From positions 806,001-870,000 of the forward strand of contig NZ_CP087715.1 of NCBI RefSeq assembly GCF_020991125.1: a stretch of DNA of 64,000 bases, given 5' to 3'. Shown here piece after piece: positions 1 to 64,000 of the stretch. This DNA is from Microbulbifer celer. Its GTDB lineage: Bacteria; Pseudomonadota; Gammaproteobacteria; Pseudomonadales; Cellvibrionaceae. The notes under the pieces are model-generated. The model saw only the letters and a list, made by a program, of their open reading frames with translations. It was not told the DNA's origin and ran no database searches. A program made the translations under genes and the position numbers. Position 1 is the stretch's first letter, and each line of letters opens with the position of its first letter.

Positions 1-1
1 C

Positions 2-679
2 AACGCGCCGTTTATCGTGTTCGACGATGCGGATATCGACGAAGCCGTCAAAGGCGCCATCGTGTGCAAATACCGCAATGCCGGTCAGACCTGTGTGTGC
101 GCCAACCGTATCCTTGTGCAGGAAGGCATCTACGACGAGTTCGCGAAAAAATTCGCCGCCGCCGTCAGTGAACTGAAAATGGGCAACGGCACGGAAGAGG
201 GCGTGGAAGTCGGCCCCATGATCAACGCGGCCGCAGTCGAGGATGTGAAGGCCCTGGTGGAAGACGCCACCAGCAAAGGTGCCAAAAACCTTAATGACGG
301 TGGCCCCAGCGACATGGGTGAGTGCTTCTATACCCCGACGGTATTGACCGGCGTGGATGACACCATGAAACTGTTCAAGGAAGAGATCTTCGGCCCGGTC
401 GCGCCGCTGTATAAATTCAGTACGGATGAAGAAGCCATCCGCATGGCCAACGACACCGAATTCGGTCTCGCCTCCTATTTCTACTCCCGCGATATCGGCC
501 GCGTCTGGCGCGTCGCCGAGGGGTTGGAGTACGGCATGGTCGGCATCAACGAAGGCATCATCTCCAACGAAATGGCCCCCTTCGGCGGCATCAAAGAATC
601 CGGCAGCGGCCGCGAAGGCTCCAAGTATGGCATCGATGATTACCTGGAGATCAAATACCTCTGTATGGGTGGCATTTGA
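2..679 (+). CDS. gabD: Succinate-semialdehyde dehydrogenase, C-terminal part (cut by window edge)
   Basis: This is the C-terminal 225 or so residues of an aldehyde dehydrogenase; the reading frame is open from base 2, so the N-terminus lies outside the window. The catalytic cysteine motif GQTCVCANR is present about 30 residues in, followed by EEIFGPVAP, the ISNEMAPFGGIKESG segment and the ending GIDDYLEIKYLC, all typical of GabD. The family oxidises succinate semialdehyde to succinate with NAD(P)+ at the end of the GABA shunt, in the cytoplasm. The stop overlaps the next gene by 4 nt (TTGA), so the three genes here are probably co-transcribed. A closely related semialdehyde dehydrogenase is the only serious alternative. 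Confidence 0.93.
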   Translation, partial: NAPFIVFDDADIDEAVKGAIVCKYRNAGQTCVCANRILVQEGIYDEFAKKFAAAVSELKMGNGTEEGVEVGPMINAAAVEDVKALVEDATSKGAKNLNDGGPSDMGECFYTPTVLTGVDDTMKLFKEEIFGPVAPLYKFSTDEEAIRMANDTEFGLASYFYSRDIGRVWRVAEGLEYGMVGINEGIISNEMAPFGGIKESGSGREGSKYGIDDYLEIKYLCMGGI

Positions 680-1422
680 ACGCACCGTTGAACATCACCC
701 CGATCGCCACCACCCACTCCTGCTACGGCGAAAAATTCGGCATCCCCCGCCAGCCTCAGCTGGCGGATGCCAGCCGTGCCAGCATCGAACTGCTGCCCCC
801 GTACAACACCCCGGACGCCGTTGCCGGCCTCGAGCAACACTCCCACCTGTGGATCACCTTCCAGTTCCACCAGGTCGCCGGCCAGTGGTCCGCCAAAGTG
901 CGCCCGCCGCGTCTCGGCGGCAATAAAAAGCTCGGCGTCTTCGCCACCCGCTCGCCGTTCAGGCCTAACAACATCGGTCTCTCCGCCGTGCGCCTGATTG
1001 AAGTGCGCACCAGCCCCAAAGTCGAACTCATCATCGGCGGCGCCGACCTGGTGGACGGCACCCCGGTACTGGATATCAAACCCTACATTCCCTACGCCGA
1101 CGCCCTTACCACCGCAACCAGTGAGCTTGCCGAACAGGCACCACCTGCGGCCAGAGTGCATATCCCGGAGGATATCCTCAGCAAAGCCCAGGCGTATCGG
1201 GATGAGTGGGGCACCGACCTGCCCAGACTGATTCAGCAAGTACTCGCCCAGGACCCCAAACCGGCGTACCAGAAGCCGGACCCGGAACGTATCTACGGCA
1301 TGGCCCTGTGTGGCTTTAACCTGCAGTGGCGGTATACGGAAGGAGAGGGCGGTGAAGGGAAAAGTGGGGAGCACATAGAGGTGATCGGACTGGAAGCACT
1401 CGAGCGGGAGAGCACCTTGTGA
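676..1422 (+). CDS. trmO: tRNA (N6-threonylcarbamoyladenosine37-N6)-methyltransferase TrmO (TsaA/YaeB family)
   Basis: A 248-residue protein, close to the usual 230-240 of the TrmO/UPF0066 family. The N-terminal beta-barrel domain is recognisable from ATTHSCYGEKFGIPRQP, RPPRLGGNKKLGVFATRSPFRPNNIGLS and the VDGTPVLDIKPYIPYAD block. The C-terminal part is the smaller accessory domain, with the conserved DPKPAYQ near its end. The family uses S-adenosylmethionine to methylate t6A37 of tRNA-Thr(GGU). The start is a TTG inside the gabD stop (TTGA); no ATG exists further in that would keep the N-terminal motif. Its own stop overlaps the next gene by 4 nt (GTGA). The function has no obvious link to GABA metabolism, so the overlap probably reflects compact packing. 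Confidence 0.9.
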   Translation: MNAPLNITPIATTHSCYGEKFGIPRQPQLADASRASIELLPPYNTPDAVAGLEQHSHLWITFQFHQVAGQWSAKVRPPRLGGNKKLGVFATRSPFRPNNIGLSAVRLIEVRTSPKVELIIGGADLVDGTPVLDIKPYIPYADALTTATSELAEQAPPAARVHIPEDILSKAQAYRDEWGTDLPRLIQQVLAQDPKPAYQKPDPERIYGMALCGFNLQWRYTEGEGGEGKSGEHIEVIGLEALERESTL

Positions 1423-1910
1423 AACGGCGCGCGTATTCCGCACTCAAGTTCGTCTTTTTCGCGGTGATCATTGTTTCCGCCGTATCCTGGTACCAGAGCC
1501 GCAATATTCCCCGCGGTGAGGTCCCGCAGCTGCTGACAAAAAGCATCGCCGGCGATCCAATCGACCTGCACACCATGGCCGAAAACGGCCCCGTGCTGAT
1601 CTACTTCTGGGCCACCTGGTGCGGCTACTGCCGCGTCGTCTCCCCCGCAGTGTCAGACATCGCCCGCGATCACCAGGTCATCACCGTCGCCCTGCAATCC
1701 GGCAACGCAGACGAAGTGGCCGCTTACCAGCAACAGCATAACCTCAACTTCACCACCCTCAACGACCCCTCCGGCCAACTCAGCAACAGCTGGGGCCTGC
1801 AGGTCACACCGACGGTATTGATTGTGGATAGGGAAGGAAAAGTAAGTTGGGTAACCTCAGGCCTGACGTCCAAATGGGGGATGCTGGTAAGGCTTTGGAT
1901 GGCGGACTGA
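1419..1910 (+). CDS. Membrane-anchored thioredoxin-like protein (ScsD/TlpA-type disulfide oxidoreductase)
   Basis: A 163-residue protein with one N-terminal membrane segment (about residues 8-25, KFVFFAVIIVSAVSW) followed by a thioredoxin fold facing the periplasm. The redox motif is WCGYC in YFWATWCGYC, and the cis-proline site is VTPTVLIVD. Known relatives (ScsD, TlpA) reduce or isomerise disulfides in the periplasm and are often linked to copper tolerance or cytochrome maturation; no such partner genes are visible here, so the substrate is open. The GTG start overlaps the trmO stop by 4 nt. Confidence 0.78.
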   Translation: MKRRAYSALKFVFFAVIIVSAVSWYQSRNIPRGEVPQLLTKSIAGDPIDLHTMAENGPVLIYFWATWCGYCRVVSPAVSDIARDHQVITVALQSGNADEVAAYQQQHNLNFTTLNDPSGQLSNSWGLQVTPTVLIVDREGKVSWVTSGLTSKWGMLVRLWMAD

Positions 1911-1913
1911 CCC

Positions 1914-1956
1914 CGTCATGCCGCCGCTCTCGTCATATCGGACTTGATCCGGTTCC
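1914..1956 (+). repeat. Dispersed intergenic repeat copy
   Basis: A degenerate copy of a short repeat built around GTCAT(G/C)CCGG and (C/A)GACTTGATCCGG. Related pieces occur near 7705, 8833, 11921, 15118, 17092 and 25870. It lies directly upstream of the duplicated A-B-C block. Confidence 0.5.
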
Positions 1957-2107
1957 AGAACTTTGAAACGGAGCGCTGCGCTCCAACTTGGCACTACCGT
2001 ACCCCAACTATTTTTGCCTGTGTTTTTGCGTATTTGGTAGTCTTTCGCGCTTACCTGATTGACCGATCCGGCTCAAGGAACAACCTCGTTCGCAGAAGGA
2101 AATTGCC

Positions 2108-3400
2108 ATGGGACAGCCGCCGTCCATTCAGCCTAATACCTAGCCATCCAATGCACTCCAAAGTTGGGGCAGCCGCGAATCTGGCCGCGCCATCTTCGCA
2201 AACGGCAGTCACCGACAACTGCTGGATAACTTCCGCCAATTAAGTGCCCAGCAGAGCAGCGAAGGCTTTCACGCACAAGCCCTCGTCAAAGCCGTAGACA
2301 GCCTTCGCGGTCCCGCCAGCCCCGTCAACAGCATGCTCAAACCGAATCACCCCACCCGGCGTTTATTGGTGGCAGGGGGTTTTGAGGTTGAGTATGAACT
2401 GAACAGTTACTATGGGGATTGCCAGACGGATGTGCAGATTGTGGATATCCGGTTGCTGGGAGATGACGCAAATGCTGGGCGACGGCCAGCACTATGGCGA
2501 GCAAAGCACGAGGAGGAGTGGCGTACTGATGGCGCGTCCAAGCCCAAGCTGACGGCAACTGCGACCCAGGCCGGCAGTGCCCAGGCCCCACTCAAGTTGG
2601 GAATCAATGGCCAGTGTGAAGATCTTCGTGATTCTTTAGAAGTTGTAGCCGAGCACATTAACCGCGGTGATAGTAAAAAGCGTGCGGATCTGGAAAAAAG
2701 CGGCTACCAGATGGTGTATGTGCCGCCGGAGAGCAGCGCCTGGGCCGCGGGCTGGCGCACCTTGAAGTCCCTGGGTAACAGCGGTAGCGGGCAACAGAGG
2801 CTGGCGGCGCGCTTGGTGGCGTCGCATATGTACGAGGCCCACCAGCAGGGGCTGCATGTGGATTGGACCAGCCAGGGCGAGGGCGCCTGGGTGTTGATAG
2901 AAGCCATGCGGCACCTGAAACAGAAAAATATCGACCTGAAGCAGCGGCAGAAGATTTTTTTGAGTGACCATACCCGCAGCCAGTTTGAAGCGGACCGCTA
3001 CCGCCGTGCTCTCAATATGGATATCAGCGATGAAAAATGGCTCAGCGCCGTTGGAGGCCTGACTCAGGAAGTCGGAGGTCGCAACTTCGGCCTTGCCCCA
3101 CTGCTGAGTGAAGGCAACGAGCTGATTCACCATACACCGCGAGGGGAGCGGTTGGGCCATACCGTCAAAATCTGCTGGGAACTCGGTGACTACTTGGTAA
3201 AAAAATGGGGAACAGCCGGGACAGCAGCGGGGCTAGCTGCTGCAACTGGAGGAAACGCCGCACTGGCACTGACGGTAGTGAAGGCGCTGCACAAGGCCAC
3301 CCCAATGCTTATATCCTCGCTGCCCGGCGCCAAGGACCACTATTTCAAGAGTACAGGCGACCAGCTACGGCAAATGATCAATAACCGCGCGAAGCGCTGA
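2108..3400 (+). pseudogene. Gene A, copy 1: unknown protein interrupted by an early stop codon
   Basis: Copy of the 431-residue protein at 9017-10312. Codon 12 is TAG at 2141-2143 where copy 2 has CAG, a single-base change. The rest of the frame is intact to the normal C-terminus, so a shortened product could start at the internal ATG at 2333 (residue 76 of the full protein; 355 residues). Codons of roughly residues 130-165 differ strongly from copy 2 (KPKLTATATQAG against TPKLTRTETLIG), while the rest is closely similar. B1 follows after 25 bp. Function unknown; see the intact copy for motifs. A sequencing error at 2141 is the main alternative to a real pseudogene. Confidence 0.75.
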
Positions 3401-3425
3401 CCCAGGCGCTATACGGGATTTCACT

Positions 3426-4496
3426 ATGTTATTTGGCAATGAAAAGAACCCCAAGGGGCCCAGCTGGCGCAAAGCGCGCAGGATTGAAAAGGATCTTTCC
3501 GGTATCAGGGTCAGTTTTGCTGCGCCATCTTTCCGCCCGCCTATCTATGGTCAGGAATCGATGGAAGATCAGGCCAACGCCTTTGACCTAGATGACTCGG
3601 AAGTCTGGACAATTCGCGAGCGGGAGGGCCGGGATGGCACCACTCATATCAGTCACGTGGTGGAAGTCTGGACCTGTGGTTGGAACTTTACTGGCCGCCC
3701 TCTGCTTGATGGTAAAAGTGTCGGCAACCTGGTGATGCAAATTGAGCTGGTGGAAGTACGAGATCTGCCGGTAAACAGCAGCCTGTTCCAGCGTGGCGAA
3801 CTCGCCCGATTCGCCCAGAGTTACTGTACTGATGGGCACCTGGGGCGCTACCACAAGGGGCGCGCCGAAGACCGTAATCCTTTCGACCTCACCCAGTACC
3901 AATGGCCAGACAATCTTCTTCCGATCAACTGTCAGTGGCTGGATCGTAACGGTAGTGAATGGCTCTACTTCGAAATGCAACCACTGCAGCATATTGCGGA
4001 CAGGTTTTATTGGCTGTTTCCAGTCGGCCACCAGCGCTGCCTGCGTGTGCGCTTTATGGCAACAAGAAAGTTACGCAATGCCGGAAACCCTTACCGCGAA
4101 CAACGATCGCGACTGGATAACTACCGCCAGCTGATGGAAAACATCATGGATTCCATGGCAGTGGAACTTACCGAAGCCGCCAATATCGAGAAGTCCAATA
4201 TCCACAATGCCGATGGTGACTATCCCTTGCCCCACTGCACCGAGCAGCTGGTAAAAGAAGCCAAGCATACCCTCTATATGTGGAGTGGGGCTGGCTACAC
4301 CGATAAGTCTCAACCCAAACAAGGCGGAGACCACCGTGCCCCCAAAGAAGACGTGGCCGCATTTATCGACCGGCGCATCAAACCCCGGCCGTTGCCCGGC
4401 TGCCTGGCCATCGGGCCGGCATTTTTATCCAGTAACGAATCAGATCCTATGCCATCACCCCAGATGGACGCCTCAAAAGTTTTACCGAATGGGTAA
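3426..4496 (+). CDS. Gene B, copy 1: unknown 356-residue protein
   Basis: I do not recognise this family. The protein is soluble in appearance: no signal peptide and no membrane segment. Landmarks shared by all copies are the start FGNEKNPKGPSWRK, WNFTGRPLLDG, DLPVNSSLFQRGEL, the block HKGRAEDRNPFDLTQY, WLDRNGSEWLYFEMQPL, and a very conserved last third with CTEQLVKEAKHTLYMWSG, KQGGDHRAPKEDVAAF and LPGCLAIGPAF. Two further intact copies (6626, 10338) and one broken copy (5373) lie in the same window. It always follows A or a scrap of A, about 25 bp downstream, so A and B are probably co-translated partners. An effector/immunity or other conflict role would fit the multiplication of B, but nothing in the sequence proves it. 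Confidence 0.8.
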   Translation: MLFGNEKNPKGPSWRKARRIEKDLSGIRVSFAAPSFRPPIYGQESMEDQANAFDLDDSEVWTIREREGRDGTTHISHVVEVWTCGWNFTGRPLLDGKSVGNLVMQIELVEVRDLPVNSSLFQRGELARFAQSYCTDGHLGRYHKGRAEDRNPFDLTQYQWPDNLLPINCQWLDRNGSEWLYFEMQPLQHIADRFYWLFPVGHQRCLRVRFMATRKLRNAGNPYREQRSRLDNYRQLMENIMDSMAVELTEAANIEKSNIHNADGDYPLPHCTEQLVKEAKHTLYMWSGAGYTDKSQPKQGGDHRAPKEDVAAFIDRRIKPRPLPGCLAIGPAFLSSNESDPMPSPQMDASKVLPNG

Positions 4497-4543
4497 CACC
4501 CGATTCATTGAATTTCTAGATCATTAAAGACGCAGCAAAAATT

Positions 4544-4945
4544 ATGAAAGAATATTTACTAAAGTTCTGGCTGTTTACTTGGGAAGTTTTTGGGGTAAGT
4601 GTCTTATTGATTGGTGTTGCAGGTATTGACCACCATTTTGGAACCTTTTGGGGAATTCTTGCTGTAGTAGCTTACAAATTGAGAATTCACCTGATTATTG
4701 CCGCATATTATGGCGCAGTTGATGTATTACTTTGGGACGCCAATATTGCCCTGCTTTATGCTGCCGTTTTGCCAGCATGGTATCTATTCCGGGTTGTGGT
4801 GTCATCCTTGCCGGGCGCTCGAGACATCTACTACACAGGAACCTGGAATCAGATAAAATATTTGACCAAAAGGTACAGAAGCAAATTCGGTGCGCGACAA
4901 ATAGATCGAGATACCCCGGAGTTGGATCGGGCGGATTCGGAGTAG
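4544..4945 (+). CDS. Gene C, copy 1: small unknown membrane protein
   Basis: A 133-residue protein with three or so hydrophobic segments (about residues 8-27, 33-56 and 60-84) and a polar, acidic end (DTPELDRADSE). Residues 87-108 (SSLPGARD then a Tyr pair and Q) resemble the C-terminal tail of protein A, which also has SSLPGA(R/K)D straight after a hydrophobic stretch. The ATG start is preceded by the same sequence in both copies. The codons are more AT-rich than in A and B. It differs from copy 2 (11453) at only a few residues. Function unknown; the shared tail suggests it and A act on, or at, the same membrane partner (inference). Confidence 0.75.
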   Translation: MKEYLLKFWLFTWEVFGVSVLLIGVAGIDHHFGTFWGILAVVAYKLRIHLIIAAYYGAVDVLLWDANIALLYAAVLPAWYLFRVVVSSLPGARDIYYTGTWNQIKYLTKRYRSKFGARQIDRDTPELDRADSE

Positions 4946-5034
4946 GGGAAGAGTGCGGGCGAAACATTGCAGCTGTAGGGAGGATAAGCGCAGCGCATCC
5001 ACCATCTGCGCCAGAACCGTAGTGCCCCGGGAAC

Positions 5035-5052
5035 GCCGAGCCCCAGCTCGGC
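5035..5052. repeat. GC-rich hairpin repeat (AGCTC family)
   Basis: GCCGAGC-CCCA-GCTCGGC, part of a GGGAACGCCGAGC...GCTCGGC element. The homologous position in unit 2 is 12004-12021. It belongs with the similar GGGACCG(C/T)GGAGCTCCAGCTC hairpins at 8190 and 33095. It could also serve as a weak terminator between C and yacG. Confidence 0.5.
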
Positions 5053-5067
5053 AAACGGTAAAAACAC

Positions 5068-5290
5068 TCAGTGCCGAGTCTTGGAAGCCTCCAACTCCTC
5101 ACTCATCACGTCATCAAATACCGGCTGCCCGGGGATCTTGTGTCCCTCACTGGCCCACTCCCCCCAGGTCAATCAGTTTGCAGCGCTCACTACAGAACGG
5201 GCGGAACCGGTTCTCCGGGCTCCACTCGGTAATTTTTTGGCAGATAGGGCAATTGAGTATTAGGCGATGGGACGTAGGGCGGTCAGAGGT
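5068..5290 (-). pseudogene. yacG remnant, unit 1
   Basis: Clearly homologous to the intact yacG at 12037-12243, with matching segments such as TCATCACGTCATCAAA and GGTTCTCCGGGCTCCACTCG. It is dead: the start codon position reads ACC instead of ATG, and about 16 nt are inserted near the 5' end (around 5260-5275), shifting the frame. It shows that the duplication that made unit 1 reached into the pil-coaE-yacG operon at the right edge of the array. Confidence 0.85.
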
Positions 5291-5372
5291 AGCAATGATC
5301 TTTGTTTGATTCGGCAGGTACTAAAGTCCTGTCTATTTCCGGCACCGCAAACGTAACTAAGCAGGCATTTAC

Positions 5373-6424
5373 ATGTTTTTTGGCAATGAGAAAAACCCAA
5401 AAGGGCCGGCTTGGCGTCGCCTTCAGAGTATGGAGAAGAATGTTTCCGGCACGTGGATTCGATTTTCTGCACCAATGTTGCGGTTGCCTTTACGCGGGCG
5501 CAGTGATCTGGAGGAGCAGCCCGATACGTTCGACCTTGGTGACTCCTCAATCTACAAGCCTTATGAAAGCTCCGGCAGTGAAAATGACATACAGGACGTG
5601 CGAATCTGGCTTAGCGGGTGAAACTTTACCGGTCGCCCATTCTGGACGCAGAAACTGTTGGCGACCTGGTACTGCGGCTGAGTGTACTGAATGTAAAAGA
5701 CCTGCCGGTTAACCAAAGCCTGTTTCAGCGCTCAGCAATGAGAGATTTGGTCAATCGCCTGCACGAAAGTACGGATATTGGGGGCTCCCACAAGGGGCAC
5801 ACAGAGGACAGGAACCCATTTGACCTCACCCAATACCGCTGGCCGAATTACCTAACACCGATAAACAGCCAGTGGTTGAGCCGCAATGGAAGCGAGTGGC
5901 TGTATTTTGAAACCCAACCATTATGGACTGGCGCGCTGGATTTTTTCTGGTTAACTCCTATTGGACATCAGCACTGTGTAGTAGGTCACTTTATGATCAC
6001 GCACTGGTTGAGAAATGCCGGCAATCCATACCGGCAGGCAGATCGGAGCTCGACTGCCAATTACCGCCAGCTGATGGAGCGTATAATGGATACCATTAGT
6101 ATTGAGTTGTCGGGTAATGCCGGTACAGAACAGAAAAGTATCTGTAACCCAGAAGATGAATATCCTCTGCCGAATATTACCGAGCAAATGGTAGCCCAGG
6201 CGAAACACACCTCGTACATGTGGAGTGGAAAAGGGTACACCGATAAGTCTCAGCCCAAACAAGGCGGAGACCACCGCGCCCCCAAGGAAGATGTGGCCGC
6301 ATTTATCGACCAGCGCATCCAGCCCCGTCCCTTACCGGGTTGCATGGCAATTGGCCCTGCTTTTGTCGAGAAGGAAGCCTCGAATAATCAACCTGAGTCT
6401 GCAGCGATTGCTAGCAACCGGTAG
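5373..6424 (+). pseudogene. Gene B, copy 2: decayed (nonsense codon plus frameshift)
   Basis: Starts with FFGNEKNPKGPAWRR like the other copies. At the position of the WNFTGRP motif the Trp codon is TGA (5619-5621), and a one-base deletion a few codons later shifts the frame; the rest is then open in the frame that starts near 5618 and runs to the normal end (KQGGDHRAPKEDVAAF, LPGCMAIGPAF). It is far more diverged from B1, B3 and B4 than those are from one another, so it is an old copy. No A gene precedes it and no C follows it. Confidence 0.85.
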
Positions 6425-6467
6425 GGTGGGGGTTGCCCCACTCTTCAATGTAGGGTTTTGGTAGGAT

Positions 6468-6522
6468 CCAACTCATCACATCATCAAAAACTGGCTACCC
6501 GGGGATTTTGCGCCCCTCACTG
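6468..6522 (-). pseudogene. Short yacG fragment
   Basis: About 55 bp matching the 3' end of yacG (compare 12060-12121), with a small internal deletion. It is fused at CTCACTG to the 3' end of an A gene; the A sequence reads CTCGCTGCCCGG at that place, so the join sits on a short stretch of shared sequence. Confidence 0.75.
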
Positions 6523-6600
6523 CCCGGCGCCGGGGACCATTATTTCAAAAGTACCGGTGACCAGCTGCGGCAAATGATCAATAACCGCGCCAAGCGCTTA
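6516..6600 (+). pseudogene. 3' fragment of gene A
   Basis: Encodes the last 28 or so residues of protein A (SLPGAGDHYFKSTGDQ and following), with the normal stop TGA changed to TTA. It is followed by the same 25 bp spacer that separates A from B in the full units, then by B3. It shows that B3 was once preceded by a complete A gene. Confidence 0.85.
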
Positions 6601-6625
6601 TCCAGCCGCGATACGGGACTTCACT

Positions 6626-7681
6626 ATGTTATTTGGCAATGAAAAGAACCCCAAGGGGCCCAGTTGGCGCAAGTCGCGTAGGATTGAAAAGGACCTTTCC
6701 AGTACCAGGGTCAGTTTTGTCGCGCCACCTTACCGCCCGCCAATCTATGGTCAGGGGCCGATGGAAAATCAAGCGGACAGCTTTGATCTGAACAGCCCGG
6801 AAATATGGCTTCCCCACGAACAGGAAAGTCGGGACGGTACCAAGCGTATCAGTCACGAGGTGGAGATCTGGACCTGCGGCTGGAATTTTACCGGCCGGCC
6901 CCTGCTCGATGGTGAAAGTGTTGGCAACTTGGTGATGCAATTTGAACTGGTGGAAGTGCGAGATTTGCCGGTAAACAGCAGCCTGTTCCAGCGCGGCGAA
7001 CTCGCCCGATTCGCCCAGAGCTACTGTACCGACGGGCACCTAGGTAGCTACCACAAGGGGCGCGCCGAAGACCGCAATCCCTTTGATCTCACTCAATATC
7101 GGTGGCCAGATAACCTTCTCCCCATCAATAGTCAGTGGTTGGATCGCAACGGGAGTGAATGGCTTTATTTTGAAATGCAGCCGCTGCACCATGATGTAGA
7201 CAGGTTCTATTGGCTACTGCCCATTGGTCATCAACGCTGCCTGCGTGTACGTTTTATGGCTGAGCGCTGTATCCCAAACGCCGGCAACCCCTACCGCGAG
7301 CAGCGATCTCCGCTGGACAACTACCGTCACCTGATGGAAAACATCATGGATTCCATGACAGTGGAACTTGCCGAAGCCGCCAGTATCGAGAAGTCCAATA
7401 TCCACAACGCCGACGGTGACTATCCCTTGCCCCACTGCACCGAGCAGCTGGTAAAGGAAGCCAAGCACACCCTCTACATGTGGAGCGGGGCTGGCTACAC
7501 CGATCAATCCCAACCCAAACAAGGCGGAGACCACCGCGCCCCCAAGGAAGACGTGGCCGCATTTATCGATCAGCGCATCCAACCCCAGCCGCTACCCGGC
7601 TGCCTGGCCATCGGGCCGGCATTTGCGGCAGATACAGAAGCGGAAAGTCACAAGCACGAAGTGAAAGCTATCGACGGGTAA
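6626..7681 (+). CDS. Gene B, copy 3: unknown 351-residue protein
   Basis: Intact copy of the B family (see 3426). Its first 230 bp and the 25 bp upstream are almost identical to B4 (10338), its middle (WTCGWNFTGRPLLDGESVGNLVMQ) is closest to B1, and its last third is near-identical to both: a mosaic. The C-terminus differs (FAADTEAESHKHEVKAIDG) from the NESGPTPSP-type ends of B1 and B4. It lacks a complete A partner and a following C gene. If B acts only with A, this copy may be an orphan. Confidence 0.8.
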   Translation: MLFGNEKNPKGPSWRKSRRIEKDLSSTRVSFVAPPYRPPIYGQGPMENQADSFDLNSPEIWLPHEQESRDGTKRISHEVEIWTCGWNFTGRPLLDGESVGNLVMQFELVEVRDLPVNSSLFQRGELARFAQSYCTDGHLGSYHKGRAEDRNPFDLTQYRWPDNLLPINSQWLDRNGSEWLYFEMQPLHHDVDRFYWLLPIGHQRCLRVRFMAERCIPNAGNPYREQRSPLDNYRHLMENIMDSMTVELAEAASIEKSNIHNADGDYPLPHCTEQLVKEAKHTLYMWSGAGYTDQSQPKQGGDHRAPKEDVAAFIDQRIQPQPLPGCLAIGPAFAADTEAESHKHEVKAIDG

Positions 7682-7704
7682 TGTCGGGTCAATTTTTATT
7701 TAAT

Positions 7705-7735
7705 ATGCCGGACCCGATCCGGTACCGGCATGACA
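7705..7735. repeat. Dispersed inverted repeat copy
   Basis: ATGCCGG and CCGGCAT arms (7705-7711 and 7725-7731) around a GATCCGG core, the same family as the perfect copy at 11921-11977. It sits between B3 and the end of the orphan antitoxin gene. Confidence 0.6.
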
Positions 7736-7756
7736 AACGATTCGGCACATCGCGTC

Positions 7757-8059
7757 TTAGGCTAGAGCCTCAATCCCTTTCCGGTTTACGATGTTCAAAA
7801 GCTTCAGCGACGGGCCATTCGGATGCTTTTGCCCGGTTTCCCACTTCTGGATGGTTGAAAGACTGGTATTCAGATACGCGACGAATACGGCCTGGCTGGC
7901 TTTGTTACGGGTACGTATGCGTTTGATTTGTACCGCACTGTAATCCTTGATCTCAGGCAGGCAGAGTGCATCAATTTCGCGCATAGTGGCCTGTTTCAAG
8001 CCACCAGCTTTGTGCAGACCTTCCGCAGTCTCATGTAGGGCCTTAAGAATGTCACTCAT
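7757..8059 (-). CDS. Helix-turn-helix antitoxin (HigA/NadS-like), partner toxin broken
   Basis: A 100-residue XRE-type regulator. The helix-turn-helix is in the second half: IKRIRTRNKASQAVFVAYLN then TSLSTIQKWETGQKHPNGPS, followed by LKLLNIVNRKG. This form, with an N-terminal DILKAL...GLHKAG stretch, is typical of antitoxins encoded just after a RelE/HigB-like toxin. The start overlaps by 8 nt the end of a truncated toxin frame, the usual toxin-antitoxin arrangement. With the toxin destroyed, it is now an orphan regulator, perhaps retained to counter related toxins (inference). Confidence 0.8.
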   Translation of the reverse strand: MSDILKALHETAEGLHKAGGLKQATMREIDALCLPEIKDYSAVQIKRIRTRNKASQAVFVAYLNTSLSTIQKWETGQKHPNGPSLKLLNIVNRKGIEALA

Positions 8060-8135
8060 CGAGTTCTACCTCTACCAATTCACCGGCTTTTAGCAGTTTT
8101 TCCAGAACCTTGTTGCTTTGCGGTAAAATAGTGTG
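8052..8135 (-). pseudogene. C-terminal scrap of a RelE/HigB-like toxin
   Basis: The last 27 or so codons (NKVLEKLLKAGELVEVELDE) match the usual end of toxins paired with HigA-type antitoxins. Upstream the frame runs into GC-rich hairpin repeats at 8151-8233, and none of the toxin core can be found. The toxin gene was therefore truncated, and repeat DNA now stands at the break. Confidence 0.65.
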
Positions 8136-8150
8136 ACCCGCCCGTAAAAT

Positions 8151-8233
8151 GCGGAGCTGGAGCTTCGCGCACCCGACAAGGCTTCCTCCCCGGGACCGCG
8201 GAGCTCCAGCTCCGCAGGCGGGCAACGCCCGCC
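8151..8233. repeat. Cluster of GC-rich hairpin repeats
   Basis: Three hairpins in 83 bp: GCGGAGCTGGAGCTTCGC (8151-8168, imperfect), GCGGAGCTCCAGCTCCGC (8198-8215, perfect) and GGCGGGC-AAC-GCCCGCC (8217-8233). The segment 8190-8212 recurs, inverted and with one mismatch in 23, inside dnaE2 at 33095-33117. Confidence 0.75.
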
Positions 8234-8243
8234 CCAAATAGCG

Positions 8244-8501
8244 CTACCGATAAACCCCCGACCGGTGTCCAACCCGAATCACCGTCACCACCAACCGATC
8301 ATCAATAATCTCGTAAACAATACGATAAGAACCCTGCCGCACCCGGTAATGCTCCGATCCGGTCAGCTTGATACAACCCTCCCCGCGGGGATCTTCAGCC
8401 AGCTGCTCAATACGCTTGAGAATCCGCGCAACATCCCTTTTGGGGATAGCACGTAAATCCTTCGCAACGGATTTCTTAAACGCAATCTTATATTTTGCCA
8501 T
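8244..8501 (-). CDS. RelE/ParE-family toxin
   Basis: An 85-residue protein with the family pattern: N-terminal YKIAFKKSVAKDLRAIP, the middle LTGSEHYRVRQGSYRIVYEI and the end VVTVIRVGHRSGVYR. Members are either mRNA interferases or gyrase poisons; the sequence alone does not decide which. It overlaps the end of the antitoxin gene upstream by 14 nt and depends on the same promoter. The module sits inside the A-B-C array, between B3 and unit 2. Confidence 0.88.
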   Translation of the reverse strand: MAKYKIAFKKSVAKDLRAIPKRDVARILKRIEQLAEDPRGEGCIKLTGSEHYRVRQGSYRIVYEIIDDRLVVTVIRVGHRSGVYR

Positions 8502-8721
8502 GCTGCTTCAGATCATCCAGCAGGGCCTCATAGGTCATCTCGGGCTCTTCCACCCGTGAGCGGATCGCTTCCAGATCTTCCTGATCTTCACGCATCAACA
8601 ACCGCACCGCCTCATCCACCAACTCAGAGAGCGAAGTGTGGGAAGTGGCCGCGCGCAGTTTCAAAGCCTGGTGAATGGCGGGGTCAAAATAGACCGTGGA
8701 ACGTTTGGAAAGGTTGCTCAC
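8488..8721 (-). CDS. Ribbon-helix-helix (CopG-type) antitoxin
   Basis: A 77-residue protein. The N-terminal ribbon-helix-helix is STVYFDPAIHQALKLRAATSH and LSELVDEAVRLLMRED; the acidic C-terminus (EEPEMTYEALLDDLKQHGK) would bind the toxin. It is the first gene of the pair, as usual for RHH/RelE modules, and should repress its own promoter through the palindrome found in the spacer at 8760-8777. Confidence 0.88.
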   Translation of the reverse strand: MSNLSKRSTVYFDPAIHQALKLRAATSHTSLSELVDEAVRLLMREDQEDLEAIRSRVEEPEMTYEALLDDLKQHGKI

Positions 8722-8756
8722 AAGGGCTCTCCCGGGACTATAGAGATACTTTTGGC

Positions 8757-8784
8757 ATTATAGCGTTATAACGCTATTGGTCAA
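8757..8784 (-). promoter_or_regulatory. Promoter with embedded operator for the RHH/RelE module
   Basis: Read on the minus strand: TTGACC (8784-8779), a 16-nt spacer, and TATAAT (8762-8757), close to the sigma-70 consensus. The spacer is filled by a perfect 18-nt palindrome ATAGCGTTATAACGCTAT (8760-8777), the likely binding site of the antitoxin. The antitoxin ATG lies 36 nt downstream of the -10 box. Confidence 0.8.
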
Positions 8785-9016
8785 TTTTTGCTCGGGGCTC
8801 GTCCTGTGACTGTGGGGCTTATCTATCCTGCATGACATCGTTACACCACACTAGATCCGGTATCCAGGAATCTGGAGCAGGGCTGTCGCCACCAACTTGG
8901 CACTACCGTACCCCAACTATTTTTGCCTGTGTTTTTGCGTATTTGGTAGTCTTTCGCGCTTACCGGATTGACCGATCCGGCTCAAGGAACAACCTCGTTC
9001 GCAGAAGGAAATTGCC

Positions 9017-10312
9017 ATGGGACAGCCGCCGTCCATTCAGCCTAATACCCAGCCATCCAATGCACTCCAAAGTTGGGGCAGCCGCGAATCCGGCCGCGCC
9101 ATCTTCGCAAACGGCAGTCACCGACAACTGCTGGATAACTTCCGCCAATTAAGTGCCCAGCAGAGCAGCGAAGGCTTTCACGCACAAGCCCTCGTCAAAG
9201 CCGTAGACAGCCTTCGCGGTCCCGCCAGCCCCGTCAACAGCATGCTCAAACCGAATCACCCCACCCGGCGTTTATTGGTGGCAGGGGGTTTTGAGATTGA
9301 GTATGAACTGAACAGTTACTATGGGGATTGCCAGACGGATGTGCAGATTGTGGATATCCGGTTGCTGGGAGATGACGCAAATGCTGGGCGACGGCCAGCG
9401 CTATGGAAGGTTAAACACAAACGGCAGGGATGGGTAAGAGGTAGTGAGCCAACACCCAAACTCACAAGAACCGAGACCCTGATCGGTAGCGCCAAGGCTC
9501 CACTCAAGCTGGGAATCAATGGCCAAAGTGAAAGCCTTCGCGACTCTCTACAAGTTGTAGGCGAGCACATCAGCCGCGGTGATAGTAAAAAGCATGCGGA
9601 CCTGAAGAAAAGTGGTTTTCAACTGGTGTACGTACCGCCGGAAAATAGCGCCTGGGCCGCGGGCTGGCGTACCTTGAAGTCCCTCGGCAACAGCGGCAGT
9701 GAGCAGCAGCGACTGGCGGCGCATATGGTAGCGGCACATATGTTTGAGGCTCACCAGCAGGGCCTGCATGTAGAATGGACGAGCCAGGGCGAGGGCGCCT
9801 GGGTGTTGATAGAAGCCATGCAGCACCTGAAACAGCAAAATATCGACCTGGACCAGCGGCAGAAGATTTTTTTGAGTGACCATACCCGCAGCCAGTTTGA
9901 AGCGGACCGCTACCGCCGTGCTCTCAATATGGATATCAGCGATGAAAAATGGCTCAGTGCCGCTGAAGGCCTACCGCAGGAAATCGGAGGTCGCAACTTC
10001 GGCCTTGCTCCACTATTGAGTGAAGGCAATGAGCTGATTCACCATACACCGCGAGGGGAGCGGTTGGGTCAAACCGTCAAAATCTGCTGGGAACTCGGTG
10101 ATTATCTGGTAAAAAAATGGGGAACAGCCGGGACGGCAGCGGGGCTCGCCGTTGCAACCGGAGGAAACGCCGCACTGGCATTGGCGGTAGTGAAGGCGCT
10201 GCACAAGGCGACCCCAATGCTTATATCCTCGCTGCCCGGCGCCAGGGATCACTATTTCAAAAGTACCGGCGACCAGCTGCGGCAAATGATCAATAACCGC
10301 GCCAAGCGCTGA
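9017..10312 (+). CDS. Gene A, copy 2: unknown 431-residue protein, possible hydrolase fold
   Basis: No family recognised with confidence. There is no signal peptide. Residues 202-300 read like part of an alpha/beta hydrolase: LVYVPPENSAWAAGW, then HQQGLHVEWTSQGEGAWVLIEAM, where Ser256 in TSQGEG stands where the nucleophile elbow (HSQGG) would be, followed by strand KIFLSDHTRS. No catalytic Asp/His assignment is possible by eye. Residues 370-393 (AGTAAGLAVATGGNAALALAVV) are hydrophobic and could enter a membrane. The tail 404-425 (SSLPGARDHYFKSTGDQ...) resembles the end of protein C. The ATG is preceded by GAAGGAAATTGCC, a good ribosome binding site. B4 and C2 follow closely, so A2-B4-C2 is likely one operon. 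Confidence 0.8.
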   Translation: MGQPPSIQPNTQPSNALQSWGSRESGRAIFANGSHRQLLDNFRQLSAQQSSEGFHAQALVKAVDSLRGPASPVNSMLKPNHPTRRLLVAGGFEIEYELNSYYGDCQTDVQIVDIRLLGDDANAGRRPALWKVKHKRQGWVRGSEPTPKLTRTETLIGSAKAPLKLGINGQSESLRDSLQVVGEHISRGDSKKHADLKKSGFQLVYVPPENSAWAAGWRTLKSLGNSGSEQQRLAAHMVAAHMFEAHQQGLHVEWTSQGEGAWVLIEAMQHLKQQNIDLDQRQKIFLSDHTRSQFEADRYRRALNMDISDEKWLSAAEGLPQEIGGRNFGLAPLLSEGNELIHHTPRGERLGQTVKICWELGDYLVKKWGTAGTAAGLAVATGGNAALALAVVKALHKATPMLISSLPGARDHYFKSTGDQLRQMINNRAKR

Positions 10313-10337
10313 TCCAGCCGCGATACGGGACTTCACT

Positions 10338-11408
10338 ATGTTATTTGGCAATGAAAAGAACCCCAAGGGGCCCAGTTGGCGCAAGTCGCGTAGGATTGAA
10401 AAGGACCTTTCCAGTACCAGGGTCAGTTTTGTCGCGCCACCTTACCGCCCGCCAATCTATGGTCAGGGGCCGATGGAAAATCAAGCGGACAGCTTTGATC
10501 TGGACAGCTCGGAAATATGGCTTCCCCACGAACAGGAAAGTCGGGACGGTGCCAAGCGTATCAGCCACGAGGTGGAAATCTGGACCAGCGGATGGAATTT
10601 TACCGGTCGCCCTTTGCTCGACGGAGAAAGCCTTGGTCGACTATTGATGCAAATCGATTTGGTGGAAGCACGAGATCAGCCAGTAAATAGTAGCCTACTC
10701 CAGCGCCGCGAACTTGCCCGGCTCGCCCAAGATTATTGTACCGATGACTATCTGGGCTCCTACCACAAAGGGCACGCCGAAGACCGCAATCCCTTTGACC
10801 TTACTCAATACCGGTGGCCCGATTACCTCGGCCCCATCAATAGCCAGTGGCTGGATCGTAATGGTGGCGAATGGCTTTATTTCGAGGCTCAACCCTTGCA
10901 CCAGCACGGAGATAGTTTTTATTGGCTACACTCCATTGGCCACCAGCGCTGCCTGCGCGTGCGCTTTTTGGTCGAACGCTCCATCCCAAACGCTGGCAAC
11001 CCCTACCGCGAACAACGGTCACCACTGGACAACTATCGCCAGCTGATGGAAAACATCATGGATTCCATGACAGTGGAACTTTCCGAAGCCGCCAGTATCG
11101 AGAAGTCCAATATCCACAACGCGGATGGTGACTATCCCTTGCCCCACTGCACCGAGCAGCTGGTAAAGGAGGCCAAGCACACCCTCTACATGTGGAGTGG
11201 GGCTGGTTATACCGATAGAACCCAACCCAAGCAAGGTGGAGACCACCGCGCCCCCAAGGAAGACGTGGCCGCATTTATCTACCAGCGCGTTCAACCCCGG
11301 CCGCTGCCCGGCTGTCTGGCCATCGGGCAGGCATTTTTATCCGACAACGAATCAGGCCCTACGCCATCCCCCCAGGCGGACGCCCCAAAACTTTCCCAGA
11401 ACGGGTAA
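10338..11408 (+). CDS. Gene B, copy 4: unknown 356-residue protein
   Basis: Intact member of the B family, with the same landmarks as B1. Its first third is nearly identical to B3, its last third to B1 and B3, but the middle has many private changes (WTSGWNFTGRP, SLGRLLMQIDLVEARDQPVNSSLLQRREL, WPDYLGPINSQW). This pattern of conserved ends and a variable middle suggests either selection on a recognition surface or recombination between copies. It follows A2 by 25 bp and precedes C2 by 44 bp. Confidence 0.8.
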   Translation: MLFGNEKNPKGPSWRKSRRIEKDLSSTRVSFVAPPYRPPIYGQGPMENQADSFDLDSSEIWLPHEQESRDGAKRISHEVEIWTSGWNFTGRPLLDGESLGRLLMQIDLVEARDQPVNSSLLQRRELARLAQDYCTDDYLGSYHKGHAEDRNPFDLTQYRWPDYLGPINSQWLDRNGGEWLYFEAQPLHQHGDSFYWLHSIGHQRCLRVRFLVERSIPNAGNPYREQRSPLDNYRQLMENIMDSMTVELSEAASIEKSNIHNADGDYPLPHCTEQLVKEAKHTLYMWSGAGYTDRTQPKQGGDHRAPKEDVAAFIYQRVQPRPLPGCLAIGQAFLSDNESGPTPSPQADAPKLSQNG

Positions 11409-11452
11409 TCATTGATCTATTGACTTTCAAGATTAAAGACACTGCAAAAATT

Positions 11453-11854
11453 ATGAAAGAATATTCACTAAAGTTCTGGTTGTTTACTTGGGAAGTTTTT
11501 GGGGTAAGTGTCTTATTGATTGGTGTGGCAGGTATCGACCATCATTTCGGAACCTTTTGGGGAATTCTTGCCGTAGTAGCTTACAAATTGAGAATTCACC
11601 TGATTATTGCCGCATATTATGGCGCAGTTGATGTATTACTTTGGGACGCCAATATTGCCCTGCTTTATGCTGCCGTTTTGCCAGCATGGTATCTATTCCG
11701 GGTTGTGGTGTCATCCTTGCCGGGCGCTCGAGACATCTACTACACAGGAACCTGGAATCAGATAAAATATTTGACCAAAAGGTACAGAAGCAAATTCGGT
11801 GCGCGACAAACAGATCAAGATACCCCGGAGTTGGATCGGGCGGATTCGGAGTAG
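11453..11854 (+). CDS. Gene C, copy 2: small unknown membrane protein
   Basis: Near-identical to C1 (4544); changes include KEYSLKF for KEYLLKF and RQTDQDTPE for RQIDRDTPE. The ATG at 11453 is chosen because it is the start shared with C1; an in-frame TTG at 11420 would add 11 residues. Three hydrophobic segments, then the SSLPGARD tail that recalls protein A. The high conservation of C against the variable middle of B suggests a constant role in the unit. Confidence 0.75.
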   Translation: MKEYSLKFWLFTWEVFGVSVLLIGVAGIDHHFGTFWGILAVVAYKLRIHLIIAAYYGAVDVLLWDANIALLYAAVLPAWYLFRVVVSSLPGARDIYYTGTWNQIKYLTKRYRSKFGARQTDQDTPELDRADSE

Positions 11855-11920
11855 GGGAAGAGTGCGGGCGAAACATTGCAGCTGTAGGGAGGATAAGCGC
11901 AGCGCATCCAACACTGGCTC

Positions 11921-11977
11921 CCGGATCGTTTTGTCATGCCGGCACCGGATCAAGTCCGGCATGACAAAACGATCCGG
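11921..11977. repeat. Perfect inverted repeat (dispersed family, best copy)
   Basis: Two 22-nt arms, 11921-11942 and 11956-11977, are exact reverse complements, around a 13-nt loop CACCGGATCAAGT. It is absent from the same place in unit 1, where a short unrelated segment stands instead, so it moved here, or was lost there, after duplication. Related degenerate copies occur across the left half of the window. Confidence 0.85.
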
Positions 11978-12036
11978 TGCCGGGATGACGACGCCCCGGG
12001 AACGCCGAGCCCAAGCTCGGCAAACGGTAAGAGCAC

Positions 12037-12243
12037 TCAGTGCCGAGTCTTAGAAGCCTCCAACTCCTCACTCATCACATCATCAAACACCGCCTGCCCG
12101 GGAATCTTGTGCCCCTCACTGGCCCACTCTCCCAGGTCAATCAGCTTGCACCGCTCACTGCAGAACGGCCGGAAACGGTTCTCCGGGCTCCACTCGATAA
12201 TCTTCTGGCAGGTAGGGCAATTGAGGGTAGGGCGATCAGACAT
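12037..12243 (-). CDS. yacG: DNA gyrase inhibitor YacG (zinc-binding)
   Basis: A 68-residue protein with the four zinc-binding cysteines in CPTCQK and [14 protein letters not shown], the YacG signature, and the usual IPG motif afterwards (HKIPGQAV). The family binds GyrB and inhibits gyrase, at least in E. coli. It is the last gene of pilB-pilC-pilD-coaE-yacG, a common gammaproteobacterial order, 11 nt after coaE. Fragments of this gene occur at 5068-5290 and 6468-6522 as by-products of the neighbouring array. Confidence 0.95.
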
Positions 12244-12254
12244 AACAGCTATCT

Positions 12255-12875
12255 TTACAACGATTGATATTGGGAGGCCAGCACCACGTAGCGCGCATGC
12301 AACTTGTCTACCTGCGCTTCCAGCTCAGCCAGCGAAGCGTCATTATCCAGAATATCGTCTGCCTTTGCACACCGCTCCGCTCGCGGCATTTGCGCAGCCA
12401 TGATCTTGCGGATCTGCTCCGGATCATTGCCATCGCGCATACTGGCGCGCTCAAGCTGCGTCAGCTCCGGCAGATCCACCACACAGATCCGCTGCACCAG
12501 CGCTGACTGGCCAGACTCAATCAACAGCGGTGACTCCAGAATGGCATACGGAGCCGAGTGGGTCTGTGGGCTTGCCGCCAACGCAGTAACAATCTCTTCG
12601 CGGATCAACGGATGGGTCAACTCCTCCAGCCAGCGCCGTTCTGCCGGGTCATCAAACACCCGCTTGCGCAACGCCGCCCGGTCCAGGTTCCCGTCCGCCA
12701 GCAATACCTCAGCGCCAAAATGCTCCGCAATCGCCACCAACGCCGGCCGCCCCGGCTCAACCACCGTACGCGCCGCCCGATCCGCATCCACCACATTCAC
12801 CCCATGGTGTCGAAACCGCGCCGCTGCTGCAGACTTACCGCTGCCAATACCGCCCGTCAAACCCACCGTAAACAT
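12255..12875 (-). CDS. coaE: Dephospho-CoA kinase
   Basis: About 206 residues, the normal length. The P-loop is [11 protein letters not shown] at the N-terminus, followed by VVDADRAAR and the [18 protein letters not shown] and [17 protein letters not shown] motifs of CoaE. It phosphorylates dephospho-CoA at the 3'-OH of the ribose, the last step of coenzyme A synthesis. The ATG at 12875 ([10 protein letters not shown]) is preferred because the family begins only a few residues before the P-loop; an upstream ATG at 12908 would add 11 residues. Confidence 0.95.
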
Positions 12876-12932
12876 ATGAACATTCTCTAGATACGCTCGC
12901 CTCAACATGCTGAGCTGGGTCTCGGCAACAAA

Positions 12933-13823
12933 TCAACCGCTCAACCCAGAAACCCGAAAATACCACCCAATAATCTGCTCACCCCATAACATCGCAATCC
13001 ACGCCGCCCCGGCCAGGTAGGGCCCGAACGCAATCGGCAGATTCTTATCTCGCCCGGAGATCAGCGTCCAGATGATCCCCACCAGCGCACCAACCGCCGC
13101 AGATAACGGAATCACCAACAACACCGACTGCCACCCAAACCAGGCGCCAATCGCCGCAAGAATCTTGAAATCCCCCGCGCCCATGCCTTCCTTACCGGTC
13201 ACCAGCTTGAACAGGTGGAACACAGCCCACAGGGACAGGTAGCCAACAATCGCCCCGACCACCGCATCCTGCAGGGGCACAAACACCCCCCAGATATTGA
13301 TCAGCAACCCGCCCCACAACAGCGGCAGGGTGATATTGTCTGGCAGCAACTGCTTGTCAAAATCAATCCCCGTCAACGCCACCAGCGCCCAGGTAAAAAA
13401 TACCCCCGCCAGCGCCTGCCAGGTAAAGCCCAGCTGCCACACCACCACCGCAGTGAGGATACCGGTAACCAGCTCAACCAGCGGGTAGCGCTTGGAGATT
13501 GGCGTTTTACAGTGCCCGCACTTACCCCGTAGCAGCAGGTAGCTGATGATGGGAATATTCTGCCAGGGCTTGATCACCCTATTGCACTTGGGGCAGTGGG
13601 AGTGGGGGAGAACCAGGTTGAAGGTCTCGCCCAGCTGCTTCTGTTCTTCTGTAGGCGGTGCCTTTTCAAAATAGCTGTAGAAATCCCGCTGGTACTCCCG
13701 CTCCATCATGATGGGGAGGCGGTGGATAACCACGTTGAGGAAGCTGCCGATTAGCAGGCCTAAAATAAAAGCGCTGCTTATTAGCAGCGCTTGGTGAGAT
13801 AGAATTTGATCTGTCATTTGCAA
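12933..13823 (-). CDS. pilD: Type IV prepilin peptidase / N-methyltransferase
   Basis: A 296-residue polytopic inner-membrane aspartyl protease. The cytoplasmic zinc loop has two CxxC pairs (HCPKCNRVI and CGHCKTPIS), and the two catalytic aspartates lie in GIDFDKQLLPD and GMGAGDFKIL. It cleaves the leader of PilA and other pseudopilins after the glycine and N-methylates the new Phe. It lies 7 nt after pilC and may also serve a type II secretion system elsewhere, which would matter for export of the chitinases found here (inference). Confidence 0.96.
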   Translation of the reverse strand: MQMTDQILSHQALLISSAFILGLLIGSFLNVVIHRLPIMMEREYQRDFYSYFEKAPPTEEQKQLGETFNLVLPHSHCPKCNRVIKPWQNIPIISYLLLRGKCGHCKTPISKRYPLVELVTGILTAVVVWQLGFTWQALAGVFFTWALVALTGIDFDKQLLPDNITLPLLWGGLLINIWGVFVPLQDAVVGAIVGYLSLWAVFHLFKLVTGKEGMGAGDFKILAAIGAWFGWQSVLLVIPLSAAVGALVGIIWTLISGRDKNLPIAFGPYLAGAAWIAMLWGEQIIGWYFRVSGLSG

Positions 13824-13830
13824 TTGTGAC

Positions 13831-15045
13831 TCACATAACCTGACCGAGCTGGAAAATTGGGAGGTACATGGCGATCATCAGGCCTCCCACCAAAATGCCG
13901 AGTACCGCCATGATCATGGGTTCCATCAGGGTGGTCAGATTGTCGACCATGTTATCGACGGCCTCTTCATAGAAGTCTGCAGCTTTAGCCAGCATTTCAT
14001 CCAGTGCGCCTGACTCCTCGCCGATCGCGGCCATCTGTACCAGCATGGTTGGATAAAGGCCTGAGGTGCGCATGGCGCCATTGAGTGGGATACCGGTTGC
14101 CACGGAGTCGCGAATCTTGAGTGTTGCTTCCTCATACACGACATTGCCGGTAGCGCCGGCCACAGACTTGAGTGCATCAATAAGAGGAACACCGGCGGCA
14201 AAGGTGGTGGATAGCGTACGGGCAAAACGGGCGGCAATTGAGTTGTATGTGATTTGACCGATAATGGGCAGCTTCAACATGAGCTTATCGAAGAAGTTCG
14301 CCACATTCTTGTTGCGTTTCTTAACTTCCAATGTACCACCGATACCAATGACGAGAGCGATGAAAGCAAAAAACCAGTTGTCCTGCATCCACTCTGAGAT
14401 ACTAAGAACAAACAGAGTAAATGCCGGCAGTTCAGCCCCAAAACTGGAGAAAGTTTCCGCGAACTGGGGGACCACCTTCACCAGCAAAATCGCGGTAACA
14501 ACAACTGCGACCACAACTACCGCAATAGGGTAGGTCATTGCCTTTTTGATTTTCGCTTTCAGCGACTCGGTCTTCTCCTTGTAGGTGGCAATCCGGTCAA
14601 GCATTGTCTCCAGTGCACCAGATTGCTCACCTGACGCAACCAGATTACAAAAGAGATCATCAAAATAGAGTGGCTGTCGACGCAACGCATCGGCAAAAGC
14701 GGTACCCGAAGCAACATCGTCTCGAATCTTGAAGATTAGTTCTTTCAGGGCAGGATTATCCAGACCGTCAGCAACAATCTCAAAGCTTTGAACCAGAGGC
14801 ACGCCCGCTTTCATCATAGTCGCCATTTGGCGGGTGAAAATTGCAATATCGCCTGGCTTGATCCTTTTCTTACCACCGAGAAGGGGCTTGGGTTTTTTCT
14901 GGACTTTGTTGGCGATAATACCCTGGCGGCGCAGCTGGGCTTTAATCAATGCAGGGCTTGTGCCGCTTAGCTCCCCTTCAACTTTATTGCCCTTGGTATC
15001 CACACCCTTATATACGTATGTGGTTGCAATTGCGGCGTTGGCCAT
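13831..15045 (-). CDS. pilC: Type IV pilus inner-membrane platform protein PilC
   Basis: A 404-residue protein of the GspF/PilC family, with two T2SSF domains. The first starts at FTRQMATMMKAGVPLVQSFEI, the second at ARFARTLSTTFAAGVPLIDAL, each followed by a membrane hairpin (YPIAVVVVAVVVTAILLVKVVP; LMEPMIMAVLGILVGG). It couples the PilB ATPase to the growing pilus. The gap of 127 bp to pilB contains a copy of the dispersed repeat. Confidence 0.96.
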   Translation of the reverse strand: MANAAIATTYVYKGVDTKGNKVEGELSGTSPALIKAQLRRQGIIANKVQKKPKPLLGGKKRIKPGDIAIFTRQMATMMKAGVPLVQSFEIVADGLDNPALKELIFKIRDDVASGTAFADALRRQPLYFDDLFCNLVASGEQSGALETMLDRIATYKEKTESLKAKIKKAMTYPIAVVVVAVVVTAILLVKVVPQFAETFSSFGAELPAFTLFVLSISEWMQDNWFFAFIALVIGIGGTLEVKKRNKNVANFFDKLMLKLPIIGQITYNSIAARFARTLSTTFAAGVPLIDALKSVAGATGNVVYEEATLKIRDSVATGIPLNGAMRTSGLYPTMLVQMAAIGEESGALDEMLAKAADFYEEAVDNMVDNLTTLMEPMIMAVLGILVGGLMIAMYLPIFQLGQVM

Positions 15046-15117
15046 CTTGTTATTCCTGTTGGTCAGTAACTCGGAGGTTTAGTTACCTCCAATACACATT
15101 CACGCTCTACTGTTCAT

Positions 15118-15158
15118 TCATCGTCTTTCCGAGCTTGACCCGGAATCCAGCACTTGGG
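15118..15158 (-). repeat. Dispersed repeat copy between pilB and pilC
   Basis: TCGTCTTTCCGAGCTTGACCC then GGAATCCAGCAC, a variant of the GTCATCCCGGACTTGATCC-type repeat. It lies inside the pilBCD transcription unit. Confidence 0.55.
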
Positions 15159-15172
15159 GGCTTAGTTAACGA

Positions 15173-16885
15173 TTAGTCATTGGTCACCCGGTTTGCCTCC
15201 TCCAGGCTGGTAACCCCCATCACTACCTTGCGAAGCGCCGACACCCGCAGGTTATTGAATCCTTCCTTTTTCGCTTGGTCTGCAATCTGAATAGAGTTGC
15301 CTCCCTCCATTATAATGCGCGAAATCCCATCAGTGATGCGAACCACTTCATACACACCCACGCGCCCCTTGTAACCTTTAGAGCAGTGCTCACAGCCTAC
15401 AGGTTGGTAGATTTTCCATTCACTTTTGGGAATGGTGACGGTATCAAAGCCTTCTTCTGCCAACACTTCATCCGGAAGCTGAGCAGGTTGTTTACATTCA
15501 CCACATAGACGTCGTGCCAAGCGCTGTGCAATAATTACACTAACCGAGGTGGCAATATTGAACGTGGGAACCCCCATATTCATTAATCGGGTTAGGGTTT
15601 CCGGTGCTGAGTTGGTGTGCAGTGTAGACAGTACCAAGTGGCCGGTTTGTGCAGCTTTGATCGCAATCTCTGCGGTCTCCAGGTCCCGGATCTCCCCCAC
15701 CATTACGATATCTGGATCCTGACGGAGAAAGGAGCGCAATGCTTCGGCAAAGTTCAACCCCACCTTGTTGGAGACGTTTACCTGATTGATCCCCTCCAAG
15801 TTGATCTCTACTGGATCTTCCGCGGTTGAGATATTGCGTTCTGGAGTATTGAGAATATTCAGGCCTGTATATAGAGATACAGTTTTACCAGACCCGGTAG
15901 GTCCGGTAACCAAGATCATACCCTGGGGTTGAGCCAGAGCATCCATATAAACCTTCTTTTGCTCTTCTTCATAGCCCAGGGCATCGATCCCCATTTTGGC
16001 TGAAGAAGGGTCAAGAATACGAAGTACAATCTTTTCTCCCCATAGAGTAGGTAGACTGTTAACCCGAAAATCAATGGCCTTGGTCTTGGACAGCTTCATT
16101 TTGATACGGCCGTCTTGGGGCACACGCCTTTCGGAAATATCCATTTTGGACATTACCTTGAGGCGGGCGGAAATTCGGGTGGCCAGCTGAATGGGAGGGC
16201 GCGCTACTTCATGCAGCACGCCATCGGTGCGCATCCGTACCCGATAGATCTTTTCGTAGGGTTCGAAATGGACATCTGAAGCGCCGGTACGGATCGCATC
16301 CAGTAATACCTTGTTTACAAAACGCACTACCGGTGCTTCATCGCCACCGGGCTCACCGTCTTCCTCAGGCCGACTATCACCGCCTTCTACATCGAGGCTG
16401 TCCAGATCTTCGTCGTCCAGTCCTTCCAGACCGCCGCCAATGTCTCCACTATTGGCCAGATAACTCTCGATTGCCTTGGCTAACTTGTCCGCTTCAACGA
16501 GAATCGGGTCAGTGTTCAGCCCGGTATTGAAGTTGAATTCATCAAGGCCCGCGAGATTGGTCGGGTCTGCGACCGCAACAAACAGCCGATTCCCGCGCTT
16601 ATACAAGGGGAGGGCAAAATGCTTGCTGATCAGTTTCTCAGCAACAATGTCCTTAGGGAGCAGGTCGAAGTTATAGCTGGATAGGTCAAACAGCGGAGTA
16701 CCAAACGCATTGGCAGCTATGTTGGCGAGCTCTCGGCTTTTGATTAGCTTGGTTTCAACCGCATGCTGGGCAAAGCTCTGCCCCTCACGCTTGGCCGCTT
16801 TGATGGCAGATTGGGCCGTTGCCTCGTCAATGGCATTGTCAGAAACCAGCCGCTTGGCCAGGCCGCTCAGTGGAGTGCTGCTCAT
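15173..16885 (-). CDS. pilB: Type IV pilus assembly ATPase PilB
   Basis: A 570-residue hexameric extension ATPase. It has an N-terminal MshE/GspE-like domain with an acidic patch (GLDDEDLDSLDVEGGD, about residues 153-170), the Walker A GPTGSGKT, Asp box AEDPVE, Walker B IVMVGEIRD, the His box STLHTNSAPETL and the zinc tetracysteine motif (CGECK and CEHCSKGYKG). It powers pilin polymerisation. It is the first gene of the minus-strand pilBCD-coaE-yacG unit and is divergent from pilA. Confidence 0.97.
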   Translation of the reverse strand: MSSTPLSGLAKRLVSDNAIDEATAQSAIKAAKREGQSFAQHAVETKLIKSRELANIAANAFGTPLFDLSSYNFDLLPKDIVAEKLISKHFALPLYKRGNRLFVAVADPTNLAGLDEFNFNTGLNTDPILVEADKLAKAIESYLANSGDIGGGLEGLDDEDLDSLDVEGGDSRPEEDGEPGGDEAPVVRFVNKVLLDAIRTGASDVHFEPYEKIYRVRMRTDGVLHEVARPPIQLATRISARLKVMSKMDISERRVPQDGRIKMKLSKTKAIDFRVNSLPTLWGEKIVLRILDPSSAKMGIDALGYEEEQKKVYMDALAQPQGMILVTGPTGSGKTVSLYTGLNILNTPERNISTAEDPVEINLEGINQVNVSNKVGLNFAEALRSFLRQDPDIVMVGEIRDLETAEIAIKAAQTGHLVLSTLHTNSAPETLTRLMNMGVPTFNIATSVSVIIAQRLARRLCGECKQPAQLPDEVLAEEGFDTVTIPKSEWKIYQPVGCEHCSKGYKGRVGVYEVVRITDGISRIIMEGGNSIQIADQAKKEGFNNLRVSALRKVVMGVTSLEEANRVTND

Positions 16886-17390
16886 GGGGAACCGCTTATA
16901 GTAAATTCTCGGTGTGTCGAGATGTTATCTTTGTTTAAACATTGGTTTTAAGTACCGGTAATGTAAAGGATTTACCTTCCAGTAGGCACCCCAATATAAC
17001 GAATAACCGAGACCCCGCCAATGATCCCGGCGAGCGATGGACTAAAGCTGTGAACTGGATAGCTTCACACTCCATTGCGCTCACACCGCCCTGTCATCCC
17101 GGACTCGATCCGGGATCCAGTACTGCACCCTCAGGCTCGCGGGAGAAGTAGAAAAAATCGCAGAGCTCTAGCTAGGTGATCTGACAAATTGTGTCACCAG
17201 GTTCTAATCGCTGATCAAAAAATGTAACTTGCGCCCAATAAGTGATCGCTCTCCACATGACTTTCCTCCCAAACTGGCAGTTTAGGGCAATTTCCACACT
17301 TGCGCGTTTTGCCACATTACCGGTATTGTAACTGCCGACTTCCTCACGGGATCTCACCTTAAAACAACAGTCTGTATGGAGACGGTTACA
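16886..17390. other. pilB-pilA divergent intergenic region with one dispersed repeat
   Basis: 505 bp without a gene, expected to hold the promoters of pilB and pilA. At 17092-17122 lies a copy of the dispersed repeat (TGTCATCCCGGACTCGATCC then GGGATCCAG). I looked for a sigma-54 site (TGGCAC-N5-TTGC) before pilA and did not find a convincing one. Confidence 0.6.
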
Positions 17391-17855
17391 ATGAAGAAAC
17401 AACAGGGTTTTACTCTTATTGAATTGATGATCGTAGTGGCGATCATCGGCATTCTAGCTGCAGTAGCGCTGCCGGCTTACTCCGATTACACCAAACGTGC
17501 CAAGATGAGTGAGGCGCTGGGCTTTGCTGCTCAGGCCAAGTCAGCAGTTGCCGAAACCTATCAGGCTACCGGCTCTCTGCCTGGTGATAATACTGCAGCA
17601 GGTATGGATGCTGCGGCCAATATTAAATCCACATACGTTGAGTCTGTAACTGTTGGCAGCGGCGGCGTAATTACCGTAGCGATCCAAGGTACTGACGATA
17701 ACGATCTCGATAATGGTAGCGTTATAATGACTCCCGTTCAGTCAGATGGGTCATCTACTATTACTGCCGCGTACAATGGACCGGTTCGTTGGAATTGTGC
17801 TGTGAGTAATGCCAATATTTCCAAGTTCTTCCCATCAGAGTGTCGTGGTACCTGA
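17391..17855 (+). CDS. pilA: Type IV major pilin PilA
   Basis: A 154-residue prepilin. The short leader MKKQQG is followed by [24 protein letters not shown], with Glu5 of the mature protein present, then a globular domain with a C-terminal Cys pair (WNCAVSN...SECRGT) that would form the D-loop disulfide. The ATG at 17391 is chosen because the upstream in-frame ATG (17376) would give an odd leader and GGAG stands 9 nt before 17391. PilD, encoded nearby, would process it. The mature protein ends in Thr, not the Ser seen in pilins glycosylated by P. aeruginosa TfpO. A terminator follows at 17872. Confidence 0.96.
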
Positions 17856-17871
17856 TGGCATCTTGATAGGG

Positions 17872-17897
17872 AAAGGCGGGCTCTGCCCGCCTTTTTT
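17872..17897 (+). terminator. Rho-independent terminator after pilA
   Basis: AAGGCGGGC-TCT-GCCCGCCTT stem followed by TTTT. It ends the pilA transcript 20 nt after its stop codon; the next gene probably depends on read-through or its own promoter. Confidence 0.9.
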
Positions 17898-17926
17898 GTG
17901 GGTGTTGAGCTTGTTAAGTCGTCCTA

Positions 17927-19408
17927 GTGAAAAGCGCGCTTGCTCAGATAGCCCCCGTTGTTGATTTTCATTTAGGTAAGCAAGTGGAAATTGGAGTAGT
18001 AAGTAAAAGGAGTCCGCTGGCAATATTTATTCTTGTGACTTTTTGGTGTTGGTTTTTTCTAAGCCTTAATCCGCTTGATATTGGCCTTCCAGTTGGTCAA
18101 TACAACAATAAGCGTATTATGCAGCTGATTTTAATATGCATATTTACCCTGTTAGTCTGTATTCGGGCATACCGTGTGGCTCTTCCTAGAGTGCCTCAGA
18201 ATAAATTGTTACTGACGGCTTGGGTGCTGTCATTGCTGCTGGTGTTTCTTAGTACGGTTTTTTCTGCAAATATATATCACTCTCTCATTGAGAGTCTTCA
18301 TTGGCTATTACTGGCAAGTATATTCTGTTGTGGCATATATGTGGCATGTATGGGACTCTCCAGGTTGCTGCTCCTAGGGCTATTGGTATTACATGGCCTG
18401 GTTGTCCTTAAAGCGTTACTTTTTCTTGGGTATGAAGTGGCTGTAGGCGGCTCATTACGCGCGGAGATGCTGTACCCAAGTGTCGAGCACCACCGTTTCT
18501 TTAACCAAGTGCAAGTATTTGTTGTGCCACTGCTTTTTCTTTGGGCAGCGCGAACAGATTTCAGGAAATTTGCCTATTTTTTCCTCTTTATAAATATTTT
18601 ATTGGCCTTTTGTGGTGGAGCGAGGGGGCTGTTGGTTGGCTTGATCGCGGCTACCTTTTTGGCCTACCTACTGATGAAGCCTTGGCGTCCGCAGATATTA
18701 ACAGCGGCGGTGATCGGGGTGTTAGCTTTTTTTGTTTATTTGATTTTGGCTTTGATTGTTGATGCGGGACACGGTTCAGATGTATTTCGGGCACATACTT
18801 CGGGCCGCTCCATTATTTGGCGGGGGCTAATAGATGCGCTAAGTCCGGCCCATTTTTTCATTGGCGAGGGCTCCGGCGCTTACTCTTACCACTCTCTCGG
18901 TCGAAAAGAAGGTCACCCTCACAATAGCTTACTGCAATTAATCTTCGAATGGGGGGGGGTTGCCACTATCGCCATGTTTTCTCTCTTGCTTTTGATATTG
19001 CTTTTATCGTGGAGGGCGATATGTGGCCCCAATATTATTGGGCAAGAACGAGATATCTCTGCGGCGATTTTAACTGCCGTTGTTTCCGCCATTATCTATT
19101 CGCTTTTTAGTGGTATTGTAGTGATGCCAATACCGCAAACTTTGCTGTTTTTCTTTTTGGGCATGCTGTGGGGAAAAGCTCTTCAAAGTGGCAATCAAGG
19201 TTTGAATCTTGATGGGCGTACTATTTCTCGTACTACAGTTATTGATGTTGCGTCCATCTTGACATGCTGGGTTGGTGTTACAGTTATACTGCTACTGTAT
19301 GTGACACTTTGTAGTGCCTATTTTGTGCAGCAGAGTTTTGATCCCAATGAATTCCGAGCGCCACGATTTTGGGCGGAGGGTGAGCAGTTTCGAGGGACGA
19401 TATATTAG
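17927..19408 (+). CDS. O-antigen ligase / pilin glycosyltransferase (TfpO-like) membrane protein
   Basis: A 493-residue protein with about a dozen membrane segments and the Wzy_C/O-antigen-ligase signature in a large periplasmic loop: SGRSIIWRGLIDAL, GEGSGAYSYHSLG and EGHPHNSLLQLIFEWG, where the His-Asn pair is the family's hallmark. Such enzymes move a lipid-linked glycan to lipid A, to another repeat unit, or to a protein. Position directly after pilA is the arrangement of pilin O-oligosaccharyltransferases (PilO/TfpO) of Pseudomonas and Acinetobacter. The alternative is a Wzy polymerase or ligase for the polysaccharide cluster that follows. Start GTG 17927; no better start is visible before the first membrane segment. 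Confidence 0.75.
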   Translation: MKSALAQIAPVVDFHLGKQVEIGVVSKRSPLAIFILVTFWCWFFLSLNPLDIGLPVGQYNNKRIMQLILICIFTLLVCIRAYRVALPRVPQNKLLLTAWVLSLLLVFLSTVFSANIYHSLIESLHWLLLASIFCCGIYVACMGLSRLLLLGLLVLHGLVVLKALLFLGYEVAVGGSLRAEMLYPSVEHHRFFNQVQVFVVPLLFLWAARTDFRKFAYFFLFINILLAFCGGARGLLVGLIAATFLAYLLMKPWRPQILTAAVIGVLAFFVYLILALIVDAGHGSDVFRAHTSGRSIIWRGLIDALSPAHFFIGEGSGAYSYHSLGRKEGHPHNSLLQLIFEWGGVATIAMFSLLLLILLLSWRAICGPNIIGQERDISAAILTAVVSAIIYSLFSGIVVMPIPQTLLFFFLGMLWGKALQSGNQGLNLDGRTISRTTVIDVASILTCWVGVTVILLLYVTLCSAYFVQQSFDPNEFRAPRFWAEGEQFRGTIY

Positions 19409-19489
19409 CAATGCACAAGACATTTGTGGCTCAACTGGCAGTAAGCTGATTGCGCAGCCAACAAGATCTTTTGCGAGAGGGCGCTGTTT

Positions 19490-20911
19490 CTAGTATGCGT
19501 TTTCCCCCGCTATCCCTTTAAATGGGGTCATGATCACAATTTGTAAGTCAAGCCAAATTGACCAGTGCCGAATATAGTGCAGGTCGTGCTCTACGCGCTT
19601 TGAAATTTTTTCCAGTGTATCTGTTTCGCCCCGCCAGCCGTTGACTTGAGCCCAGCCGGTAATACCAGGTTTAACTTTATGCCTAAGCATGTAACCGCTG
19701 ACTAGCTTTCGGTACTCTTCATTGTGTGCGACAGCATGGGGTCTCGGGCCAACAATTGACATCTGTCCCTGCAACACATTGATCAGTTGAGGCAGCTCGT
19801 CTAGTGATGCGCGTCGTAGCAAGCGGCCGATAGGTGTCACTCGCGGGTCGTTGCGACGTGCTTGCACTACAGTATCGCCATTTTCTAGTGTGTTCATGGT
19901 ACGAAATTTCCAGACTTCGATAGGACGCCCGTCCAGTCCATAGCGAAGCTGTTTGAATATTATAGGTCCTTTGGATGTGAGTTTTATACAAATGGCTATT
20001 AATAGTAAGAGCGGGAGGGTGGCTATAAGTAGTACAACGCTGATCACTAGGTCTTCCAAGCGCTTCACCCAACTGTTTATGCCTACGATTGGAGTATCGT
20101 ATACGCTTAGAACATGACTCTCTCCTACCTGATACCATCGGGAGTGCAGGAGTTTATGAAAGAACAGGTCAGGCAGTATGTGTACGTTGGCTGTGGTATC
20201 GGCAAGCGCACGCAATATCTGTTCGATTTTCTGTTCTTCCCGCATGGGTAGTGCTATATAGATCTGCTCCACAGAGCCGGATTTTGCAGCTGCTAGTGCA
20301 TCGGATACATCCCCTAGTAGCTTGTAGGGGATTGTGCTTAGAAGCTGCTGTTGGCAGTTCTCTGACTCTGGAACGCTATAGAAGCCACGTATACGAATAC
20401 CCAAATGCGGCTCCGCAGCAAAGTTCCTCGCCAACTGTAACCCGTTTGGAGTTATCCCTACGATCGCTGCAGTGCGGGTATTATGATCATTTGAGCGAAC
20501 ATAAAATAACGTCAATCGGAACCCGTAGCGCCAAAATGCCAATACGGCTGCTGTAGAAAGGAACCAACTACCTACGATTAGTCGAGAATAAATCTGACCT
20601 GTTTTACTGAAATAGCCAATCAAGAGTAAGGTGGTGCAGACGGAAATCCAGGCAAACAGGGTCAGGCCTAGCATGTGGGAGTAGGTGTCAATACGCCAAG
20701 ACCTGTACAGTTCCACCGACTCAGCGAAGAATATAAAGAGTGCCGTGGCAAGGAGACCGATAGTTAACCAATGCGCAGCCGGTTCATGGTCAAAAAAACG
20801 ACACCAGAACAAAAGAGATATGAAAATGGCGCCTCCGTCGATGAGGCGATAGAGGGCGGCGAGGCCACTTTGGCGGCGGTGGCCCCAGCTTGCTTTTACT
20901 TGCTCAATCAT
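19490..20911 (-). CDS. Undecaprenyl-phosphate sugar-1-phosphate transferase (WcaJ-like)
   Basis: A 473-residue protein of the bacterial sugar transferase family. It has N-terminal membrane helices (about residues 20-130), a CoA-binding-like Rossmann domain (TAAIVGITPNGLQLARNFA), one more membrane helix (VISVVLLIATLPLLLLIAICI) and the catalytic domain with KFRTM, RRASLDELPQLINVL, SIVGPRPHA and the KPGITGWAQVNGWRGETD block. It starts glycan synthesis by placing a hexose-1-phosphate, commonly glucose, on undecaprenyl phosphate. It is convergent with the ligase-like gene and divergent from the glycosyltransferase cluster. Confidence 0.92.
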   Translation of the reverse strand: MIEQVKASWGHRRQSGLAALYRLIDGGAIFISLLFWCRFFDHEPAAHWLTIGLLATALFIFFAESVELYRSWRIDTYSHMLGLTLFAWISVCTTLLLIGYFSKTGQIYSRLIVGSWFLSTAAVLAFWRYGFRLTLFYVRSNDHNTRTAAIVGITPNGLQLARNFAAEPHLGIRIRGFYSVPESENCQQQLLSTIPYKLLGDVSDALAAAKSGSVEQIYIALPMREEQKIEQILRALADTTANVHILPDLFFHKLLHSRWYQVGESHVLSVYDTPIVGINSWVKRLEDLVISVVLLIATLPLLLLIAICIKLTSKGPIIFKQLRYGLDGRPIEVWKFRTMNTLENGDTVVQARRNDPRVTPIGRLLRRASLDELPQLINVLQGQMSIVGPRPHAVAHNEEYRKLVSGYMLRHKVKPGITGWAQVNGWRGETDTLEKISKRVEHDLHYIRHWSIWLDLQIVIMTPFKGIAGENAY

Positions 20912-21236
20912 ATAGGGGTCGATTCAACTTGTCGCTGGTGGTGACCTTGGAGTGCGAAATCAACTCTTTGGCCGGAAGCTAGATCAGCCCATGATAATGC
21001 TTTTTCTATATTGTGGATAATACCTGAGATCGGTATAGTCTGATTAGTTTTTAACCTTTCACGAGGGCGGAATAGTACACGAGTAGTATTTTGACGTGGA
21101 TTTGTAGGGTTCCGCTTATGCGGTTCCTATTGTAGGGCAACTAGTATGAATGGCTTAAGAGTTTCGGAGGTGTTGAGCTTTTAAGGTGCGCTTTTGCTTT
21201 GAAGCTGTTCACTCAAAGTTTTTATAAGATTTTTTC
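20912..21236. other. Intergenic region upstream of the polysaccharide genes, candidate promoter
   Basis: 325 bp without a gene. On the plus strand TTGTGG (21011-21016), a 17-nt spacer and TATAGT (21034-21039) make a plausible sigma-70 promoter about 200 bp before the first glycosyltransferase. No RfaH ops element could be identified. Confidence 0.4.
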
Positions 21237-21239
21237 GTG

Positions 21240-22259
21240 ATGTGTGGAAAGTATTTTAAAAGAAATAAGTGTAGCGGGATGGTGGTCTCGTGGGGCAACA
21301 ATATTACGAGATCAACTTCCCTAGCGAAAGTTCTTGGTTTTGACGATTTCCATGTTAGGCCAACTTTTAAATTAAAGTATTTGAAATTAATTAATTATAT
21401 TGTGGCTTTTCTCAGGTCTCTTTGGAAAATCTTGGTCAGTCGCCCTAGGGAGTTAGTGTTGGTTGGTCCTCCAACTTTTATTTTTTACGCGATTCCAATA
21501 ATAAAGTGCTTTCTTTCCGAAACGAGAGTAACCTGTGATTTCCACAACGGTGTTTTGCGATACCCATGGGCTGCCCTTCCGGGGTTGAAGAGATGTATTA
21601 GAGAGGCCGATCTCGTCTTGTCCCATAACGGAAAAGTTAAAGATGAAATTGACGTTTTTTTTGGTGTTAATTCTAGAGTTTTGACAGACCCGCTACCTGC
21701 TGCCCATGATACTGAAGGAGAGGTTTCCAGTTCACACGTTTCTAAAATTAAATTGAACGTTTTAGTTCCTTGTTCTTTTTCCATTGATGAGCCTGTTGAG
21801 CTAATTTTAGATCTTTGCGTTTTTGCAGCTAAGAAATTTAATCTAATTGTGACAGGGGATTATAACAAGATTCGCAAGAGGGAGGGTTTTAAACATGCTT
21901 TCGGACTTGCAAATTTTACAGGTTTCTTACCTAAGGAGAAATATCGGCACTTGCTGGCATCCTCTGATGTTGTTCTCTGCTTAACAAATGATGATTCAGT
22001 ACAAATGTGTGCATCAAATGAGGCGCTCGGATTTTCAAAGTTGCTCTTGCACTCGAATACGCCAGTTCTAAATGGTTTGTATTCTGGTAAAGAGCTTGCA
22101 GTTGACCATTCCGTGTGCTCTATAGTCTCTGCAATTGAGAGGCTGGATGCGAGAAAGGAGTACTGGCAGATGTATCTAGGTGATGTTCGAGAGTTTTATC
22201 AAAGTCGCTGGCATCGCCAGTTTGAATCTGTATTTTCTGATGGTGAACGCTCTAGGTAA
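21240..22259 (+). CDS. Glycosyltransferase, GT4-like
   Basis: About 339 residues. N-terminal part: RELVLVGPPTFIFYAIP and VTCDFHNGVLRYPWAALPG; C-terminal Rossmann-like part: LNVLVPCSFSIDEPVELIL, FTGFLPKEKYRHLLASSDVVLCLTND and ASNEALGFSKLLLHSNT, the usual donor-site pattern of GT-B enzymes (an E in place of the canonical ExxxxxxE pair is hard to assign). It probably adds one sugar to the lipid-linked repeat unit in the cytoplasm; donor and acceptor unknown. The ATG at 21240 directly follows an in-frame GTG; no strong ribosome binding site. The base composition is clearly more AT-rich than the flanking pil and imu genes. Confidence 0.7.
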   Translation: MCGKYFKRNKCSGMVVSWGNNITRSTSLAKVLGFDDFHVRPTFKLKYLKLINYIVAFLRSLWKILVSRPRELVLVGPPTFIFYAIPIIKCFLSETRVTCDFHNGVLRYPWAALPGLKRCIREADLVLSHNGKVKDEIDVFFGVNSRVLTDPLPAAHDTEGEVSSSHVSKIKLNVLVPCSFSIDEPVELILDLCVFAAKKFNLIVTGDYNKIRKREGFKHAFGLANFTGFLPKEKYRHLLASSDVVLCLTNDDSVQMCASNEALGFSKLLLHSNTPVLNGLYSGKELAVDHSVCSIVSAIERLDARKEYWQMYLGDVREFYQSRWHRQFESVFSDGERSR

Positions 22260-22443
22260 ATGTTCTGCATAGTATGCGTTGATTTTTGACGTGCTAGAAA
22301 TTTATGTCGTTCAATTGTTTAACTTCTTATGTAAATTTTATGTGATTAATATTTTTCTATGGAGTGGTTTTTCGCTTATGGTGTTTGCGTGCGGCGTGGA
22401 GTGGTGGGGTTTTCTATGATTTTTTCGGCTCCGGGAGCTTGCT

Positions 22444-23253
22444 TTGAAATATAGGGCTATATTTGTGGTTGGGACCCCGAGATCGGGAACAACTCTTGCG
22501 CAGCAAGCGCTGTTCTCGCTGGCTGAGGTAGATTCACACTTTGAAACACATTTTTTTTCAAATTTGAACTATAGGAATTTTTTAAGATCAAGGTTCTATT
22601 CCAAAGAAGTAATATGCAGAGATGTTCTTTGTAGACTTTCTCCGAGAGACGATTTTAAAGTCAATATGCGTGACCTACCTGGAGCTTTCTTTGATGTCGT
22701 TAGGGACCGGCTTGACAGCCTTGGAAAGTTTATTTTTGTAGAAAAGACGCCGGCACACCTAGCGCATATTCGCTCTATTGAAAAGGCTTGCCCCGTTGAT
22801 TTTGATTTGGTTTTTTTGCATGTGATTCGTTCACGATATGAAAATGTTAGATCATTGTATTTTGCTGCAAATGAATATCCGGGGCATTGGGGTGGCAAAC
22901 GATCACTAGCCTGCTGCGTTAGGAGGTGGTCTCATGATTTGAGACTTCACTATAACTTTTTGCCTAGGCGCGGTGTCCATACTTTCGTAAGTTACGAAGA
23001 ATTTGTGTCCAATTATCGAAGTTACCTAGAAAAAATTTGTAAAAAGTTGGATCTGGAATGTTCTATAACTATTCCTACGAGGAATCTTAAAAATATCATA
23101 TCGGAGAATGAAGATTGGAAGGGGAAAAACTTTGAAGAAGTTGGGCAGGGTAGAGTTTACGATTTTATGTCACCTGTGGAATTCGAACGCCAGTTTAGGT
23201 TTAGCTCCTCAGATAGGCGTATGTATATGAATGTTGTTGAAGGGTGTCTCTAA
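22444..23253 (+). CDS. PAPS-dependent sulfotransferase family protein
   Basis: A 269-residue protein. The 5'-phosphosulfate loop is FVVGTPRSGTTLAQQALFS at the N-terminus; LGKFIFVEKTPAHLAHI and FLHVIRSRYENVRSLY correspond to the catalytic-base strand and the 3'-phosphate site. Such enzymes transfer sulfate from PAPS to a hydroxyl of a sugar or other acceptor. In this cluster a sulfated surface polysaccharide is the natural guess. The start is TTG at 22444, with GGGAG six nt upstream; it places the P-loop 8 residues in, as usual. AT-rich like its neighbours. Confidence 0.82.
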   Translation: MKYRAIFVVGTPRSGTTLAQQALFSLAEVDSHFETHFFSNLNYRNFLRSRFYSKEVICRDVLCRLSPRDDFKVNMRDLPGAFFDVVRDRLDSLGKFIFVEKTPAHLAHIRSIEKACPVDFDLVFLHVIRSRYENVRSLYFAANEYPGHWGGKRSLACCVRRWSHDLRLHYNFLPRRGVHTFVSYEEFVSNYRSYLEKICKKLDLECSITIPTRNLKNIISENEDWKGKNFEEVGQGRVYDFMSPVEFERQFRFSSSDRRMYMNVVEGCL

Positions 23254-23279
23254 ATTATTTTTAGTTGGGGTCGGTGGCT

Positions 23280-23726
23280 ATGAGAAAAGTATTGGCTGTT
23301 GCTTCTTTTGGCGGGCACTGGAAACAGCTGCTTCGCCTTGCTCCAGTTTTCGGAAAGTATGATACGACCTACGTCAGCACTGTGGATTACCCATTCAGAG
23401 AGGGTTCTGGATATACATATTTTCGCGTTCCCGATGCTAGCAGGAAAAGTGTTATCCGAATGTTCTGCCTTTTCTTTACTACTCTGCGAGTTGTTTTTGT
23501 CGTCAGGCCGGACGTGGTTATTTCAACCGGTGCAGGGCCGGGCCTGGTTACCATTTTCTGGGGGCGGGTATTTGGTTGTAGAACTATATGGATTGATAGT
23601 GTTGCAAACCCTGAACAACTATCTTTTTCGGGCAAGATCGCCAAGAGGTGGGCTGACCTCTGGCTGACACAATGGCCAGAATTGGTGCGTTCTGAAGGGC
23701 CTATGTACAAGGGGCGAGTGATATGA
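23280..23726 (+). CDS. PssD/Alg14-like glycosyltransferase subunit (membrane anchor)
   Basis: About 148 residues. The N-terminal KVLAVASFGGHWKQLLRL is the Alg14/PssD glycine-rich nucleotide-sugar loop; VVFVVRPDVVISTGAGPGLVTIFWGRVFG and ESWIDSVAN-like IWIDSVANPEQ follow. With the next gene it forms a two-subunit transferase; this subunit anchors the complex at the membrane. The ATG at 23280 is preferred over an in-frame start at 23265 because the family begins three residues before the loop. Stop and next start overlap (ATGA). Confidence 0.85.
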   Translation: MRKVLAVASFGGHWKQLLRLAPVFGKYDTTYVSTVDYPFREGSGYTYFRVPDASRKSVIRMFCLFFTTLRVVFVVRPDVVISTGAGPGLVTIFWGRVFGCRTIWIDSVANPEQLSFSGKIAKRWADLWLTQWPELVRSEGPMYKGRVI

Positions 23727-24196
23727 TTTTTCTGACAGTAGGTACTCAATTTGGTTTCAATCGGCTTGTTGCGGCTGTTGATAAGTGGGCATCTAATAAC
23801 CTGGGTGTTGAAGTTTTTGCGCAAGTAGGTAGCGGGACCTACATTCCTAAGAATTTCGGTTGGTGTCGGTATTTGCACCCCGTTGATTTCGAGAAGAATA
23901 TGACCTCAGCCGAGCTCATCGTGAGTCACGCCGGGATGGGGACTATCATTGACAGTTTGGTAATGGCAAAGCCATGCCTAGTTTTCCCTAGGCGGGCAGA
24001 TCTCAATGAGCATAGAAACGATCATCAAGTTGCGACGTGTAATAAGCTGTCAGAGTTTGATGGATGTCGTATTGCCTGGGATGAGATTGACCTGTTTCGC
24101 TATCTGGATAATCCATGGGGAATCGTTTCCAGCACCCTCTCCGTTCACGCACCTGAAGAGTTGTTATTGGCAATTGATGATTTTATCTGCAGTTAA
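23723..24196 (+). CDS. PssE/Alg13-like glycosyltransferase catalytic subunit
   Basis: A 157-residue protein: FLTVGTQFGFNRLVAAVD at the start and the donor-binding end AELIVSHAGMGTIIDSLVMAKPCLVFPRR...EHRNDHQ, the GT28 C-terminal motif (compare MurG and Alg13). It overlaps the PssD-like gene by 4 nt, so the two are translated together. Related pairs (PssDE, Cps14FG) add glucuronic acid or galactose to the lipid carrier; the sugar here is unknown. Confidence 0.87.
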   Translation: MIFLTVGTQFGFNRLVAAVDKWASNNLGVEVFAQVGSGTYIPKNFGWCRYLHPVDFEKNMTSAELIVSHAGMGTIIDSLVMAKPCLVFPRRADLNEHRNDHQVATCNKLSEFDGCRIAWDEIDLFRYLDNPWGIVSSTLSVHAPEELLLAIDDFICS

Positions 24197-24307
24197 TTGG
24201 GCTACTTTATCAGCCTTACTTGCGATCAACCATGAGGGTGCACTTTCGCGTGATGAGTTTCTTATGGAAAGTGATTTTGTAACTCGCCATCCTGGAAACG
24301 ATATTAC

Positions 24308-25627
24308 ATGAATATCTTCAAGAATAATGATCTTATTTTTAGCTCTATTTTAGGATTTTTTGCTCGGGCCTTGGCTGTAGGACTATCTTTTCTGATGAGT
24401 GTAGTGATTGGTCGTGTTCTTGGCGTTACGGAGTCCGGCTATTTTTTCCTCGCGTTTAATGTATTGACGTTTTTGGCGGTCTTTTCTCGTTTGGGGTTGG
24501 ATAATACTGTTCTGCGTTTTACGGGTTCCGCATTCGCCGAGAAAGATTGGGCGGTGGTCCGCGGAGTTTTGGTCAGAGCGGTATTAATCGTGTGTATTAC
24601 GAGTAGTGTTATCTCGTCTGCGCTGTATTTTTTTCGTGAATTTTTGGCTGGATCGGTTTTCTTTAAGCCGGAGTTGGCGCCCATGCTCGGAATCATGGCG
24701 CCGGGCATTGTATCGGTATCTTTGCTCGCTATTATTGGGGTCGCATTTCAGGGTTTGCGTCGTTTGATAGCGTCCGTTTTTTTCTCCAATATTGTCATAA
24801 ATTTTCTTCTTTTGGCTGGGCTGTTGTTTTTGGGTGTTTCATCAGCAGAGCAATCTGCTTGGGTGTATACCGTATCTGCTTGTATATCGTTGTTTGCTGG
24901 ATTCTGGGTTTTGATTGGCGCTCTGGGGAAAGAGGGGAGGGCTCCTAGCTGGAGTGATATTTTCCATAGTTGTTTACCACTTTGGTTGGTGACGTTAATG
25001 TCGCAACTCATTCAGTTTTCGGGGCAGTTTGTTGCTGGCGGCTTGCTAAATGCGGAGGCTGTGGCGCAGCTCGCGGCGGCACAGCGCACGGCGATGTTGA
25101 TAAGCTTTATCTTGACTGTCGTGAATCTTGTGGTTGCTCCACGCTTTGCCGCCATGTATAAGCAGGGGGCTCTGCAGGACATGGAAAGCCTTGCTCTTGC
25201 TTCTGTGCGGTTAATGCTGTTTTGCTCGCTTCCGGCCTTGGCTGTCATGTTGGTTTTCCCTACAGCTCTGATGGAGCTATTCGGGGCAGGGTTTGAGGAG
25301 GGGAGGTATCTCTTGCAAATTTTGGCAATAGGGCAGTTTGTGAATGTGGCTACCGGGTCAGTTGGCTATCTTCTTACCATGTCTGGACACGAGCGAGAGC
25401 TTGGCCGGTCTGTATTGATTTCGGCACCTGTTGCTATGTTGGCGGCTTTTACATTGGTTCCGTTATGGGGGGCGGTAGGTGGTGCAGTGGCGACCTCTCT
25501 GGCTATTATTCTGCAGAACCTGATAGCAGTTTTTCAGGTGAAAAAAACACTCGGAATCAACACTTTATTGTTCTGGCGGGGCTCCCGTTTTTTTGAGCGA
25601 GCTTCAATGAGAGCATGGTCGAAGTAA
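24308..25627 (+). CDS. Wzx-type polysaccharide flippase
   Basis: A 439-residue protein with about 12-14 membrane helices and the N-terminal LGFFARALAVGLSFLMSVVIGRVLGVTESGYFFLAFN pattern of polysaccharide transporters (MOP superfamily). It would flip the completed lipid-linked repeat across the inner membrane. Later landmarks include MELFGAGFEEGRYLLQILAIGQFVN. It ends the cluster; no Wzy or Wza/Wzc homologue follows in the window, so polymerisation must rely on the ligase-like gene at 17927 or on genes elsewhere. Confidence 0.87.
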   Translation: MNIFKNNDLIFSSILGFFARALAVGLSFLMSVVIGRVLGVTESGYFFLAFNVLTFLAVFSRLGLDNTVLRFTGSAFAEKDWAVVRGVLVRAVLIVCITSSVISSALYFFREFLAGSVFFKPELAPMLGIMAPGIVSVSLLAIIGVAFQGLRRLIASVFFSNIVINFLLLAGLLFLGVSSAEQSAWVYTVSACISLFAGFWVLIGALGKEGRAPSWSDIFHSCLPLWLVTLMSQLIQFSGQFVAGGLLNAEAVAQLAAAQRTAMLISFILTVVNLVVAPRFAAMYKQGALQDMESLALASVRLMLFCSLPALAVMLVFPTALMELFGAGFEEGRYLLQILAIGQFVNVATGSVGYLLTMSGHERELGRSVLISAPVAMLAAFTLVPLWGAVGGAVATSLAIILQNLIAVFQVKKTLGINTLLFWRGSRFFERASMRAWSK

Positions 25628-25880
25628 CAATTTCGATTCGTCCGATTTCGTCCAGTTCGCTAGAATCCCCTCGTGTCAGCAGACATATTGCGGACCGGTC
25701 ACTTGACTTGTCATCGGGTATCCCGATTAAGGTCGACAAGAGAATGAGTAATGTAAGCGATCAGTCTTCCCCATCCTCGACACAAGCATTGCTGTCCGAT
25801 AGCGCAACAGCCCCAACGTGTCACGGTAGCAACGTCTCAATGGCCTCTACCGTCTCGGGTTGTGTCAGGACCATGCCGGG

Positions 25881-26018
25881 ATGACGTTCCCGGAGATTGG
25901 TCAGTTGTTTGGTGGTGTGCATCACAGTGCGGTATCTCAGGCGGTGCGGCGGGTCAAGAGGCGCGTTTCTGAGAGGGAGGACCTGCAGACGCTGACTGGG
26001 CGAGGTTTTAAGGTGTGA
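25881..26018 (+). pseudogene. C-terminal remnant of a Y1-type (REP-associated) transposase with DnaA-like helix-turn-helix
   Basis: A 45-residue stretch: MTFPEIGQLFGGVHHSAV then SQAVRRVKRR, ending TLTGRGFKV. GGVHHSAV matches the DnaA domain IV-like helix-turn-helix found at the C-terminus of many IS200-like transposases. Nothing upstream in frame resembles the HUH catalytic domain; that part is gone. It lies at the right edge of the polysaccharide cluster, and a GCCGGGATGACG piece of the dispersed repeat overlaps its start. Confidence 0.6.
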
Positions 26019-26204
26019 GAGAATTACCGCTTACGGAGTAACCGGCGTCGCAATGGCGTCCGCTGATCAACAAATGATCTCTGGCATTCCTTCTGAAACA
26101 TTCTCTACCTGAGATCAAGATTTTCGGTGAAAAAGCTTGCTGCATCGGATGCGATCTCGAGATGAATCCTGGCCCGATCTGTATCTGGTTTGTCTTTGCG
26201 TAGA

Positions 26205-26370
26205 TGGCGCACAAGAACCTTTCCGCGAAGGCTACAGGGTGCCAGGAAAGTTGTGAGACGCTGCCGCCGGTACCATGAGAAAGCAGGATCAAGGGGCGCC
26301 TGGTGTCATCCAGAAACGGCGCGTTCTCCGCAGTCCAACCAAAACGGAATACTCCGGCTGTCCATTCGGA
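26205..26370 (-). pseudogene. Remnant of a dienelactone-hydrolase-like gene
   Basis: On the minus strand one frame reads WTAGVFRFGWTAENAPFLDD and then PLILLSHGTGGSVSQLSWH. LLSHGTGGS is a typical oxyanion/nucleophile-region motif of secreted dienelactone-hydrolase-like proteins. The similarity stops after about 50 codons and no full gene can be drawn, so this looks like a fragment. By-eye evidence only. Confidence 0.4.
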
Positions 26371-26530
26371 TTCATTATTCTGAATACTGGCGCAAAGGTA
26401 GAATTTGACGCCAATCCCTCTCTTGCTTGTATTAATGACATCTGAGCATACCGTATGCTATTGATATTTTCGGCGCCAACGATTTGTCTCTTCGCTGGTG
26501 GCTATCACGTCTGACCACAAGGAATGCAGG

Positions 26531-29362
26531 ATGCATAAGCAAAAAATAATAACGTTCTGCTCTCTGATCATTGCTGCTTTTACGCTAGTGCTCTCTGCCT
26601 GTGGCGGCGGTTCTTCCGGCGGCGGTGACGCTGGGGGATCGGGCTCTTCCGGTGGCGGGTCTTCTTCTGGTTCATCCGGTGGAGGGGAGGGCTACCCTCC
26701 CAGAATTGAATCACTGTCGTTGCTGCCCGAGGAGGTATATACCGATAGCGTGATTCAGGTTCAGCTCGAAGCGAGAGACTTGGAAGACGATCCGTTTACC
26801 ACCAGCTACCAGTGGTTTGTAAACGGTGAAGAGGTGGCGGATGAAACCGAAAGCAGTCTGGACGGTGTCCATTTTGTCAAAGGCGATGTGGTCGCGGTAA
26901 CGGTTTCTCTCTCTGACGGTGATGAGGACGTTAGTGAAACTGTGAACGTTGTGGTACTAGACAGCCCGCCGGTCATTGATACCAGCAGCGTTCCCAAAAC
27001 TGCTGTTTATGGTCAGCTTTTGCGTTTTCATGTTCCGGTGGTCGATGCGGATGGGGATGCATTCCTGCTTCATTTTATGGCGCGCCCGAATGGTATGACG
27101 GTGGATGACGAGGGCAATGTTACCTGGACGCCCACCGGTCCCCTGTTTTCACGTGAAACCGGGTTTAACTGGACGCTGGCAGCGGTAACGGATGAGGCTG
27201 TCAGCGAGGCCGGAACACTTATCACAGTTATGGATTCGGAAAGACAGTATCCATTCAGCAGGGCTGGCGCTCTGGTTGCGGAACATGGTGAGGGGGTGTC
27301 TGCGGGTGATTTTGATGGCGACGGAAAGTTTGCATTGTTGCTGACAGACGGGGAGCAATCAGTTTATACCCTGGAGCAGGAGGCCGGCGGCTATGTACAG
27401 AATTGGAGCTACCCGTTTGCGCTTTCAGGTAGCCGGGAGTATATCTCGGCGGTTGCGGCTGCAGATCTGGATGGCGATGGTATTGATGAAGTTCTCGTGG
27501 GCATGGCGAATCAGAGTTTCCGTGGTGAAATGTCGAAGCTGGTGGTCATAGGTGGCGAAAACCGCGATGTGCAACAAGTGCTGGAGGTTGATGCCGGCGG
27601 GGTTTCGGCAATACGTGTGGGGGATGTGAATAATGATGGCAGTGATGAGCTGGTACTGCTGGTCAGTGAATCCAATCAGGCACAGAGCACTCTGGAGGTC
27701 AGAGATCTCAACCTGAACCTTGTATGGCGCAGTGCAGATCTGGGGCGCACCGCGTCTGTTGCATTAGGGGACGTGACCAATGACGGCTTCCCGGATCTGA
27801 TTGTTTCCAGTGGTTATGTGTTCGGCTTTAATGGTGCCGGCTATGTAAACAAGTGGTTTCTGGATGGTGGCTTCGGTGGGAAGGTACACGCTGGAGACGT
27901 GGATGACGATGGCATTGATGAAATTATTTCCACCGGAAATTCTGCCGACGCAGGTGTGGCCATCTTTGACGCTACGTCGCAATCCCGGGTAGCGACCTAT
28001 GATATCGGTGGCCGGTACTACAGCCTGGCAGTGGGGGATATTGACAGCGATCCCGGTGAAGAGATTGTGATTGTTAGCCATTATGCCAGTTCCACCGAAG
28101 ATATACGGGCACTCGGATTGAAGGATGGAAAAATGGTGGAACTCTGGAGTATGGACGGGGGTGTCTACACCAATCATGTGGTGAAGTTCCTGGATCTCTC
28201 CGGTAATAGTGCGCGAGATCTCGTGTGGGGCGGACAGGGATCCAGAGATTACGCCAGCCTTGGTATTGCTAGAAAAGCCAGCGAGGGGCCTGCTGAAATA
28301 GTCTGGCAGAAACGCGCTCCGAGCCAGCTGGATGGTGAGTTTGTTGGCGGCACTGTGGTGCGGGGCGGTGGGGATGAGCGGGTTCTTTTTGCCAGTAATT
28401 CGACAGATTCCAAAGTGTCCGGGCCTGTATTTCTGGCCCTGGATATGGACACAGAGGTTGTTAGTAACAGTCCGGACCTGCTGTTGAACTCGCATTCGTT
28501 TGTTTATGTGCCGGCGGACGTGAATGCGGATGGAAGCGATGAGTTCTACATTGGTGGCTATCCTTCTCATCGCAGTGACAAGGACTGGGCGCGTCATGTT
28601 GGGATATATGACCCCGCATCCAGTGCGTTGGAAGTGATTGATTCCAACCTATCTTATGAGGCGAATGCGATTACTGCCGCGGATCTGACCGGGGATTTGA
28701 TGCCGGAGCTGGTTGCTACCTTCCGGGATGGCGCGGTACGAGCATACGATGTTGCCCAATCCACCGTTTTCCAGGTGTCCGATGGGGGAGACATCGGGAG
28801 CTTCAGTGATGAAGGGAAAGACATTGCAGTCGCCGACCTCGATGGTGACAGCAGTCTGGATATCCTGGCGGCGAGCAAGAAGGGGCTATATGCCTTTTCC
28901 CTGGAATCCGGTCAGTATGTTCAACAGTATTCAAATACCGGTTGGTTGGAAACCAAGGATGAGGACATCGTGGATGTGGAAGCGGCTGATATGGATGGCG
29001 ATGGCTTGTCGGAAGTCGTCGTTGTCTCGCACAGCCGGGAGTACTCAACGATCCAGGTGTTGGATCATAGGCTTCAGGCACTTTCATCGCTCGAAGTGAA
29101 AAACCAACGCTTTACTTCAGTGAGTGTTGAGAATTACGGGCAGGGCAGGAAAAATATTCTGGTCGGTCTGGAATTGCCCGGTTTGGATGAGGGGTTAAGC
29201 AAACTTGTGTTGATGGATCCCTTTTCCTTGGAGACGGTGATGGAGTCACCGACTGTGCCGGGTGTGCTTTCTCCCAATAGTCTGAATTACATCTTGCTGG
29301 GTGACGGTGCTACCCCGGCTATCAGTTACGGAACGTCGTCTGTTTTTGGGGTTACTCGTTGA
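26531..29362 (+). CDS. Large FG-GAP/VCBS-repeat lipoprotein
   Basis: About 943 residues. A lipoprotein signal (ITFCSLIIAAFTLVLSAC, lipobox LSAC) is followed by a Gly/Ser linker of about 40 residues, two Ig-like or cadherin-like segments (PPRIESLSLLPEEV; PPVIDTSSVPKTAVYG) and at least ten FG-GAP/VCBS blades with calcium-type loops: AGDFDGDGKF, AADLDGDGIDEV, VGDVNNDGSDEL, LGDVTNDGFPDL, AGDVDDDGIDEI, VGDIDSDPGEEI, PADVNADGSDEF, VADLDGDSSLDI and AADMDGDGLSEV. This predicts a beta-propeller facing outward from the outer membrane, probably in adhesion or polymer binding. The ATG at 26531 is taken because it gives the lipoprotein signal directly; an in-frame start at 26498 would add 11 charged residues. 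Confidence 0.85.
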   Translation: MHKQKIITFCSLIIAAFTLVLSACGGGSSGGGDAGGSGSSGGGSSSGSSGGGEGYPPRIESLSLLPEEVYTDSVIQVQLEARDLEDDPFTTSYQWFVNGEEVADETESSLDGVHFVKGDVVAVTVSLSDGDEDVSETVNVVVLDSPPVIDTSSVPKTAVYGQLLRFHVPVVDADGDAFLLHFMARPNGMTVDDEGNVTWTPTGPLFSRETGFNWTLAAVTDEAVSEAGTLITVMDSERQYPFSRAGALVAEHGEGVSAGDFDGDGKFALLLTDGEQSVYTLEQEAGGYVQNWSYPFALSGSREYISAVAAADLDGDGIDEVLVGMANQSFRGEMSKLVVIGGENRDVQQVLEVDAGGVSAIRVGDVNNDGSDELVLLVSESNQAQSTLEVRDLNLNLVWRSADLGRTASVALGDVTNDGFPDLIVSSGYVFGFNGAGYVNKWFLDGGFGGKVHAGDVDDDGIDEIISTGNSADAGVAIFDATSQSRVATYDIGGRYYSLAVGDIDSDPGEEIVIVSHYASSTEDIRALGLKDGKMVELWSMDGGVYTNHVVKFLDLSGNSARDLVWGGQGSRDYASLGIARKASEGPAEIVWQKRAPSQLDGEFVGGTVVRGGGDERVLFASNSTDSKVSGPVFLALDMDTEVVSNSPDLLLNSHSFVYVPADVNADGSDEFYIGGYPSHRSDKDWARHVGIYDPASSALEVIDSNLSYEANAITAADLTGDLMPELVATFRDGAVRAYDVAQSTVFQVSDGGDIGSFSDEGKDIAVADLDGDSSLDILAASKKGLYAFSLESGQYVQQYSNTGWLETKDEDIVDVEAADMDGDGLSEVVVVSHSREYSTIQVLDHRLQALSSLEVKNQRFTSVSVENYGQGRKNILVGLELPGLDEGLSKLVLMDPFSLETVMESPTVPGVLSPNSLNYILLGDGATPAISYGTSSVFGVTR

Positions 29363-29431
29363 TTCTCTGAACCGCCCTCCCCTCCTACCGCTGCCTCGTC
29401 AGGTGAGCCACGGGAAGAGGGGGAGGTGGGA

Positions 29432-29455
29432 GCAGCTACCGTAAGCAGTAGCTGC
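29432..29455. terminator. Hairpin between convergent lipoprotein genes
   Basis: GCAGCTAC and GTAGCTGC arms (29432-29439, 29448-29455) with an 8-nt loop, in the 116 bp between two convergent genes. No U-run follows on either strand, so its role as a terminator is tentative. Confidence 0.45.
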
Positions 29456-29478
29456 AACAAACCCCCGTTGATTGCCAG

Positions 29479-31617
29479 TTAATTTGTTTCCGGTGTATCT
29501 ACCAGGATCATCGCGCGACTATTGCCGTCCAGTCGCATGCGTGACAGCTCGCTTATCTCACCGGCCTCCGTGTCGACTTCGTAAGAGAGGATGGCTCCCA
29601 GCCATGGTGCTCCCTCCCGTGTGTAATCATCGTAGGCATTGATATATGTGGCACTATATGCGCGGGAGCCACTAGTGTTCATCTGAACGGTACTGGGGTG
29701 GGCCGTATAATCATAGGGCTGTTCACATGCTTCACATATATCGAATGATAGATCGATTTCTTGGCTGGTTGACATTGAAAGCGTTTCGCCATCAAAACTG
29801 TATGACGTGATCTGGGGAGGAGTGTTGTTTTCTTCGCTTCCCAAAATTTCAATAGTCGTAAATATACTGAGATCTTCAGAATAGTCGTAATCGGCCAGTC
29901 TATTTTCATGCTGTACTGATGTGACCTGAGTCGGCGCCAGCGGATCAGTATCCAGTTGGTAAATCTCTAATTCAGATGAGCCGATGATGGAAGTCAGCAG
30001 GCTCTCATAATTTGGCCCGGTAGTCAGTTTGGTTACTCGGCCTCGCAATGTTCGATCGTTATTCGCGGAAGGCTGCAAAGCTTCATTTACTATCGTGTAA
30101 GCATTGGCGCCGCTGTATAGGGTTGTGTCTTCCGCGTTTAGGGCGATTTTAGACTCAGGGTCGATTTCAATAGGGCCGCTATCAGTAATAAATGTCATTT
30201 CGCCGGAGTCATTAACATCAAAGGTCAAAACCGAACGGCCCATGGCTTCAGTAACATAAGCACGGCTGCCATCGCTGTTGAACGTTATGCCGGAAAGCAT
30301 GCAGGCGCCGGCCTTGTTGTTCTTACCGCCGATATCATTCCAGCTGGGTGGGTTGATGAGTGTGCCGTTATCTGACCATTCTGCATATTCATCGTAGTAG
30401 CCAGTCAGTGCGCAGAGCGGCAGGCCCACGTCGTGATCACTCATCAAGCTTGGGGTGAAATAACCTACTCTATGCTCGGCTAGCACATAGGGAATGTCGA
30501 TAAGAAAGGTATTAAAATTTCCCTGAGAAGTATTTAAGTGGATTACTGCACTAGGGTTGTTGTGCTGCCCTTCGCGTTTCAGCGTTACATTGCAGCTTTG
30601 GCGAATTTCCAGGGTGTTGCCGGCGCAGTCTGTGCTGAGTTCTGTTGTACGATTATACTCTGGAACGACTGCTGAAATTTCGATTGCAGATGTAGATTGA
30701 TTTGTTACTGAAAAGCTGACTGATTTGTAAGTTTCTGCAGATTCAACGGTAGGTTTACTCAGGCGCAGTGGCGGTTGTGCTAGATATGCCAGGCCGTCGT
30801 AGACTATTGCATTCTGGTCATACGTAAAGCGGTCGATCCTGGCGTTGCCTGCGCAGTTATATTCAAACCCTACAGGGACTGTTTCACATTCGTTCATTGA
30901 TGTGACAAATAGAAGCGCTTTCGACGGGTGCTTTGTAATACTGAAGATCTGGTGATTTTTATTGTAATCCTCCAATGCCGGGATACTCGCACGACTCCGC
31001 TCGTACACTTGTCCGTCGGCGTCGAAGCCCAGTAGTATCAGGTCAAGCCCATCCGAGGCGACAGCTAGCTGCCCGGTAAAAGCGGAGGTGCTGGAAATGA
31101 AGTCTGAGCTTACACCACCTATGGTTAGGCTGGTTTTCGTGGTGGCGCTATTGGTTTTAGCGGATTGATGTCGTACTTGAATGGTTTGGCCGCTTTCAAT
31201 TGTGCCAGGATCTGTAGTGAATTCGCTTCCTTCAATACTGTATTGTCCATTCTTGATTTTGACTTCGGCCGGTTGGTTGATTCCGGAGATTTCCACTATA
31301 TTGGAGTAGACAAGTACGTCGGTACCAGTGTTCCCTGATCGCTCGAATGAGAAAGCATCTGGTGTTGTGTCCGCTTTTTCACCCGGCTCACCACCGGGTT
31401 CTTCTCCTGGCTCTTCTTCGGGGGGATCGTCTGGCTCGTCCCCGGGATTCTCTCCGGGGTTCTCGCCGGGATCGTCTCCTGGATTATCGTCAGGCTGTTC
31501 TTTTGTTGGAGGCTCCGTTTTCGGAGTGGAATTGCTACCTCCGCCGCTACAAGCGGATATTGCGGTAACTAAAATTAGTATGGCGGTATGTTTAAGTATG
31601 GTGTTTAGCGATGCCAT
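29479..31617 (-). CDS. Large lipoprotein with acidic Pro/Glu/Asp/Gly linker, unknown function
   Basis: A 712-residue protein with a lipoprotein signal (TAILILVTAISAC, lipobox ISAC), then a linker of about 55 residues rich in PGDDPGENPG-like repeats, and a beta-rich body without a recognised enzyme motif. Sections such as SGITFNSDGSRAYVTEAMGRSVLTFDVNDSG and QMNTSGSRAYSATYINAYDD read like blades of a lactonase or YVTN-type propeller. The RBS AAGGAAG lies 4-5 nt before the ATG. It is probably exposed at the outer membrane. It is convergent with the FG-GAP lipoprotein; co-function is possible but not shown. Confidence 0.8.
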   Translation of the reverse strand: MASLNTILKHTAILILVTAISACSGGGSNSTPKTEPPTKEQPDDNPGDDPGENPGENPGDEPDDPPEEEPGEEPGGEPGEKADTTPDAFSFERSGNTGTDVLVYSNIVEISGINQPAEVKIKNGQYSIEGSEFTTDPGTIESGQTIQVRHQSAKTNSATTKTSLTIGGVSSDFISSTSAFTGQLAVASDGLDLILLGFDADGQVYERSRASIPALEDYNKNHQIFSITKHPSKALLFVTSMNECETVPVGFEYNCAGNARIDRFTYDQNAIVYDGLAYLAQPPLRLSKPTVESAETYKSVSFSVTNQSTSAIEISAVVPEYNRTTELSTDCAGNTLEIRQSCNVTLKREGQHNNPSAVIHLNTSQGNFNTFLIDIPYVLAEHRVGYFTPSLMSDHDVGLPLCALTGYYDEYAEWSDNGTLINPPSWNDIGGKNNKAGACMLSGITFNSDGSRAYVTEAMGRSVLTFDVNDSGEMTFITDSGPIEIDPESKIALNAEDTTLYSGANAYTIVNEALQPSANNDRTLRGRVTKLTTGPNYESLLTSIIGSSELEIYQLDTDPLAPTQVTSVQHENRLADYDYSEDLSIFTTIEILGSEENNTPPQITSYSFDGETLSMSTSQEIDLSFDICEACEQPYDYTAHPSTVQMNTSGSRAYSATYINAYDDYTREGAPWLGAILSYEVDTEAGEISELSRMRLDGNSRAMILVDTPETN

Positions 31618-32394
31618 AATCTTCCTTTTCCTTGGCTTACGGTATTCAGTTAAAATGCTCAGAGAAATCGTTATGTCATTTTAATGCATGAGGGGTGTGT
31701 TAAATCGAAACTTTATATGCCTACTCCTTATACCCATTTGGTGGATCCTGAGGGGCATCGGCGAAAGGGTTACAATGGTGAACTGTCCGAGATTTTCGGC
31801 AAGTCTGGAGCTTTGGGTTAGCTTGTAACTTGTGTGTTGAGAGGCTTTGTCTGGCTAGGTTATAGGTGGCAGAAAGAGAATTATAACAATTCCATGTTAC
31901 AGGTATTCCTTATTACTACTTGAAGGTTTATGTGGCTTCAGGGGCGGTGTGCCTATACTACTTTTACATTTTTCGCCTTTATACAAATACTTCACCAGAA
32001 ACGCAAAATCGGAGGTCAAGAAACTTGGTTTGTTTCGCAAAAAAACGCATGGTTTGCACGTTTGTACCAATTGCGGGGTGTGATGAGAGCGTTTCTGGTT
32101 TCTTGAGCACGGTAAGACAGAACTAGATGGAGATCCGGTTTCTCGTGAGTAGTATTACTTACCTAGGGGTTAAAGAGTGAGACTGGGGAGTGCGGAGTTC
32201 TCTACCAATAGTGAAGGCTGGTTTGGGGGGGATATGGGCAGTGATGGCGTGGATACACTGATTTTCGATCGTTTCGGGCCCAATCTAGGGAGGAGCAGCT
32301 CTGCTGTCCTATATCCAGATTCTGGGAGTTTCGCTGCCTAAAACTGTACATGAGCGCAGATTTGATATCCCGGGTGATCCGCGTTGATCACTTG
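31618..32394. other. Intergenic region without a supported gene
   Basis: 777 bp between the start of the lipoprotein gene and the end of dnaE2. Open frames here are short and unlike known proteins. It should contain the lipoprotein promoter; I see no repeat, hairpin with U-run or RNA gene that I can name. Confidence 0.5.
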
Positions 32395-35300
32395 TCAGTG
32401 GAAGCTTCGAACGTTTTGTATATCATCCCAGCTCAGGCACTGTAGTTTTTGTCCCACCAGATGAATCACGGAATAAACACTCCCTCCCGCCTCATCACTA
32501 ACCTGCAAGCGTCCCTCCACCAACAATATATTCCCGCCCTTGATCTCCGACCGATAGCGGCGCTGTACCTGTTCCCATAGCACTACGTTGACGGTGCCGG
32601 TGTCGTCTTCCAGGGTCAGGAACATGACGCCGGAGGCGCTGCCGGGGCGTTGGCGGCAGGTGGTGAGGCCGAGGATTTTTACGGGTTGGCCGTCTTTGTA
32701 GTTGATCAGATCACAGGCTTTGGGCAGGTGGCGGTACTGGTGTTGGCGGCGCAGCAGGGCGATGGGGTGCTCGCGCAGGGTGAGGCCGGTGCTGGCGTAG
32801 TCACTGTAGGTGTGGTCTTCCAGGTTGTTTTCGGGCTGGTGGGTGTGGGTTTCCAGTTGTTCCAGTTGGCTGCTGAGGGCGTCCCAGGTGGTGTGGAAGC
32901 GGTTTTTTGCCAGGCTCTGGAAACTGTTGGCGCTGGCGAGGGCGGCGCGTTGTTCGGTGTTGATGGTGACGCGTTGGTGGAAGTCTTCCATGGTGGTGAA
33001 GGGGGATTGTTCACGGGCGTTGATGATTTTTTCTGCGATTGGTTCCTTCAGGGATTTGATCAGGCGCATGCCCAGGCGCAGGGTTGGTGTTGCAGAGCTG
33101 GAGCTCCACGGTCCCGGCTTTGGTAGTTCCAGGGTGTGGTGCCAGTGGCTGTGTTGGACGTTGATAGGTAGCACTTTGACGTTGTGACGCTGGGCGTCGT
33201 AGACCAGTTGTGCGGGGGCGTAGAAGCCCATGGGGTAGCTGTTGAGCAGGCCGCAGTAGAAGGCTGCCGGGTGGTGGCATTTGATCCAGGCGGAGAAGTA
33301 GGCGAGGAGGGCGAAGCTGGCGGAGTGAGACTCGGGGAAGCCGTAGGCGCCGAAGCCTTTCATCTGTTCGAACAGTTGCTCCGCCAGCCCGCGTTCATAG
33401 CCATTGGCGAGCATGCCGTTGACCAGTTTTTCACGGAATTTTAGCAGGTTGCCGTTTTTGCCCCAGCTGGCCATGGCGCGGCGCAGTTCGTCGGCTTCAC
33501 CACCGCTGAAGCCGGCGGCGATCATGGAGAGCTTGATCACCTGTTCCTGAAAAATTGGTACGCCGAGCGTGCGTTCCAGCACCGGTTCCAGGTCTGTGTG
33601 GGGGTAGCGTATCGGTTCCAGTTTCTGTTTGCGCCGCAGGTAGGGATGCACCATGCCGCCCTGGATGGGGCCGGGGCGGACGATGGCGATCTCGATCACC
33701 AGTTCGTAAAAATTCCGCGGTTGCAGGCGCGGCAGCATGCTCATCTGGGCGCGGGATTCGATCTGGAACACGCCGATGGTGTCGGCGCGGCACATCATTT
33801 CATAGGTTTTCCCGCAGTCCGCTGGTATGTCCTGCAGGCGCATTCTTTTGCCGTACAGCGCCATATAAGAAAGGGACTTGCGCAGGGCGGTGAGCATGCC
33901 GAGGGCTAGGACGTCCACCTTCATCAGTTTCAGGTCTTCGATATCTTCCTTGTCCCACTGGATGATGGTGCGGTCTTCCATGGCGGCGTTTTCCAGTGGC
34001 ACCAGTTGGCTGAGGGGTTGCTGGGTAATCACGAAGCCGCCCACATGCTGGGACAGGTGTCTGGGGAAACCGTGAATCTGTTGCAGCAGCAAGGGCAACA
34101 TTTTGCCGGTGGTACTGTCCGGGGCGATGCCGGCTTTCTGCATCTGCGCCGGGAAATCTTCCATGGAATCCCACCAGGTACGTTCGGCCTGTAGCCGCTC
34201 GATGGTGGCAGCGCCCAGGCCCAGTGCCTTGCCGATATCCCGCAGGGCGCTTTTGAAGCGGTAGGTGATTTTGGTGGCGGCGAGACCGGCGCGGTCGCGG
34301 CCGTACTTTCTATAGATGTACTGAATGATTTCCTCGCGCCGCTCGTGTTCGAAATCCACATCGATATCCGGCGGTTCGTTGCGCTCACGGGAAATAAAAC
34401 GCTCGAACAGCAGGCCGATTCTGTGGGGATCGATTTCGGTAATCAGCAGGCAGTAGCACACCACCGAGTTGGCGGCGGAGCCGCGGCCCTGGTAGAGAAT
34501 ATGCTGGCTGCGGGCGTAGCGGACGATATCGTGAATGGTGAGGAAGTAGTGCTCGTATGCCAGCTCCGCAATCAGCTCCAGTTCGAATTCGATCTGTTGT
34601 TGTATGTGCGCTTTGGGGCCATTGGGCCAACGGATTCTGATGCCTTCCTCTACCAGTTCCCGCAGATAGTCACTGGCATTTCTGCCGCGCGGCAGAACTT
34701 CAGAGGGATACTGGTAGCGCAGTTCCGACAGGCAGAAGGTGCACTGCTCGGCGATGTGGAGGGTGTTGGCGATTGCCTGTTGTGGATACAGGTCTTTTAT
34801 CTCTGGTAATGGGCGTAGGTAGCGCTCGGCGTTCTGTTCCAGGCGGTAACCCAGCTGGTCCAGAGTGCAGTTGTGGAAGTTTGCGTTGAGGACATCCTGT
34901 AAGGGTTTGCGGCTGCGGTTGTGCATCAGTACCGCATTGGTGGCGACCAGGGGGAGCTGTTGTGCGTGGGCGAACTCGGTGATCTGCTGGTGTTGCAGAT
35001 TCTGTTCTGGCTGCAGGCGGTTGTTGAGGGCGATGTAGAGCCGTTCTTTGAAGTGGGTTTTTAGGGTTGCCGGAATTTCCAGTGTCGCGCTATTGGGCAG
35101 CCACAGACAAGTGGCCTGGTGACAGGTGTCGATCACGTCCTGCAGGTAGGTTTTATATTCGCCTTTTTCTGCACGCAGGCGTGAGGTGGAGATCAGCTGG
35201 CAGATTTCGCTGTAGGCGGTTTTATTGGGGGCGAGCAGCACCAGCTGTTGGTTGTCTTCCTGTAAGCGGAAAAAGCTGCCGCAGATCAGTTTGAGTGGGT

Positions 35301-35484
35301 TGCCTTGGTGTTTGTGCTTTTTCAGCTCGCTAAATGCGCGCACTACACCGGCCATGGAGCACTCGTCGGTAATCGCGAGGGCGCGATAGCCGAGGGCATG
35401 GGCGGTAGCAATCAGCTCCTGTGGGTGTGAGGCACCCTGGAGAAAGGAGAAGTTACTTTGACAGAAGAGTTCGGCGTACTGCAT
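32395..35484 (-). CDS. dnaE2: Error-prone DNA polymerase III alpha subunit DnaE2 (ImuC)
   Basis: About 1029 residues, the usual DnaE2 length. N-terminal PHP domain (AELFCQSNFSFLQGASHP, ALAITDECSMAGVVRAF), polymerase palm with PPDIDVDFEHERREE, GRGSAANSVVCYCL, the HLSQHVGGFVIT and GVFQIESRAQM motifs, then the HhH and OB-fold regions (PVKILGLTTCRQRPGSASGVMFLTLEDDTG). It performs mutagenic translesion synthesis with ImuA and ImuB during the SOS response. The ATG at 35484 (QYAELFCQSNF) is the family start; the longer frame from 35529 would add 15 residues and overlap more of the small upstream gene. A hairpin-repeat-like segment lies at 33095-33117. Confidence 0.95.
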   Translation of the reverse strand: MQYAELFCQSNFSFLQGASHPQELIATAHALGYRALAITDECSMAGVVRAFSELKKHKHQGNPLKLICGSFFRLQEDNQQLVLLAPNKTAYSEICQLISTSRLRAEKGEYKTYLQDVIDTCHQATCLWLPNSATLEIPATLKTHFKERLYIALNNRLQPEQNLQHQQITEFAHAQQLPLVATNAVLMHNRSRKPLQDVLNANFHNCTLDQLGYRLEQNAERYLRPLPEIKDLYPQQAIANTLHIAEQCTFCLSELRYQYPSEVLPRGRNASDYLRELVEEGIRIRWPNGPKAHIQQQIEFELELIAELAYEHYFLTIHDIVRYARSQHILYQGRGSAANSVVCYCLLITEIDPHRIGLLFERFISRERNEPPDIDVDFEHERREEIIQYIYRKYGRDRAGLAATKITYRFKSALRDIGKALGLGAATIERLQAERTWWDSMEDFPAQMQKAGIAPDSTTGKMLPLLLQQIHGFPRHLSQHVGGFVITQQPLSQLVPLENAAMEDRTIIQWDKEDIEDLKLMKVDVLALGMLTALRKSLSYMALYGKRMRLQDIPADCGKTYEMMCRADTIGVFQIESRAQMSMLPRLQPRNFYELVIEIAIVRPGPIQGGMVHPYLRRKQKLEPIRYPHTDLEPVLERTLGVPIFQEQVIKLSMIAAGFSGGEADELRRAMASWGKNGNLLKFREKLVNGMLANGYERGLAEQLFEQMKGFGAYGFPESHSASFALLAYFSAWIKCHHPAAFYCGLLNSYPMGFYAPAQLVYDAQRHNVKVLPINVQHSHWHHTLELPKPGPWSSSSATPTLRLGMRLIKSLKEPIAEKIINAREQSPFTTMEDFHQRVTINTEQRAALASANSFQSLAKNRFHTTWDALSSQLEQLETHTHQPENNLEDHTYSDYASTGLTLREHPIALLRRQHQYRHLPKACDLINYKDGQPVKILGLTTCRQRPGSASGVMFLTLEDDTGTVNVVLWEQVQRRYRSEIKGGNILLVEGRLQVSDEAGGSVYSVIHLVGQKLQCLSWDDIQNVRSFH
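33095..33117 (-). repeat. Partial AGCTC-hairpin repeat inside dnaE2
   Basis: On the minus strand these 23 nt read CCGGGACCGTGGAGCTCC then AGCTC, matching 8190-8212 with one mismatch. In DnaE2 they encode the PGPWSSSS stretch just before TLRLGMRLIKS, where a linker of variable length would tolerate an in-frame insertion. Confidence 0.65.
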
Positions 35485-35666
35485 GTGCCTATCGTTGTTT
35501 TCTGATCGATTCCCCAGGTATCCAACCACTTCATGACTGCTTCATTGGGAATACTCTTTCCCGTACGCTGGTATTCCTTCCAGCGTGCCATTGTCAGAGC
35601 ATTCTCTTGCTCTTTAATTTCCTGTTTATCGTGTGATCGTTTACTTCCTGTACTTGAGGCAGTCAT
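35412..35666 (-). CDS. Small protein between imuB and dnaE2, possibly CopG/antitoxin-like
   Basis: An 84-residue frame whose ATG (35666-35664) overlaps the imuB stop as ATGA, indicating translational coupling. The middle, NALTMARWKEYQRTGKSIPNEAVMKWLDTWG, resembles small predicted regulators of the CopG/antitoxin kind with a WxxYQxTGxxVxxxxxxxWLxTWG pattern. The last 24 codons overlap the start of dnaE2 in another frame (73 nt), which is unusual and could mean the functional product is shorter or that it tunes dnaE2 translation. It is not part of the standard imuABC cassette. A fortuitous frame is the alternative, but the start overlap and the motif argue for a real gene. Confidence 0.6.
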   Translation of the reverse strand: MTASSTGSKRSHDKQEIKEQENALTMARWKEYQRTGKSIPNEAVMKWLDTWGIDQKTTIGTCSTPNSSVKVTSPFSRVPHTHRS

Positions 35667-37168
35667 CCATACACCCCATGCAGATACCAACTCTCCGAAG
35701 TCAGATCCTGAAACACCCAGTACAAACTCCCCTGGCCACCCCGGGCGATGTAGTAATCGCGGGCGTGGCGATGGTGTTGCCACCAGTAGCCGTCGATGCG
35801 TTCCGGGCCCTGTAGCAGTTGCATTTCGCCGTCATAAAACAGTTTGTGGTTCCGTTGCTGGATAGGGTGGGGGCGCGGGAGTAGCCAGCTGGGGCGGGGG
35901 GCGTTGACCGGGTTCAGCTGGTGTCCCTGGGCTTTGCTCTGCAGGGTGAGACTGTCGGCACTGGCCCAGGCTTGCTCTGGCAGATAGCTTTCTTTGAGGG
36001 TGACACCGGAGAGGGCCTCGTGCCCCAGGCGGGCTTTTAACTTGTCGATCAGCTGATAGCCCTCGTGCAGTTTGCTGCCTTCATCGAAGAAATCTTCCCG
36101 CAGGGTCTGTGCTTCCAGTGGGCGCAGTTGGTGACAGTTGAGGGTGAGAGCCTGAACCGGTTCTTGCAGCTCGACCCGTTCCAGCTGCAGCTTGGTGAGT
36201 GCGATCAGGCGCTGTGGATCAAACAGTGGGCGCGAGAGCTCGACCTTCACCTCCCGGGAACCGCGGCTGCCAAAATCCAGTACCCAGCACAGCTGTGTGC
36301 TGTACAGCTGGCGCCGTTGTAACTGGCGGCAGAGTTCACGCACCAGCCGGCCGGCGGGGAATAGCAGTTGCTCGCTGTTATCCAGCGGGCTGGGGAAAAA
36401 CAGTTCGCTGTGAAATTCCGGTGGTGGTTCGTAACTGGGAACCGGATCCGGGCGGGTGCCGTTCAGGCGTGCCAGGTAATCGATAAAGTTGCGCCCGAAA
36501 CGGTTGCCCACTTCCGACAGGGGAATGGCCAGCAACTGGCTGACCCGTTTGATACCGCTGGCATAGAGCTTGGCGATGGCTTTGTTGCTGCAGTCGAGCA
36601 GTTTGCTGGGGGCGAAGCTGATCCACTGCCGCCACTGCTGTGGAGTGGGGGCGGACTTGGTTTGTGCAAGCCACTGGCGGTGTTCCGGCAGCTGGCTGAG
36701 CAGGTGCGCGGCGCTGGGGCTGTGGCCGAGCCCCATTACATGGGTGATGCGCATCTTGTGCAGCTCTTTGTTCAGCTGTTGCAGCAGGGGCGCGAGGCCA
36801 CCGAGGGCCTTGAGGCTGCCGCTCAGTTCCAGGTACAGGCAGGCGGGGTTGCTGTCGTGTTGCCCCTTGCTCTGTTCGGCGCTGCGGGGGGATACCACCG
36901 GGGTAAAGCCGTAGGCCCACTGGGCCAGTTGTTGCAGTAGTTGTTCTTCCCGCTCCCGGTCCCGCTCCAGCATTTGTAATTCGGCGCAGTAAGCACAGGC
37001 GGTGGCGATACTCAGACCGGGCTCGATGCTATGGCCGCGAGCGGCGCCGTTGGCCTCGATAATGAGGTTGTTCTGGCTGATGGCCAATGGCGTGCTGTCG
37101 CCGGCGCGGTGGGCACGGGCGAGGGCTTCCAGGGGGAGTTTGGGGAGTTGGATGCATAGCCAGAGCAT
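35663..37168 (-). CDS. imuB: ImuB, Y-family polymerase-like mutasome subunit
   Basis: A 501-residue protein that starts LWLCIQLPKLPLEAL and has the Y-family fold without the full catalytic carboxylates: where active polymerases have DxD near the N-terminus and SxDE later, this protein has CIQLP and YLELSGSLKALGGL. The helix-hairpin-helix region is YASGIKRVSQLLAIP and RFGRNFIDYLARLNG. ImuB is the scaffold that binds the beta clamp, ImuA and DnaE2. It is 63 bp after imuA and overlaps the small coupled gene by 4 nt. Confidence 0.92.
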   Translation of the reverse strand: MLWLCIQLPKLPLEALARAHRAGDSTPLAISQNNLIIEANGAARGHSIEPGLSIATACAYCAELQMLERDREREEQLLQQLAQWAYGFTPVVSPRSAEQSKGQHDSNPACLYLELSGSLKALGGLAPLLQQLNKELHKMRITHVMGLGHSPSAAHLLSQLPEHRQWLAQTKSAPTPQQWRQWISFAPSKLLDCSNKAIAKLYASGIKRVSQLLAIPLSEVGNRFGRNFIDYLARLNGTRPDPVPSYEPPPEFHSELFFPSPLDNSEQLLFPAGRLVRELCRQLQRRQLYSTQLCWVLDFGSRGSREVKVELSRPLFDPQRLIALTKLQLERVELQEPVQALTLNCHQLRPLEAQTLREDFFDEGSKLHEGYQLIDKLKARLGHEALSGVTLKESYLPEQAWASADSLTLQSKAQGHQLNPVNAPRPSWLLPRPHPIQQRNHKLFYDGEMQLLQGPERIDGYWWQHHRHARDYYIARGGQGSLYWVFQDLTSESWYLHGVYG

Positions 37169-37231
37169 GATTGGAGTTCCGTTGATACTGTGTTGGTAAC
37201 CTCGGTTGGTACTGCTGTCGGGTTGTTTTGG

Positions 37232-37993
37232 TCAGTGCAAAGGCTGGTCGCGCCGGGTCAGTTTGGGGCTGCGGGCCAGGTGGATACGCTGGCCGGATTT
37301 GCCGTTCAGTTGTTTCACCAGTTGCAGGGCCAGCTGTTCTCCATCACTTTTCAGTTGCAGGCGCAGTGCTGCGGGGGAGGGGCTGTTGGCACTGGAACCG
37401 GGGCGGAAATGGAAGTGCAGACTGTCGCCCTCGCGGGCGGCGATTTGCAGGCGGCGCAGGTCTTTGTCTGCCGGTATTTCCCGCCCCTGCCAGCTGACCA
37501 GCGCACCGCAGGCGCCGGACTGCAGGCTCTGCTCTGCGGCCCACAACTGGTCCCGCTGCCCATGGGGATGCAGGATCAACAGCTTTTCCAGCTGCACGCC
37601 GGCCTGTACCAGAGCCGGGGCGTAGGGAATATGCGGGGGATTGATGAGTATCACTATGCGGTTCTGACGGGTCATTTCTGCCAGGGCAGGCAGGATCAGG
37701 CTGATCTCGCCGATGCCGGCTTTATCTACCAGTAACTCACTGGTGGCTCCGCGGGGCCAGCCGCGGTTGGCGAGCAGTGCGTCCAGACCACGATAGCCGG
37801 TAGTGATGCCGGTGCGGGATTGACGCTGGCGGTTGGCCAGCTGCCAGATATCCGGCCGGGTCAGCAACTGTTGCAGTGGTTGGTGTGGTGGCTGGCCGGG
37901 AGACCGGGCCGACGGCTGATGCTCGGCCTGTTCACTTAACTGCTTGTTCTGCATGAAGTTTTCGGCGCTGTTCACGGTTGGCTTACTCCGCAC
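37232..37993 (-). CDS. imuA: ImuA, RecA-like mutasome subunit
   Basis: A 253-residue protein of the RecA/SulA-like ImuA family: TGYRGLDALLANRGWPRGATSELLVDKAGIGEISLILPALAEM resembles the RecA entry to the P-loop with the Walker A lysine region altered; ILINPPHIPYAPALVQAG and LHFHFRP follow. It is needed for DnaE2-dependent mutagenesis. The first codon is GTG (37993); an ATG at 37954 (QNKQLSEQAEH) is an alternative that keeps the whole domain. First gene of imuA-imuB-orf-dnaE2, with a LexA box 22 bp upstream. Confidence 0.9.
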   Translation of the reverse strand: MRSKPTVNSAENFMQNKQLSEQAEHQPSARSPGQPPHQPLQQLLTRPDIWQLANRQRQSRTGITTGYRGLDALLANRGWPRGATSELLVDKAGIGEISLILPALAEMTRQNRIVILINPPHIPYAPALVQAGVQLEKLLILHPHGQRDQLWAAEQSLQSGACGALVSWQGREIPADKDLRRLQIAAREGDSLHFHFRPGSSANSPSPAALRLQLKSDGEQLALQLVKQLNGKSGQRIHLARSPKLTRRDQPLH

Positions 37994-38014
37994 GGGCTGT
38001 TCAAAGTGGTTTGA

Positions 38015-38030
38015 CTGTATGTGTATACAG
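38015..38030. promoter_or_regulatory. LexA (SOS) box upstream of imuA
   Basis: CTGTATGTGTATACAG: the CTGT-N8-ACAG core is perfect, and only two of 16 positions differ from the gammaproteobacterial consensus CTGTATATATATACAG. It lies between the divergent imuA and dcd, 22 bp from imuA and 142 bp from dcd, so imuA is the likely target. Confidence 0.92.
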
Positions 38031-38172
38031 TATCTGCTGGCAATTTATACAGTAGTTGCCCAGGGGCGACAAGGGGGGCTCCGCGTGATTGGCACTTTTT
38101 TGAACAGGGCAAACCGGCTATTATTCCGCCTCTTTTTTGTGACCAGATATTTGTATAAAGCGAGGGGGCAGG

Positions 38173-38742
38173 GTGAGCATCAAATCCGATAAGTGGATTC
38201 GCCGTATGGCTGAGAATGAGGGCATGATCGAGCCCTTTGAGCCGGGCCAGGTGCGCCACGGCGAGGGCGGTGAGCGGCTGATCTCTTATGGCACTTCCAG
38301 CTACGGTTACGACGTGCGCTGCGCCAATGAGTTCAAGATCTTCACCAACGTGCACTCCGCTACTGTGGATCCGAAGGCATTCGACCAGGACAGCTTTGTG
38401 GATGTGCAGGGCGACTACTGTGTGATTCCGCCCAACTCCTTCGCCCTGGCGCGCACCGTTGAGTACTTCCGTATCCCGCGTTCGGTACTGACCATCTGTC
38501 TGGGCAAGTCCACCTATGCCCGTTGTGGCATCATCGTCAATGTGACTCCGCTGGAGCCGGAGTGGGAAGGGCATGTGACCCTGGAATTCTCCAACACCAC
38601 CAACCTGCCGGCAAAGATTTACGCCAATGAAGGGGTGGCGCAGATGCTGTTCTTCGAATCCGACGAGATCTGCGAAGTGTCCTACAAAGACCGTGGCGGT
38701 AAATATCAGGGCCAGCGCGGTGTGACCCTGCCGCAGACCTGA
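38173..38742 (+). CDS. dcd: dCTP deaminase
   Basis: A 189-residue protein, close to E. coli Dcd. Motifs: [19 protein letters not shown]-type [17 protein letters not shown], the [32 protein letters not shown] core with the catalytic Glu, and [13 protein letters not shown] at the end. It makes dUTP from dCTP for thymidylate synthesis. GTG start at 38173, with GGGGGCAG just before it. Confidence 0.97.
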
Positions 38743-38777
38743 TCGAACCTTCCTGATCGAACTTTGTCGAGTCACTT

Positions 38778-40004
38778 ATGAGCGACTTTCCCGCCCAGGC
38801 CGATGTACTGATCATCGGCGCCGGCGCCGCCGGCCTGATGTGTGCGGCGGTGGCGGGCAAGCGCGGCCGCAGTGTGCTGGTGCTGGACCACGCCAACAAG
38901 GTCGGCAAGAAAATCCTGATGTCCGGCGGCGGCCGCTGCAATTTCACCAACCTGTACACGGCGCCGGACAATTTCTACAGCGAAAACCCCCACTTCTGTA
39001 AATCCGCCCTGGCCCGCTATACCCAGTGGGACTTTATTGCCTTGGTGGAAAAGCACGGTATCCCTTACCACGAGAAGACCCTCGGCCAGCTGTTCTGCGA
39101 CAACAAGTCCCGGGATATTGTCGATCTGCTGCTGGCGGAATGCCGCGAGGCCAAGGCCCAGATCCGCACCCGCTGTGAGATACAGCGCATCGAGCCACTG
39201 GAGGGCGAAGGTGAAGGCGAAGGTGAAGGTGAGCGCAAGGGATTTGAGGTGCACACTTCCCTCGGCAAAGTGGTCTGCGAATCCCTGGTAATTGCCTGTG
39301 GCGGCCTCTCCATTCCCACCATGGGCGCCACCGGTTTCGGCTATGACGTTGCCCGTCAGTTTGGCCATCACATCATTCCCACCCGCGCAGCGCTGGTACC
39401 GTTTACCCTGAACAAACGCGCACTGAAACGTCAGGCGGATTTGCCCGGCACCTCACTGGCTGTCACTGCCAGTTGTGGGGAGGGGAGCTTCCACGAGCAG
39501 ATGCTGTTTACCCACAAGGGGTTGAGCGGGCCGGCCGTGTTACAGATCTCCAGTCACTGGCGGGAGGGTGAATCAGTGGTGTTCGACCTGGCCCCGGGGA
39601 TGGATCTCTGCAACTGGCTGAGCGAACAGAAGGCGCAGAAGCCGGAGAGTCATCTGCACACGGCACTGGCCGAGCTCTGGAGCAGGAAGCTGGTACAGTT
39701 CTTCCTGCAGTTGAACGGTCTGGAAAGCAAACCACTGAAGCAGTATCACGAAAGTGCCCTGCGGGAGGTGGCGGAGAAACTGCAAACCTGGACGTTAACC
39801 CCCGAGGGCACGGAGGGTTACCGTACCGCGGAGGTGACCCTGGGGGGCGTGGACACGAATGAGATATCGTCGCGCAGCATGGAAAGCCAGAAGCAGCCCG
39901 GGCTGTATTTTATTGGCGAAGTACTGGATGTCACCGGTTGGTTGGGCGGTTTCAATTTTCAGTGGGCCTGGGCATCCGCCCATGCAGCTGGCGCTGAAGT
40001 GTAA
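38778..40004 (+). CDS. HI0933/YhiN-family FAD-dependent flavoprotein
   Basis: A 408-residue protein with an N-terminal FAD dinucleotide-binding motif (VLIIGAGAAGLMCAAVAGKRG), the family hallmark KILMSGGGRCNFTN, GGLSIPTMGATGFGYDVARQFGH and the C-terminal GLYFIGEVLDVTGWLGGFNFQWAWASAHAAG that closes the FAD site. The biochemical function is not established for the family. Residues about 142-152 contain a run of Glu-Gly pairs (EGEGEGEGEGER) encoded by GGTGAAGGCGAA-like hexamers, a local low-complexity expansion not typical of the family. Confidence 0.92.
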   Translation: MSDFPAQADVLIIGAGAAGLMCAAVAGKRGRSVLVLDHANKVGKKILMSGGGRCNFTNLYTAPDNFYSENPHFCKSALARYTQWDFIALVEKHGIPYHEKTLGQLFCDNKSRDIVDLLLAECREAKAQIRTRCEIQRIEPLEGEGEGEGEGERKGFEVHTSLGKVVCESLVIACGGLSIPTMGATGFGYDVARQFGHHIIPTRAALVPFTLNKRALKRQADLPGTSLAVTASCGEGSFHEQMLFTHKGLSGPAVLQISSHWREGESVVFDLAPGMDLCNWLSEQKAQKPESHLHTALAELWSRKLVQFFLQLNGLESKPLKQYHESALREVAEKLQTWTLTPEGTEGYRTAEVTLGGVDTNEISSRSMESQKQPGLYFIGEVLDVTGWLGGFNFQWAWASAHAAGAEV

Positions 40005-40029
40005 GCGCTGAAATTCAAAGGGAAACGTT

Positions 40030-40215
40030 ATGGGCGACGTGCTGCCATTCAAGAAAAAGACCGCCTGGGAAAAGCACAAGGGCAAGAGTCTGTGCCGAGA
40101 CGGATTCCATAAATGGGTGGTGGTCACTGAGCGAAAGTTCGACGTAAAGCAGGGAAAGCTGGTTACCGAGTATCGCTGTCAGCGTTGCGGGAAAACCAAA
40201 ACTAAACTGGTGTAG
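40030..40215 (+). CDS. Small conserved-looking protein with a CxxC pair
   Basis: A 61-residue, basic protein. It has SLCRDGFHKW in the middle and YRCQRCGKTKTKLV at the end, so one Cys, one His and a CxxC could form a zinc site. It begins 25 bp after the flavoprotein stop with a good spacing (GGGAAACGTT before ATG) and is probably co-transcribed. Function unknown. Confidence 0.65.
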   Translation: MGDVLPFKKKTAWEKHKGKSLCRDGFHKWVVVTERKFDVKQGKLVTEYRCQRCGKTKTKLV

Positions 40216-40241
40216 GCCGCAAGGGAAAGGAAAGCGGTACT

Positions 40242-40280
40242 CCGTCAGATAGTTTCAAAGACCCTGAATATATCTGACGG
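40242..40280. terminator. Hairpin between convergent genes
   Basis: CCGTCAGATA (40242-40251) pairs with TATCTGACGG (40271-40280), a perfect 10-bp stem with a 19-nt loop, between the small gene and the convergent uspA-like gene. No U-run, so termination is likely but not certain. Confidence 0.5.
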
Positions 40281-40325
40281 AGGCTGAAACTCGTTCTGGT
40301 CCGTTTCTCCTCGAAAGGTAACTGC

Positions 40326-41174
40326 TTACCGCAGAACGAAATGCGGTACCTTGGCGTTGGTAATCATTTTGCGGGTGGTGCTGCCGACAAGGAATTCCCG
40401 AATTCGCGAATGGCCATAGGCTCCCATTACCACGAGATCAATACCATTTTCCTGCCGGTAGTGATGCAGCGTGGGTTCCACCTCGCCTTCCAGTTGTACT
40501 GACTGTACCTGGTGACCGGCTTCAGTCAGCACACTTTCCGCCCGGGCCATTTCCTCCTGTACCTGTTCATCGCCACCGACTGCCACCAGGTGGCAAGGCA
40601 GGCCAGCTACCAGAGGACTGGAGGCCAGCATTGCCACACCATCCCGACAGGTGGGGCTGCCATCAAAGGCAATCATGAAACTTTTCGGCGGGGTGAAATC
40701 CGACGGTACGACGAGTACCGGTTTGTGCATGGCGCGCAGCACCAGCTCAACGTGGTCGCCGATCTGTGCAGCCTCCCCCGCATGCTCTTCCCCCATTTTT
40801 CCGATGACGAGAAGGCGGGTCTGCGTCTGCAATTCACCCAGAGTTTCCACCAGGTTGCCATGGCGTTGGGACTGCTTCGGGGTTTCAACGCCGGCATCTG
40901 TGGCGCGCTGTACCACAGATTCCAGCAACAGGCGCCCTTGTTCAAGCGCCAGCTTATTGCGCTTGGCGTCGAGCTCGGACAGCTCCGTCAACAGGGTTTC
41001 CCGCCCGCCCAGAAGCAGGTTGCCACTGAGGTTGGATTCCACCGGATAGCGCGAGTGATCCAGTACATGCAGGAAGGTCAGCGGGGCATCCAGTTGTTTG
41101 GCGGCCCAGGATGCGTAATCGCACACGCGGGTGGCAGCAGGTGAACCATCAATACAGGCTATTACATCACTCAT
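40326..41174 (-). CDS. Tandem-domain universal stress protein
   Basis: A 282-residue protein with two UspA domains: the first opens with VIACIDGSPAATRVCDYASWAA, the second with SFMIAFDGSPTCRDGVAMLASSP and ends with DLVVMGAYGHSRIREFLVGSTTRKMI, which carries the ATP-binding GxxGHSxxxxxxxGSTT pattern. It lies 13 bp after the SulP transporter gene on the same strand, with GGAG before its ATG, so the two are one operon. UspA-SulP pairs are common in marine bacteria; the Usp may sense nucleotide state for the transporter (inference). Confidence 0.92.
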   Translation of the reverse strand: MSDVIACIDGSPAATRVCDYASWAAKQLDAPLTFLHVLDHSRYPVESNLSGNLLLGGRETLLTELSELDAKRNKLALEQGRLLLESVVQRATDAGVETPKQSQRHGNLVETLGELQTQTRLLVIGKMGEEHAGEAAQIGDHVELVLRAMHKPVLVVPSDFTPPKSFMIAFDGSPTCRDGVAMLASSPLVAGLPCHLVAVGGDEQVQEEMARAESVLTEAGHQVQSVQLEGEVEPTLHHYRQENGIDLVVMGAYGHSRIREFLVGSTTRKMITNAKVPHFVLR

Positions 41175-41187
41175 TGTCTTTCTCCTA

Positions 41188-42672
41188 TCAATGGCCGCCC
41201 ATGAGTTTTTCTACCGCATCGGGTTTGTTGTGCACGGCAAATTTATCCACCAGTGTTTCGCTGGCTTCGTTCAGCCCGATCAGTTCCACCTCGGTGCCCT
41301 CGCGACGGAATTTGACAACGACCTTGTCCAGCGCACCGATGGCGGTAATATCCCAGAAGTGGGAGCGGTGGACGTCGATCGTCACTTTGTCCAATGCTTC
41401 CTTGAAGTCAAATGATGCGATGAACTGCTCCGCCGAGGTAAAGAACACCTGGCCGACCACTTCATACTGGCGGTGGCTGGCATTGTCTTCGGCCAGCTCC
41501 GAGCGCACATAGAATACGCGGCCCACTTTATCGGCATAGAACAGGGCGCTGAGAATGACGCCGATGCCGACGCCCAACGCAAGGTTGTGGGTGTAAACAG
41601 TAACCACGACAGTGGCCAGCATGACGATACTGCTGCTCGGCGGGTGTTTGGCCATGTTGGTGATGGAATCCCAACTGAAGGTACCGATCGATACCATGAT
41701 CATGACGGCAACCAGAGCAGCCATCGGGATTTGTGAAACCCACTTGCCGAGAAATACCACCATGATCAGCAGGAGAGTACCCGCGACCAGTGTGGAAAGG
41801 CGGGTACGGCCACCGGATTTCACGTTGATTACCGACTGACCGATCATGGCGCATCCCGCCATACCGCCAAAGAAGCCGGAAACGATATTGGACAGGCCCT
41901 GGCCCTTGCATTCGCGATTGCGGTCGCTGGTGGTGTCGGTGAGGTCATCGACGATAGTGGCGGTCATCATGGATTCCAGCAGGCCAACGACCATCATGGT
42001 AAAGGCCACCGGGAAGATGATTTTCAGGGTTTCCAGGTTCAGCGGGATATCGGGCAGCAGGAACACCGGCAGGCTGTCGGGCAGTGCCCCCTTGTCGCCA
42101 ACAGTCGGTACCTCGATGCCCATGTACATGGTAAATGCGGTGATCACCACGATACAGACCAGCGGCGACGGAACGGCCTTGGTGACCAGTGGCAACAGGT
42201 AAATGATGCCGAGACCGACGGCGACCATGGCGTAAACATGCCAGGTGACACCGCTGAGCTCCGGTAGCTGCGCCAGGAAGATCAGGATGGCCAGGGCGTT
42301 GACGAATCCGGTGACCACGGACCGGGAAACAAACCGCATCAGGTTCCCCAGTTTGAGGAAGCCGGCAAGAATTTGCAGGAAGCCGGTCAGGATGGTCGCG
42401 GCCAGCAGGTATTGCAGCCCGTGTTCTTTCACCAGTCCTACCATCAGCAGCGCCATGGCGCCGGTGGCCGCCGAGATCATCGCTGGGCGGCCGCCGGTAA
42501 AGGCGCTGATGACGCAGATACAGAAGGAGGCGTAAAGGCCGACCTTGGGGTCGACACCGGCAATGATGGAGAAGGCAATGGCTTCGGGAATCAGTGCCAG
42601 CGCGACGACCGCACCAGCCAGAGAATCGTTCTTGATATTACTGAACCAATTCAGTTTAAGAGATCGCAACAT
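41188..42672 (-). CDS. SulP-family anion transporter with STAS domain
   Basis: A 494-residue protein. The SulP signature region is [35 protein letters not shown], followed by about 12-14 membrane segments and [32 protein letters not shown]-terminal STAS domain follows at about residues 410-490 ([31 protein letters not shown]). Substrate may be bicarbonate (BicA-like) or sulfate; the sequence does not tell. First gene of a two-gene operon with the universal stress protein. Confidence 0.9.
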
Positions 42673-43055
42673 CTATGGGGATCCTGAATAACGACAAAAT
42701 AGGAGCGCCCGGCAATACATACCCATTGCGCAGCAGAGGGCGCAGGACATTGAACACGCAGGCAGATAAAACGGTCGCGCATCTGGCACGATCGGTATAT
42801 GCAGGCAGGGCTGCATCCAGAGAGGGGGGGGAACTTAGGGCGGAGTCAGGCTCACGGTAATCACAATACAGTCTGGGGTTGTTTTCTGGGATTGGTGTAA
42901 GAAGGTCGCGGATTCTACCAGCAGCTGGGGAAATTGGCCAGACAAACTTTGGACACCAGATGCTCTCTATGCGGCCAGGGAAGATCCCGGGTTTCGGCGC
43001 TGTGCGCCTCCACCCGGGAGATTAAGGGGAGGTTAAGGGTGGGGGGAAGGAAAAG
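42673..43055. other. Intergenic region with a long hairpin
   Basis: 383 bp. It should hold the promoter of the SulP gene. At 42985-43019 is a hairpin TCCCGGGT...ACCCGGGA with an inner GGCGC-TGT-GCGCC stem, likely to mark the end of the S46 peptidase transcript. Nothing else identified. Confidence 0.5.
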
Positions 43056-45374
43056 TTACTGGGTGCTTTCCTCTGTCGGAGCCGCAACGCCCATTTCTTC
43101 CAGTAGGTTATCCGCGTGGTCCACGTTTTCCATCACCCACAGCATATATTCCACATCCACGTGAATGGCCCGGGTATTGTCGTTGAAATCCCAGTCCGCG
43201 TTGATGCTGTCGTAAGTGCCGTCGAACACCAGACCAACCAACTCACCTTTGCCGTTCATGGTGGCGGAGCCGGAGTTGCCACCGGTGATATCGACGGTAG
43301 TGAGGAAGTTGACTGGCACTGAGTCCAGCTCTTCATCATGGAAGCGACCGTAGTCCTCGTTCTCAATGGCATCCAGTAGGGCCTGGGGCGCATCGAACGG
43401 ATCTTCACCGGTGTACTTGGCTTCAATACCACGCAGGGTGGTGAAGGGCACAAAGCTGTCTTTGCCGTCATTACCATCGGCGGGACCTTTGATGGTGCCG
43501 GCGGGCGGGGTGTAGCCTTTTACCAGTCCGTAGGTCAGGCGCAGGGAGCTGTTGGCATCCGGGTACACGGGCTTACCCTGTTCGTTGTAGTAGGCAATCA
43601 GCAGGTCCATATACTGCGGACGCAGTTCGGCGAATTCGCCGCCCATGGCTTTCTGGCGCTGCTCGATGGCATAGCGATCGTCATAGGTGGCCACCGCCAG
43701 CTGGATGAATGGATCGTTACTGTTGCGGAAATCTTCCGGCGATTTCTCCATCCAATCGAGGCGGGTTTCAGTCTCGGTGAGGCCGGTGCCTTTGTACATG
43801 GTGGCGAGTTTTTGCTGCAGGGCGTCGCCACTCAGCTCGCCCTCGAAGAAGCTGTCGAAGCTCTCCAGGTGCTGGTCTTCCGGCAGTGCATTGTAGCGCT
43901 CGATAAAGTAGGTCCAGATGGCCTGGTCTACCGACGGCTCGAAGTTGCGCTCGATACGCTTCATGCTTTCGGTGAAACGGGTCATGTCGCGCTCCTGATA
44001 GCCGGGCTCGCGCTCCATGTTCGGCTTCTGCTTTTCCAGGCTGAGGCGGTACAGGCGCTGGGCGGCGCTCAGCATGGACGAGCGGTTCATATAGCCCAGC
44101 AGCAGGTCGCGCTCCTGGGTGGACTGCTTTTCGGTTATCAGTTTCTGCAGATCACTGATGACGGAAGCGTACTTTTTGCTGGCTTCCGGGTTGGCTTCAA
44201 TCCACGCCTGCAGATCTTGTTCCAGCTGTTGCTTACGCTGAAGCAGGTCGCTGCGGTTATAGCCCTCCATCATGCCGGTAAAGTTTTTGGCATAGTTGTT
44301 GAGGCCGGCCACCAGGCTTGCATATTTGAGTGCGGCATCCTTGTTGTCTTCGGTGGCGTTACCGATGACCTCAGACCATTCCGCCAGCACTTTCTGCATG
44401 GTGGGGTAGTACCAGGTGAAGTTGTTGCTCACTTCTTCCGCGGTGCGGTAGCGGTTGGTGCTGCCGGGGTAGCCGGCGACCATCACGTAATCACCCTCTT
44501 CCGGTCCTTGAGTTGCCACTTTCAGGTGGTGCTTGGGCTCGTAGGGCACATTGTCTTCAGAGAAGTCGGCGGGTTTGCCATCCGGGCCCACATAGGCGCG
44601 CAGGAAAGAGTAGTCGCCGGTGTGGCGCGGCCACATCCAGTTGTCGATATCGCCACCGAACTTGCCGATGGAAGAGGCGGGGGCGTGCACCAGGCGCACG
44701 TCGCGGATCGCCAGCTGTTTGATCAGGTAGTAGCTGGCACCGCCGTAGTAGCTGTAGACCTCGCAGCGGTGGCCGGGGTCGGATTCACACTCGGCGACCA
44801 GCGCCTTTTCCGCATCTTCAATGGCCTTGAAGCGGGTGGCACCGTCCATGTCGTCGCTGAGCTTGCCTTTCACCTTGTCGGTGACTTCCTGCATGTCCAC
44901 GGTGACGTAAACGCGGGAGCCGGGCACCGCGGGCAGTTCTTCCTCCAAGGTTTTGGCGAGAAAGCCATTGGCCAGCAGGTCGTTGTCTTCCGTGGAGTTG
45001 TAGGAAATGGAGCCGTAGGCGCAGTGGTGGTTGGTGGCCACCAGTCCCTTGGGGGAGACGAAAGACGCGGAGCAGCCGCCGAGACTGACGACCGCATTCA
45101 TGGGGAACTTGGTCAGGTCTGTCATGGTTTCCGGGTCCAGCTCCAGCCCCAGGCTTTTCAACTTGTCGCCCAGTTCCGGCAGCTGGCGGGGCATCCACAT
45201 GCCCTCGGTGGATACGTTGTTGGAGACATTGGTGTTGGCGGCAGATTGCGCAGGCTTTGCGGTGGTGTCTTCAGTGTCGGTGTTTTGAGTGTTCTCAGCC
45301 GGCTTGCCGCAGGCGGCCAGCATGGCAACAGCCATAGACAATCCCAGAACTCGGGGAAAGTTGGTGTAGGTCAC
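43056..45374 (-). CDS. S46-family dipeptidyl-peptidase (DPP7-like) lipoprotein
   Basis: A 772-residue protein with a lipoprotein signal (lipobox LAAC, residues 19-22) and a spacer of about 35 residues. The chymotrypsin-like part has the catalytic His in LVATNHHCAYG (residue about 116) and the catalytic Ser in DITGGNSGSATMNGKGELVGLVFDG. The residue 18 after this Ser, which sets specificity in the family, is Gly, as in DPP7 (hydrophobic P1) and unlike the Arg of DPP11 (Asp/Glu). The helical insert GMWMPRQLPEL and the DNWMWPRHTGDYSFLRAY block are typical. It probably releases dipeptides from oligopeptides in the periplasm or at the outer membrane. Confidence 0.9.
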   Translation of the reverse strand: MTYTNFPRVLGLSMAVAMLAACGKPAENTQNTDTEDTTAKPAQSAANTNVSNNVSTEGMWMPRQLPELGDKLKSLGLELDPETMTDLTKFPMNAVVSLGGCSASFVSPKGLVATNHHCAYGSISYNSTEDNDLLANGFLAKTLEEELPAVPGSRVYVTVDMQEVTDKVKGKLSDDMDGATRFKAIEDAEKALVAECESDPGHRCEVYSYYGGASYYLIKQLAIRDVRLVHAPASSIGKFGGDIDNWMWPRHTGDYSFLRAYVGPDGKPADFSEDNVPYEPKHHLKVATQGPEEGDYVMVAGYPGSTNRYRTAEEVSNNFTWYYPTMQKVLAEWSEVIGNATEDNKDAALKYASLVAGLNNYAKNFTGMMEGYNRSDLLQRKQQLEQDLQAWIEANPEASKKYASVISDLQKLITEKQSTQERDLLLGYMNRSSMLSAAQRLYRLSLEKQKPNMEREPGYQERDMTRFTESMKRIERNFEPSVDQAIWTYFIERYNALPEDQHLESFDSFFEGELSGDALQQKLATMYKGTGLTETETRLDWMEKSPEDFRNSNDPFIQLAVATYDDRYAIEQRQKAMGGEFAELRPQYMDLLIAYYNEQGKPVYPDANSSLRLTYGLVKGYTPPAGTIKGPADGNDGKDSFVPFTTLRGIEAKYTGEDPFDAPQALLDAIENEDYGRFHDEELDSVPVNFLTTVDITGGNSGSATMNGKGELVGLVFDGTYDSINADWDFNDNTRAIHVDVEYMLWVMENVDHADNLLEEMGVAAPTEESTQ

Positions 45375-45540
45375 GATAAATCCTTCTTATTTGAGGGTTA
45401 TATTTGTGGAAATTACTGGAGCGTTGAAATAGTGGTCGGCCGCACGGCGGCGATCCTGTGCCGAAATACTCTCATAGTTCGCAAGAAGCGAAAACAATAC
45501 TTCATCTGGCTGGGCGGGAGTGGTCGGCATACGCAAGAAT

Positions 45541-45593
45541 GCGCAGCGCCCCCGCTAGTGGCCCGTTAGTGGCCCAGTAGGAAGGCGCTGCGC
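45541..45593. repeat. Inverted repeat in the S46/glycine-zipper intergenic region
   Basis: GCGCAGCGCC (45541-45550) and GGCGCTGCGC (45584-45593) are perfect complements; the loop contains two copies of TAGTGGCCC. The 293-bp gap (45375-45667) holds no gene. Possible terminator of the minus-strand gene at 45668-45940. Confidence 0.45.
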
Positions 45594-45667
45594 CAAGTGC
45601 TGAGGTAGCAGCAATATAGAAGTCGCTATTAAAGGGGGGAACCCTGTTTAAGGGCTACCCGAGATCG

Positions 45668-45940
45668 TTAACGTTCATACACGCGGCGGCCGCGGCTGTC
45701 GTAGTAGTAGCGCTTTTTCTTTTCACGGTCGTACAGCCAGCCACCGACACCACCCAGTACAGAGCCGACTGCCGCACCACCGATATCACCGCCAGTTACC
45801 AGTGCCCCGGTCACTGCACCGATACCGATACCCGTGCCTACGCGCCGATCGGTATCGCTCATGTTGGCGCAACCGGTTGTTGCCAGAGTGAATGTCAGTG
45901 CGGAAGCCAGTCCCGCGCGTTTGAGTGTCTGAAATTGCAT
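45668..45940 (-). CDS. Glycine-zipper (2TM) small lipoprotein
   Basis: About 90 residues. Lipoprotein signal with Cys in ATTGCANMSD, then a glycine-zipper segment (VGTGIGIGAVTGALVTGGDIGGAAVGSVLGGVGGWLYD) and a basic, Tyr-rich end (KKRYYYDSRGRRVYER). Similar small proteins (OsmB/Rick_17kDa_Anti type) sit in the outer membrane. The ATG at 45940 is chosen: GGAG stands 7 nt upstream and it gives the signal peptide directly. Divergent from the DUF3820 gene. Confidence 0.85.
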   Translation of the reverse strand: MQFQTLKRAGLASALTFTLATTGCANMSDTDRRVGTGIGIGAVTGALVTGGDIGGAAVGSVLGGVGGWLYDREKKKRYYYDSRGRRVYER

Positions 45941-46041
45941 ACAATACTCCGGATTGTTCATCTGCTCGGAAGTTGCCGATGCAGTGTATGGTGGCGAATG
46001 ACGACCTCCCATTTTTTGTCAATGAAAAAAGTTGTACCACG

Positions 46042-46254
46042 ATGATGGAAAAGCAGGACCTGGTGGATATTGCCCGTACCCGGATGCCTTTTGGCAAGTA
46101 TGCCGGCCGGATGCTGATCGATTTGCCAGAGGAATATCTGCTCTGGTTTGCGAAGCAAGGGTTTCCGAGCGGGCGGCTGGGGCAGCTGATGGCGATGACG
46201 CTGGAAATCAAGATCGAGGGACTGGAAGGGTTGATCAAACCCCTTAAGCGTTGA
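46042..46254 (+). CDS. DUF3820-family small protein
   Basis: About 70 residues: DLVDIARTRMPFGKYAGRMLIDLPEEYLLWFAKQGFPSGRLG is the hallmark of DUF3820 (MPFGKY and PEEYLLWF). Two adjacent ATGs (46042, 46045) are possible starts; longer in-frame versions would run back across the promoter of the divergent lipoprotein and are unlikely. Proposed roles in the literature for this family are weak; function unknown. Confidence 0.82.
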   Translation: MMEKQDLVDIARTRMPFGKYAGRMLIDLPEEYLLWFAKQGFPSGRLGQLMAMTLEIKIEGLEGLIKPLKR

Positions 46255-46293
46255 GGGGGTGCTGACTACCCCTGATATTGCTGAAGTTCGGGA

Positions 46294-46524
46294 TCAGTGC
46301 TTTCTTTTCCAGTTACCGTCGTCGCTCTTCTCGTACTCCTCCTTCACTGCCGACCAGGCCACCGCATGGGCAGTCTCTTCCCGGCTGCGATCTTCGCGGC
46401 GGTCCTCTGGGTCTTTGTATTGATCCCAGGCACTGTTGAAGGCTTCTTTGTAGATCGACTGGGCGTGTGGGGGCAGCGAATTTTTAACGGCGTCCGGTAG
46501 ATCACTGCGATTGTCATAGGGCAT
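46294..46524 (-). CDS. chaB: ChaB-family protein
   Basis: A 76-residue protein: YDNRSDLPDAVKNSLPPHAQSIYKEAFNSAWDQY and the AHAVAWSAVKEEYEKSDDGNW ending are the ChaB fold. E. coli ChaB was described as a regulator of the ChaA cation antiporter, but no chaA is visible here. The ATG at 46524 has GGAAG upstream. Convergent with the DUF3820 gene. Confidence 0.9.
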   Translation of the reverse strand: MPYDNRSDLPDAVKNSLPPHAQSIYKEAFNSAWDQYKDPEDRREDRSREETAHAVAWSAVKEEYEKSDDGNWKRKH

Positions 46525-50106
<3,582 letters not shown>

Positions 50107-50192
50107 AGCTGAGCCACGGGCACTGAAAAGGGGCGTCCTGTCTCTTTTCAGTCACCCGTTCAGTTTGCTGTCGATAAGCAGTTTGCAGTATT

Positions 50193-50220
50193 CAGAGGGC
50201 GCTTTTGCGCCCTCTGTTCT
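50193..50220 (+). terminator. Terminator between the chitinase genes
   Basis: CAGAGGGCGC-TTTT-GCGCCCTCTG, a perfect 10-bp stem, followed by TTCTTT. A weaker hairpin (ACTGAAAAG...CTTTTCAGT) precedes it at 50122-50152. The second chitinase gene begins 39 bp later, so transcription of the pair may be partly uncoupled. Confidence 0.8.
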
Positions 50221-50258
50221 TTGCGTTGTATTCGGATAATCAATAAAAGGAACACAGC

Positions 50259-51836
50259 ATGAAAAGTCGTTTAATGGGCGCACTTGCCCTCGCGCTTTTC
50301 TCGGTCAATGTCGCTGCGGTGGATTGCAGTGCGCGCGCGGACTGGGAAAGCAGTGCAATTTATGTGGAAGGGGATGCGGTGGCGCATCTCGGCAATGCCT
50401 ACACCGCAAACTGGTGGACCCAGAACGAGGACCCTACCACCCACTCGGGTACCTGGGACGTGTGGGAGTACGATGGCGCCTGTGATGGCAGCTCATCTTC
50501 CGGAGGCTCCAGTTCTTCCAGCTCCTCCTCCTCGAGTTCATCTTCCTCATCGAGCTCTTCTTCCAGCTCCTCATCGAGCTCTGGTGGCAGTTCAGGTGGT
50601 GGCAGTTGCACATCTGCACAGTACGTTGCGGGCAATGCCTATGCCGCGGGTGATGTTGTTCAGAACGCGGGGTTTGAATTTCAGTGCAATATCGCCGGCT
50701 GGTGTTCATCCGATGCGGCCTGGGCCTATGAGCCCGGCGTGGGCGCGCATTGGGAAGATGCCTGGAGTCAGGTGGGGGATTGCGGCAGTGGTTCTTCCAG
50801 CAGTTCATCCAGTGGTGGATCCAGCTCCTCTGGTTCTGGCTCCTCCAGTTCTTCCGGCGGCAGCTCGTCGGGCGGCAACAGCGGCCTGCTGCCGAAGCAT
50901 GCGCTGGTGGGTTACTGGCACAACTTCGACAACGGCTCCGGTCTGTACCGTATCAGCGAAGTGTCCGATGTGTGGGACGTGATCGTGGTGGCCTTTGCCG
51001 ATGATGCCGGCAACGGCAGTGTCGCGTTCAACCTGGATCCCGGTCTGGACAAGCAGCAGTTTATCGACGATGTGGCGGCCAAGCGTGCCGACGGCAAGAT
51101 CGTGATTCTCTCGTTTGGGGGTGAGAAGGGTACCGTTACCTTGAACTCCGAAGAAAACGTCAGCAACTTTGTCAACAGCACCGCGGCCATCATCGATGAG
51201 TACGGCTTTGACGGGATCGATATCGATCTGGAATCCGGCGCGGGCGTGATGCACGGGGCACCGGTGATCGAGAACATGGTGGATGCGGTCAAGCAACTGA
51301 AGCAGCAGTACCCGAACATGTACCTGTCCATGGCGCCGGAGCATCCCTATGTGCAAGGCGGTTACGTGTCTTATACCGGTATCTGGGGCGCCTACCTGCC
51401 GATGATCGACCAGTTGCGCGACGAGCTGGATCTGCTGCACGTGCAGCTGTACAACAATGGCGGCCTCGCCACCCCGTATCGCGGACCGGCCTATCCGGCA
51501 GGTTCTGTGGATATGATGGTGTCTTCCGCACTGATGCTGATCGAAGGCTTCCCGCTGGGGTATGGCGATGCCGGGTTCTTTGAGGGCCTGCGCCCGGATC
51601 AGGTGGGCCTGGCGCTGCCATCGGGCCCCAGTGCCGCCGGTAGCGGCTTCGCGACCACCGCGGACATCAACCGCGCGCTGGACTGCCTGACCCAGCAATT
51701 GAACTGCGACACCCTGACGCCGTCCCAGGCGTATCCGACCTTCAACGGTGTCATGACCTGGTCGATCAACTGGGATATGCACGACGGTGGCATCTTCTCC
51801 GGGCCGGTGGGTAGTCACGTGCATAACCTGCCGTAA
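50259..51836 (+). CDS. Secreted GH18 chitinase with CBM5/12-like modules and poly-serine linkers
   Basis: A 525-residue enzyme. Signal peptide about 1-20 (LALALFSVNVAA). An N-terminal CBM5/12 (WESSAIYVEGDAVAHLGNAYTANWWTQNEDP), a poly-Ser linker with nearly 30 serines (about 78-115), a second cysteine-containing module (CTSAQYVAGNAYAAGDVVQ), a second Ser/Gly linker (about 176-207) and a GH18 domain (about 210-520) with ILSFGGEKG and the catalytic DGIDIDLE, Glu325. The ChiD/Streptomyces-type short barrel lacks the ChiA insertion, so it probably has a more open cleft. Follows the first chitinase; both should act together on chitin. Confidence 0.95.
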   Translation: MKSRLMGALALALFSVNVAAVDCSARADWESSAIYVEGDAVAHLGNAYTANWWTQNEDPTTHSGTWDVWEYDGACDGSSSSGGSSSSSSSSSSSSSSSSSSSSSSSSSGGSSGGGSCTSAQYVAGNAYAAGDVVQNAGFEFQCNIAGWCSSDAAWAYEPGVGAHWEDAWSQVGDCGSGSSSSSSSGGSSSSGSGSSSSSGGSSSGGNSGLLPKHALVGYWHNFDNGSGLYRISEVSDVWDVIVVAFADDAGNGSVAFNLDPGLDKQQFIDDVAAKRADGKIVILSFGGEKGTVTLNSEENVSNFVNSTAAIIDEYGFDGIDIDLESGAGVMHGAPVIENMVDAVKQLKQQYPNMYLSMAPEHPYVQGGYVSYTGIWGAYLPMIDQLRDELDLLHVQLYNNGGLATPYRGPAYPAGSVDMMVSSALMLIEGFPLGYGDAGFFEGLRPDQVGLALPSGPSAAGSGFATTADINRALDCLTQQLNCDTLTPSQAYPTFNGVMTWSINWDMHDGGIFSGPVGSHVHNLP

Positions 51837-51937
51837 GTACTTTCCGTTCCAATAGATCCGCTTCAGCCCTCCGCACCATTCGTGGTACGGGGGCTTGGTG
51901 TGCCTGACGGTGCGGTTCCGGTAATGTCCGGACATAA

Positions 51938-51963
51938 AAAAACCCGACAAAAGCCGGGTTTTT
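51938..51963. terminator. Bidirectional terminator between chitinase and gltA
   Basis: AAAAACCCG (51938-51946) and CGGGTTTTT (51955-51963) around an 8-nt loop; the A-run and T-run make it work on both strands, for the chitinase transcript and for gltA. Confidence 0.9.
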
Positions 51964-51981
51964 CCGATCCTGAAAAATCGC

Positions 51982-53271
51982 TTAGCGGTCGTTCAGGGAT
52001 ACGTAGTCGCGCGGCGTGTAGCCAGTGTATAGCTGACGCGGACGGCCGATCTTGTATGGGTTGGAGATCATCTCGTTCCAGTGTGCAATCCAGCCTGCGG
52101 TACGGCCGGTGGCGAAGATCACGGTGAACATGTCGGTAGGAATACCGATGGCCTTCATGATGATGCCGGAGTAGAAGTCCACGTTCGGGTAGAGTTTCTT
52201 CTCGACGAAGTACTCGTCTTCCAGTGCGATCTTTTCCAGTTTCTTGGCGATGCGCAGCAGCGGATCGTTCTCGGCACCCATGGCGCCCAGTACTTCGTCG
52301 CAGATGCCCTGCATGACGCGGGAGCGCGGGTCGAAGTTCTTGTACACACGGTGGCCGAAGCCCATCAGGCGGAACGGATCGTTCTTGTCTTTGGCCTTGG
52401 CAACGTACTCGTCGATACGGCTCTCGTCGCCGATCTCCTGCAGCATGTTCAGTACCGCTTCGTTGGCGCCGCCGTGTGCCGGGCCCCACAGGGTGGCAAT
52501 ACCGGAGGAGATACAGGCGAAGGGGTTGGCACCGGAAGAGCCGGCGAGACGCACAGTAGAAGTGGAGGCGTTCTGCTCGTGATCGGCGTGCAGCAGGAAG
52601 ATCACGTCCATGGCCTTGGCCACAACCGGATCGATCTTGCTCGGCTCACAGGGGTTGCCGAACATCATGTGCAGGAAGTTCTCGGAGTAGCTGAGGCTGT
52701 TGTCCGGATACATGAACGGCTGGCCCTTGCTGTGCTTGTAGCACATGGCGGCCAGGGTCGGCATCTTGGCGATCAGGCGGTCCGCAGAGATCTTGCGGTG
52801 TTCCGGATCGGTGATGTCCAGGGAGTCGTGGTAGAAGGAGGCGAGGGCGCCGACAACGCCACACATCATGGCCATCGGGTGGGCGTCGTAGCGGAAGCCC
52901 TTGAAGAAGTTGACCAGTGACTCGTGCACCATGGTGTGGTTCATGATGCTGTTGACATATTCCTTCTTCTGCTGGGCAGACGGCAGTTCGCCGTTCATCA
53001 GCAGGTAGCAGGTTTCCAGATAGTCTGACTTCTCCGCCAGCTGTTCAATGGGATAGCCACGGTGCAGTAGCACGCCATTGGCACCATCGATATAGGTGAT
53101 CTTGGATTCGCAGGAGGCGGTGGACATGAAGCCCGGGTCGTAGGTGAACAGGCCTTTGCCGGCCAGGCTGCTGACGTCGACAACGTCGGGTCCAGCAGTT
53201 CCGGAATAGACCGGCAGGTCGTAGGGAGCGTCGATACCGTCGACCGTGAGTTGAGCTTTCTTGTCGGACAT
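51982..53271 (-). CDS. gltA: Citrate synthase (type II, hexameric)
   Basis: A 429-residue protein with the gammaproteobacterial GltA pattern: [20 protein letters not shown] (active-site His), [31 protein letters not shown] (second His) and [20 protein letters not shown] late in the chain with the catalytic Asp. It condenses oxaloacetate and acetyl-CoA. AGGAG stands 7 nt before the ATG. Divergent from sdhC, the usual gltA/sdh layout. Confidence 0.98.
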
Positions 53272-53930
53272 TGTGGACTCCTAAAAACTATTCTTTTGCC
53301 AGCTTTTTCTTCCACACAAACCCCTGAATTACTGCTGGGGGTTTTGGGCCGGGTGCGACTCGTTCCGCGCTCTTTTTGTGATCACCTTCTACTGGGTAAA
53401 GCTGCGAATTTGCTCACGCACAACCCGGAAAGTGCCGGATTCTGCGGGCTCGGAGTGCCTTCGTTGGCTGCATCCGGACGCGGACATGGGGCTAGCGGGC
53501 TTTTAAGCGCGGCCAAACTTAAGTGCCGCGCCTCAAATTGTCAAACCAAATCGGACTGGCTGGGGGGTTCTATGCCCGCAGGATCTTCCGTGTTTGCGGC
53601 GGGTGGCAGGAATTTTGCCTGTGTCGGAAGGCAAACCGGCGCGGAAATCCGGGTGGAACGAAATGCGTGCTTCGTACCCTGGTCTGGACTTCGCCGGGAC
53701 CTGCTTAATAGGGCGTGGCGTGGATTGCAACTACTAGAAAGCGACCGCCATGGGCCTGAGGTTCGTTGTGTTTTGAAATCTGAATGCCTATAATCCGCGC
53801 GGCTTGCGCCGTGGTAAGGCCACTTTGTACAAGACCTCTACAGGTTGCGCGCTAAGTGATCAGCGAGCCCGCCCGGTACCAAGAAAACTAACGGGCGCCC
53901 CGTCTTTCAGGGCAAAAAGGTGTTTTTCCT
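53272..53930. other. gltA-sdhC divergent promoter region
   Basis: 659 bp without a gene. A candidate sdh promoter is TTGTGT (53766-53771), a 17-nt spacer and TATAAT (53789-53794), 137 bp before sdhC. Short frames here look like chance. Confidence 0.5.
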
Positions 53931-54305
53931 GTGAACAAAAACAGACCTGTCAATCTAGACATTTCTACTATCAAGCTCCCCGTGCCAGCGTTGGTCTCTA
54001 TTCTTCACCGTATTTCCGGTGTAGTGCTCTTCGCTGTGGTTGCACTTCTATTGTGCATGCTGGATTCCAGTCTGGAATCCGAACAGGGTTTCCAAAAGGT
54101 AGCAGACGTACTCAATAGTGTGCCGGCCAAGCTCATCCTGTGGGCATCACTGGCTGCGCTGATCTACCACCTCATCGCCGGTGTACGTCACCTGCTGATG
54201 GATGCGGGCCTCGGTGAGAGCCTTGAAGGTGGTCGCCGCGGCGCGGTGATAGTACTCGTGCTTTCAGTCGTTCTCATTCTGCTTGCGGGGGTACTGATAT
54301 GGTAA
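53931..54305 (+). CDS. sdhC: Succinate dehydrogenase cytochrome b556 subunit
   Basis: A 124-residue protein with three membrane helices and the quinone/heme-site LVSILHRISGVVLF (Ser and Arg) plus the heme-ligand His in AALIYHLIAGVRHLLMD. With SdhD it anchors the SdhAB enzyme. GTG start at 53931; its stop overlaps sdhD by 7 nt. Confidence 0.97.
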   Translation: MNKNRPVNLDISTIKLPVPALVSILHRISGVVLFAVVALLLCMLDSSLESEQGFQKVADVLNSVPAKLILWASLAALIYHLIAGVRHLLMDAGLGESLEGGRRGAVIVLVLSVVLILLAGVLIW

Positions 54306-54667
54306 AGGCAGTAACGGGTTTCGGTCGTAGCGGTCTGTACGACTGGTTTATTCAGCGTGTCAGCGCAGTTGTGCTGGTGGCTTACACCCTCTTTATAGTG
54401 GGCTTTATCTTTCTCTCTAAAGATTTCGGCTATGCGAGCTGGTCGGCGCTGTTCGAGCAGCGCTGGGTGCGCGTATTCAGCCTGGTGGCCCTGATCTCCA
54501 CGATCGTTCACGCCTGGATCGGTCTCTGGTCCGTCATTACCGATTACCTCACCAATCGCATGATGGGTGGCAAAGCTACGATTCTGCGTATTGTCGTCGA
54601 GGTGTTGTTGGGCGCTGTTGCCGTGTTCTACGCGGTTTGGGGCATTGAAATTCTGTGGGGTGTGTAA
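54299..54667 (+). CDS. sdhD: Succinate dehydrogenase membrane anchor subunit
   Basis: A 122-residue protein with three membrane helices (about 20-40, 58-80, 90-115). The heme-ligand His and the quinone-site Tyr are in STIVHAWIGLWSVITDYL. The ATG at 54299 overlaps sdhC by 7 nt, and sdhA follows three bases later. Confidence 0.96.
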   Translation: MVKAVTGFGRSGLYDWFIQRVSAVVLVAYTLFIVGFIFLSKDFGYASWSALFEQRWVRVFSLVALISTIVHAWIGLWSVITDYLTNRMMGGKATILRIVVEVLLGAVAVFYAVWGIEILWGV

Positions 54668-54670
54668 GTC

Positions 54671-56443
54671 ATGTCGAATATGCGAACAATAACCTTTGAC
54701 GGTATCGTAATTGGCGGTGGCGGCGCGGGTATGCGCGCGGCACTGCAGATGGCGCAGTCCGGCTTCAAAACTGCGGTAATCACCAAAGTATTCCCGACCC
54801 GCTCGCACACGGTTTCCGCCCAGGGCGGTATCACCTGTGCCATTGCCAGTGATGATCCCAATGACGATTGGCGTTGGCACATGTACGACACTGTGAAAGG
54901 TTCCGACTATATCGGTGACCAGGACGCCATCGAGTATATGTGCTCTGTGGGCCCGGAAGCGGTATTCGAGCTGGAGCACATGGGCTTGCCTTTCTCCCGT
55001 ACAGAAGAGGGGCGTATCTATCAGCGCCCGTTCGGTGGCCAGTCCAAGGACTTCGGCCGCGGCGGCCAGGCGGCACGCACCTGTGCGGCAGCAGACCGTA
55101 CCGGTCACGCTCTGCTGCACACGCTGTACCAGAACAACGTCAAAAACAACACCGTATTCCTGAACGAGTGGTTCGCGGTGGACCTGGTGAAGAACCAGGA
55201 CGGCGCTGTCGTCGGTGTCATCGCTATCTGCATTGAAGACGGCGAAGTGGTGTTCATCAAATCCAAGGCCACGGTACTGGCCACCGGCGGTGCCGGCCGG
55301 ATTTTTGCTTCCACGACCAACGCCCATATCAATACCGGTGACGGTGTCGGTATGGCCCTGCGCGCCGGTGTGCCGGTGCAGGATATGGAAATGTGGCAGT
55401 TCCACCCCACCGGGATTTACGGTGCCGGGACTCTGGTCACAGAAGGGTGTCGCGGTGAAGGCGGCTACCTGATCAATAAAGACGGTGAGCGCTTCATGGA
55501 GCGCTATGCCCCCAACGCCAAAGACCTGGCCGGGCGCGATGTGGTCGCCCGCTCCATGGTACTCGAGATTCTCGATGGTCGCGGTGCCGGTCCCAATGGC
55601 GACCACGTGTTCCTGAAGCTGGATCATCTGGGCGAAGAGTTGCTGCACAGCCGCCTGCCCGGTATCTGTGAGCTGGCGAAGACCTTCGCCCACGTAGACC
55701 CGGTTCACACCCCGATTCCGGTGGTGCCGACCTGTCACTACATGATGGGCGGGATTCCCACCAATGTGCACGGCCAGGCCCTGACCCAGGATGCGTCCGG
55801 CAATGACCAGGTCATCGATGGTCTGTACGCCTGCGGTGAAGTCGCCTGTGTATCGGTACACGGTGCCAACCGCCTGGGCGGCAATTCCCTGCTGGACCTG
55901 GTGGTATTCGGTCGCGCTTCCGGTCTGTTTATCGAGCAGTCCCTGCGTGAAGGTGTCGAGAATCGCGAAGCGTCCGAGTCCGATATCGAGTCGGCGATGT
56001 CGCGTCTGAACAGCCTGGAGACCACCAACAATGGTGAAGGTGCGGCAAAACTGCGTACCGAGCTGCAGAATGTGATGCAGAATCACTTCGGTGTATTCCG
56101 TCGCGGTGACTACATGGCCGAGGGCGTGAAGAAGCTGGAAGAGCTGCGCGAGCGCATTGGTAATGTGCGCCTGGACGACAAGTCCCGCGCCTTCAATACT
56201 GCGCGTATCGAGGCCCTGGAACTGCAGAACTTGCTGGAAGTGGCGGAAGCCACTGCAATCGCGGCAGAAGTGCGCACCGAGAGCCGCGGCGCTCATGCCC
56301 GTGAGGATTTCCAGGAGCGTGACGACGAGAACTGGCTGTGTCACTCCATGTTCTATCCGAGCGAGAAACGTGTCGGCAAGCGTGCGGTCAACTTCGCCCC
56401 CACGACTGTCGATACCTTCGAGCCGAAAACGCGTACTTATTAA
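54671..56443 (+). CDS. sdhA: Succinate dehydrogenase flavoprotein subunit
   Basis: A 590-residue protein. FAD site [15 protein letters not shown], covalent-FAD His in [12 protein letters not shown], catalytic region [25 protein letters not shown] with Arg, GIPTNVHGQ and [19 protein letters not shown]. It oxidises succinate to fumarate and passes electrons to SdhB. Long open frames on the opposite strand of this gene are shadows of its codon use. Confidence 0.99.
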
Positions 56444-56461
56444 TTCGGGAGCGGAAGCAAC

Positions 56462-57169
56462 ATGTTGAAAGTAAGCATTTACCGTTACAACCCGGAAACC
56501 GATTCCGCACCTTACATGCAGGATTACGAGCTGGACACCGAAGGTAAGGACCTGATGGTGCTGGACGTACTGGAACTGCTCAAGGCTCAGGATCCGACTC
56601 TGGCGTACCGTCGCTCCTGTCGTGAAGGTGTGTGCGGCTCCGACGGCATGAACATTTCCGGCAAGAACGGTCTTGCCTGTATCATGCCGATCTCTGAAGC
56701 GGCGCCGAAGGGCAAGAAGCTGGTGCTGCGCCCGCTGCCGGGCCTGCCGGTGATCCGCGACCTGGTAGTGGATATGGAGCAGTTCTATACCCAGTACAAA
56801 AAGATTGAACCGTACCTGCAGAACGATACGCCCGCGCCGGCTATCGAGCGACTGCAGTCACCGGAAGACCGCGAGAAGCTGGACGGCCTGTACGAGTGTA
56901 TTCTCTGTGCCTGTTGCTCTACCGCTTGTCCGTCCTTCTGGTGGAATCCGGACAAGTTCATCGGTCCGGCAGGCCTGCTGCAGGCCTACCGCTTCCTGGC
57001 AGACAGCCGTGATGAAGCGACTGATGAGCGACTCAGCAATCTGGATGACCCGTTCAGCGTCTTCCGCTGCCACGGTATTCAGAACTGCGTAAACGTATGT
57101 CCCAAAGGGTTGAACCCCACTCGGGCCATCGGGCATATCCGCAATATGCTGATAACTCGCGGCGTATAG
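56462..57169 (+). CDS. sdhB: Succinate dehydrogenase iron-sulfur subunit
   Basis: A 235-residue protein with the three cluster motifs: 2Fe-2S SCREGVCGSDGMNISGKNGLAC; 4Fe-4S CILCACCSTACP; and 3Fe-4S CHGIQNCVNVCPKGLNP. SFWWNPDKF carries the quinone-site Trp. Starts 18 bp after sdhA. Confidence 0.99.
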   Translation: MLKVSIYRYNPETDSAPYMQDYELDTEGKDLMVLDVLELLKAQDPTLAYRRSCREGVCGSDGMNISGKNGLACIMPISEAAPKGKKLVLRPLPGLPVIRDLVVDMEQFYTQYKKIEPYLQNDTPAPAIERLQSPEDREKLDGLYECILCACCSTACPSFWWNPDKFIGPAGLLQAYRFLADSRDEATDERLSNLDDPFSVFRCHGIQNCVNVCPKGLNPTRAIGHIRNMLITRGV

Positions 57170-57255
57170 CAAAAGGCCCAATGGGGCTCGCGGGTTTGCT
57201 ACCAAAAAATAATCACAATTAAGCCGACAGCAGCGCAGGTGTCAGGCTTATACGA

Positions 57256-57290
57256 AAAAGGGGAGGTGTCTTTTCAGCGCCTCCCCTTTT
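57256..57290 (+). terminator. Terminator or attenuator between sdhB and sucA
   Basis: AAAAGGGGAGG (57256-57266) pairs with CCTCCCCTTTT (57280-57290), an 11-bp stem ending in T-residues, in the 184-bp sdhB-sucA gap. It should lower read-through from sdh into suc. Confidence 0.85.
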
Positions 57291-57353
57291 GTGAGTGAAA
57301 GACAGGAAAGAGCGGCGTATCGGGTGAGCGCCGGTAATTGAGGTAGGCATTAA

Positions 57354-60179
57354 ATGCACGAAAGCACAATGGAGGAGCTCTGGCGTACTTCGCATATCTC
57401 TGGCGGTAACGCCGGGTATGTTGAGGAGCTGTACGAGACTTATCTTCACGACCCCAGTGGTGTACCGGAAGAGTGGCGCAATTACTTTGACAGCTTGCCC
57501 CGTGTAAACGGAGGTGATGTTTCTCACGCGGCCATTCGCCAGCACTTTGAGTTGCTGGCCAAAAACCGCACCCGCCCCCTATCCGCCCCCGGCGCCGGCT
57601 CAGTCAATATTGAGCACGAGCGCAAACAAATCAAAGTTCTGCAACTGATCAGCTCCTATCGCCACCGCGGCCACAAAAAGGCCACGTTGGACCCGTTGGG
57701 CATCATGGCCCGTGAACAGGTGCCAGATCTGCAATTGAATTATCACGGCCTGACTGAAGGCGACTTCGACACCACGTTCCAGACCGGCGACCTGTTCTTC
57801 GGTAATGGCGAAGCCACCCTGCGTGAAATCGTACAAGGGTTGGAAAACACCTATTGCGGCAATCTCGGTGCGGAAATCATGCACTTGTCCAACCTGGATG
57901 AGCAGCAGTGGTTCCAGCAGCGCCTGGAGCGCAGCCAGTCCAAGCCCAGTTTTGGTAACGATGTCCGTACCGAGATCCTGCAGCGCTTGTCCGCGGCAGA
58001 AGGTCTTGAGCGTCATCTGGATTCCAAGTATCCGGGTACCAAACGTTTCGGTGTGGAAGGTGGCGAGAGCCTGATCCCGCTGATGGACTCTCTGATCCGT
58101 CGTTCCGGTACCTATAACGTCAAAGAAATCGTGATCGGCATGGCCCACCGTGGCCGTCTGAACACCCTGGTCAATATTCTGGGCAAGAATCCGTCGGATC
58201 TGTTCGAAGAGTTCGAAGGTAAGAAAACCCTGGATACCTCCGGTGACGTGAAGTACCACCAGGGCTTCTCATCCAACGTGATGACCCCGGGTGGTGAAGT
58301 GCACCTGGCGCTGGCCTTTAACCCTTCACACCTGGAAATCTGTGCGCCGGTGGTTGTGGGTTCCGTGCGCGCCCGTCAGGACCGTCGCGGCGACAGCGCC
58401 GGTGAAAAGGTGATGCCGATCAATATCCACGGTGACGCCGCCTTTGCCGGCCAGGGCGTGGTGCAGGAAACCCTGCAGATGTCCCAGACCCGCGGTTACT
58501 ATACCGGTGGCAGCATCCACCTGGTACTGAACAACCAGGTGGGCTTTACCACCAGCAAGCAGGAAGATGCACGCTCCACCGAGTACTGTACCGATGTGGC
58601 GAAGATGATCGACGCTCCGGTATTGCACGTAAATGGGGACGATCCCGAAGCGGTGGTTCTTGCGGGCCTGCTGGCGGTGGATTACCGCTACGAATTCAAG
58701 AAGGACATCGTCATCGATCTGGTGTGCTACCGTCGTCGCGGTCACAACGAGACCGATGATCCTTCCGGCACCCAGCCGTTGATGTACAAAACCATCCGCA
58801 AGCACAAGACTACCCGTACCCTGTACGCGGAAAAGCTGGTTGCAGAAGGGGTGCTGGACAAGGCCGCGGCAGACAAGCTGGCGAACGACTATCGCGACAA
58901 ACTGGATCGCGGCGAAGATGTGGCCACCGGCTTGGTACACGAGCCCGACGAGTCCATGTTTGTCGACTGGCGCCCGTATCTCAATCACGAGTGGACCGCC
59001 GAAGGCGATACCAGCTTCCCGCTGACCAAGCTGAAAGATGTGGCCAACCGTATGACGACCGTGCCCGACGGCATCGTCATGCAGCGCCAGGTGTCCAAAA
59101 TCTATGATGACCGCCGTAAAATGGCCGGTGGCGCGCTGCCGCTGAACTGGGGCATGGCGGAGACCCTGGCCTACGGTACTTTGCTGGAACAGGGCTTTAT
59201 GGTCCGCTTCACCGGTGAGGATGTTGGGCGCGGTACTTTCTCGCACCGCCACGCGGTTGTTCACAGCCAGAAAGACGGCCAGAGTTACGTACCGCTACAG
59301 CATATGTATGAGGGCCAGCCGCGTTTCGATATCTACGACTCGCTGCTGTCGGAAGAAGCAGTGCTGGCATTCGAATACGGTTACGCCACCACCACCCCGA
59401 AATCCCTGGTGGTGTGGGAAGCACAGTTCGGTGACTTCGCCAACGGCGCCCAGGTGGTGATCGACCAGTTCATCACTTCCGGTGAGCACAAGTGGGGCCG
59501 CATGTGTGGCCTGGTGATGCTGCTGCCGCACGGTTATGAAGGACAGGGACCGGAGCACTCCTCCGCGCGTCTCGAGCGTTTCATGCAGCTGTGTGCCGAG
59601 CACAATATCCAGGTGTGTAACGCCACCACCCCGGCACAGATTTTCCATCTGTTGCGCCGTCAGGCGATTCGCCCGATGCGCCGTCCGCTGGTGATCATGA
59701 GCCCGAAGTGGATCCTGCGTCACAAGCTGGCTACCTCCAGCCTGGACGAGCTGGCCAATGGCAAGTTCCACAATGTAATTCAGGACGAGGCTGTAGATCC
59801 CGCCAAGGTGAAGCGACTGATCCTGTGTTCCGGTAAGGTCTACTACCATCTGCTGGAAGCGCGTATGGAGCGCGAACAGGAAGATGTGGCACTGGTACGT
59901 ATCGAACAGCTGTATCCGTTCCCGGACGACGAATTCCTGGCAGCGGTTTCTGCATTCAAGAACATCAAGAGTGTGGCCTGGTGTCAGGAAGAACCGATGA
60001 ACCAGGGGGCCTGGTACTCCAGCCAGCACCACCTGCGTCGTCTGTTGAAAGAAGCACATCCAAAACTGGAGCTGGAATATGTCGGCCGCGCAGCCTCTGC
60101 TGCACCGGCGGCGGGTTATATGTCCACGCACCTGGAAGAACAGAACAAGTTCATCAATGAGGCGCTGACTGTCAAATAA
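57354..60179 (+). CDS. sucA: 2-Oxoglutarate dehydrogenase E1 component
   Basis: A 941-residue protein, normal for SucA. N-terminal lipoyl-E2-binding part ([23 protein letters not shown]), thiamine pyrophosphate region ([49 protein letters not shown]) and transketolase-like part ([33 protein letters not shown]). It decarboxylates 2-oxoglutarate and loads the lipoyl group of SucB. First gene of sucAB-lpd-sucC. Confidence 0.99.
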
Positions 60180-60250
60180 GGCAGCAGTACAACGAAGAGC
60201 AGGGTGCTGTGAAATCCGGCACCCAAGAGCAATCTCAGGAAACAGGAACA

Positions 60251-61459
60251 ATGACCATCGAGATTAAAGCGCCAACTTTCCCGGAATCCGTTCAGGATGG
60301 CTCCATCGCCACCTGGCACAAACAACCGGGTGAAGCCGTGTCCCGCGATGAACTGATCGTGGATATCGAAACCGACAAAGTCGTACTGGAAGTTGTAGCT
60401 CCGGCTGACGGCGCCCTCACTGAAATCATCAAGGGCGAGGGCGATACCGTTCTCTCCAATGAAGTTATCGCCAAATTTGAAGAAGGTGCCGGCGGCAGCG
60501 CTGACGCCTCTGGCGGCGACGAAGCCAAGGCGGAAGAGAAATCCGAAGCGCCGGCCCCGGCTGCAGGTGGTGACGAGAAAATCGCCATGCCGTCCGCCAA
60601 GAAAATGGCGGCGGAAAAGAACGTGGACCTCGGCGGCGTCGAAGGTTCCGGTAAAGGCGGTCGCGTACTGAAAGAAGACGTGATGAAAGCGGGCTCCGCG
60701 CCGGCAGCAGCGGCTGCGCCGGGTGCGGCGGCAGAAGTTGCGACGGCACCGGGCGAGCGCGTTGAAAAGCGTGTACCGATGACCCGTATGCGCAAGCGCA
60801 TCGCCGAGCGTCTGCTGGACGCCTCCCAGTCCACCGCCATGCTCACTACTTTCAACGAAGTGAACATGAAGCCGATCATGGATCTGCGTAAAAACTACAA
60901 AGATCTGTTCGAGAAGACGCACAACGGCACTCGTCTGGGCTTCATGGGCTTCTTCGTAAAAGCTGCGGTAGAAGCGCTGAAGCGTTACACCGCAGTCAAC
61001 GCATCCATCGACGGCAACGACATCGTCTACCACGGTTACCAGGACATTGGTGTTGCTGTTTCTTCCCCGAAAGGCCTGGTAGTTCCGATTCTGCGCAACG
61101 CAGAAAACATGGGCCTGGCGGACATGGAAAACAATATCCGTGATCTGGGCCTGCGCGCTCGTGACGGCAAACTGTCCATCGAGGAAATGACCGGCGGTAC
61201 CTTCACCATCACCAACGGTGGTGTATTCGGTTCGCTGCTGTCCACCCCGATCCTGAACCCGCCGCAGACTGCGATCCTGGGTATGCACAAGATTCAGGAG
61301 CGCCCGATGGCGGTAGACGGCAAGGTTGAAATCCTGCCGATGATGTACCTGGCGCTGTCTTACGATCACCGCCTGATCGACGGTAAGGAAGCGGTTGGCT
61401 TCCTGGTTGCGATTAAGGAAATGATCGAAGATCCTGCGCGTATCCTGCTGGAAGTATAA
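60251..61459 (+). CDS. sucB: Dihydrolipoamide succinyltransferase E2 component
   Basis: About 402 residues. Lipoyl domain with the acceptor Lys in ETDKVVLEV, an Ala/Glu/Pro-rich linker, peripheral-subunit binding domain ([33 protein letters not shown]) and the catalytic domain ending [19 protein letters not shown], with the His and Asp of the active site. The ATG at 60251 ([13 protein letters not shown]) has AGGA upstream; the frame is open to 60209 but that extension is not part of the family. Confidence 0.98.
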
Positions 61460-61489
61460 GCAGATTGTATTTGGAGATACGGCGGCTGG

Positions 61490-61524
61490 GCCTTTAAGTG
61501 CTTTGCAGTACTTTCCAGCCGCCG
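61490..61524. terminator. Hairpin between sucB and lpd
   Basis: CGGCGGCTGG (61490-61499) pairs with CCAGCCGCCG (61515-61524) in the 191-bp gap before lpd. No U-run follows; it may be an RNA-processing or pausing structure that tunes the E2:E3 ratio (inference). Confidence 0.5.
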
Positions 61525-61626
61525 GACAAATGAGCCAGCCGTTCGAGCTGGCGTCAACGGCGGTAAGACCGTTTCAGGGAAAGCCGGGATCGCCCGGCCA
61601 TGCGGTAGATAATCCGCATGCGTTGA

Positions 61627-63093
<1,467 letters not shown>

Positions 63094-63096
63094 TCG

Positions 63097-63137
63097 GGAG
63101 GCTTCAGCCTCCACGCAGGGCGGGCTCTAAGCCCGCC
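63097..63137 (+). terminator. Double hairpin after lpd
   Basis: GGAGGCT-TC-AGCCTCC (63097-63112) and GGCGGGCT-CTA-AGCCCGCC (63119-63137), followed by TATTC. Probably limits read-through into sucC, which begins 113 bp later. Confidence 0.7.
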
Positions 63138-63249
63138 TATTCATTTCAAAATCCTGAGTTTGTAACGAAGCAGATGCAGGATTTTGTCTTTCGGTGCAGA
63201 GCAATCTGCAAATTGATAAACACATTTTTAATGTGAATTGGTATTTACT

Positions 63250-64000
63250 ATGAACTTGCATGAGTATCAGGGCAAACAACTGTTTGCAGAATACGGATTG
63301 CCGGTTTCCAAAGGCATTGCAGCGGAAACCCCGGCAGCGGCAGCAGCGGCAGCAGACGAAATCGGCGGAGACAAGTGGGTTGTTAAGGCCCAGGTACACG
63401 CTGGTGGCCGCGGTAAAGCGGGCGGCGTAAAGCTGGTGGACTCCAAAGCGGAAATTGAAGAATTTGCCAAGAAATGGCTGGGTAACAACCTGGTAACTTA
63501 CCAGACAGATGAAAACGGCCAGCCGGTTTCCCGCATCCTCGTGGAAAGCTGCACCGACATCGACCAGGAACTGTACCTGGGCGCGGTAGTTGACCGTTCC
63601 ACCCGTCGCATCGTATTCATGGCCTCCACCGAAGGCGGTGTTGAGATCGAAAAAGTTGCGGAAGAAACTCCGGAAAAAATCCTGAAAGCCACTGTTGATC
63701 CGCTGGTAGGCGCGCAGCCTTACCAGGCGCGTGAGCTGGCGTTCAAGCTGGGCCTGAAAGGCGTTCAGATCAAGCAGTTCACCCAGATTTTCCTGGGTCT
63801 GGCCAAGATGTTCGAAGAGAAGGATCTGGCCCTGCTGGAAATCAACCCGCTGGTCATCACTCCGGAAGGCAACCTGCACTGCCTGGACGCCAAAGTAGTG
63901 ATCGATGGCAACGCCCTGTACCGTCACCCGGACCTGCGTGAAATGCACGACCCGTCTCAGGAAGACGAGCGCGAAGCACACGCAGCCAAGTGGGACCTCA
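63250..64000 (+). CDS. sucC: Succinate-CoA ligase beta subunit, N-terminal part (cut by window edge)
   Basis: Open from the ATG at 63250 to the window end, 250 codons. The start [36 protein letters not shown] in the ATP-grasp domain, and [21 protein letters not shown] are diagnostic of SucC. With SucD it makes ATP or GTP from succinyl-CoA. Its gene continues beyond the window, presumably followed by sucD. Confidence 0.98.

Follow-up and report, generated by a model that had tools for sequence, protein, structure and literature searches.

Why should a small hydrophobic protein have a tail related to that of the otherwise different protein encoded two genes upstream of it? The question is raised by a gene that we call C, in a window of 64 000 nucleotides (the whole stretch of DNA analysed here; contig NZ_CP087715.1, positions 806 001–870 000 of the forward strand) from Microbulbifer celer, the genome of which is a single contig of 4.35 Mb. 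The window contains two A-B-C cassettes, flanked by a TrmO/thioredoxin-like pair and by coaE (Pfam assignments), and C adjoins A-B on the downstream side in both. The A next to the C of the first-pass annotation is A1, which is interrupted by one in-frame TAG close to its start; the intact form is A2, and behind the A2-B4 pair lies a near-copy of C (C2). The features of the array are as follows.

2108–3400, + strand: A1, cassette 1, 89% identical to A2, tail starting at 3314
3426–4496, + strand: B1, 356 amino acids, cassette 1, partner of A
4544–4945, + strand: C1, intact ORF of 133 amino acids, hydrophobic, with an A-like tail, cassette 1
4802–4885, + strand: tail of C1 (residues 87–114), taken as homologous to the A tail from profile, BLASTP and hhalign comparisons
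5373–6424, + strand: B2′, a B-like gene broken by an in-frame TGA
6505–6597, + strand: stray A C-terminal fragment, equivalent to A residues 401–431 (87%), directly 5′ of B3
6626–7681, + strand: B3, 351 amino acids
9017–10312, + strand: A2, intact, 431 amino acids, cassette 2, tail residues 404–431 at 10226–10309, AlphaFold model
10338–11408, + strand: B4, 356 amino acids, partner of A2, cassette 2, predicted Mog1/PsbP-like fold in residues 13–250
11453–11854, + strand: C2, intact second C, cassette 2, ORF open from TTG at 11420, tail starting at 11711

Between the two cassettes lie B2′, the stray A C-terminus and B3 on the + strand, together with a ParE-type toxin–antitoxin pair and an HTH protein on the − strand. 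The − strand genes occupy 7757–8721, inside the A-B array; the ParE-type toxin is accompanied by a ribbon-helix-helix antitoxin (Pfam), and the HTH protein has a Pfam score just below the cut-off. Cassette 1 is partly decayed, with the TAG in A1 and, nearby, the TGA that interrupts B2′; cassette 2 is intact. Segments 5024–5276 and 6471–6525 are diverged copies of 11993–12244 and mark duplicated array ends, and 11993–12244 itself reads as what we take to be a YacG-like gene on the − strand. No Rfam RNAs were found in 1900–12600.

The motif SSLPGARD begins at residue 87 of C1 (base 4802), where the first-pass annotation had placed it, at the end of the last hydrophobic segment. The same motif starts at residue 404 of A2 (base 10226), and A1 has SSLPGAKD from base 3314. 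The C tail aligns without a gap to A from residue 404, and the aromatic pair, threonine and glutamine that had been reported at matching spacing are found at equal offsets in C and A (+9/+10, +13 and +16), giving SSLPGARD...YY..T..Q in C. A single-pair BLASTP comparison of C with A2 yields 11 identities in 24 positions (E=8e-6). Over the 28 residues of the tail C and A2 share 11 identities, and only 43 of the 84 nucleotides are identical, so that the tail of C was not copied recently from an A gene of this array.

To build a profile of the A tail, 11 sequences from elsewhere in the genus were used, ten taken from A proteins and the eleventh from a stray A C-terminus; rows from the own genome were left out to avoid circularity. 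Against 144 genomes of the family the profile detects both copies of C at 28.7 bits (E=6.3e-6); apart from these two, everything that it matches with E<0.004 is an A protein or a stray A C-terminus. A match with E=0.005 in one genome (G009), to a protein with a GGDEF-like C-terminus (labelled by eye), was taken as chance. Against 369 genomes of the class, the next match among the candidates scored has E=0.0093. The program hhalign aligns C 81–114 to A2 398–431 (E=2.9e-6, probability 88%), and a control alignment with B gave a probability of 0.2% and no match. With a profile of A, again stripped of rows from the own genome, C reaches 15.3 bits; of 20 000 shuffles in which each half retained its composition, 12 681 scored at all, the best at 6.3 bits, and none reached C. 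The profile, hhalign and shuffling results together establish that the resemblance of the two tails is real and beyond chance, and it is best explained, at the level of sequence, by shared descent of the C tail and the A tail. The idea of two different proteins of one operon with a common tail stands for the tail, now with statistical backing, whereas a docking or targeting role of this tail, or mimicry of A by C, is conjectural; the A-B-C grouping was seen only in this genome, A-B being found without C in the other loci that were read.

On the A side the tail is kept in homologues from other species, that is, the resemblance is not lost outside this genome. Ser405 and Pro407 are invariant among A2 and 12 further A sequences that are 37–84% identical to it (13 in all), and also in a set of 15 sequences. 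Close relatives of A have one of two tail types, for which we coin the names STG, with S(L/I)PGAR..YFK(S/N)TGDQL, and NPG, with SLP(G/S)A(R/K)...(Y/F)(K/T)NPG.Q; distant members have SIPSLNEGYH-like tails. The C tail reaches 23.7 bits on the STG profile versus 17.8 on the NPG profile, and we therefore do not link C to its displaced NPG-type neighbour, B2′. On the same scores, the module to which B2′ belonged is not favoured as the source of C, although it may have been.

The AlphaFold model of A2 (mean pLDDT 72.9) contains helices at residues 331–343, 346–381 and 385–397, a short helix at 400–404 and a final helix at 417–430. The SLPGARD stretch is a low-confidence loop, with pLDDT below 50 for residues 404–410. 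According to this model, A is predicted to end in hydrophobic helices followed by a short conserved tail in which the SLPGAR loop precedes a helix. At its N-terminal end, A gives borderline matches to the RelE/ParE fold (8c24, Z 8.5, r.m.s.d. 3.4 and 90 aligned residues over model range 26–214; 9g12, Z 8.0 over 26–121; 3g5o, Z 7.9 over 25–117), and the RelE/ParE-like residues 26–121 of the A2 model correspond to 9092–9379 of the window. Residues 123–346 bear a weak, borderline likeness to the folds of cutinases or lipases (1bu8, Z 7.6, 157 aligned residues). With Foldseek, A had no hit at E<=0.001. The possibility that A is a serine lipase of the Tle4 type was rejected, as GxSxG is not conserved and the stretch reads WTSQGEG, WTSHRGG or WTAHKHG across A proteins. 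No Pfam family, including those of effector markers such as PAAR, Rhs or VgrG, reaches its cut-off in A2 or in five other A proteins. A PADLOC match of LeoBC to a distant A (L079, residues 317–409; 16.7 bits, E=0.00077) covers the hydrophobic end and was taken as a composition match. Neither A nor B has a reliable match by sequence among solved structures; the A-B module has no family at the curated cut-offs of Pfam or NCBIfam and nothing in PHROGs, and PADLOC gave only weak matches of one distant A.

The model of B4 (mean pLDDT 83.6) superposes on CyanoP (2xb3) with Z 9.7 and an r.m.s.d. of 3.4 over 151 aligned residues, on SciW with the Rhs1 transmembrane domain (6xrr) with Z 8.9, on TplEi/Tli4 (5h7y) with Z 8.7, on EagT6–Tse6 (6xrf) with Z 8.5 and on Tsi3 with Z about 6. 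Most of its top structural matches are PsbP, SciW, EagT6, Tli4 and the like, with Z 7–9.7, and we take Mog1/PsbP-like as the fold name for B. Foldseek gave no B match at E<=0.001, with a probability of 1.00 for 2xb3, and Pfam DUF1795 is not listed at E<=1 for B4 and five other B proteins. By its predicted fold, B may work like an Eag chaperone or an immunity protein of the Tli4/Tsi3 type.

Of the 13 named loci that the window A protein retrieved, ten are from Microbulbifer. In all 22 of the loci L057–L078 (including A3 of the own genome) B comes immediately after A, and BLAST recognizes B in three of eight more distant A loci (L079–L086). Five of the 22 loci (L059, L061, L067, L069 and L074) have at least two full B genes, and stray A C-termini lie 5′ of an extra B in three loci, namely the window (6505–6597), L059 (the same locus as L088) and L069 (by eye). 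In L088, from Microbulbifer elongatus, a stand-alone A C-terminus of 119 amino acids (7419–7775, matching A 305–426) is of the NPG type, although the A-B pair that precedes it is STG-type; the B that follows this C-terminus is nearest to the B genes of NPG loci (62% to L090). B2′ of the window is also nearest to the B genes of NPG-tail loci (73–78% to L063 and L091). No secretion genes were seen by eye among the neighbouring ORFs listed for ten loci (L071, L075 and L079–L086). VipB, of the T6SS, is encoded in the own genome; across the family, 30 of 33 A-positive genomes have it, versus 64 of 111 A-negative ones (Fisher p=0.0003, uncorrected for relatedness), the other three A-positive genomes being without it; within the genus the counts are 19 of 21 versus 19 of 27, a difference that is not significant (p=0.15). 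A-B looks like a two-gene module without a family name, comparable in its behaviour to an effector with a partner that is an immunity protein or a chaperone. The module goes unmatched at family cut-offs, yet it is duplicated and rearranged as in conflict systems.

Several known systems invite comparison. In the T6SS arrays of Vibrio cholerae an intact pair has behind it additional partner genes belonging to other types, among which lie leftover effector 3′ ends, and there are mosaic copies, as outlined in an excerpt of the source (PMC5361080), and the layout of the window and of L088 matches the displaced-module pattern of these effector–immunity arrays as described there. In contrast to the V. 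cholerae arrays, no VgrG, Hcp or PAAR gene was seen beside A-B, the effector and immunity roles of which are putative, and the excerpt makes no mention of an added membrane protein with an effector-like tail. The stand-alone C-terminal piece and partner gene behind the main module in L059/L088 recall the orphan toxin C-termini of Rhs loci, again as far as the excerpt of PMC5361080 describes them, whereas the N-terminal 64 residues of C are not recognizably from A. B resembles the Eag chaperones SciW and EagT6, as described in PMC12881460, in being Mog1/PsbP-like (Z 8.5–8.9), in having no signal peptide by eye and in being encoded beside a protein with hydrophobic helices; it differs from them in its length of 356 amino acids and in lacking a Pfam DUF1795 match. 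A differs from Eag clients in having no PAAR match and in the position of its hydrophobic helices, which are C-terminal rather than N-terminal. The lipase–immunity pair Tle4/Tli4 (TplE/TplEi) is similar in that B matches Tli4/TplEi with Z 8.0–8.7 and A 123–346 is weakly cutinase/lipase-like (Z up to 7.6), but in A the GxSxG serine is not conserved, inspection by eye shows no signal peptide in B, and no sequence similarity was found between the two systems.

We tentatively favour, at slightly less than even confidence, the reading that C is a lineage-specific membrane protein with a captured A-type end, which would engage the partner of the A tail, perhaps B. The A-B array appears to rearrange, and an A 3′ end left behind or brought in would be the likely source of the C tail; capture of such an end is the simpler origin because stray A C-termini occur beside extra B genes, both here and at two other loci. 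In the simplest history, a foreign or new hydrophobic N-terminal part would have gained the A 3′ end, and residues ∼81–114 of C, comprising the end of the last hydrophobic segment and the tail, would descend from an A-type C-terminus. The C tail might then bind the same partner as the C-terminus of A, which would probably be B and otherwise a membrane site reached by A, and C could thereby compete with, buffer or anchor the partner interaction of the A C-terminus. As to the direction of the effect of C (decoy, anchor, immunity or none), we can only infer it.

C is hydrophobic, with segments centred on residues 14–19, 44–45, 67 and 77–78 by hydropathy. No clear homologue of C outside this genome was found in 144 family genomes, 369 class genomes, genome contigs, viral contigs, plasmids and phages, and residues 1–64 have no clear relative in the same searches; the single-protein scans of viral contigs, phages, plasmids and genome contigs reach close relatives only. 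Thirteen of the 144 family genomes matched C at E<=0.1: the own genome, six through the A C-terminus and six marginally, the last being weak (E 0.013–0.068). Two matches in the class genomes (E 0.0085 and 0.0098) are no more than the chance expectation over 369 genomes, and at one of the class matches (locus L130) the frame of 350 amino acids is by eye a hydrophobic, transporter-like protein. Six sister loci share the flanking genes (L057, L058 and L063–L066), and no C-like frame was seen behind B in any of them. Matches to Blr-like divisome proteins in Pfam/NCBIfam (13 bits over 17 residues) fall below the cut-offs of 27 and 40, and this assignment was rejected.

The occurrence of C in this genome alone would also be expected of a decayed or accidental product, in which an A 3′ end was joined to unrelated AT-rich DNA, stayed open by chance and was duplicated with the cassette without having a function. 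We regard this as somewhat unlikely. The neighbouring A1 and B2′ are interrupted, as such an origin might suggest, and the GC content of C (0.44–0.45) is lower than that of A and B (0.54–0.58; 0.51 for pilC in the same window). No Shine–Dalgarno-like sequence is evident by eye before C, and two overlapping terminator-like sites lie upstream of it on the + strand, at 4402–4419 in the end of B1; both observations call for caution over the expression of C, and the former fits an accidental product. Against such a product, both copies of C are intact, and they are closer to one another at the protein level (98% identity) than are A1 and A2 (89%) or B1 and B4 (78%). Furthermore, six of the nine base differences between C1 and C2 are synonymous (dN 0.010, dS 0.068), an excess with P=0.012 under neutrality, with transitions weighted 2, in this one comparison. 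The substitution pattern weakly favours a maintained protein, as read from the two sequences. A break in base composition near codon 63 was considered as proof of a chimera and discarded, since it lacks significance (a break as strong arises in 259 of 2000 permutations of the codons); for GC3 the break has p=0.014, uncorrected.

The position of C behind A-B in both cassettes, its several hydrophobic segments and the retention in its tail of the serine and proline that are invariant in the A family would also suit a membrane immunity protein or decoy directed against putative A-type effectors, with the A-like tail serving as a recognition element that mimics the target or the tail. We consider this unlikely, as A-B modules elsewhere have no detected C, B by itself can serve as the partner and the toxicity of A is putative. 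A more specific form, in which the membrane immunity protein or decoy is made from the tail of A itself, the effector's partner-binding tail having been put on a membrane anchor, seems to us distinctly improbable; if true, it would constitute a new way to gain immunity, by capture of the effector's own partner-binding tail. Convergence, in which both tails would have arrived independently at a motif for leaving the membrane behind a hydrophobic helix, would fit a similarity that is short (about 28–34 residues) and starts where the hydrophobic segment ends, but it is very improbable given the profile E value, the failure of every composition-preserving shuffle to reach C and the finding that, among the candidates scored, such a tail occurs on no further protein at E<0.004 in the 144 family genomes or E<0.009 in the 369 class genomes.

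The common tail has a practical consequence: it narrows the search for the partner of the A C-terminus, as the same 28 residues are found on two otherwise different proteins. If C blocks or recruits this partner through its tail, it would exemplify a gene of recent origin made out of the end of the effector itself.

One further ORF near an A-B module combines a hydrophobic part with a B-like feature. In L073, a frame of 378 amino acids (2091–3227, − strand) downstream of A-B starts with a hydrophobic part, after which comes a stretch that by eye looks like the opening of B (NPLGPSQR). It has no Pfam match, no similarity to C was found, and its BLAST similarity to B covers eight residues and is not significant. 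This ORF is possibly a membrane-anchored B.
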